34,052 nucleotides of DNA from Okeania sp. SIO2C9 (lineage in GTDB: Bacteria > Cyanobacteriota > Cyanobacteriia > Cyanobacteriales > Microcoleaceae): the NCBI RefSeq assembly GCF_010672455.1, contig NZ_JAAHGO010000020.1:1-34052 (forward strand). Direction: 5' to 3'. The notes beneath the pieces are model-generated. The model was not told the DNA's origin and searched no databases. It saw nothing but the letters and a program-made list of their open reading frames with translations. This document shows, piece after piece, positions 1 to 34,052 of the stretch. How positions within the stretch are numbered: position 1 is the stretch's first letter; every line of letters starts with the position of its first letter. Both the position numbers and the translations under genes were made by a program.

Positions 1-2
1 CA

Positions 3-234
3 CCCCATCTCCCCACCTCCCCATCTCCCCATCTCCCCCTCTCCCCATCTCCCACTCTCCCAATCTCCCCATCTCCCCATCTCCCAATCTCCCCATCTCC
101 CCATCTCCCAATCTCCCAATCTCCCCATCTCCCCATCTCCCCATCTCCCAATCTCCCCATCTCCCCATCTCCCAATCTCCCCATCTCCCAATCTCCCAAT
201 CTCCCAATCTCCCAATCTCCCCATCTCCCCATCT
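3..234. repeat. 8-bp tandem repeat array, unit CCCCATCT/CCCAATCT
   Basis: About 29 copies of an 8-base unit, CCCCATCT, with point variants CCCAATCT, CCCCACCT, CCCCCTCT and CCCACTCT, without spacers. The complementary strand reads AGATGGGG repeatedly, giving long series of G4 tracts separated by four bases, which fits a G-quadruplex-forming pattern. The array ends abruptly at AATTACACC. Short tandemly repeated repetitive sequences of this kind are known in filamentous cyanobacteria. Confidence 0.95.
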
Positions 235-263
235 AATTACACCGATGCTACCGGATTTGATAT

Positions 264-284
264 GACTCCTGACTCCTGACTCCT
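264..284. repeat. Heptamer tandem repeat (GACTCCT)3
   Basis: Three perfect copies of the 7-base unit GACTCCT, in the same gene-free spacer as the long octamer array. Typical cyanobacterial heptamer repeat. Confidence 0.9.
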
Positions 285-390
285 CCTTACTTAACCAATC
301 TATAACAGTTTAACCGGATTTGATATAAAATAGCAACATTCGTTTGTGATTATAATTGACTTTAAGCTTTTTCCTGATGCCTGTCATTTC

Positions 391-411
391 AGTTATCAGT
401 TATCAGTTATC
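391..411. repeat. Heptamer tandem repeat (AGTTATC)3
   Basis: Three perfect copies of AGTTATC. It is followed by a segment (CTAGCTGTTTGCGCAGCAT) whose reverse complement recurs near 24790. Confidence 0.9.
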
Positions 412-477
412 AGTACCCCTAGCTGTTTGCGCAGCATGACCTAGGAAAGCTTCGGGATTGCAATATGGAATATTCTA

Positions 478-573
478 TTTTCTCTTGGTCGATTAGATAT
501 GGCGAGGTTTCCTCGCCATCCAAGGACTGCTTTTTATCCCCTTAAAAGGGGAGGCGCATACCCACAATTTTTC
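478..573 (-). repeat. Composite double-hairpin dispersed repeat, copy 1
   Basis: Contains two palindromes: GGCGAGG-TTT-CCTCGCC at 501-517 and CCCCTTAAAAGGGG at 538-551, then GGCGCATACCCACAATTTTT. The whole block recurs in inverted orientation at about 25965-26060. Parts recur at 25036-25049, 30585-30615 and 31133-31146. It is probably a noncoding mobile or REP-like element. Confidence 0.85.
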
Positions 574-630
574 GGTCAAAAATATTATCCAGTAATGATT
601 TCAACTGATCTATAAACCTCTCAGCCTTTG

Positions 631-657
631 TAGACTTTTTCAACAAACCCTAGCTAG
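631..657 (-). repeat. Gene-end repeat element (GGTTTGTTGAAAAAGTC), copy at the NRPS1 stop
   Basis: The plus strand reads GACTTTTTCAACAAACCCTAGCTAG. Near-identical sequence abuts the 3' ends of the P450 (9105-9122) and the response regulator (26193-26218). Here it supplies the NRPS1 stop codon (640-642) and the last few codons. Confidence 0.8.
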
Positions 658-3600
658 ACAAAATTTAAGTTTTTCAGCTAATACCATTACGTGAGGTTCA
701 CCAAGCATGGTAGTATGGTTTCCAGGAACAACCTTAACCTCCACAGGTTTGCAAGAATACTGATTCCAACCCCAAGTTGGATCGGTAGGTATTTCACCAA
801 GCATTCCCAATTCATCTTGATAAACTTCGCTGGTGCGGAACAGGGTAATCCGACCTTGATAACCTCCTTGTGGGAGATAACTCATAAAAGCCAATTCGTC
901 AGCTTTAATCGTTTGGACAATCCCACGCACTCGTTCAATTCCTGAATTATATGGCAACAGATTGACGCTTTCCATCTGCTGTTTGAGATAATTTAATTGC
1001 GCTTCAGGAGTTAGAGGTTTGAGTGCTTCATAGAAAATGCCGAGATTTTTCGCAGATAACACTTCTATGATATGGGCAATATTGGTCAACCATCGAGTAT
1101 CATCCCAATCTAGTTGTTTTGGGGGGCTGCCAGGAAGTCGGGTAGGAAGGTCTAATAGGGCAAGTAGGGCAACTGTTTCTCCCTGTTTTTGTAGCTGTTG
1201 TGCCATTTCAAAAGCAACCAGAACCCCAAAGGAATGACCGCCAAGGAAGTACGGACCAGAAGGTTGAAGGGTTTGGATGGCTTGGAGATAGTAGGCAGCT
1301 ACCTCTTCAACACGACCAAAGGGTTCCGAAATCCCATCTAAACTGGGAGGTTGTAAGGCGTAAAAAGGTTGGTCATTTCCCAGATGACGGGCAAGTTGGT
1401 GGAAGTACACCACATTGCCACCGGAACCAGGCATACAAAAGAAAGGTGGGTGCTTTCCTTGGGGTTGAATGGCAACTAAAGGAGACCAAGACTGAGTATC
1501 AGTTTTTTGGCGCAGTAGAATGGCTAATTGTTCTACGGTAGCACCTTGGAAAAGGGCGGCTAAAGATAGATTTTTGCCAAATTGTTTCTCAATGTCAGCC
1601 ATGAGACGCACTGCTAACAGAGAATAACCACCCAAGTCAAAGAAGTTATCTCGGACTCCGATGGGGAAAACACCAAGAATCTCTGACCAAATTTGAGTTA
1701 GTTGTAATTCTAGGGAGTCGCGGGGGGCAATAAAACTGCTTTCACGAACTAAACTTGAAGCATCGGGGATAGGTAAACCACGACGGTTGACTTTACCATT
1801 AGGAGTCAGAGGTATTGATTCGAGAAGGACAAAAGCAGCAGGAATCATGTACTCGGGTAGCTTAGTCTTGAGGAAAGAACGCAAATCATCTATCGTAGTT
1901 TTTTCCTCATTAGTAGTTAAATAAGCAACTAGACGTTTGTCTCCTGGAATGTCTTCGCGAGCAATGACTACAGCTTCTCGCACCTGGGAATGTTGGGCAA
2001 GTACTGCTTCAATTTCTCCGAGTTCGATCCGGAAACCTCGAATTTTTACTTGATGATCGATACGTCCGAGATATTCAATATTTCCATCGGGTAAATAACG
2101 AGCTAAATCCCCTGTTTTATATAATTTTGACTTTTGATTGTTGAGTTTTGACTTATCAAAGGGGTTGGGAATGAACTTTTCCTCAGTCAGTTCTCGACGG
2201 TTGAGATAGCCTCGAGCTAATCCATCTCCCCCGATATGTAGTTCTCCTTGTATACCAATGGGAACAGGTTGCAATTGTTTATCTAAAATATAGACTTGGG
2301 TATTGCTAATTGGTCGTCCGATCGGAATAGTAGTTGCTCCTTGCCGTACATTCTCAACCAAATACCAAGATGAGAAAGTTGTGTTCTCAGCTGGTCCATA
2401 AACATGAAGTAATTTTTCAGGCGCTCCATGCTCAAGTACCTTTTTAACTGAGGTCGGATCAACTGTCTCGGCACCAAATAAAAGATATCTTAAGGATTTG
2501 AAGGCTTCTGGAACCAGTGCGGCCAATTGATTGAATAAAGCTGTTGTCAAAAAGAGTACGCTAACCTGGTATTTTCGGAGTAGGGCTACAAATTTTTCGG
2601 CTTCCAGCGCAATTTGCTGGGGAACCCCAATCAGTTGTGCTCCATGAAGAAGAGCGCCCCAAATTTCAAAGGTAGCAGCATCAAAAGAAGCATTCGAGGT
2701 TTGAGCCACTCGGTCTGAAGATGCTAAATTTATATAGTTAGTATTATTGACTAATCGGTTGATGCCCAAATGAGTCACAGCAACTCCCTTTGGTTTTCCA
2801 GTAGAACCTGATGTGTAAATTACATAAACTAAGTGATCCGGTTTTGTTTGGTTCACAGGGTTATCTTGACCTAATGATGCAATAACATCCCAATCAGAGT
2901 CTAACAAAATCAGCTTCCCAACACTTGAGGGAAGTTTCTCAACCCACTTAGATTGTGTTAACAAAACTGGCACCGAGGAATCTTCCAGCATATAGGCAAT
3001 ACGTTCAGTAGGATAATTAGGGTCTAATGGCACATAAGCTCCACCGGCTTTAAGAATCCCCAATAATCCCACCACCATCTCAACAGAACGTTCGACACAG
3101 ATGCCCACTAATACCTCTGGTGCAACCCCCAGAGTTTGTAAATAATGCGCCAGTTGATTAGCTTGACAATTTAACTCGTGATAAGTTAATTGTCGGTCTT
3201 CAAATACTACCGCCACTGCATCCGGTGTTCTTTCTACTTGTTCTTCAAACAACTGATGAATGCACTTATCCTGGGGATAGTCAACAGTCGTATTATTCCA
3301 TTCTACCAACAACTGATGGCGCTCACTTTCAGTCAACAAAGGTAACTCAGAAATGCTTTGGTTAGGATTGATAACAATTCCCTCTAGCAATGTATTCAAA
3401 TGCCCGCTCATTCGCTTAATTGTAGCGGCATCAAATAAATCAGTATTGTATTCAGTCAGAAGAACCATTCCCTCTGATTCTTCCTGTAAGAGATAGAAAG
3501 TGATGTCAAACTTAGAGGTCTTAGGATCTACCTCGAAGTAAAATGCCTTCCATCCTAACTTGTCTTCCGTTACTAGAGGTGGATCAATGGTAAAAGCTAC

Positions 3601-6600
3601 CTGAAATAGAGGATTTTTGTTGACTTGGTAATCGGGATGAAGAGCTTCTACCACCTTCTGGAATGGCACATCTTGATGGGAGTAAGCTGAGAAACAGACA
3701 TTCTGGACTCGCTTTAACAGTTCGCAGAAACTAGGGTTGCCACTGAGGTCACTACGCAAGACTAAAGTATTGAGAAAGTTGCCAATGATTCCGTCTAACT
3801 CCGGTTGATCCCGCTGGTCAATAACAGTACCCAGAACAATATCTTCCTGATTTGAATAGCGATAAAGCAAAACTTTGATTGCTGTTGCCAAGGTCACAAA
3901 TAAGGTAACATTTTCTTTGCGACTAAGAGTTTGGAGCTTTTCTATTAAGTCAAAGGGCAGTCGGTGACGAAGAAATGAACCGCTAAAAGTCGTTTGTGGA
4001 GTGCGAGGACGGTCAGTGGGAAGTTTTAATTGGGGTAAGTTTTCCAGTTGTTTCTGCCAGTAGGTAAGCTGATTGGAGAGAATTTCTCCCTGTAGACGTT
4101 GGCGTTGCCAAACAGCGAAATCAGCATACTGTATAGTTAATTCTGGCAGAGGTGAGGGTAAACCTTGAGAGAATGCCGTATAAATAATTTCTAATTCTTG
4201 TACTATTTTGATAAATGATTCACCATCTATAAAACTGTGATGAATAGCGAAGTAGAGCCGATAGTTGTCTGAAGTAAGCTGAATCAGAGTAGCTCGCAGC
4301 AAGGGGCTTCGGGTGAAGTCAAATCCTTGGCGAAGCTGTTCGGTGGCAATACGCACCGCTTCTGTTTCTCGTTTTGTTTCTGACCATTCTCGCAAATCGA
4401 CAATCGGTAAAGTAAATGCAGATGGTGGCTGAATTTCCTGGCAAGGTTGACCATTACAGCTATTTTCAGAAAGCCCCCTAAATCCCCCATAATTGGGGGA
4501 ATTTAACTCAATCCCCCCCCCAAGTTGGGGGGGGAGGGGGGCGAAATTTGCTGTAAGAAATCGATAGGTCGTCCGCAGAATTTCGTGGCGGCGGATGAGT
4601 TCCGTCAGACTTTCTTCCAAGGCAGGAATATTGATATCTCCACCTAGATGAATACTCAAGGTTTCGTTGTAAACTGGTTCTTCTGGGGTTAACTGGTTGA
4701 GAAACCACAGTTGTTCTTGGGCAAAGGATAAGGGAATTGTTTGCTCTCGTGAAATCGGTTGTAGGGGTGGTTCAATAGTTAATTCCTCTTCCTGAAGAAC
4801 CTCTTTGGCTAACTCAGCAACTGTGGGAAACTCAAATAAGCAATTCAGGGGTAATTCTACCCCGAAGCGTACGCGCACTAGCCCGATAATTTTGGTGGCT
4901 AACAAGGAATGTCCGCCTAATTCAATAAAGTTGTCATTGATTCCGATGGGAGAAACACCAAGAATCTCTGACCAGATTTGAGCTAGTTGCAGTTCTACCG
5001 AATCCCGGGGGGCAACAAAACTGGTTTCACGAATCAAACTTGAAGCATCAGGAATGGGTAAAGCCCGGCGATCGACTTTGCCGCTTGGTGTTAAGGGAAA
5101 AGCTTCCAGAATGATAAACGTTCCGGGCACCATGTAGTCTGGTAACTTTTCGGAAAGAAAGCGGCGCAGTTGACCCAAAGTCGGGATTTGCCCCTCATTT
5201 GGACAAACGTAGGCGACTAAGCGCTTTTCCCCTGGTTGGTCTTCTCGGACAATCACCGCAGTCTGCCGCAGGTCGGGGTGTTGAGCGAGTATTACTTCAA
5301 TTTCTCCAAGTTCGATGCGGAAACCCCGCACCTTGACCTGATTATCGATGCGACCGAGATATTCGATATTTCCATCCGGTAAATAACGAGCTAAATCACC
5401 AGTTTTATAGAGGCGAGAACCTGGTTTATTGCTAAACGGATTAAGGATAAACTTTTGCTCTGTCAAGTCAGGACGGTTGAGATAACCTAAGGCAAGGGAA
5501 ACTCCCCCGATGTACAACTCGCCGGTAATTCCCACAGCTACAGGTTGTGCGAATTGATCTAATAGGTAAATCTGAGTGTTAGCAATGGGACGACCAATAG
5601 GTGGTAGTGCTGACCAATTGTCAGTAGAACCGGTTAAGGTAAATGCTGTGACTACATGAGTTTCTGATGGTCCATATTGATTATGAAGAGAACAATCTTT
5701 TAGCTGAGAGAAAAAAGCGGCGATCGCCCTTGTTATTTGCAACTGTTCCCCTGCTGTTATTACTTCCCGCAAACTGCTGGGAATCAATCCCCTAGTTTGA
5801 GCGGTCTCTGCTAACTGCTGTAAGGCAACAAAAGGAAGAAAGAGTCTTTCTATTTGTTTTTCGCTTAATAAATGTAGTAAAGCAACAGGGTCTCGTCGCA
5901 CTTGTTCTGAGATTAAGACCAAGGTTCCACCCCCACACCAGGTTGAAAATATTTCCTGAAAGGAGACATCAAAGCTAATTGGTGCAAATTGCAGGGTTTT
6001 TGCTTTTGGTGAAACTGTTGTGTTTGACCGTTGCCACAAAATCAGATTGCTCAAGGCAAGGTGCTTCATTGCTACACCTTTAGGTTGACCCGTAGAACCG
6101 GAAGTGTAGATTACATAAGCCAAGTTTTCCTCACAAACACTACAGTTGGGATTTAAGTCAGTTTCTTGACTAACTAAATTCCAGTCAGTATCTAAACAAA
6201 TGATTTGCGCTCTTATTTCCGGTAATCCAGCTACCAAGTTTTTTTGAGTTAATAGTACTGAAGCTTGAGAGTTTTCCAGCATATAGGCAATGCGCTCAAT
6301 CGGATAAGTTGGGTCGAGAGGAACATAAGCACCACCTGCTTTTAGAATCCCCAATAATCCCACAACCATTTCAACAGAACGTTCTACACAAATTCCGACT
6401 AAAGTCTCTGGTTTAACACCCAATTGTTGCAAATAATGAGCTAATTGATTTGCCCGACTATTCAACTCCCGATAAGTTAATTGCTCCGACTCAAACACCA
6501 CCGCCACTGCATCCGGTGTTTTTTCTACCTGCTCGGAGAACAACTGATGAATACACTTATCCTTTGGATAGTCAACAGTTGTATTATTCCACTCAATTAA

Positions 6601-8061
6601 TAACTGATGACGCTCTTTGTCGGTTAACAGAAGTAATTCAGAAATGCTTATGTGGGGATTGGTAACGATTCCCTCTAGCAAGGTCTGAAAATGACCCACC
6701 ATCCGGTGTATTCTGTCAGCATCAAACAAATCTGTGCTATACTCAAGGTAACCAATAATTCCTTCCGGTCTGTCTTCTAGATTTAGAAATAAATCAAACT
6801 TTGACGTAGCGTTATCCACATCTTGCAGGCTGACAGTCCAGTCTAAATCAAAGGCGGTTTGTGGTGGTTCCATCGTACAAATCACCTGGAACAGAACGTT
6901 TTTACTTAGGTCGCGTTCAGGATGGAGTGTCTCCACAAGTTTTTGAAAGGGGATATCTTGATGAGCATAAGCTTCTAACAGGACTTTTCGCACCCGCTCG
7001 AGCAACTGTCGAAAACTGGGATTGCCCGAACAATCTGTCCGCAACACCAGCATATTCACAAAGTAGCCAATCAGGTTTTCAATTTCTGGGGAATGGCGAC
7101 CTGCACTTGCCGTACCAACCATCAAATCTTCCTGCCCTGTGTATCGATAGAGCAAGGTTTTGAAGGCTGTTAACAATGTCATAAATAGCGTTACTCCTTC
7201 CTGCTGACTCAAGGCTTTGAGTGCCCCACTCAGACTTTTAGACAAGGTTAACTTTTGCTTCGCACCTCGAAAACTCTGTACTGAAGGTCGGGAACGATCG
7301 CAGGGTAACTGAAGTATGGGCAGTTCGCCACTGAGTTTTTGTTTCCAATAGTCAAGTTGCTGGGACAACACTTCGCCCTGCATCCACTGTCGCTGCCACA
7401 CGGCAAAGTCTGCATATTGTAGGGGGAGTTCGGGAAGGGGCGATCGCTGACCTGATGAAAATGCTTGGTAGAGGGTTGCCAATTCTTTCAGAAAAATACC
7501 ATACAGGGAAACTCCGTCGATTGCGATATGATGGAAGATAAGAAATAACCTATACTCTTGGTCTGTTAGCTGTATCAAGATGGCTCGCATGAGTAGCTCA
7601 GAAGTAGTCAGGTCGAAGAGTTTTTGAGCTTCTAAAGTTGCTTGTTGTCGCGCTTCAGTTTCCCGTTTGTTTTTCGGAAGTTCCCGCAGGTCGATCCTTG
7701 TCAACTTAAAATCAGGCGGTGGAGCAATAATTTGAACGGGTTGTCCGCTCACAATTATAAACTTAGTTCGTAAAGCTTCGTGACGGCGGATAATTTCCTT
7801 TAGGCTTTCTGAGAGTGCGATCGCATCTAATTGACCCCGAATATGAACTGTTGCGGGCTCGTTATAGAAAGGAACATTGGGATTGAGTTGTGCGAGCAAC
7901 CACAGTTGTTCCTGAAAATAGGAAAACGGTATTGGTCCAGCATCGGTTCGGCGAGTTATCGTTTTGGCCGACTCTTGACCCAAGCCTTTTTTCTGGAGCA
8001 GGAGTTTGAGGAGTTTTTGTTTGTCTGTGGTAAAAAAACGTTCTGACGAAGACTTATCCAT
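640..8061 (-). CDS. NRPS1: two-module nonribosomal peptide synthetase, C-A-PCP-C-A-PCP-TE
   Basis: A 2473-residue cytosolic assembly-line enzyme that adds the last two residues of a peptide and releases it. Domain order: C1 (about 44-480, HHxxxDG at 177-183), A1 (500-1000), PCP1 (LGGHSL, phosphopantetheine Ser1052), C2 (1108-1580, HHSFIDG at 1274-1280), A2 (1600-2095), PCP2 (LGGYSL, Ser2147) and a type I thioesterase (GHSFG with Ser2277, probable Asp2304 and His2449). Read against GrsA, the A1 pocket code is DVQFIAQVVK, one residue from the proline signature DVQ(F/L)IAHVVK, and A2 is DAFFLGVTFK, typical of Ile/Val. No epimerase or methyltransferase domain is present. The N-terminal KLLKLLLQKKGL helix could dock to NRPS2. 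C2 carries an in-frame insertion of about 28 residues (near 1172-1200) encoded by a G/C-rich palindromic repeat. The last residues (ARVC) are encoded by a dispersed repeat. The ATG at 8061 has only a weak distant AGGA upstream. Confidence 0.95.
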   Translation of the reverse strand: MDKSSSERFFTTDKQKLLKLLLQKKGLGQESAKTITRRTDAGPIPFSYFQEQLWLLAQLNPNVPFYNEPATVHIRGQLDAIALSESLKEIIRRHEALRTKFIIVSGQPVQIIAPPPDFKLTRIDLRELPKNKRETEARQQATLEAQKLFDLTTSELLMRAILIQLTDQEYRLFLIFHHIAIDGVSLYGIFLKELATLYQAFSSGQRSPLPELPLQYADFAVWQRQWMQGEVLSQQLDYWKQKLSGELPILQLPCDRSRPSVQSFRGAKQKLTLSKSLSGALKALSQQEGVTLFMTLLTAFKTLLYRYTGQEDLMVGTASAGRHSPEIENLIGYFVNMLVLRTDCSGNPSFRQLLERVRKVLLEAYAHQDIPFQKLVETLHPERDLSKNVLFQVICTMEPPQTAFDLDWTVSLQDVDNATSKFDLFLNLEDRPEGIIGYLEYSTDLFDADRIHRMVGHFQTLLEGIVTNPHISISELLLLTDKERHQLLIEWNNTTVDYPKDKCIHQLFSEQVEKTPDAVAVVFESEQLTYRELNSRANQLAHYLQQLGVKPETLVGICVERSVEMVVGLLGILKAGGAYVPLDPTYPIERIAYMLENSQASVLLTQKNLVAGLPEIRAQIICLDTDWNLVSQETDLNPNCSVCEENLAYVIYTSGSTGQPKGVAMKHLALSNLILWQRSNTTVSPKAKTLQFAPISFDVSFQEIFSTWCGGGTLVLISEQVRRDPVALLHLLSEKQIERLFLPFVALQQLAETAQTRGLIPSSLREVITAGEQLQITRAIAAFFSQLKDCSLHNQYGPSETHVVTAFTLTGSTDNWSALPPIGRPIANTQIYLLDQFAQPVAVGITGELYIGGVSLALGYLNRPDLTEQKFILNPFSNKPGSRLYKTGDLARYLPDGNIEYLGRIDNQVKVRGFRIELGEIEVILAQHPDLRQTAVIVREDQPGEKRLVAYVCPNEGQIPTLGQLRRFLSEKLPDYMVPGTFIILEAFPLTPSGKVDRRALPIPDASSLIRETSFVAPRDSVELQLAQIWSEILGVSPIGINDNFIELGGHSLLATKIIGLVRVRFGVELPLNCLFEFPTVAELAKEVLQEEELTIEPPLQPISREQTIPLSFAQEQLWFLNQLTPEEPVYNETLSIHLGGDINIPALEESLTELIRRHEILRTTYRFLTANFAPLPPQLGGGIELNSPNYGGFRGLSENSCNGQPCQEIQPPSAFTLPIVDLREWSETKRETEAVRIATEQLRQGFDFTRSPLLRATLIQLTSDNYRLYFAIHHSFIDGESFIKIVQELEIIYTAFSQGLPSPLPELTIQYADFAVWQRQRLQGEILSNQLTYWQKQLENLPQLKLPTDRPRTPQTTFSGSFLRHRLPFDLIEKLQTLSRKENVTLFVTLATAIKVLLYRYSNQEDIVLGTVIDQRDQPELDGIIGNFLNTLVLRSDLSGNPSFCELLKRVQNVCFSAYSHQDVPFQKVVEALHPDYQVNKNPLFQVAFTIDPPLVTEDKLGWKAFYFEVDPKTSKFDITFYLLQEESEGMVLLTEYNTDLFDAATIKRMSGHLNTLLEGIVINPNQSISELPLLTESERHQLLVEWNNTTVDYPQDKCIHQLFEEQVERTPDAVAVVFEDRQLTYHELNCQANQLAHYLQTLGVAPEVLVGICVERSVEMVVGLLGILKAGGAYVPLDPNYPTERIAYMLEDSSVPVLLTQSKWVEKLPSSVGKLILLDSDWDVIASLGQDNPVNQTKPDHLVYVIYTSGSTGKPKGVAVTHLGINRLVNNTNYINLASSDRVAQTSNASFDAATFEIWGALLHGAQLIGVPQQIALEAEKFVALLRKYQVSVLFLTTALFNQLAALVPEAFKSLRYLLFGAETVDPTSVKKVLEHGAPEKLLHVYGPAENTTFSSWYLVENVRQGATTIPIGRPISNTQVYILDKQLQPVPIGIQGELHIGGDGLARGYLNRRELTEEKFIPNPFDKSKLNNQKSKLYKTGDLARYLPDGNIEYLGRIDHQVKIRGFRIELGEIEAVLAQHSQVREAVVIAREDIPGDKRLVAYLTTNEEKTTIDDLRSFLKTKLPEYMIPAAFVLLESIPLTPNGKVNRRGLPIPDASSLVRESSFIAPRDSLELQLTQIWSEILGVFPIGVRDNFFDLGGYSLLAVRLMADIEKQFGKNLSLAALFQGATVEQLAILLRQKTDTQSWSPLVAIQPQGKHPPFFCMPGSGGNVVYFHQLARHLGNDQPFYALQPPSLDGISEPFGRVEEVAAYYLQAIQTLQPSGPYFLGGHSFGVLVAFEMAQQLQKQGETVALLALLDLPTRLPGSPPKQLDWDDTRWLTNIAHIIEVLSAKNLGIFYEALKPLTPEAQLNYLKQQMESVNLLPYNSGIERVRGIVQTIKADELAFMSYLPQGGYQGRITLFRTSEVYQDELGMLGEIPTDPTWGWNQYSCKPVEVKVVPGNHTTMLGEPHVMVLAEKLKFCLARVC
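4454..4556. repeat. Palindromic G/C-rich repeat inserted in frame in the NRPS1 C2 domain
   Basis: Two adjacent hairpins, CCCCC-ATAATT-GGGGG (about 4484-4499) and a stem of eight or more C against G around AAGTT (about 4513-4534), lie inside the coding region. The outer ends TTACAGC (4454-4460) and GCTGTAA (4550-4556) form an inverted pair. Aligning C2 with C1 puts the extra residues in the loop between HExLRTxY and the (N/S)GQP strand, so about 28 residues (Pro/Gly-rich) are added without breaking the frame. Similar C/G-block hairpins are common dispersed repeats in cyanobacterial genomes (from memory). Confidence 0.85.
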
Positions 8062-8086
8062 TTTTTTGACAGTTCCTGATTTTTGT

Positions 8087-8142
8087 AGTTAGCGTTTCGA
8101 TCAAGTTACTTTGATATCATGCTCCGATTGACGAAGACTTAT
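8087..8142 (-). pseudogene. Duplicated fragments: last codons of P450 plus first codons of NRPS1
   Basis: Positions 8087-8127 match 9121-9161, the true P450 3' end, with 2 mismatches in 41 bases. On the minus strand they read EHDIKVT-stop-SKR-stop, against EHDIKVTLSKR-stop in the gene. The next bases, 8129-8142, repeat GACGAAGACTTAT, which is the start of NRPS1 (codons for DKSSS, 8045-8057). It looks like the scar of a duplication that pushed the P450 about 1 kb away from NRPS1. In the inferred ancestor the P450 stop lay about 27 bases before the NRPS1 ATG. Confidence 0.75.
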
Positions 8143-8189
8143 AGAACCCCTAAGCGTATCTTCATAAATATTAAATTTTTCTTTCTAGC

Positions 8190-8266
<77 letters not shown>

Positions 8267-8647
8267 GAAGAGGGAAGATGTGGGGAGAAATAATACAAAA
8301 AATTCAACACTCCTTTTCAGATTTTTCCTCACTCATTGATGCGCGAAAAGACTTGGCTACCATAATTATATAGCTATCAAATGGGTTCTATATAAAATCC
8401 GGTTATAGAGTAATCGCACTCATTATATCATGTTCGGATGATCACTTATAATAAAGCCAGAATCATTACAGTAGAAGTCTTCAAATTTGAACCCGAAATT
8501 GCGATCGCCAACTACCTCTATGTTCTGACGATCGCTTATAACTGAACAGCCCTAGTTTGAGGCCACCAATGGAAACAAGTTATATCATGTCCCGATCAGA
8601 GCGCTTCGCAAAAAACTTTCTCTTCATTTATAGCTTAAAATTCCCTC

Positions 8648-8689
8648 CTCATAACTCATTACTCATAACTCATTACTCATAACTCATTA
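8648..8689. repeat. 14-bp tandem repeat (CTCATAACTCATTA)3
   Basis: Three perfect copies of a 14-base unit, itself made of two related heptamers (CTCATAA, CTCATTA). Confidence 0.95.
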
Positions 8690-8884
8690 CTCCTCCATTT
8701 TTATTTATAACTATTCAACCGAACATGATATTACTTCCTCTTGATAAAGATGTTCTATTCCTGATTTTTGTAGTTAGGGCTTGCTTATGGAAGCTAAAAG
8801 TCAGGATAGCTAAGGTAATGGAGCTTTTTATATTCAGTTTATCTCCTTAATTATGGGCTAGTTTTGCCTTACAGCGCTTTTCAA

Positions 8885-8960
8885 ATTAATGAACCACATC
8901 TTCACATTTCAAATCTTGTAGGGACGTTCCATGGAACGTCCCTACTGTGGTTTACCCACA
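8885..8960 (-). repeat. Palindrome-bearing dispersed repeat, copy A
   Basis: The core at 8918-8945 is a perfect 28-base palindrome with left arm GTAGGGACGTTCCA. Flanks also match copy B at 14364-14435 in reverse orientation (AAACCACA on one side, ATGTGG(T/C)TCATT on the other), so the conserved unit is about 70 bp. The two copies flank the P450-NRPS2 block as inverted repeats. It is probably a small noncoding mobile element; transcribed, it would form a strong hairpin between P450 and NRPS1. Confidence 0.85.
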
Positions 8961-9104
8961 TGAAAACCGCTGTAAAATACTGAAATTTTTGGCTGAAATT
9001 CAAGAAAATTTTTTCACATAAAATGGCCGAAACCGTTGCCTGTTCCCCTCATCTGATGGTCCCCGCGTCTGGTGTGTCTCCCTGTCCTACCCTCACCAAG
9101 CAAT

Positions 9105-9122
9105 TTTTTCAGCAAACCCTAG
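9105..9122 (-). repeat. Gene-end repeat element at the P450 stop
   Basis: The plus strand reads TTTTCAGCAAACCCTAG immediately before the P450 stop codon complement (9123-9125). It matches elements at 631-657 and 26193-26218, each at the 3' end of a gene. Confidence 0.75.
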
Positions 9123-10481
9123 TTAGCGTTTCGATAGAGTTACTTTGATATCATGCTCCGACCATAAGGTAAACCTATCAACAGGAACAATCGGGTGTTG
9201 GGGCACCAATTGGAAGCTAAACTCTCTTAACAACATCACCAGAATTACTTTTACAGAGAGCAACGCCAAAGCCATTCCCGAGCAAGAGCGAGGCCCAAAT
9301 CCAAAGGGAATGTAGGCTAATTCATGGATGTTTTTGAGATTTGACTCTGAGAAACGCTCGGGATCGAATTTTTCTGGATTTGGCCAGTATTTGGGATTTT
9401 TATGAACGGAATAAATTGGGTATAATATAGTAGTTTTAGCTGGAATCACATAACCTCCGAGTTCCATATCTTGCTGTATTTCCCGAGCTGCATAGGGAGC
9501 AGGAGAGTATTTTCGCATTGATTCTTTCAAAACCATAGAAAAATAGTCTAATTTGTTGATATCGTCATAAACTAGCTCGCGATCGCTCTCAATGGCATCA
9601 TCAATTTCCTGACAAACTCTCATAGTAATATCTGGATGTTGGGACAGCAGATATAGAACCCATGATATTGTTATCCCTGTCGTATGGAAACCAGCCAAAA
9701 GCAATCCTATAACTCCCATGTGTATTTCTTCTGGAGGAACCTGATTTTCAATTAGGGCGTTTAAGATATCGTTACATTCCGGCTTTTCATTTTCGTTCCG
9801 TTCTGCTACTCTTTTCTGAATAATCTGCTCCACTGTATCATGCAAAATTGATAGAGATATATTGAGCTGTTTCTGTCTTTCTTCAAGGGACAATACACAG
9901 GGCAATTGGTATTGCTCGTTAATAAACTCAGTTAAAACATTTTTAAATGACTCAGTCAACCGAGTCCGCTCGGTCGCAGTTAATTGATAACCAAAAGCTA
10001 CACTTGCAATAATATTCAGCGTCTGTTTTGTTAAATCTTTCTGTAATTCAACGATTGTTTGTTCTTGGGCAGCCAGAGACCACTTTTGAATCAGCAATTT
10101 TGTTTGGCTGATAATTGTGTTAAAACTTGATTTTAACACAACATCATGCCCTAATGCAGGAATAATAATTTTGCGTCTTTCTTTAGCTTTTTCCGCCGGA
10201 ATAACCTGCCAATTATCTGGTCCGAGCAAAGGTTCTAAAAACTTAAATAATTCTTTAGGCCGATCCCCAACCTTCTGGGTTTTTTTCAGGATTTCTGGAT
10301 CGTTAATTGAAACAACTAAAGTTGAATCTGAAAGCCAAAACCTAGCAACATCCCCATAAGTTTCATGCAACAGTAGCTGAAAATTGTGCAATCCACCAGC
10401 CCGCGCAATATCGTTTAGGTTATGCTGTTCCGAAGGATGTTCCGGTGGCCCTGGTATTAAATTGCCTACTTTTTTTGACAT
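9123..10481 (-). CDS. Cytochrome P450, NRPS tailoring oxygenase
   Basis: A 452-residue soluble bacterial-type P450, probably hydroxylating the peptide or an amino acid precursor of the flanking NRPS pathway. Numbering from the ATG at 10481, the marks are the I-helix AGFHTT (263-268, oxygen activation), the K-helix ExxR (Glu320/Arg323), FDPERF, and the heme loop FGFGPRSCSG with the thiolate Cys400. No membrane anchor is seen. A longer reading starts at a TTG at 10508, but its extra nine codons lie inside an IS200/IS605-like right-end hairpin, so I prefer the ATG. No well-spaced ribosome site is seen: GGGAG sits only 1 base before the ATG. It lies between the two NRPS genes on the same strand, as tailoring P450s often do. 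The substrate cannot be read from sequence. Confidence 0.93.
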   Translation of the reverse strand: MSKKVGNLIPGPPEHPSEQHNLNDIARAGGLHNFQLLLHETYGDVARFWLSDSTLVVSINDPEILKKTQKVGDRPKELFKFLEPLLGPDNWQVIPAEKAKERRKIIIPALGHDVVLKSSFNTIISQTKLLIQKWSLAAQEQTIVELQKDLTKQTLNIIASVAFGYQLTATERTRLTESFKNVLTEFINEQYQLPCVLSLEERQKQLNISLSILHDTVEQIIQKRVAERNENEKPECNDILNALIENQVPPEEIHMGVIGLLLAGFHTTGITISWVLYLLSQHPDITMRVCQEIDDAIESDRELVYDDINKLDYFSMVLKESMRKYSPAPYAAREIQQDMELGGYVIPAKTTILYPIYSVHKNPKYWPNPEKFDPERFSESNLKNIHELAYIPFGFGPRSCSGMALALLSVKVILVMLLREFSFQLVPQHPIVPVDRFTLWSEHDIKVTLSKR

Positions 10482-10715
10482 ACTCCCGACGTTGCCCTTA
10501 CGGGACAACGCGGGATTCTTCAGTCTGGGAAACCCTGACCGCTGTTTAGACAGAGGTGATGTCCTCCCCCTGTGTTGGACCTTACAATAACAAAATGTAC
10601 CTAGCTTGTCAAGGGCATATGAACGTTTAGCTTATGAAGGTATCCGAATCTTGGCCCTGGCTTGACCATACGACGCTAAAGGTGCGGGAGAGCGCGGGAC
10701 TTCCCGCCAGGGAAG
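10482..10715 (-). mobile_element. IS200/IS605-like remnant upstream of P450
   Basis: Reading on the minus strand, the segment next to the P450 ATG is GAAGAATCCCGCGTTG, a TCCCGTAAGGG core, then CAACGTCGGGAGTATGTCAA. This imperfect stem-loop resembles right ends of cyanobacterial IS200/IS605 (tnpB-type) elements. A second small hairpin, GCGGGA-AG-TCCCGC (about 10691-10704), could be the left end. The reading TEESRVV just before the hairpin looks like a degraded TnpB tail. No transposase remains, so this would be a deletion derivative of about 235 bp. The family assignment is from memory of such ends. Confidence 0.5.
10584..10612 (-). promoter_or_regulatory. Sigma70-type promoter in the IS remnant, facing P450
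   Basis: On the minus strand a perfect -35 box TTGACA (10612-10607) is separated by exactly 17 bases from a -10 box TATTGT (10589-10584, 4 of 6 to consensus). Transcription would start near 10577, about 95 bases before the P450 ATG. If active, it would express P450, and possibly NRPS1, independently of NRPS2. Confidence 0.5.
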
Positions 10716-10815
10716 TTAAATAATTATTGTCCATCATTAATGTCTCCTGTTTGTGTTACTTGTGAATCTTGTGAATATTTACTGAAAAAACTTATCGCTG
10801 AAAATTAAGGTGATT

Positions 10816-13800
10816 TTACGAATTTTCGTTCATCTCAGCTAGCATGGCAGCCACTTCTTCGGGAGATAGCCGATCAATTGCTTGGAAAGTCCTGGCAATT
10901 TCATCAATGACTTCCTGACCTCCTCCACTTTCTGCCATTGCTTCCACCAGTCCACATACTGTGGGATTTTGAAACAGTTTCATTAGAGGAAATTCAAAAT
11001 CAAAAACTTGGCGAAGTTGACTGAAAATCCCTGTCGCATTCAGAGAATTTCCTCCCAAAGTGAAGAAGTTATCGTTGATACCTATTTTCTCAACACCAAG
11101 TACCTCAGACCACATTTGAGCCACCACTTCCTCGGCGGGGGATCGCGGTGCAACAAAAGCATTACTCAGTTCTGATCGGGTGAACTCGGGGATCGGGAGA
11201 GCCTTTCGGTCTACTTTTCCATTCGGATTCAACGGCAGGGCATCAAGGAGTACAAAAGCAGCCGGAATCATATAATCTGGCAAGTGTTTATAGATAAAAT
11301 GCCGTAGTGAGCTATCGGTAACGGTTTGCTCTTGGTAGGGAACGACGTAGGCAATTAGACGTTTTTCGTCAGCTTTTTCCCCTTGCACAATTGCGATCGC
11401 TTGACTGACCAGGGGATGTTTGCTCAAAACGGCTTCAATTTCTCCGAGTTCGACCCGGAAACCCCGAATTTTAACTTGATGGTCGATCCGTCCTAAAAAT
11501 TCGATATTCCCATCTGGTAGATAACGAGTTAAATCCCCTGTTTTGTAGAGACGAGCATCTGATAATTTGCTAAATGGATCGGGGATAAATTTTTTGGCGG
11601 TCAGATCCGGACGTCCTAAATAGCATCGAGCCAAGTTAGCACCGCCAATATAAAGTTCGCCGTGGACACCTACTGGTACAGGGGTCAGGTTGGGGTCGAG
11701 GATATACATTTGGGTATTAGCAATGGGTTTGCCTAGGGGTGGATAAAAAGACCAAACCTCTGGTTTTCCAGTAAAAGTAAAAGCCGTAACCACATGGGTT
11801 TCTGACGGGCCATAATGATTATGCAAAGAGCATCCTTTCAGACGCTTAAATAGTTCCACGATCGGTTGAGTGACTTGCAACTGTTCGCCAGTTGTAATAA
11901 TTTCCTTGAGGTTTTGAAACAGATGCTCTTGCTGTCTGTATCTCTCAGCCCACTGCTGCAAGACCACAACGGGTAATATTACTTTCTGGATGGGATTATC
12001 AGCAACAAAATAAAGTAATTTATCGAGATCCTTACGCAAACTCTCGGAAATTAAATATAGGGTTCCACCGGAAGACCAGGCAGCAAATATTTCGTGAAAA
12101 CTTGCATCAAAACTTAGGGAGGCGAACTGGAGAACTCCAACTCCTTGAAGTAAAGTATCCAAATGCCACTGGATCAGATTGCTCAATGCTCCATGAGACA
12201 AAGCGGTGCCTTTGGGGCGACCCGTTGAACCGGAAGTATAGATGACATACAGCAGATTTTCTGCCTGCACTTGAGTTTGTGGATTAATGTCCGGTTGTTG
12301 AGCAATTTCTTGCCACTGGGAGTCTAGGTAAACGATTTGAGCCTTGAGGTCATCAAATATGGTTTGTAATCGTTTTTGCGTCAAAATTACCGGCGCTTGA
12401 GTATCTTCAATCATGTAAACCAACCGCTCTTGAGGATAGGTTGGATCTAGCGGAACATAAGCCCCACCAGCTTTAAGAATGCCCAATACTCCCACAACCA
12501 TCTCCAGGGAACGTTCCACACATATTCCTACCAAAACTTCTGGTCCGACTCCCTTCAATTGCAAATAATGTGCTAATTGATTCGCCCGACAATTTAAATC
12601 ATGATAGGTTAATTGCTCCGACTCTAACACCACCGCCACTGCATCCGGTGTTTTTTCTACCTGCTCTTCAAACAACTGATGAATACACTTATCCTTTGGA
12701 TAGTCAACAGTCGTATTATTCCACTCAATTAATAACTGATGACGTTCTGATTCACTCAACAACGGCAATTTAAAAATCGGCGTTTCTGGATTAGCAACAA
12801 TTCCCTCTAACAACGTCAGATAATGCCTCGCCATCCGCTCTATAGTTTCAGATTTAAATAAATCACCATTATAATTCCATCGAACATTTAACTCATTACC
12901 CACTTCAATCATTTCTACACAGAGGTCATAAGGAGTGCCATGTTGTTGTTCCAACAAATAAGGTTCAATTTGAAGTAATCCCTCTTGAAACTCTGTCTCA
13001 TACCATCCTAATTTTCGCCAATTAAACATCACAGAAGAAACCAGACCATGACGGAAATTACTTTTGAGTTTCAACTCCTTGACTAATTGACTCCAGGGAT
13101 AATTATAAGCTTCATGTTTCAGCGCTTCATCAACCGTCTGAGCGACTTGCATCAGCAAGTCTTTAAAAGTCGTATTACCCTCTAAATTCCCTCGCACAAC
13201 AACTAAACTTGCCAAATTGCCCGCTACATCTTTAAACTCTTTTTTACCCCCTCGATTTTCTGTGGGAATATTCACAATAATATCTTCCTGATTTGTGTAG
13301 CGATATAACAGCACATAAAAGGCACTCAAGGCAATTTTTAACAGATTAATACTATCACATTGTAGTTGTTTTAGACGAGATATCAATTCTTCATTAAGCT
13401 TAAATTCATAAGATTCAAACTGATAAGTCACCACACTGGGGCGTGGTAGATCGGTTGGTAAATCTAAAATTTGCAACTCACCCGCTAATTGTTTTTCCCA
13501 ATATTGCCAAAGTTTTTCTCCCCTTGGTGAGTTCAGCATTTGTGATTCCCAATTGACAAAATCGGTATAAGCTAAAGGTTCTTTAACTGGAATACCCGCA
13601 TATAATTGTTGGAATTCTTTGAAAAATAAATCTTTGCTAAAACTATCACTAGCAATCTGGTGAATCGTAAACATTTGAACCCATTCTGTTGCGGAACGCT
13701 GAAACAAATATAATCGGATAATGGGGTCTTTTTCTAAATCATAGATAACATCTACACAGGCTAAAATTTCTGGCTTTAAGCGTTCTTCACTCCAATTTTT

Positions 13801-14103
13801 AGCATCAATCACCTGCATGGGAACATTCATCGTCGGATGAATAATTTGCACAGGTTCGCCCTCTTTGTCCGTTCCATAAGTGGTTCGTAAAATAGCATGG
13901 CGTTCTACGATTTTTTGCCATGTTGCTTTCCAGGTTTCTATGTCTAATGGTGAATTAATTTTTACTGCATTATACTCGTTGTAAATGATATTTTCAGGGG
14001 CAATTTGGTGAATAAACCATAACCCTTTCTGCCCCTCTGACATAGGATAAATATAACTAATTTCTGAATTATTAATTAAATCTTTTTTTTTGAACATAAT
14101 CAT
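10816..14103 (-). CDS. NRPS2: single-module nonribosomal peptide synthetase, C*-A-PCP
   Basis: A protein of about 1095 residues and the probable first module, since it lies first in transcription order and lacks a TE. The C domain begins at MSEGQKGLWF. Its HHxxxDG motif reads HQIASDS, so the second, catalytic His is Gln and Gly is Ser; condensation activity is doubtful. The A domain is complete (YTSGSTGRPKG, FDASFHEIF, NHYGPSETHVV, YKTGDL, NGKVDRK) with pocket code DAHIITHVVK, which I cannot assign. The PCP has LGGNSL with the carrier Ser. The tail LSPEEVAAMLAEM may be a docking helix for NRPS1. The frame is open back to a GTG at 14217. I chose ATG 14103 (or 14097) because similarity to the fossil copy at 14651-14761 starts about there; no clear ribosome site exists for any start. 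A 308-bp gap separates it from P450. Confidence 0.93.
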   Translation of the reverse strand: MIMFKKKDLINNSEISYIYPMSEGQKGLWFIHQIAPENIIYNEYNAVKINSPLDIETWKATWQKIVERHAILRTTYGTDKEGEPVQIIHPTMNVPMQVIDAKNWSEERLKPEILACVDVIYDLEKDPIIRLYLFQRSATEWVQMFTIHQIASDSFSKDLFFKEFQQLYAGIPVKEPLAYTDFVNWESQMLNSPRGEKLWQYWEKQLAGELQILDLPTDLPRPSVVTYQFESYEFKLNEELISRLKQLQCDSINLLKIALSAFYVLLYRYTNQEDIIVNIPTENRGGKKEFKDVAGNLASLVVVRGNLEGNTTFKDLLMQVAQTVDEALKHEAYNYPWSQLVKELKLKSNFRHGLVSSVMFNWRKLGWYETEFQEGLLQIEPYLLEQQHGTPYDLCVEMIEVGNELNVRWNYNGDLFKSETIERMARHYLTLLEGIVANPETPIFKLPLLSESERHQLLIEWNNTTVDYPKDKCIHQLFEEQVEKTPDAVAVVLESEQLTYHDLNCRANQLAHYLQLKGVGPEVLVGICVERSLEMVVGVLGILKAGGAYVPLDPTYPQERLVYMIEDTQAPVILTQKRLQTIFDDLKAQIVYLDSQWQEIAQQPDINPQTQVQAENLLYVIYTSGSTGRPKGTALSHGALSNLIQWHLDTLLQGVGVLQFASLSFDASFHEIFAAWSSGGTLYLISESLRKDLDKLLYFVADNPIQKVILPVVVLQQWAERYRQQEHLFQNLKEIITTGEQLQVTQPIVELFKRLKGCSLHNHYGPSETHVVTAFTFTGKPEVWSFYPPLGKPIANTQMYILDPNLTPVPVGVHGELYIGGANLARCYLGRPDLTAKKFIPDPFSKLSDARLYKTGDLTRYLPDGNIEFLGRIDHQVKIRGFRVELGEIEAVLSKHPLVSQAIAIVQGEKADEKRLIAYVVPYQEQTVTDSSLRHFIYKHLPDYMIPAAFVLLDALPLNPNGKVDRKALPIPEFTRSELSNAFVAPRSPAEEVVAQMWSEVLGVEKIGINDNFFTLGGNSLNATGIFSQLRQVFDFEFPLMKLFQNPTVCGLVEAMAESGGGQEVIDEIARTFQAIDRLSPEEVAAMLAEMNENS

Positions 14104-14363
14104 TCTGGTATTTTGGCACTCAGAAGTCAGGATATCGAGAAATAGAATAGGGGTAAAAGGTAGAAAAATGCCCCCATATTCACCATCTCCCAATATTTTA
14201 TAGCAATGAATGCTCACATATTTACATACTATTATTGTCTTTAAATGTAGTAAAAAGCTCTACATAGTAAGTATCTAATACAAACCCGTTTCTATACTTA
14301 CCAGATTTAATTTCATTCGTTTTTATTGCTGAAAGCTGACCGCTAATAGCTGAATGCTTACTT

Positions 14364-14435
14364 ATTAAACCACAGTAGGGACGTCCCATGAAACGTCCCT
14401 ACAAGGCTATCATTTTTTTAATGTGGCTCATTGAC
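14364..14435 (+). repeat. Palindrome-bearing dispersed repeat, copy B
   Basis: AAACCACA, then GTAGGGACGTCCCATGAAACGTCCCTAC (given here as two arms, GTAGGGACGTCCCA and TGAAACGTCCCTAC), then ATGTGGCTCATT. It is the inverted partner of 8885-8960, with a slightly decayed palindrome. It sits directly upstream of the NRPS2 coding region. Confidence 0.85.
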
Positions 14436-14436
14436 C

Positions 14437-14761
14437 CTGGAGTTTAGACTAAATAGTTGAAGATATAATCAATAAAAAGATTGGAAAAATATGATGCACG
14501 GCTAAGTAAAGCCGATAATCTGTTTCTCCAAGCTGAATCAGGGATCGGAACTGGAGCTTAGACTAAATAGTTGAAAATATAATCAAGAAAAAGATGGAAA
14601 AATATGATGCACGGCTAAGTAAAGCCGATAATCTGTTTCTCCAAGCTGAATCAGATAGGGGCAATTTGGTGGATAAACCATAACCATTTTTGCCCCTCTG
14701 ACATAGAATAAACAGAATTGATTTCTGGATTATAGATTAAATCATTAGTTTTTTTTGTCAA
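14437..14761 (-). pseudogene. Fossil NRPS condensation domain with duplicated HH segment
   Basis: On the minus strand, 14761-14651 reads LTKKTNDLIYNPEINSVYS followed by MSEGQKWLWFIHQIAP and a stop. This parallels the NRPS2 N-terminus (MFKKKDLINNSEISYIYP, MSEGQKGLWFIHQIAP). The next 104 bases (14654-14551) read LIQLGETDYRLYLAVHHIF, the region around a C-domain HHxxxDG motif, then break. That block is repeated almost identically at 14541-14437. The middle of the domain is deleted and stops occur in all copies. The fossil keeps HH where the live NRPS2 has HQ, so it derives from a C domain with intact catalytic residues. Confidence 0.8.
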
Positions 14762-14950
14762 GATAATTTATTATTTTATTACTAAATCCGGTTATTAAAG
14801 GATGCTTGCCCCATCCCCAAATTCTATGTAAAGCAAGACTTAAACAAACATCCAGAGGAAGGAGATGAATAGTGGAGCTACAAAAAATTGTCAATTATAT
14901 CTAACTGGAGTCTCAGTTGCAGTATTGTTTAATTACTATCCATAATTCTT

Positions 14951-16660
14951 CTATTTCCGTGTTCCCTCTAAACAATCATTTTCTAGTTGTATAGGCGCAT
15001 TTCTCCAGAGTTGTTCTAGTCTATTAGCTGGCATCGTTAAGTACAAAACATCACCAGAATTAAGGGTCGCATTTAGCAATTCCCAACCATGAATTTCTTT
15101 ACCGTTGCTTTCTATATACAAAGGTACAAAATCAGCACTACTAGCTGCTTTTTGAACAATTTTACCACAAAAAGGATGTCCCGGTGTAATTAAGGTGGCT
15201 AACGCTACCCACAAACTATCTGCTGTAATTCCATTACCAAGAATTCTACCGCCGATAGCTGCTGCTGCAAAAGCAGGAGAAGCTAATTCTGTTGGGCTAA
15301 GTACAGACTCAAACTCAAAAACCTGTTGCACCATTAGAGCTAAGTGCGGGTCTTGACTTCTCACCACAACTGGCATTTTCGGAACAAGTCCTTTGGCACT
15401 CAGAGCAATTTCTAAATTAACAATATCATTACCAGTTACGGCTAAAAGTGCTTCAGCTTTTTCAATATTGGCAACTTCTAGAGTAGTAGATAAACTTGCA
15501 TCTCCCTCAATTACAGGAATTTTCATAGACCTGGCAGTACTGAGAAATCGACAGCTAGGGTTACGCTCTACCACTACTACTTCATAACCACTATTAATCA
15601 GTTGCTGGGCAATATGTAAACCTATGCCACCAAACCCACAGATAATATAATGCTGTTTTAGTGGTATGCGGGCAGCATCCCAATACTCTTGGAAGCGAGT
15701 ACCTAATACAAAATCATTCAGGAGCGCATAACAAATACCAACGATCGCCGTTCCTACAAGCATCATTATCGAAGTAAATACTTTGATGCTGCCTGGTGCT
15801 TGTTCGGCTATTTTTTCATTTCCCCCTGCTCCTGTAATCATCCCAACTGTAAAATAGAGAGAATCAACAAAGCTGTTATTCAGATTTATACTAATATAAG
15901 TAATAGTGCAGAATAACACAGTTACTAAAAGAGCTAAGTTGAGAATTACTGCTGATTTACTGTGTCGCTGAAATTGCCTGAGTCTGCTAAATACCTTGAA
16001 TAAGTAATAAACTAAATTTTGTCTGCGAGTTCGCACCTTTGGTTTGCTAGAAATAATCAGACGATCTCCTACCCGTAACTCCCGCTCTTCTACTACTGCA
16101 GAGACTAAATCTATTGGATTTGCCACTGGTATATAGTAGATCAACATTAGAGAGCGATCGTCCCACAAAGAACTCAGTTTACGACCTTTCCAAGGATGAT
16201 TATGGCCGATTAATTCTTCTCGCATTGGCCAGGTCTGATTGTATATGTGTAGCTGGCCAATAGCATGATTTCCTAAAGCTGCAAAAGCAAACACTGGAGC
16301 TGCTAAAGCTGACACACTCATTGTTGTATGATCGGTTAGAGTGTGATCTAGGCGATCGCCCAAACTTGTATTAAATAGGCGATTGATAATCCGAATTTTT
16401 GGATTGAGAATTCTTGCTAACATTAAGACGGCCAAATTAACAGACTCATCTTTCCCTGCTAAAACCAGAGTATGAGCGCTTTGAATGCCTGCTGCTAATA
16501 ATGTAGATGCTGAACGAAAGTTGCCGACAATAATCTCTGTACCCTCTCCACGGAGTGGGCGATCACTTATACCTACAACTGTTGCACCCTGCTGTCTTAA
16601 TAGACGAAATATTTTGTAGCCGGTACGACCCAAGCCACAGACTATTATTCTAGGTTTCAT
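14951..16660 (-). CDS. Double-RCK (TrkA-N) ion-channel-like membrane protein
   Basis: A 569-residue inner-membrane protein with the layout RCK-membrane-RCK. The first nucleotide-binding Rossmann fold starts at once (GLGRTG, 9-14) and runs to about 115. A TrkA-C-like stretch follows (about 145-205). Two hydrophobic helices (about 237-258 and 293-315) flank a pore-loop-like segment, YFTVGMITGAGG (269-280). A second Rossmann fold (CGFGGIGLHI, 341-350) and another C-terminal part complete it. The pore segment keeps TVG but not the TVGYGD potassium filter, so ion selectivity is uncertain. RCK domains usually gate channels in response to nucleotides or ions. It is a monocistronic gene between the NRPS locus and thiL, starting with ATG at 16660 with weak ribosome-site support. 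Confidence 0.88.
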   Translation of the reverse strand: MKPRIIVCGLGRTGYKIFRLLRQQGATVVGISDRPLRGEGTEIIVGNFRSASTLLAAGIQSAHTLVLAGKDESVNLAVLMLARILNPKIRIINRLFNTSLGDRLDHTLTDHTTMSVSALAAPVFAFAALGNHAIGQLHIYNQTWPMREELIGHNHPWKGRKLSSLWDDRSLMLIYYIPVANPIDLVSAVVEERELRVGDRLIISSKPKVRTRRQNLVYYLFKVFSRLRQFQRHSKSAVILNLALLVTVLFCTITYISINLNNSFVDSLYFTVGMITGAGGNEKIAEQAPGSIKVFTSIMMLVGTAIVGICYALLNDFVLGTRFQEYWDAARIPLKQHYIICGFGGIGLHIAQQLINSGYEVVVVERNPSCRFLSTARSMKIPVIEGDASLSTTLEVANIEKAEALLAVTGNDIVNLEIALSAKGLVPKMPVVVRSQDPHLALMVQQVFEFESVLSPTELASPAFAAAAIGGRILGNGITADSLWVALATLITPGHPFCGKIVQKAASSADFVPLYIESNGKEIHGWELLNATLNSGDVLYLTMPANRLEQLWRNAPIQLENDCLEGTRK

Positions 16661-17064
16661 TAGACCGGGAAAGTTATTAAAGTAATGTTAAGAAGTCATC
16701 TTTTAGTTTTTCCTATAAACTATCATTGGTTATTTGTACTAAAAAAAATGTAACTTACAACACTGTTTCTTTGCTAATATTGATCTTTAGTTTTTATCAA
16801 TAGTCATTCTCTTGATTGATTTTTATTAATTATTTGACACAAAAATTAATGTTTTGAAATTTTGATAAATAATTCAATTTTGACTATATTTTTAGTTAGT
16901 TACACAAATCATTTTAAATACAGCTATTTTTCAAACTAATCAATCTTATTAATGATTCATTCTCTAATAAAAAAAACTCTACTAAACTCAGTAATATCAT
17001 TACTGGCTAATCCTAAATATGTAAGGATATTAATTAGGGTTTGCGCTTCACTAGTCTTTTTTAA

Positions 17065-17118
17065 GGAGTAGGGGAGTAGGGGAGTAGGAGAGCGGGGGAG
17101 TAGGGGAGTAGGGGAGTA
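17065..17118. repeat. 8-bp tandem repeat, unit GGGGAGTA
   Basis: Six or seven copies of GGGGAGTA with one degenerate unit (GGAGAGCG, 17087-17094). The plus strand has regularly spaced G4 tracts, a G-quadruplex-like pattern. Its reverse complement resembles the octamers at 3-234 in composition. Confidence 0.93.
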
Positions 17119-17124
17119 ATTTTT

Positions 17125-17262
17125 GGGCTACTCTCCTGCCCAAAATGCGCTCCATGCATGAGCATAAAGCAGCTCAAAACTAGGTACTTTTTCCAGAAGC
17201 TCAAAAGGCACTTACCTTTATCTATAAATGCTTTGAGATTTAATCAGCAGAGCAATAATTAG
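17125..17262 (-). repeat. Dispersed repeat pair, copy 1
   Basis: The reverse complement matches 25785-25915 in two blocks: TTATTGCTCTGCTGATTAAA with AAAGCATTTATA, and ATGCTCATGCATGGAGCG. The two copies lie in opposite orientation 8.6 kb apart. No coding potential is seen. Confidence 0.8.
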
Positions 17263-17547
17263 TAAATCCTTTTCATAGTTAGAAGGTAAGCGGTAAAAAT
17301 TATGACTCATTTACCACTAACAATTACTGATGATTTAAAGAATAAGACCGCAGATAATTAGATAATTACTAAATACATAATATAGCTAAAAACAAAGTAT
17401 TTTTTGAACGGTAATTATCCAAGCATGATATAATGTTAAATGGAGTTGAATACTTATTAAATTGGGAGTAGGAGAGATTGAATATTGAAGTAATTATAGA
17501 ATTATAAATATATTAGAACTTACCCATGAACGCTATTGATACGGTGT

Positions 17548-17608
17548 GTTTTGCTGTCGCATAACTCAGTTAACGCTCCGCGACATGTTTGCAGAGCATG
17601 ACCATAGG
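17548..17608 (+). repeat. REP-like dispersed repeat, copy 1
   Basis: TTTTGCTGTCGCATAACTC, GTTAACGCTCCGCGACATG and TTTGCAGAGCATGAC match, in reverse orientation, 30649-30706. The segment is palindrome-rich (CGCGACATG against CATGTCGCG between copies). Confidence 0.8.
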
Positions 17609-17748
17609 AAAAAGTGGTAGCGTAACGCACAAAACTCTACATATATTGTCAGTATAAACACAAATAATTAATAAATTTGAGACTTTCAAAAGTAATTAGA
17701 GATGTCGGTTTGAGTTGGAAATATAACTGTAGTATAGTATAGATTGCC

Positions 17749-18774
17749 ATGACCGCAGTTCAAGATATTAGCGAACAAGGACTTTTAAAGGTATTACACC
17801 GTTTTTGCCCCACAGAGGTTGTTGGGGATGATGCTGCTATTGTGCCAATTCAATCTAACAAATCATTAGTAGTCACAACTGATACACTTGTTGATGGAGT
17901 ACATTTTAGCGATCGCACCACTTCTCCTGAAGATGTCGGTTGGCGTAGCGCTGCTGCCAACTTATCCGACCTCGCAGCAATGGGTGCATTCCCTATTGGT
18001 ATTACGATCGCTCTTGGTCTGACTGGCGATACTCCTGTTGCTTGGGTTGAAAAACTTTACCAAGGAATTTCTGAATGTCTACAACCGTACAATACTCCTA
18101 TAGTCGGTGGAGACATAGTGCGATCGCCTATTTGTACTATCTCAATTACTGCTTTCGGACAAGTTGAACCTTCACAGACTATTCTTCGTTCAAATTGCCA
18201 ACCCCAAAACGCGATCGTTGCTACTGGAGTACATGGAGCATCAAAAGCTGGGTTAGAATTATTACTTCATCCAGAATTAGGTAGATTTCTCACAGAAGCA
18301 GAACGTTCTTCCTTAATATTAGCTCACCAACGTCCTCGACCAAGGCTCGATATTTTAACAAATTTATGGAATTGCTTATCTTTAAATAGTTCTAATAGTG
18401 CACAGAAGAACCAAAGCTCGGTCTTAGTAGCAGGAATGGATAGTAGTGATGGATTAGCAGATGCGATCGTTCAGATTTGTCAAGCATCTCAGGTTGGAGC
18501 TAGGATCGAACGCAATCAAATTCCCATTCCTTCTTCTTTAACTAAACTTGTCTCACCCGAACAAGCATTAAAGTGGGCGCTCTATGGAGGAGAAGATTTC
18601 GAGCTAGTTTTATGTTTGCCTCCAATTTGTGGCCAAGAATTAGTAAAAAAAATTGGAGTCGGTGCTGCCATAGTAGGTACAACCACAGACGACACCGACA
18701 TCTTATTAATAGATAGCCAAGGAATTTACCCAAACGAGCAACTTACACTTAGCCAGGGATTTCAACATTTTTGA
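17749..18774 (+). CDS. thiL: Thiamine-monophosphate kinase
   Basis: A 341-residue cytosolic enzyme that phosphorylates thiamine monophosphate with ATP to thiamine diphosphate, the last step of vitamin B1 cofactor synthesis. Family marks are GDDAAIV near the N-terminus, TTDTLVDGVHF, the AAANLSDLAAMGA helix, VGGDIVRS (metal/ATP site), MDSSDGLADAI and YGGEDFELV near the C-terminus. The length is normal for the family. The ATG at 17749 follows a short AT-rich stretch without a strong ribosome site. It is convergent with gap2, with only 58 bases between stops. A 20-residue polar stretch (about 207-224, Ser/Asn-rich) is a probable surface loop. No TPP riboswitch was recognised upstream. Confidence 0.95.
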   Translation: MTAVQDISEQGLLKVLHRFCPTEVVGDDAAIVPIQSNKSLVVTTDTLVDGVHFSDRTTSPEDVGWRSAAANLSDLAAMGAFPIGITIALGLTGDTPVAWVEKLYQGISECLQPYNTPIVGGDIVRSPICTISITAFGQVEPSQTILRSNCQPQNAIVATGVHGASKAGLELLLHPELGRFLTEAERSSLILAHQRPRPRLDILTNLWNCLSLNSSNSAQKNQSSVLVAGMDSSDGLADAIVQICQASQVGARIERNQIPIPSSLTKLVSPEQALKWALYGGEDFELVLCLPPICGQELVKKIGVGAAIVGTTTDDTDILLIDSQGIYPNEQLTLSQGFQHF

Positions 18775-18804
18775 AAAAGTTATTTATCTTGCGTTTTTAA
18801 TTCA

Positions 18805-18817
18805 ATTGTCAGACAAT
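18805..18817. terminator. Possible short bidirectional terminator hairpin
   Basis: ATTGTC-A-GACAAT forms a six-pair stem between the convergent thiL and gap2 stops, with A- and T-rich flanks. The stem is weak, so this is a suggestion only. Confidence 0.3.
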
Positions 18818-18832
18818 CAAAACTCAAACAAA

Positions 18833-19852
18833 CTAAGCTGGCCACTTCTGTGCCACAGTTTCAGCCAAGTCTACAACACGCTGACTATAACCCCATTCAT
18901 TATCATACCAAGCAATAACTTTCACCATATCACCATCCATAACCATTGTCAGACTAGCATCTACAATAGAAGATGAATCATGACCACGAAAATCACAAGA
19001 AACCAAAGGTAGATCGCAGTATTCAATGATACCCTTCATTGGTCCATTAGCAGCTTCTTGTATAACTTCGTTAACTTGTTCAGTAAAAGTCTTTTTCTCA
19101 ACTTGAGCTACAAGGTCAACAACAGAAACATTAGGAGTCGGTACCCGCATAGCAATACCGTTTAACTTACCTTTCATTTCTGGAATTACCAGAGCTACTG
19201 CTTTAGCTGCACCTGTAGAAGTTGGTACAATATTTACAGCCGCTGCTCTGGCCCGTCTTACATCTCTGTGGCTAGCATCCAAAATACGTTGGTCGCCAGT
19301 GTAACTATGAGTTGTAGTCATTGTACCTTTAATAATGCCAAAGTTGTCATTTATCACTTTGACCACTGGAGCTAGACAGTTGGTTGTACAACTAGCATTG
19401 CTGACAATATCATAATCATCATGCTCATAATCTTGATGATTAACTCCTACCACAAAAGTACCAACTTTTCCACCTTTACCAGGAGCAGTAATTAAAACCT
19501 TTTTCGCTCCAGCTTGTAAATGCTTTGAGGCTCCTTCCTCAGTTACAAATACACCTGTAGCCTCAATAATTAGATCGATATTCCAGTCTGCCCATGGTAA
19601 ATTTAAAGGATTACGGTCAGATACACACTTAATTGTTTTACCATTAACTGTGATAGAATTTTCATCAGTACTAATCTCTACACCCTTTAATGTGCCCAAC
19701 ATTGAATCGTACTTTAGTAGGTGAGCATTGGTTTTGGGGTCGGAAGTATCATTGATAGCAATAACATCAAGTTGGCTATCTGTACGAGTGAGCCAGCAAC
19801 GTAAAAAATTTCGTCCAATCCGTCCAAAACCATTTATAGCAACTCTAATCAC
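18833..19852 (-). CDS. gap2: Glyceraldehyde-3-phosphate dehydrogenase, photosynthetic Gap2 type
   Basis: A 339-residue cytosolic tetrameric enzyme of the Calvin cycle that reduces 1,3-bisphosphoglycerate with NADPH (or NADH). Visible are the N-terminal Rossmann fold [10 protein letters not shown], the catalytic SNASCTTNC (Cys155) and the partner His in THSYTGDQ (His182). The coenzyme loop [20 protein letters not shown] is typical of dual-specificity Gap2, not the glycolytic NAD-specific Gap1 (NDLxD). The start is GTG at 19852, chosen because a strong ribosome site lies just upstream. It is transcribed alone toward thiL. Its presence supports an oxygenic phototroph. Confidence 0.95.
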
Positions 19853-19857
19853 TTTTT

Positions 19858-19864
19858 ACCTCCT
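19858..19864 (-). promoter_or_regulatory. Strong ribosome binding site of gap2
   Basis: AGGAGGT on the minus strand, five bases before the GTG start at 19852. It fixes the non-ATG start and is the strongest Shine-Dalgarno sequence noticed in the window, in line with high expression. Confidence 0.85.
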
Positions 19865-20279
19865 AACAACAGCAATAATCATGTATAATTAAAGTTTTTG
19901 ACAGTTTTACAAACTGAATTAATCCAGTTTTAGTGTTAATTGAGCCAGTCCCTGTGCTGCCCCACTGGGTGCTTTTTGATAGTTTCAGATATTGATTTCA
20001 GCCTTAAACTCTGCCGTACCCTCATCTCAGATCCCTAACTTTTTCAGAACTGATATGAATTTTAGAAAGGAGAGCTTAAAAGAAAATTAATCTTGACCAT
20101 TATCATACAGCAAAATGGTAATTTGGTAATTTTTTTGTAGGTTAATTACGATCCCTGCTATTGATCCAGTCAACTACTGCTTTGAATTTAAGCTTTTGTT
20201 CACAGCTTGTTGTATAAAGGAACCTATATGGATGGGGTATAGAACTTGTTAGTATTTTTTTGTCAAAAGTCCAATTTGT

Positions 20280-20307
20280 AAAAGTCAAAAGTCAAAAGTC
20301 AAAAGTC
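20280..20307. repeat. Heptamer tandem repeat (AAAAGTC)4
   Basis: Four perfect copies of AAAAGTC, preceded by an isolated CAAAAGTCC at about 20264. Confidence 0.93.
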
Positions 20308-20868
20308 AAAATTAAAGTAGAAAAATTTTTCTGCTCCACTAATTAATCCTGGGACAGTTGAAAAAGTAAGAAAATATAGAAGCTAATAAAAAACTTTTGT
20401 TAAATAGTTTTATAGTAAGTTATTGATCACAAATTTTTTTTGCTCAATAGTCTATGCTTGACCGCTAACTATATCGGTAATTTTTACAAAAATATTGCTG
20501 CTAAATTTAAGTAAGTCAGAATTAGCAACTCACTAGTTATTGGAAAGCAAGTTACTGACTAATCACTAATGCTTGAATAGCAATTTAAACTGTGAATGAT
20601 AATTAATAATTTATTTTGTCTAGTTAAGTTCTATAAAATACTTATTCTTTTGTGAAAAATCCTGATGATTTATCCTTGATAAGTTTTCTAGAAATATCCG
20701 GAAAAAGACTGGCCAGTGGGTAAAGATTTGATAGAAAACAAACTAATTGCAATTAATAGAGCTTATTAACTCAGCTAACCAGTATTTTTGGTAAATTACT
20801 GCTAGACTCTATCTAAAAAAAAAAAATCCTGGTATGATATCGCGTGTTACTGGCGCAGTGTGGTGTAT

Positions 20869-20874
20869 AAGGAG
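20869..20874 (+). promoter_or_regulatory. Ribosome binding site of murC
   Basis: AAGGAG with TAATTA spacing (six bases) before the ATG at 20881. It supports this start. Confidence 0.8.
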
Positions 20875-20880
20875 TAATTA

Positions 20881-22503
20881 ATGTCTAAATATGTTGACTT
20901 CAGTGGTAGGCCGTTTCATTTTATTGGTATTGGAGGCATCGGAATGTCAGCTTTGGCTTACATTTTAGCCAAACGAAATTTACCAATTTATGGATCGGAT
21001 CTAAAATCAAGCCATATAACAAAGCGCTTGCAAGCAATAGGAACCCATATATTTTGGCATCAAGATGCCAAAAATTTAGAATTATTTCAACAAGTTTCTC
21101 AAGAGAAAAATTTATCTCCGTCAAACGACTCAAACTTAAATTTATCCCCTATCGATCTCCGTCTAAATACAGAAGGATTAATAACGGAAAAACACAATAG
21201 CACGATGGAGGATAACCAAGAAATTTCTCAACTTCCACAAGTAATTTGTTCAACAGCAATTAATACAACAAACTCTGAGTATGAAGCCGCAATTGCACTA
21301 GGATGTCCCATTTTACATCGCTCGGATCTATTAGCAGCTCTAATTCAGGATTATCAAAGTATAGCTGTAGCAGGAACCCATGGCAAGACTACAACTAGCA
21401 GTCTCATTGGATTTATGCTTCTAGAAACTGGTTTAGACCCCACTATTGTTATTGGTGGAGAAGTAGATGCTTGGGAAGGTAATGCTCGTCTAGGTAACAG
21501 CACTTATCTAGTAGCAGAGGCAGATGAATCAGATGGTTCTCTGGTTAAATTATCTGCACACATAGGTGTAGTAACAAATATTGAATTAGACCATCCAGAT
21601 CATTATAAAAGTTTAGATCAGGTAGTAGAAACTTTCAAGGTATTTAAAGAAAATTGTCAAACTTTGGTAGGTTGTATAGATTGTTCTACAGTTAAAAACT
21701 TCCTCCAGCCGACTATTAGCTATAGCCTTAACTCAAATAATAATCCAGATTATACAGTCGATTGTGTAGATTATCAATCTCATGTTACCTTGGCTCGTGT
21801 TTGGGAGCGAGGCCAAATTCTGGGAGAGTTACAGTTGGGGTTATTGGGTAAACATAACTTAAGTAATGCTTTAGCTGCTGTAGCAGTAGGGAGATTACTA
21901 GGTTTAGAATTTACTGCTATTGCTCAGGCGATCGCTAAGTTTGAAGGCGCTCATCGTCGATTTGAACACCGTGGAGAGTGCAATGGTATTGTATTCATTG
22001 ATGACTATGCTCACCATCCTAGTGAAGTTAGCGCAACTTTAGCCGCAGCTCGCTTACGAAAAAACAGTCAAAAAGTGACTACAAAATCTCACATATCTAC
22101 AACCAGTTTATCTTTTACAAAACAAAATAACTCATTGCCGATCCAAAGAGTTGTTGCTATATTCCAACCTCATCGTCATAGTCGTACTCAAGCTTTTGTT
22201 TCAGAGTTTGCTAAATCATTTAATGATGCTGATATGGTGATTGTTACTGATATCTACAGTGCAGGAGAATCATCATGGGGTAAAATTAGTGGCCAACAAG
22301 TAGCTGAAGCAATTTCTGATTATCATCAACAGGTTTACTATCAACCATCTTTAGAATTAGTAAGTGCATTTTTACATAAAGTCTTAAGACCAGGAGACTT
22401 GGCAATATTTCTCAGTGCTGGCAACCTCAATAAAATTATTCCAGAGGTTATGGAATATTATCAAAAACCTCACTATCAGGTTGTATCTACTGAAACAGTT
22501 TAA
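20881..22503 (+). CDS. murC: UDP-N-acetylmuramate--L-alanine ligase
   Basis: A 540-residue cytosolic enzyme that adds L-alanine to UDP-MurNAc with ATP, the first amino acid of the peptidoglycan stem peptide. The N-terminal UDP-binding fold has GIGGIGMSALA (16-26), the ATP P-loop is GTHGKTTT (165-172), and EADESDGS and the DYAHHPSE motif of Mur ligases follow. It is longer than most MurC proteins because of two polar, low-complexity stretches. One is at about 75-118 (Asn/Ser/Glu-rich) inside the first domain and one at about 392-421 (Ser/Thr-rich) near the start of the C-terminal domain. Both look like linkers that interrupt otherwise normal sequence. It is followed 76 bases later by murB on the same strand, probably as an operon. 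Confidence 0.95.
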   Translation: MSKYVDFSGRPFHFIGIGGIGMSALAYILAKRNLPIYGSDLKSSHITKRLQAIGTHIFWHQDAKNLELFQQVSQEKNLSPSNDSNLNLSPIDLRLNTEGLITEKHNSTMEDNQEISQLPQVICSTAINTTNSEYEAAIALGCPILHRSDLLAALIQDYQSIAVAGTHGKTTTSSLIGFMLLETGLDPTIVIGGEVDAWEGNARLGNSTYLVAEADESDGSLVKLSAHIGVVTNIELDHPDHYKSLDQVVETFKVFKENCQTLVGCIDCSTVKNFLQPTISYSLNSNNNPDYTVDCVDYQSHVTLARVWERGQILGELQLGLLGKHNLSNALAAVAVGRLLGLEFTAIAQAIAKFEGAHRRFEHRGECNGIVFIDDYAHHPSEVSATLAAARLRKNSQKVTTKSHISTTSLSFTKQNNSLPIQRVVAIFQPHRHSRTQAFVSEFAKSFNDADMVIVTDIYSAGESSWGKISGQQVAEAISDYHQQVYYQPSLELVSAFLHKVLRPGDLAIFLSAGNLNKIIPEVMEYYQKPHYQVVSTETV

Positions 22504-22579
22504 TAGAAAAACATTCAGTTGAGTAAGCTTACTCTTAAACACGAACGATCTTTAAATTACGATAATTCAAGTATTAGTT

Positions 22580-23551
22580 ATGACCATGACTCTCTCTTAT
22601 CACATAGCTAGTTCAGATAAAAGGCCACAAAATCAACCTATTCCACTACTTGGTACAGACTGTGTAATTAGGTCTAATGTTCCTTTAGCTCCTATGACTT
22701 CTTTCCGAGTTGGAGGACCTGCTGAATGGTATGTCACACCAAAAAAATTAGATCAATTACAAGCAAGTTTTAAGTTTGCTCACTCTGAAGGACTACCAAT
22801 TACTTTGCTAGGAGCAGGTTCCAATATGTTAGTGAGTGATCGTGGTTTACCAGGATTAGTGATTAGTAGTCGTAACCTCCGTCACATTAACTTTGAACAG
22901 GAAACAGGTCTTCTAACTGTAGGTGCCGGTGAATCATTACCACGTATTGCTTGGAAGGCAGCTAGAATGGGTTGGCAAGGTTTGGAGTGGGTTGTCGGTA
23001 TCCCTGGTACTGTTGGTGGTGCTGTGGTAATGAATGCTGGGGCGCAAGGTAAATGTATAGCTGATATATTAGTTAATGCCCATGTGATGTTGCCTGATGG
23101 TCAGATAGAAATTCTGTCTCCTCAAGATTTGGAATACAGCTATCGCCATTCTAGGCTACAAGGTAAGTCTATGTTGGTGGCTCAAGCTACTTTTCAGCTA
23201 CAACCAGGAGAAAATTCTGCTTTGGTGACCGCTGTAACTTCTGAAAATTTTAACAAGCGCAAGACTAGTCAACCTTATCATTTACCTAGTTGTGGTAGTG
23301 TTTTTCGCAATCCAGGGCCACAAGCTGCTGGTTGGTTAATTGAACAAACTGGGCTTAAGGGTTATCAAATAGGTATGGCCCAAGTAGCTCACCGTCATGC
23401 AAACTTTATTCTTAATTGTGGGGGAGCTACAGCTAACGATATTTTCCAATTGATATATCACGTTCAAGAACAGGTGGAAAAGCAATGGTCTTTTTTATTA
23501 AAACCAGAGGTAAAAATGATGGGAGATTTTTCAGGAGCAGTAACTTTCTAA
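22580..23551 (+). CDS. murB: UDP-N-acetylenolpyruvoylglucosamine reductase
   Basis: A 323-residue FAD flavoprotein that reduces UDP-GlcNAc-enolpyruvate to UDP-MurNAc with NADPH, one step before MurC. Seen are TSFRVGGPAEW, the FAD-binding GAGSNMLVSDRG, GIPGTVGGAVVMNAGAQG, YRHSRL, and CGSVFRNP, whose Ser is the expected proton donor. The C-terminal AHRHANFI and LKPEV motifs are present. It is of the shorter, non-E. coli type. Two ATGs (22580 and 22586) are possible; the N-terminal 25 residues are not conserved-looking. It lies in tandem with murC, a frequent arrangement in cyanobacteria. Confidence 0.95.
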   Translation: MTMTLSYHIASSDKRPQNQPIPLLGTDCVIRSNVPLAPMTSFRVGGPAEWYVTPKKLDQLQASFKFAHSEGLPITLLGAGSNMLVSDRGLPGLVISSRNLRHINFEQETGLLTVGAGESLPRIAWKAARMGWQGLEWVVGIPGTVGGAVVMNAGAQGKCIADILVNAHVMLPDGQIEILSPQDLEYSYRHSRLQGKSMLVAQATFQLQPGENSALVTAVTSENFNKRKTSQPYHLPSCGSVFRNPGPQAAGWLIEQTGLKGYQIGMAQVAHRHANFILNCGGATANDIFQLIYHVQEQVEKQWSFLLKPEVKMMGDFSGAVTF

Positions 23552-24131
23552 TACCAGTACACTAAACCTGTGCTTCTAGGTAGTTAAACAATCTAGTCAA
23601 GTGCAAATTAGGTACACAAAATGGATAAATCAACTTTAGATACTGAGTTTTTATGTTAATTCTTCAGATTTCTAGCTACAAGTAAATTACCATCAGTTTC
23701 GATTAGTAATAGTCACTAAAATTGGTATAAGTTTCAGATTCCCCACCTTTTGAATCAATTACTATATTTTAGGCAGTCGATAGTCTACAAACAGCTTTTA
23801 ACTAATATTATTGCTAATTATGGTATTGGGAAATCTTGAATAAATTAGGGCTTGAAAAGGCGGGTTCGTTAAATTATTAATTTAATTAGGTACTAAAAAT
23901 CTATTGCAGTGTTATGATTTTTATGTAAAGATACCATGATATTATATATAAGGTAGGTGCGCATTTTTATACGCTCCTACTAAAGCACAAAATCTAACTA
24001 GATTCTGTATAAATATATTGAGAATCTAGAATAATTAAAATATGTGCTGCATAAATAAATTATTAGGTCTCTAATAATTTAATGGCAACAAACAAATAAC
24101 AAATAAGACTTACCATAGAAGAGTAATAATT
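23552..24131. other. Spacer between murB and the YbaB gene
   Basis: 580 AT-rich bases with no gene. The only structure noticed is the hairpin GTAGGTGCG / CGCTCCTAC at 23953-23980 (one mismatch), of dispersed-repeat appearance. Confidence 0.6.
23953..23980. repeat. Hairpin GTAGGTGCG...CGCTCCTAC
   Basis: Nine-base arms with one mismatch around a ten-base AT-rich loop. It is probably a small dispersed palindrome. It is too far from the murB stop (400 bases) to be an obvious terminator. Confidence 0.6.
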
Positions 24132-24482
24132 ATGTCACAATCAGGAAAAGGCTTTGGTTTCGGGTTAGGTAAAATGAAAGAACTAACTGAGGCTTTTAAG
24201 AAAGCTCAACAGGTTCAAGAAGGAGCTAAACAACTCCAAGAAGACCTGGATAAATTAGAGGTTGAAGGGGTAGCAGGTGGTGGTTTGGTAAAGGTTTTTT
24301 TGAGTGGAAACCAAGAACCACGGCGAGTAGAAATTTCACCTAATGCGCTAGGAGAAGGGGCAGAAGTAATTTCTGAATTGGTGACAGTAGCAATGCAAGA
24401 CGCTTATAGTAAGTCTACTGCTACTATGCGCGAGCGCATGGAAGATTTGACAGGTGGTTTAAATATACCTGGACTTTCATAA
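24132..24482 (+). CDS. YbaB/EbfC-family nucleoid-associated protein
   Basis: A 116-residue cytosolic protein of the YbaB/EbfC family, which forms tweezer-like dimers that bind DNA. The N-terminal Gly/Phe-rich stretch (about 7-13) leads to a long Lys/Gln/Glu helix ([19 protein letters not shown]), followed by [27 protein letters not shown] in beta strands and a C-terminal helix ([17 protein letters not shown]). The typical YbaB core GxVxVxxxGxxxxxxxxI is visible. It stands alone, with large spacers on both sides. Elsewhere the gene often neighbours recR or dnaX; in cyanobacteria it is commonly near murB. Confidence 0.9.
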
Positions 24483-25231
24483 AGACAGAAGTCAGATAGG
24501 GAAACCGTGGGATTGGCGACGTACAGAAGTTGTTTTTGTAATGGGGATTTGAGCAAGCCTCCAAAAACCCGATCGCCTGAAAAGGCGGGGTGGCGCGACC
24601 CAATTATTTTGATAATTTAAGTCTTAATAGCTAGGGCAGGTTTAAGTTAAGAACCAATGTATCGTACACTAATAACTAACCTGTATCCTAGTATTAATCA
24701 TATTTATAAAATTGTCATTTCAGTTAGCCTCCTCCGGAGGAACTTCGGACTTTAGTACCTCTAGCTGAAACTTAAGCATTTCCTGCGGAATGCTGCGCAA
24801 ACAGCTATTAGCAGTCAGCTACCCTCCTTCGGAGGAACTACGTTAACAGCAATTAATAATGAATAATTACTTCTCAGGTTGGGGAAGGATACTTTGACTA
24901 TAAATTTTTGTTCAAACTCAATTTCAAAGGTTGCTTTTACCTTTCTCAACATTAATAGCTGATAGCTAATAGCTGACGGCTGAATGCTTACCCTGAAACC
25001 TTATTTAAAACATCAGGCATATTCTCTTTTTTTATCCCCTTAAAAGGGGAGGCTTGAAACAAAAATTTTTCTTTCAGAAGACTACTGCTAAAGTAATCAT
25101 TTAAATCATTTAGATGAATTTTTATGATTAATTAATGAGCCTTGATATTAGCGAGAAAAAAACTTTCTTCTCCCCTTCCTCTTTCCTTCTTCCAATTAAC
25201 TTATTTATCATTACCTATTTTTGATGAATTT
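24483..25231. other. Repeat-rich spacer before the phosphatase gene
   Basis: About 750 bases with no gene. It holds a dispersed repeat (24536-24616) paired with 32274-32348 in inverse orientation. It also holds a block with CCTCCGGAGG and CCTTCGGAGG palindromes and TGCTGCGCAAACAGCTA (about 24726-24850), AGCTGATAGCTAATAGCTGA-type short repeats (about 24955-24985), and a hairpin CCCCTTAAAAGGGG at 25036-25049. Confidence 0.7.
24536..24616 (+). repeat. Dispersed repeat around GAAAAGGCGGGGTG, copy 1
   Basis: GGGGATTTGAGCAA, CCAAAAA, CGCCTGAAAAGGCGGGGTG and GACCCAATTATTTTGATAA all match the reverse complement of 32274-32348. The core CGCCT-GAAA-AGGCG is a hairpin. Confidence 0.85.
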
Positions 25232-25708
25232 ATGGAATATAAATTATTATTTGTTTGTCTTGGTAATATCTGCCGTTCTCCATCAGCAGAAAATATAATG
25301 AATCATCTGATAGAAAAAGCTAATTTGAGCGGTAGTATAGTTTGTGATTCTGCTGGTACAGGAGGTTATCATATAGGTAGTCCACCTGATTCTAGGATGA
25401 CTTATGCAGCTAAGATGAGAGGAATTACTCTTAAAGGTGCAGCGCGTAAATTTCAAGTAGAAGATTTTGATAATTTTGACTTAATCTTAACAATGGATAA
25501 GGATAATTATCGGGATGTACTGCGCTTAGATACTGGGGGTAAATATCAGGATAAAGTCAAATTAATGTGTGACTTTTGTAAGTATTTTGATGTGCAAGAA
25601 GTTCCCGATCCTTATTATGGTGGTCAGGATGGATTTGACTATGTAATTGAAATACTTTTAGATGCTTGTGAGGGACTTTTAGAGTATATTATTAATCAAA
25701 AAAAATAG
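25232..25708 (+). CDS. Low-molecular-weight protein-tyrosine phosphatase
   Basis: A 158-residue cytosolic phosphatase that hydrolyses phosphotyrosine via a cysteinyl-phosphate. The N-terminal P-loop CLGNICRS (Cys9 to Arg15) has the signature C-X5-R, and the general-acid loop is PDPYYGG (Asp126 by my count). The length matches the family. The frame stays open upstream to a TTG at 25142, but the added 30 residues are not conserved-looking and lie in repeat-like sequence, so I start at the ATG at 25232, where MEYKLLFVCLGN begins as in homologues. Bacterial members act on polysaccharide-export tyrosine kinases or stress signalling; no such partner is adjacent here. Confidence 0.92.
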   Translation: MEYKLLFVCLGNICRSPSAENIMNHLIEKANLSGSIVCDSAGTGGYHIGSPPDSRMTYAAKMRGITLKGAARKFQVEDFDNFDLILTMDKDNYRDVLRLDTGGKYQDKVKLMCDFCKYFDVQEVPDPYYGGQDGFDYVIEILLDACEGLLEYIINQKK

Positions 25709-25784
25709 CGGTCTATGAATGCTGAATTAGTCTAAATTTTTGGCAAAAAATCAACTCAAACTAACTAAATTTAAAATTAATTAT

Positions 25785-25915
25785 TGCTCTGCTGATTAAA
25801 TCTAAAAGCATTTATATATAATATAAAGGTTTTAGCTGTTTTAGGTTGAAAAAAATGCCTGGGAATCAGCTCTTCATGCTCATGCATGGAGCGTATTTTA
25901 GGCGCATAGTTGGGC
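25785..25915 (+). repeat. Dispersed repeat pair, copy 2
   Basis: Inverted partner of 17125-17262, sharing TTATTGCTCTGCTGATTAAA and ATGCTCATGCATGGAGCG blocks with diverged sequence between. Confidence 0.8.
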
Positions 25916-25964
25916 ATAAAAATCATTCTTACAATTCTTACTTCTACCTCCTCTTAATTACTGA

Positions 25965-26060
25965 AAAATTGTGGGTATGCGCCTCCCCTTTTAAGGGGAT
26001 AATAAGCGGTCGGGGGATGGCGAGGTCTCCTCGCCATATCCAATCGACTCCTGTGAAGAA
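25965..26060 (+). repeat. Composite double-hairpin dispersed repeat, copy 2
   Basis: AAAAATTGTGGGTATGCGCC, CCCCTTTTAAGGGG (25985-25998), GGCGAGG-TCT-CCTCGCC (26019-26035) and CCAATCGAC match the reverse complement of 478-573 in the same order. Confidence 0.85.
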
Positions 26061-26106
26061 AAATTTTCATCTCTTTGTCAATCCTCTTCTTTTCAAGGAG
26101 AGGTAA

Positions 26107-26141
26107 TTATTCATTATTCATTATTCATTATTCATTATTCA
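26107..26141. repeat. Heptamer tandem repeat (TTATTCA)5
   Basis: Five perfect copies of TTATTCA. Short versions of the same unit occur at about 31201-31235 after the same AAGGAGAGGTAATTATTA lead-in, so the array seems tied to the dispersed element beside it. Confidence 0.93.
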
Positions 26142-26192
26142 TTATTAATTGTTGAACATTTTTCCTGTCTCCTGTCTCCTCCTTCTACTGAA

Positions 26193-26218
26193 AGACTTTT
26201 TCAGCAAACCCTAATTAG
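26193..26218 (-). repeat. Gene-end repeat element at the response-regulator stop
   Basis: GACTTTTTCAGCAAACCCTAATTAG, overlapping the stop codon complement at 26211-26213. Same element as at 631-657 and 9105-9122. Confidence 0.8.
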
Positions 26219-26885
26219 TCAAGTAATTTTCCATAGTAAAACGAACTAATTCAGTTCGATTATTAGTATTAGTTTTTCTAAATAAACTACTGACATATTT
26301 TTCAACAGTTCTATGGCTTAAATGTAGGCGATCGCCAATCTGAACATTAGAAAGACCATTAAGTAAAAGACTCAAAACTTGTTGTTCTCGCTCAGTCAAA
26401 CTAATCTGAGCATTGGCGATAACTGACTGAGATACTGCCTCAGAATAATGTGATTTAGATGGTTTTTCTACCTTAGAATACTCGTTAAATGTAGGTGAAA
26501 CTTGAGCAATAAGAGCAGACCGCTCCAACAAAGACCGAACTATTGCTCCTAACTCTGGTAATTCAAAAGGCTTTGGTAGGTAAATATCACACCCCAAATT
26601 ATAGCCTTTTACTCGTTCTTCTGTACTTGTATGGGCAGTTAAAAAAATCACAGGCAATAAACGAAAAATGGGACGCGATCGAACTTGTCGTACCAGGTCA
26701 TAACCATCCATTTTTGGCATAGCAATATCAGTAATAATCAGATGTGGCCGAGATTTCTCTAATAAATCCAAAGCTTGTTGACCATTTTCAGCTTTAATTA
26801 CCGAATAACCAGAAATCTCCAGGTAATCACCAACACACAGACGAGTTCCCAAATCATCATCAACTACAAGAATTGTTAAGGGCAT
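26211..26885 (-). CDS. REC-LuxR response regulator, Rre1/Ycf29-like
   Basis: A 224-residue DNA-binding response regulator. The receiver domain (1-120) has the acidic DDD cluster (9-11), the phospho-acceptor Asp53 in ITDIAMP, Thr in LTAHT and Lys in LPKPFE. After a polar linker (about 125-155) comes a LuxR/NarL helix-turn-helix (LTEREQQVLSLLLNGLSN through HLSHRTVEKYVSSLFRKT, about 162-215). The starting sequence MPLTILVVDDDLGTRL and overall pattern resemble cyanobacterial Rre1 (Ycf29 in plastids), the partner of the sensor Hik2, a regulator of stress and redox responses; that name is from memory. No sensor kinase is adjacent. ATG start at 26885. Confidence 0.88.
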   Translation of the reverse strand: MPLTILVVDDDLGTRLCVGDYLEISGYSVIKAENGQQALDLLEKSRPHLIITDIAMPKMDGYDLVRQVRSRPIFRLLPVIFLTAHTSTEERVKGYNLGCDIYLPKPFELPELGAIVRSLLERSALIAQVSPTFNEYSKVEKPSKSHYSEAVSQSVIANAQISLTEREQQVLSLLLNGLSNVQIGDRLHLSHRTVEKYVSSLFRKTNTNNRTELVRFTMENYLTN

Positions 26886-27242
26886 TGTTTAATGGGAATA
26901 GGGGATCAAATGAACATTAGAAGCAGGGAAATACCCAGAGTATTAATAACTAATTTTTGTGCCTGTGAAGTTATCCCCTAGTAACATCTTTGTGATGCTG
27001 ACCCTGGGTGTACGGCGCAGGTTTCCCAACATTATAATTATGTGGGTTTCTGTCCAACACAACTTATTATATTTAGGTCAGAAAGCACCTACAAACTGAC
27101 TTGACAGGCTATTCCCGTGCCCCAGAGTCCTTAAGTTACTACATTATCTAGTCCACGAGTCAAAACTATATCTGTTGCGACACAATCTCGATGAGTTCAA
27201 TACTAACCCCTAATGCCCAAGGCCAAATCACTATCTATGATA
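26886..27242. other. Spacer between pgi and the response regulator
   Basis: 357 bases, no gene and no repeat recognised. It contains the 3' end region of pgi and the promoter region of the response regulator (both minus strand). Confidence 0.6.
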
Positions 27243-28829
27243 CTACTGATAGCTTACAGCTAAATTAGCTGGTTGCCCAACATTTCCATGAAAAACAATA
27301 TTCTGTTGGTTAGCTGTCAAATGGCGCAAAATCTTATAGATGATTTCTATTTTGTCATCAGCACCTACTCTTTGGGCAATTTCTGCTAAAGATAGGGGAG
27401 AACCCTCTTGCTTGAGGACATTTACTACCTGTTGTTGTAATTCTAGCACTGTGGCCGCAGCTTTTTTACCTGCTTCTACTCCTGGTTGGTGATAGGCATT
27501 AATATTAACTAGAGAGCCATAAAAACTAACAGCTCTCTCATAAAGAGCAATTAAAGCTCCTACATTTTTAGGATTAACTTTGGGTATTGTAACTGTAATA
27601 GAATCTCGCTGATTTTCATAAAGTGCTTGTCTAGTGCCTTGTAGAAAACCAGATAAGTAGTCACCAGAAGTTACTCCTGGTTCTACTTCAGGAGAAATAC
27701 CTTGACGATCCTCTAGAACTTCGATAAAGGTAAGAAAGAAATTAGGTACACCATCACGCAACTGTTGTACATAAGCGTGTTGGTCTGTGGAACCTTTATT
27801 ACCATAAACTGCAATACCTTGGTTGACTATATTACCATCTAGGTCTTTTTCTTTGCCTAAAGATTCCATGACCAACTGCTGTAAATAACGGCTGAACATT
27901 AGCAGACTGTCTTTGTAGGGGAGAACTACCATATCTTTTTCCCCTCGTCCGTTACCTACGGCATACCAACTCAAAGCTAATAAAGCAGAGGGGTTGCCTT
28001 TAATATCATGTTTGCGAGTGGCTATGTCCATTTCTTTTGCCCCGTCTAGCATGGCCTGGATATCAATTCCTTGCAATGCTGCTGGTAGTAAACCAACGGA
28101 GGATAATTCAGAAGTACGCCCCCCCACCCAGTCTGCCATAGAAATAATATTTAACCATCCTTCAGATTTGGCAATTTTACCTAGTTTACTATCGGGGGTA
28201 GTTGTAGCGACAGCGTGGGGGGCAAAATCTAGATTTTGAGCAGCATAAGCTGCTTTGACTTCCATCATACCGTTGCGAGGTTCTGGGGTACCGCCTGACT
28301 TGGAGATGACTATGACTAGGGTGCTCTTGAGGCGCTCCTTGAGTCTGTAGAGTACGCGGTCGATACCTGCAGGGTCGGTATTGTCGATGAAATGTATTTG
28401 CATTGGTGGGTCATTTGGACTCAGAGCTTCGGCTACAAATTGAGGACCGAGAGCTGAACCACCGATACCAATGGACAGAATATCTGTAAATTTGGGGGCA
28501 TTGGGAGGTTTGATTTCTCCACTATGGACTTTCTTGGCAAAAGTCTCAATCTGTTCGATAGTCTGGACAATTTCTTGTTTGATTTCGGGGGTGGGCGCAA
28601 GTTCCGGCGCTCTCAGCCAGTAGTGGCCAACCATCCGGTTTTCGTCTGGGTTGGCGATCGCACCTTTTTCTAATTGCTCTATATCTTGGAAAGCTTTTTC
28701 AAATTTTGGCTTGATTGTTTCTAGAAAAGAATCGTCAAATTTAATGCGACTTATATCAACATACAATTTTAATCCTTCATGGTAATAAAGCCAGTTAATA
28801 TAGCGTTGCCACAGTGCTTTTGAGTCCAT
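27243..28829 (-). CDS. pgi: Glucose-6-phosphate isomerase
   Basis: A 528-residue cytosolic enzyme interconverting glucose-6-phosphate and fructose-6-phosphate, linking glycogen and Calvin-cycle carbon with glycolysis and the oxidative pentose phosphate route. Seen are the phosphate-binding [10 protein letters not shown] (121-130), [26 protein letters not shown], and the C-terminal [13 protein letters not shown] with its catalytic His/Lys region. The length is usual for the cyanobacterial form. The C-terminal about 60 residues ([26 protein letters not shown]) read like a winged-helix-type extension found in cyanobacterial enzymes. ATG at 28829. It is transcribed singly, with a toxin-antitoxin pair upstream on the same strand. 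Confidence 0.95.
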
Positions 28830-28883
28830 AAAAATTACTGTATTTTTTGTTTTTTTTAGTCTGCTATCTATAAGTTTAGAAGA

Positions 28884-29141
28884 CTAAATTTGTGGCTTTG
28901 GTAAAATACGGATAAATTTAATAATTTGACCTGTTACTTCTATACCAATCAGATATTTGTCCACAGTAAATCTGTAGAAAATAGCACTGGTTCCAAGTTG
29001 TCGTAATTCTGGTAGTTCTTGTAAGTAATTTATTTGACTGAATTTGATAAAAACAAAATCATATATTTTTTGGTAGGTGGCAGTTTCTAAAGTTTTTAGG
29101 TCTTCGACAAAAGACCGAGCATAACGCACTTCTAGGTTCAC
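28884..29141 (-). CDS. RelE/ParE-family toxin-like protein
   Basis: An 85-residue basic protein resembling RelE/ParE-superfamily toxins, which cleave ribosome-bound mRNA (RelE) or poison gyrase (ParE). The pattern is YARSFVEDLKTL, then helices, then the beta strands FYRFTVDKYLIGIEV and IIKFIRILPK. Start is GTG at 29141. A small acidic partner gene lies 51 bases upstream on the same strand, the usual antitoxin-toxin order. The subfamily cannot be fixed from sequence by eye. Confidence 0.72.
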   Translation of the reverse strand: MNLEVRYARSFVEDLKTLETATYQKIYDFVFIKFSQINYLQELPELRQLGTSAIFYRFTVDKYLIGIEVTGQIIKFIRILPKPQI

Positions 29142-29192
29142 AATAATATTGTTTTTTCTATATCTTATTTATTATTATTGGTTATTTTTAGT

Positions 29193-29420
29193 TTAACTAT
29201 CTTCTCGGTCAAAATACAATATTTGTATGGCTTCTTCTTTGGTTAAGATATCTCCTGGTTTGTGAGTTGTTTTAGATTGTTGAATAGCTTGTAGCATGAA
29301 GCTGTCATAATAAAGTGTTTGTAAATATTCCCAACCTCTTTCTAGGTCTACATCAGACATTATACCTATTAGAGAGTACAACTTACTTTTGAGAAAGTTA
29401 ATTCTTTTTGAATTTACCAT
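29193..29420 (-). CDS. Probable antitoxin of the RelE/ParE-like toxin
   Basis: A 75-residue protein with no strong motif. It starts MVNSKRINFLKSKLY, has a central helical stretch (VDLERGWEYLQTLYYDSFML) and an acidic end (DILTKEEAIQILYFDREDS). The tail resembles the toxin-binding part of small cyanobacterial antitoxins. It is called antitoxin mainly because it directly precedes the toxin gene with 51 bases between. No DNA-binding fold is obvious, so other roles are possible. ATG at 29420. Confidence 0.6.
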   Translation of the reverse strand: MVNSKRINFLKSKLYSLIGIMSDVDLERGWEYLQTLYYDSFMLQAIQQSKTTHKPGDILTKEEAIQILYFDREDS

Positions 29421-29498
29421 ATATTTATCCTGATTTAATCCGGTTCTATTTTACTCAAAAATTGAGATTTTTCGGGGATAGAATAATTTTTTTTTGCT

Positions 29499-29744
29499 TT
29501 AGTTACTGAAGTTCCGTTGGAATCGTGGGTCAAAGTGATGTTTCTTTTTTTGATTACATTTAGTGCAGAGGGTTTGTAAGTTACTAATATCATTACTACC
29601 ACCACTAGCTAGGGGGATAATATGGTCTAGAGTAAGTTGTGTTTCTCTAGTAGTTTTACCACAACTTTTACAATGGTAGCGGTCGCGCTCGAACACATAT
29701 TTTCTGACTGCTAAAGGGATTTTTATTCGGGGAGTTTTACTCAT
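29499..29744 (-). CDS. Small HNH endonuclease
   Basis: An 81-residue compact HNH-family nuclease. The zinc ribbon is CKSCGK...CTKC (CxxC pairs), and the catalytic core is LTLDHIIPLASGGSNDISNLQ, with the expected His of DHIIPL and Asn of NLQ. A KYVFERDRYHC lead-in is typical of the free-standing HNH proteins found in many cyanobacteria, often near repeats or mobile DNA. It is 78 bases upstream of the antitoxin gene on the same strand and may be cotranscribed. The biological target is unknown. Confidence 0.88.
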   Translation of the reverse strand: MSKTPRIKIPLAVRKYVFERDRYHCKSCGKTTRETQLTLDHIIPLASGGSNDISNLQTLCTKCNQKKKHHFDPRFQRNFSN

Positions 29745-30648
29745 AATTTATTTCTGATTAAATCTCTAATTTTTGTTAATTCAGCATGATTGTATCACCA
29801 GTTAATAATTTATTAAAATACTAACATTATCTCTGTCCTAGTTTGTTCAGCATGACAAACGGAAAGTCAGAAGTTTTTACCCGTGATAATTTCGGTAATA
29901 AAATCTCTATTTATAGACGGATAGATAGGGTAATGCGACCCCCGCTATAAATTTTATTTTAGCGGTTGAAAATTAGTGGTGAGTAACAATCTACCACTAA
30001 TTTTAACTTCTTATTTTCGGTCTGAATGCTGCGCAAACACACTTCTGGTTCCTGACTTCTTGAATTTACTGTGGATATTCAGTTATAATAAATCTTTAAG
30101 CATAATGTTTTATTGATTGAATAATGCTAGCAAAAGATACTTACAAGAATAGAGTTAAAATGCTTTAAATGCTTTAATTAAAGATGGGTGGACTATTCTA
30201 GGCGCTTCTTATTTTCTACAATATTGAAGCTCCGGATGTCTTGACTGCGCTATTGGCAGATTTTTCTAGATAACTAAAACCTTATTCTTTCTTGAATTAG
30301 TTCATCAATCAGATGAAATTTGCAACCACTATAACAATTTTATTTGAATTTTGAAATATCCTAGACTTTGAGATAATAATACCAATTTTATAAATCTTAG
30401 CTACAAATAGCTAGGTTATTTCTTAGGAGTTAGGTAGGGAAGCTGTCGGATTGGCAAGGTACAGAATGAATAGCTTCAATACCATTTATTAGGTCTTCAA
30501 CAATTAATAATTAATAATTAACAATTACCTCTGTTTGAAAAGAAGAGGATTGACTAAAAGGAAAATTTTTTCTTTTCTCTTGGTCGATTGGATATGGCGA
30601 AGTCTCCTCGCCATCCCACCCAACGGGGAAGCTCCACTTTTTCCGTTT

Positions 30649-30706
30649 GTCATGCTCCGCAAACATGTCGCGCAGCGTTAACGGAGTTGTGCGCCAGCAA
30701 AACGAC
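30649..30706 (-). repeat. REP-like dispersed repeat, copy 2
   Basis: GTCATGCTCCGCAAACATG, CGCGCAGCGTTAACGGAG and GCCAGCAAAAC form the inverted partner of 17548-17608. Confidence 0.8.
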
Positions 30707-31119
30707 CGCTTTTCTCCTTTAAAGCAGAGACTTTAAACCTTAATTATTCGGTAAGTTATCTTTTTAGTCAAAGGGACATTTCCTGCACTTGTCTTTTAAT
30801 TGCCCTGATTATTTGTAACATTCTTTTTTTTTATTAGTATAAGGAATAGGGAAAACCAAAGTAATAAAATTCTCATATAGCAATTCCCAAGAAGCGTGAG
30901 GTACGCGCATTCGCTGGTTTTAGGCAACAGCTCCGAAAGGCAACAGGCAACAGGGAATAGAAGACAAATAAAGATAGGCGTACCTAATTAGACTGAGAAA
31001 CGCTATAAATTATTCCGGATTGCTATATTTATAGTTAACAGTTGATTAGTAAGGAAAAAAAATGAAATATACTGATGTTTATATTGAGCTTAAAAATGAA
31101 AATATTTACCGAAAAATTA

Positions 31120-31235
31120 TGGTTTAAAGCCTCCCCTTTTAAGGGGATAATAAATAAAAATTTTCTTTTGAGTCAATCCTCTTCTTTTCAAGGAGAGGTA
31201 ATTATTAATTATTCATTATTAATTATTCATTATTG
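31120..31235 (+). repeat. Dispersed hairpin repeat with ATTATTCATT tail
   Basis: CCCCTTTTAAGGGGATAATAA (31133 on), AGTCAATCCTCTTCTTTTC and AAGGAGAGGTAATTATTA match 25985-26110 in the same order, but without the GGCGAGG hairpin between them. This suggests the composite element is modular. Confidence 0.8.
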
Positions 31236-31458
31236 AAATAGAATAATATTTTACTGGAGCAAGGAATAACTGATGAGTTAATCAGATTAGATGTTATTAA
31301 AAGTGATATGATTTTTCCTTTTAAAGCTCCAGAGGAGAGAAAGTTTACTGAGTTTGCTATGAGTTGAATTTTAATTGGAAAAATTTACTCCTATAGAAAG
31401 TTTTAAGATGTGCCTTACAGGAGATAAAATAATCATGTAAACCCAATAATTTTTTGCT

Positions 31459-31764
31459 ATGTCTTCAGAAAAAACTTCCACAACTACATCTACTACTGGA
31501 GCAGATGCTGTGGATGAGGCGATCGCTAAAGGAATAGATTTAGATGGTTCTGTTATTCCATCAGAAAAGCTCGACCTTTATCACAAGGTAATGGCATTAG
31601 AAGGTCAACGACAACGGAGTGGGGTTAGTAATACTATGCGGTCTCGTATTGTGCGTATTGGGGCGAAGCATATTTCCCAGGAAGAGTTAAATCAAATGTT
31701 GAAAGATGCAGATTTTGTTCCACTTAAAGAGAAAGAAATTGCTTTTTATTATGGTGGGAAATAA
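31459..31764 (+). CDS. DUF4090-like conserved cyanobacterial protein
   Basis: A 101-residue soluble protein with no membrane segment or catalytic motif. A Ser/Thr-rich start (2-14) leads to ADAVDEAIAKGIDLDG, a charged middle, the highly basic SGVSNTMRSRIVRIGAKHIS and the end LKEKEIAFYYGGK. I recognise this as a small family restricted to cyanobacteria (DUF4090, from memory) whose function is not known. The basic segment followed by a terminal GGK suggests nucleic-acid or protein binding, which is speculation. ATG at 31459 without a clear ribosome site. It stands alone between repeat-rich spacers whose elements are arranged as inverted repeats around it. Confidence 0.8.
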   Translation: MSSEKTSTTTSTTGADAVDEAIAKGIDLDGSVIPSEKLDLYHKVMALEGQRQRSGVSNTMRSRIVRIGAKHISQEELNQMLKDADFVPLKEKEIAFYYGGK

Positions 31765-32737
31765 AAATAGTTTTTAGTTAGTATTTTGGTGCTTTTATTT
31801 CAGGTTTTGATAATGGTTATATCTAAATTTTGAATCCTGATAGGAGGGGGAAGCATTCGGAAAGAAAATCTAGAGTTTATACTTTTAGTTACTGCCTGAA
31901 TGTTAGCCCCTACAGGATATTTTCAATTAGGTAAACAGGGAATTTTTTCTATAGCACTCCGTCTTTTGGCGTTTGACAATAAATTTTGGTTGTCAGGGAA
32001 CACCGGAGCAGGGAACAGGGAACAGAAGAATGTCAAGAGCGTATTTGCGTAGCGCTATATCTTCAAAATGATCGGGTTTATCAAAATACATTGATTTTTG
32101 GTATTACATAAATTTGCAAAAAGAATGTTACAAATAATAACTGTGATTAAAAGACTTGACAGGAGATATCTCTGTGACGAAAAAGATAATTTACAACCTA
32201 TAAAAATGGAATCGAAGTTATTCATTATGACTGCTGAATCCTAAGAAATAGCCTAGTTATTTGTAGTAAACATTTATCAAAATAATTGGGTCTAACACCC
32301 CGCCTTTTAAGGCGAAATATTTTTGGATAGTTGCTCAAATCCCCGTTAAAAAAATAACTTCTGACTTCCCCTCCACCGGAGGGGTGAGGAGTGGGTTGAC
32401 CTCTGACTTCTGACTTCGTTAACGCCCTTGATATTAGCGATCGCTCTGGAAAAACAAATATTGATATCCACTATCTGACTAAGTTAAAAATAATTTATTT
32501 TTTGGATAAATTTTGGGTTGTTAAATCATGGATAAAATGTCAGAAGTATTATCAATAAATGAAATTTGAGAACCATTTACATTTTATAGTTAGGCTAGGT
32601 ATCTGCCAGGGATTTAAATCCCTGACTATAGAAAAAAAATTATCCAAAAAGTGAAACAAAATTAGTCTCTTAAAATAGATTTCAGCCATTAGCAAATAAA
32701 TTTATTTCTTCGGGGGAGAACATCCTTTGTTCGGTAA
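31765..32737. other. Repeat-rich spacer after the DUF4090-like gene
   Basis: About 970 bases, no gene. Contains CAGGGAACA-type short repeats (about 31996-32027), inverted partners of repeats at 30394-30436 and 30781-30830, the second copy of the GGCGGGGTG element (32274-32348), CCTCCACCGGAGG (32370-32385), and short CTGACTTCTGACTTC repeats (about 32401-32418). Confidence 0.7.
32274..32348 (-). repeat. Dispersed repeat around GAAAAGGCGGGGTG, copy 2
   Basis: Inverted partner of 24536-24616: ATCAAAATAATTGGGTC, CACCCCGCCTTTTAAGGCG, TTGCTCAAATCCCCGTTA. Confidence 0.85.
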
Positions 32738-33166
32738 CTAATTTTCCTCATTAAATTTTTGACGTAAATCATCTAGCGGAGATTCTGGTTCAATATATTC
32801 TGAATTTTCGTTGTTAGATGTTTTCTCTGTTTATTCTGCCTCTATATAAAATTCGGCATTAATCTTAACTCGGAATTTTCCTTTTTTCCATTTATCAGAA
32901 CCCAGGTTCAAGATTTCACAATCTATGCCACTATCAAACAATCTTGCATAAGGTTAATTTATATTAGGTAGTTTAATAATTATATCGGGTATTTCGATGG
33001 GGTTTTGAATCAATTTTTGGTCTAGTTGATATCCTATCTTATTATCAAATGATTGAATTAATTCCTGTTTTAAAATACCTATTTTGTATGTATTATCCCC
33101 AAAAGAAATCACATCATTATCATTACAATCTTTATGGTGAAAATTTTCTTCCATATTAATCTCCAT
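32738..33166 (-). pseudogene. KGK-domain protein gene broken by two in-frame stops
   Basis: The whole 143-codon frame is still aligned with the intact neighbour at 33215-33586. An N-terminal part runs from MEINMEENFHHKD through DVISFGDNTYKI to a TAA at 32954. Then come GIDCEILNLGSDKWKKGKFRVKI with the KGK signature, a second TAA after INAEFYIEAE, and the typical end SPLDDLRQKFNEEN with a final TAG. No frameshift is needed, so decay is recent and by point mutations. The first 70 codons could still be translated as a truncated protein. The KGK family (cyanobacterial) has no established function that I know. Confidence 0.8.
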
Positions 33167-33214
33167 TTTTTCCGTTTCTATTCTTGATTAAAAAGATAAA
33201 CTGCCCTACATAAA

Positions 33215-33586
33215 TCAAACTTTTTGAGGAAAATTATTACTTATTATCAGTTTTTTTATATGACGTAAATCATCAAGTGGAGAAATTTCTTGGTTGTCTT
33301 CTAGTTCGTTGTTCTTATCACTTTCTTTTACCTCAATATTTTCAGGTTCAAATTCAAGAGTTATTTTTATTTTTCCTCTTTGCCAGCTTTTTGCACCTGG
33401 TTTAAGTATTTTGCAATCTATTCCATTAGTTAACCAATTTTCTTTTTCGTCTGTGAGTTGTGCTTGAAGAGATTTTTTCATCTCTGTGAGAAATTCATTA
33501 ACAGTAAAAGTCCGATTTTTGACAAAAATTTCATTGCCATAAACAGATATAACATCTTCTTGAGTTAGGAACATTTTTTGATTCAT
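33215..33586 (-). CDS. KGK-domain protein (intact copy)
   Basis: A 123-residue soluble protein of the cyanobacterial KGK family. The order is as expected: N-terminal EDVISVYGNEIFVKN, a helix (FTVNEFLTEMKKSLQAQL), WLTNGIDCKILKPGAKSW followed by QRGKIKITLEFEP, where the KGK signature reads RGK, then an acidic linker and SPLDDLR. There is no signal peptide or membrane segment. It is the central member of a tandem set of three, with decayed copies on both sides. The upstream 100 bases are almost identical to those upstream of the third copy. ATG at 33586 chosen as MNQKMFL matches the start of the third copy (MNPKIFL). Confidence 0.85.
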   Translation of the reverse strand: MNQKMFLTQEDVISVYGNEIFVKNRTFTVNEFLTEMKKSLQAQLTDEKENWLTNGIDCKILKPGAKSWQRGKIKITLEFEPENIEVKESDKNNELEDNQEISPLDDLRHIKKLIISNNFPQKV

Positions 33587-33611
33587 TTTGATTTACCATT
33601 TATAAGTTTAC

Positions 33612-33714
33612 AATAAATTTATGAGTGGGGTTAGTTGTAAGACTATCTGAATTTTTGGCGGAATATTTTGGTTATATTATTTCTTGTCTCCTCCAGAATC
33701 AGAAATTTATAGGC
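33612..33714. repeat. Duplicated upstream region of KGK genes, copy 1
   Basis: About 100 bases from AATAAATTTATGAGTGG to AATCAGAAATTTAT match 33952-34052 with only a few changes. On the minus strand this is the 5' flank of the intact KGK gene, so it probably carries its promoter. Confidence 0.9.
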
Positions 33715-33762
33715 TAATTACCCGACAGATATAAATTAAGTTTTTGTCAGTCAGATTTACTA

Positions 33763-33926
33763 CTAATTTTCCTGGCTAAATTTTGGCAATAAGTCATCTA
33801 GGGGAGATGTTTTTGCTTGGAGATATTCAGAAATTTTATGGTGAGTACAATTCTGGTTTTTGACCAAAATTTCATGGTCTTAAATAGAGAAAAGTAATTC
33901 TGAGCGAGGAAAATTTTTGGATTCAT
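33763..33926 (-). pseudogene. KGK-domain gene fossil with internal deletion
   Basis: Starts at an ATG at 33926 (MNPKIFLAQ). After a frameshift and an in-frame stop it shows HEILVKN (compare NEIFVKN in the intact copy), then jumps to SPLDDLLPKFSQEN and a stop at 33763-33765. The central KGK part is missing. The start, end and 5' flank all match the neighbouring KGK genes, so this is a tandem duplicate in advanced decay. Confidence 0.75.
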
Positions 33927-33951
33927 TATTATTGAGTATCTGCGCACCTTA

Positions 33952-34052
33952 GAATAAATTTATGAGTGGAGTTAAGTTGTGAGACTATCTGAATTTTTGA
34001 CGGAATATTTTGGTTATATTATTTCTTGTCTCCTCCAGAATCAGAAATTTAT
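33952..34052. repeat. Duplicated upstream region of KGK genes, copy 2 (runs off the window)
   Basis: Direct repeat of 33612-33714, cut by the window end. The strong conservation next to a dead gene suggests a recent tandem duplication or conversion. Confidence 0.9.

What the first reader, a model, noticed from the sequence alone, without database searches (positions are those of the whole stretch)
640..14103. Three-module NRPS-P450 locus predicted to make an X-(Pro-like)-(Ile/Val) tripeptide
Seen: domain order C-A-PCP / P450 / C-A-PCP-C-A-PCP-TE, all on one strand. Pocket residues read against GrsA positions give DAHIITHVVK, DVQFIAQVVK and DAFFLGVTFK. Known: DVQ(F/L)IAHVVK is proline and DAFFLGxTFK-type codes are branched aliphatic. 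Inference: colinear synthesis, oxidation by the P450, and TE release as a linear or cyclic small peptide. I do not recognise a characterised cyanobacterial pathway with this exact layout.
Basis: partly seen in the sequence, partly recalled or inferred. Interest (0 to 1): 0.7.

Follow-up and report, generated by a model that had tools for sequence, protein, structure and literature searches.

The report
Patchwork three-module cyanobacterial peptide synthetase cluster
A cyanobacterium carries a small enzyme assembly line, pieced together by recombination, that most likely joins a proline-like amino acid, proline and isoleucine with the help of an unusual oxidising enzyme; it is an uncharacterised but not exotic natural-product gene cluster.

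Summary
On the - strand lie NRPS1 (C-A-PCP), a P450 and NRPS2 (C-A-PCP-C-A-PCP-TE), and the three pocket codes read as stated. Residue 2 as Pro-like and residue 3 as Ile are well supported. Four corrections follow. (1) The first C domain reads HQIASDS instead of HHxxxDG; four close relatives (two Moorena, Okeania, own paralogue) lack the same His, so C1 is probably non-catalytic and residue 1 is loaded directly. (2) A1 falls with aeruginosin Choi-type A domains, not proline ones, but AerD was not found in this genome; a substituted proline is likelier. (3) Synteny places contig C292 beyond position 1, with two more TE-terminated NRPS genes; Okeania SIO3I5 has one dimodular NRPS gene at this site. 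(4) The P450 belongs to a small clade with two Streptomyces megaplasmid relatives (37% identity) that have His where the I-helix acid normally sits. The best model is a linear or cyclic (oxidised Pro-analogue)-Pro-Ile tripeptide, NRPS1 handing over to NRPS2 through docking ends like those of aeruginosin-type synthetases. This is a new variant of a known kind, of moderate to low interest.

The parts
10816..14103 (-). NRPS1 gene: C1(degenerate)-A1-PCP1-docking tail, 1095 aa from ATG at 14103 (longer GTG start at 14217 possible)
12730..14052 (-). C1 domain; motif HQIASDS at 13642-13662 replaces HHxxxDG; 90.5% nt identity to own paralogue gene b over 12425-14100
11215..12672 (-). A1 adenylation domain, code DAHIITHVV; clade of G107 DAHIVTHVV and AerG/Choi-type A domains
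10819..11127 (-). PCP1 (LGGNSLNAT at 11032-11058) and C-terminal tail ..AIDRLSPEEVAAMLAEMNENS resembling AerG and G107 tails
9123..10508 (-). Cytochrome P450; heme motif FGFGPRSCSG (9276-9305), ESMR (9513-9524), I-helix AGFHTT (9678-9695) with His at the usual acid position
640..8061 (-). NRPS2 gene: docking head-C2-A2-PCP2-C3-A3-PCP3-TE, 2473 aa
6598..7932 (-). C2 domain (HHIAIDG at 7513-7533), preceded by head ..TTDKQKLLKLLLQKKG
5059..6537 (-). A2 adenylation domain, code DVQFIAQVV, proline-type clade
4804..4989 (-). PCP2 (LGGHSLLAT at 4894-4920)
3307..4746 (-). C3 domain (HHSFIDG at 4222-4242), split by an in-frame insert as in paralogue gene a
1792..3249 (-). A3 adenylation domain, code DAFFLGVTF = Ile
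1537..1730 (-). PCP3 (limits approximate; LGGYSLLAV at 1609-1635)
688..1446 (-). Type I thioesterase (GHSFG 1225-1239; GNHTTML 703-723)
3..234 (.). 8-bp tandem repeat CCCCATCT x29 at the contig end; same repeat in same orientation at the end of contig C292
14437..14800 (.). Debris of further NRPS copies: remnant of a second C1 gene start (14657-14800) and a 113-bp tandem duplication, part of which matches NRPS coding sequence of relatives

Best explanation
NRPS1 and NRPS2 form a three-module assembly line. A1 of NRPS1 loads a proline-like imino acid (probably a substituted proline) directly onto PCP1; C1 is a non-catalytic remnant kept for structure. NRPS1 hands over through its C-terminal tail to the N-terminal docking helix of NRPS2, where C2 couples residue 1 to proline (A2), C3 couples that to isoleucine (A3), and the thioesterase releases a linear or cyclic tripeptide. 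The P450 most likely oxidises the first residue, free or bound to PCP1. The set arose by recombination: C1, the A2-C3 body and the TE come from a family of small TE-terminated NRPSs at this chromosomal site, A1-PCP1-tail resembles a Choi-type (AerG-like) module, and the P450 was acquired from elsewhere. Shown by computation: domains, motifs, codes, clades, homology segments. Inferred: substrates, docking, P450 target, release form.
For: Domains; codes. Among 35 A domains A1 lies in a 9-row clade with Choi-type domains (100/99) and A2 in a 9-row proline-type clade (98/89). Nearest solved structures of the A1 and A2 pocket regions are TycB and GrsB A domains (their Pro specificity is recalled). 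DAFFLGVTFK = Ile in print. The NRPS1 tail resembles the tails of AerG (L118) and of the G107 module, and later proteins in those loci have heads like that of NRPS2. In G107 a DAHIVTHVV module is followed by a PhyH-type oxygenase and then a docking-head NRPS, the layout of window NRPS1 / P450 / NRPS2. C1 lacks the second His in 5 of 5 family members yet stays in frame at mean dN/dS 0.36, against 0.22-0.25 for TE, A2-type and C3-type domains. Sliding identity shows the chimera: 0.57-1.00 to gene b up to aa 560, then 0.17-0.75.
Against: A 1061-bp repeat-rich gap separates the P450 from NRPS2 and 307 bp lie between NRPS1 and the P450, so co-transcription is not shown. No P450 match (E <= 1e-5) occurs in 14 fetched stretches from the related small-NRPS loci and the empty sites, so its link to this product rests on position. 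Heads like that of NRPS2 are common: many C2 matches in other genomes align from residue 10-20 of NRPS2, so the docking argument is not specific. In L118 an SDR-like gene lies between AerG and the next NRPS. The higher dN/dS of C1 could partly reflect its lower dS. No paper in the library holds DAHIITHV or DAHIVTHV as a string. NRPS debris upstream shows that the locus also decays.
Confidence: 0.58

Rival explanations
1. NRPS2 alone makes the product (Pro-Ile dipeptide or its diketopiperazine), as the dimodular relatives are expected to make dipeptides; NRPS1 and the P450 are idle or serve another pathway.
For: The complete close relatives are dimodular TE-terminated enzymes; gene a, the nearest relative of the NRPS2 body, starts directly at its A domain.
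Against: NRPS2 carries an added intact C2 (HHIAIDG) and a docking head that the dimodular relatives lack, which makes sense only with an upstream partner; NRPS1 has a fitting tail.
Confidence: 0.2
2. C1 is a starter condensation domain that N-acylates residue 1, so the product is an acylated tripeptide.
For: C1 sits at the N-terminus of the first module, where starter C domains sit; its more distant relatives (18 of 18 loci, 37-46% identity) keep HH.
Against: The second His is Gln in 5 of 5 family members; no separate acyl-ligase or acyl-carrier gene among the 10 window proteins scanned.
Confidence: 0.1
3. The window is part of one larger assembly line with genes a and b on contig C292, giving a longer peptide.
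For: Synteny and the shared end repeat place C292 next to position 1.
Against: NRPS2, gene a and gene b each end in their own thioesterase, and genes a and b lack the docking head of NRPS2.
Confidence: 0.05

Closest known systems
Dimodular C-A-PCP-C-A-PCP-TE synthetases of Okeania sp. SIO3I5 (NZ_JAAHHT010000131.1) and Moorena sp. SIO3H5 (NZ_JAAHHS010000034.1), uncharacterised
   Same: Same degenerate C1 (80-81% identity), A2-type first A domain, similar TE; the Okeania copy sits at the same chromosomal site
   Different: One gene, two modules, second residue Ser-like or Gly-like by code, no P450 match, no split subunits
Aeruginosin AerG and the NRPS that comes after it
   Same: A1 groups with Choi-type A domains; similar C-terminal tail and a similar head on the later NRPS
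   Different: No AerD match in this genome; pocket DAHIITHVV rather than DVHICAFLVK; C1 only 29% identical to the AerG C domain of L118; TE release rather than a reductase domain
Unnamed cluster G107:C421 with a DAHIVTHVV module and a PhyH oxygenase
   Same: Nearest A1 relative (63%) and an oxygenase gene directly after the module
   Different: The oxygenase is of the PhyH family (a leucine hydroxylase and EctD among its nearest solved structures), not a P450; the preceding NRPS looks by eye like one ending in an epimerase module
Cytochrome P450s on megaplasmids of Streptomyces clavuligerus and Streptomyces sp. SAT1
   Same: 37% identity and the same His in the I-helix motif
   Different: No NRPS gene annotated within 12 kb in either record

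Membership tests
Colinear type I NRPS assembly line | C-A-PCP modules ending in TE, with A, PCP and TE motifs | tested here: met
Colinear type I NRPS assembly line | HHxxxDG in every condensation domain | tested here: not met
   C2 and C3 intact; C1 has HQIASDS
Colinear type I NRPS assembly line | Subunit docking of NRPS1 to NRPS2 | not testable with these tools
   sequence resemblance of tail and head only
Proline A domain (A2) | Grouping with proline-type A domains | tested here: met
   9-row clade, 98/89
Proline A domain (A2) | Code DVQ(F/L)IAHVVK | tested here: inconclusive
   DVQFIAQVV: eight of nine positions read agree, Q for H at 322; a same-genus relative has H
Isoleucine A domain (A3) | Code DAFFLGVTFK | tested here: met
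   nine of nine positions read agree; published for Ile
Aeruginosin pathway | Choi biosynthesis gene aerD in the genome | tested here: not met
   no match at E <= 0.001 in G000; of 10 genomes searched 2 match, the two aer-type control genomes
Aeruginosin pathway | AerG Choi code DVHICAFLVK | tested here: not met
   A1 is DAHIITHVV; clade shared, pocket different
Cytochrome P450 | Heme Cys loop and ExxR | tested here: met
   FGFGPRSCSG and ESMR
Cytochrome P450 | Acid-alcohol pair in the I-helix (AGx[DE]T[TS]) | tested here: not met
   AGFHTT; 20 of 21 cyanobacterial relatives have AGHETT, one GGFDAV; His in both Streptomyces relatives

The most novel reading that the evidence does not exclude
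An unrecognised P450 clade with His in place of the I-helix acid oxidises a carrier-bound proline analogue here by a proton-delivery route that does not use the usual carboxylate, and the catalytically dead C1 is kept as a platform that recruits partners to the loading module.
Probability: 0.12. Interest if true: 0.6.

Novelty: new variant of a known kind. Interest (0 to 1): 0.36.

Why it matters
It is an uncharacterised small NRPS-P450 cluster with fairly firm predictions for residues 2 and 3, so a targeted mass-spectrometry search is easy. It also shows a chromosomal site where dimodular NRPSs seem to have been turned into a split three-module line by module import, with near relatives preserved at the same site, and it points to a P450 clade with an unusual active-site residue. 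It does not change the general picture of NRPS evolution, since such mixing is already documented in cyanobacteria (PMC12184294, abstract and section 13 read).

Tried and rejected
P450 relatives by genome-contig scan: 12 pattern matches, none a relative. P450 in 195 genomes of the order: none but the own at E <= 1e-60, 171 of 195 at E <= 1e-25; in 388 genomes 4 at E <= 1e-52 including the own, best other identity 32% (these searches score only 4 to 8 candidates per genome). The neighbourhoods of the three others were fetched: one lies near an NRPS with sulfotransferase-like and acylase-like genes between, the other two show no NRPS C or A domain in 20 kb, so no shared pathway was seen. Considered and rejected: C1 as an X-type P450-recruiting domain, because 79-90% identical C1 copies occur in loci without a P450 match; Choi as residue 1, because AerD has no match. 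Pocket strings DVQFIAQV, DAHIITHV, DAHIVTHV and four DVH variants gave no paper; papers that print codes one letter per cell, as PMC3765200 does, would be missed. Searches for a P450-proline-tripeptide pathway in cyanobacteria, small Okeania/Moorena NRPSs, inactive first C domains and P450s without the acid gave listings in which I recognised no matching system by title or abstract start; of those papers only PMC12184294 was opened. A search on 4-methylproline genes was seen as a listing only. No tRNA and no Rfam match at gathering scores in the window. The end repeat alone does not prove the C292 join: a 34-base piece of it occurs at 26 places on 14 contigs; the join rests mainly on gene order.

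Recalled or read by eye: position 278 was placed with a recalled GrsA alignment, which fits the published Thr and Ile codes. Names of aer-like genes in L117/L118 come from gene order, Pfam hits and passages of PMC10143770 and PMC3765200. Labels amidase, monophosphatase, DnaK, TnpB, SDR, cupin, sulfotransferase, acylase, GNAT and ATP-grasp for flanking genes were read from sequence by eye. Ser-like and Gly-like codes of relatives rest on recall and were partly read by hand, because the automatic read-out had gaps there. The head of the later NRPS in L118 is quoted; one search printed it in a wrong frame.

Full report
What is there. On the minus strand lie NRPS1 (10816-14103 from its ATG), a P450 (9123-10508) and NRPS2 (640-8061). 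Pfam gives C-A-PCP, p450 and C-A-PCP-C-A-PCP-TE; the three PCP serine motifs are present. On the other side lie a TrkA-type channel, thiL, gap2, murC, murB and gpi genes, so the cluster is bounded upstream by housekeeping genes.

Residues 2 and 3. A2 (DVQFIAQVV) lies in a proline-type clade (98/89 among 35 A domains); its pocket region is nearest to GrsB and TycB A domains among solved structures (their proline specificity is recalled); an 84%-identical domain in the same genus (G305) reads DVQFIAHVV. A3 (DAFFLGVTF) matches the code published for Ile in cyanopeptolin and aeruginosin-type synthetases (passages of PMC2533009, PMC13122637, PMC3765200).

Residue 1. A1 (DAHIITHVV) is not in the proline clade. 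It groups at 100/99 with a module of genome G107 (DAHIVTHVV, 63% identity) and seven DVH-type A domains, two of which, the only two whose neighbourhoods I opened, lie beside aerD-E-F-like genes (L117, L118). AerG pockets are described as proline-like and take Choi (passages of PMC10143770 and PMC3765200). AerD has no match in this genome, while 2 of 10 genomes searched match, the two controls. A substituted proline is therefore likelier than Choi. In G107 the DAHIVTHVV module is followed by a PhyH-type oxygenase (a leucine hydroxylase and EctD among its nearest solved structures) and then by an NRPS with a docking head; in the window the P450 holds that place. This is the main hint that the P450 acts on residue 1, and it is only a hint.

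The first C domain. C1 reads HQIASDS; so do the own paralogue gene b, Okeania SIO3I5 and Moorena SIO3H5, and Moorena SS36440bin_2 reads HQMASDS: 5 of 5 lack the second His. More distant relatives (18 of 18 loci, 37-46% identity) keep HH. C1 remains in frame with mean dN/dS 0.362 (10 pairs) against 0.252 for TE, 0.219 for A2-type and 0.221 for C3-type domains (15 pairs each). I read this as a non-catalytic domain kept under weaker constraint; lower dS in C1 may contribute to the difference.

The array. In G250 and G323 (same genus) the channel gene is followed, without NRPS matches, by an amidase-like and a monophosphatase-like gene; homologues of both lie on own contig C292. C292 ends in the same CCCCATCT repeat, in the same orientation, as the window start, although that repeat is dispersed (26 places on 14 contigs). 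C292 thus most likely continues the genome beyond position 1 and brings gene a (A-PCP-C-A-PCP-TE) and gene b (C1-A-PCP-C-A-PCP-TE). Of six stretches fetched downstream of the channel gene in relatives, one (G305, 8.4 kb) has an NRPS, a gene-a homologue at 89-97% nt over its main blocks, and five have no NRPS match (G250 6.8 kb, G323 20 kb, G297 8.1 kb, G329 3.9 kb with a different gene order, G153 20 kb). Okeania SIO3I5 has one dimodular C1-type gene at the site. Segments: NRPS1 12425-14100 is 90.5% nt identical to gene b; NRPS2 2941-6593 is 84% to gene a; the NRPS2 TE region is 88.6% to gene b and 89.6% to gene a. Upstream of NRPS1, 14437-14800 holds debris of more copies.

Docking. The NRPS1 tail (..AIDRLSPEEVAAMLAEM) resembles those of AerG in L118 (..EISRLSPEEVQALLSQS) and of the G107 module (..AIDKLSPEKVQLMLEEL); later NRPSs in those loci begin ..DKQKLLKLLLQKKG.. 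and ..KHDLLKLMLEKK.., and NRPS2 begins ..DKQKLLKLLLQKKG... The dimodular relatives lack this head. This supports NRPS1 handing over to NRPS2, but such heads are common in cyanobacterial NRPSs, so it is not specific proof.

The P450. Heme loop and ExxR are present; the I-helix reads AGFHTT, while 20 of 21 cyanobacterial relatives read AGHETT and one GGFDAV. The best relatives seen are megaplasmid P450s of Streptomyces clavuligerus and Streptomyces sp. SAT1 (37%), both with His at that place; of 102 matching plasmid records 40 were listed, the rest of that list at about 32% or less. The three form a 96/93 clade, with the warning that long branches meet. Neither record shows an annotated NRPS gene within 12 kb. 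Chromosomes of other phyla were not searched beyond the close-match scan, so the clade may be larger.

Against the model: the intergenic gaps are repeat-rich, co-transcription is not shown, related loci have no P450 match, and no substrate is tested. An NRPS2-only dipeptide is the main rival (0.2); the intact C2 and docking head speak against it.

Noticed in passing
window 3-234; C292 end (L043): Dispersed 8-bp tandem repeat CCCCATCT; a 34-base piece of it occurs at 26 places on 14 contigs, at least four of them within about 150 bases of a contig end.
   Followed up: partly
window 8062-9122: The gap between P450 and NRPS2 holds dispersed repeats matching C292 24617-24844 (88%) and 584-855 (96%), plus short tandem repeats; looks like mobile-element debris.
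   Followed up: partly
L041 4204-4611: Truncated Asp/Glu/hydantoin racemase gene directly downstream of paralogue gene b on C292.
   Followed up: partly
L043 436-1453: TnpB-like genes directly upstream of paralogue gene a on C292, which itself lacks an N-terminal C domain.
   Followed up: no
L100 8752-20000: Cluster with NRPS, sulfotransferase-like, acylase-like and P450 genes; its P450 I-helix reads GGFDAV, without the usual T-T pair.
   Followed up: no
L044 3896-6171: GNAT-like and ATP-grasp-like genes upstream of the Moorena SS36440bin_2 C1-type NRPS; may belong to its pathway.
   Followed up: no
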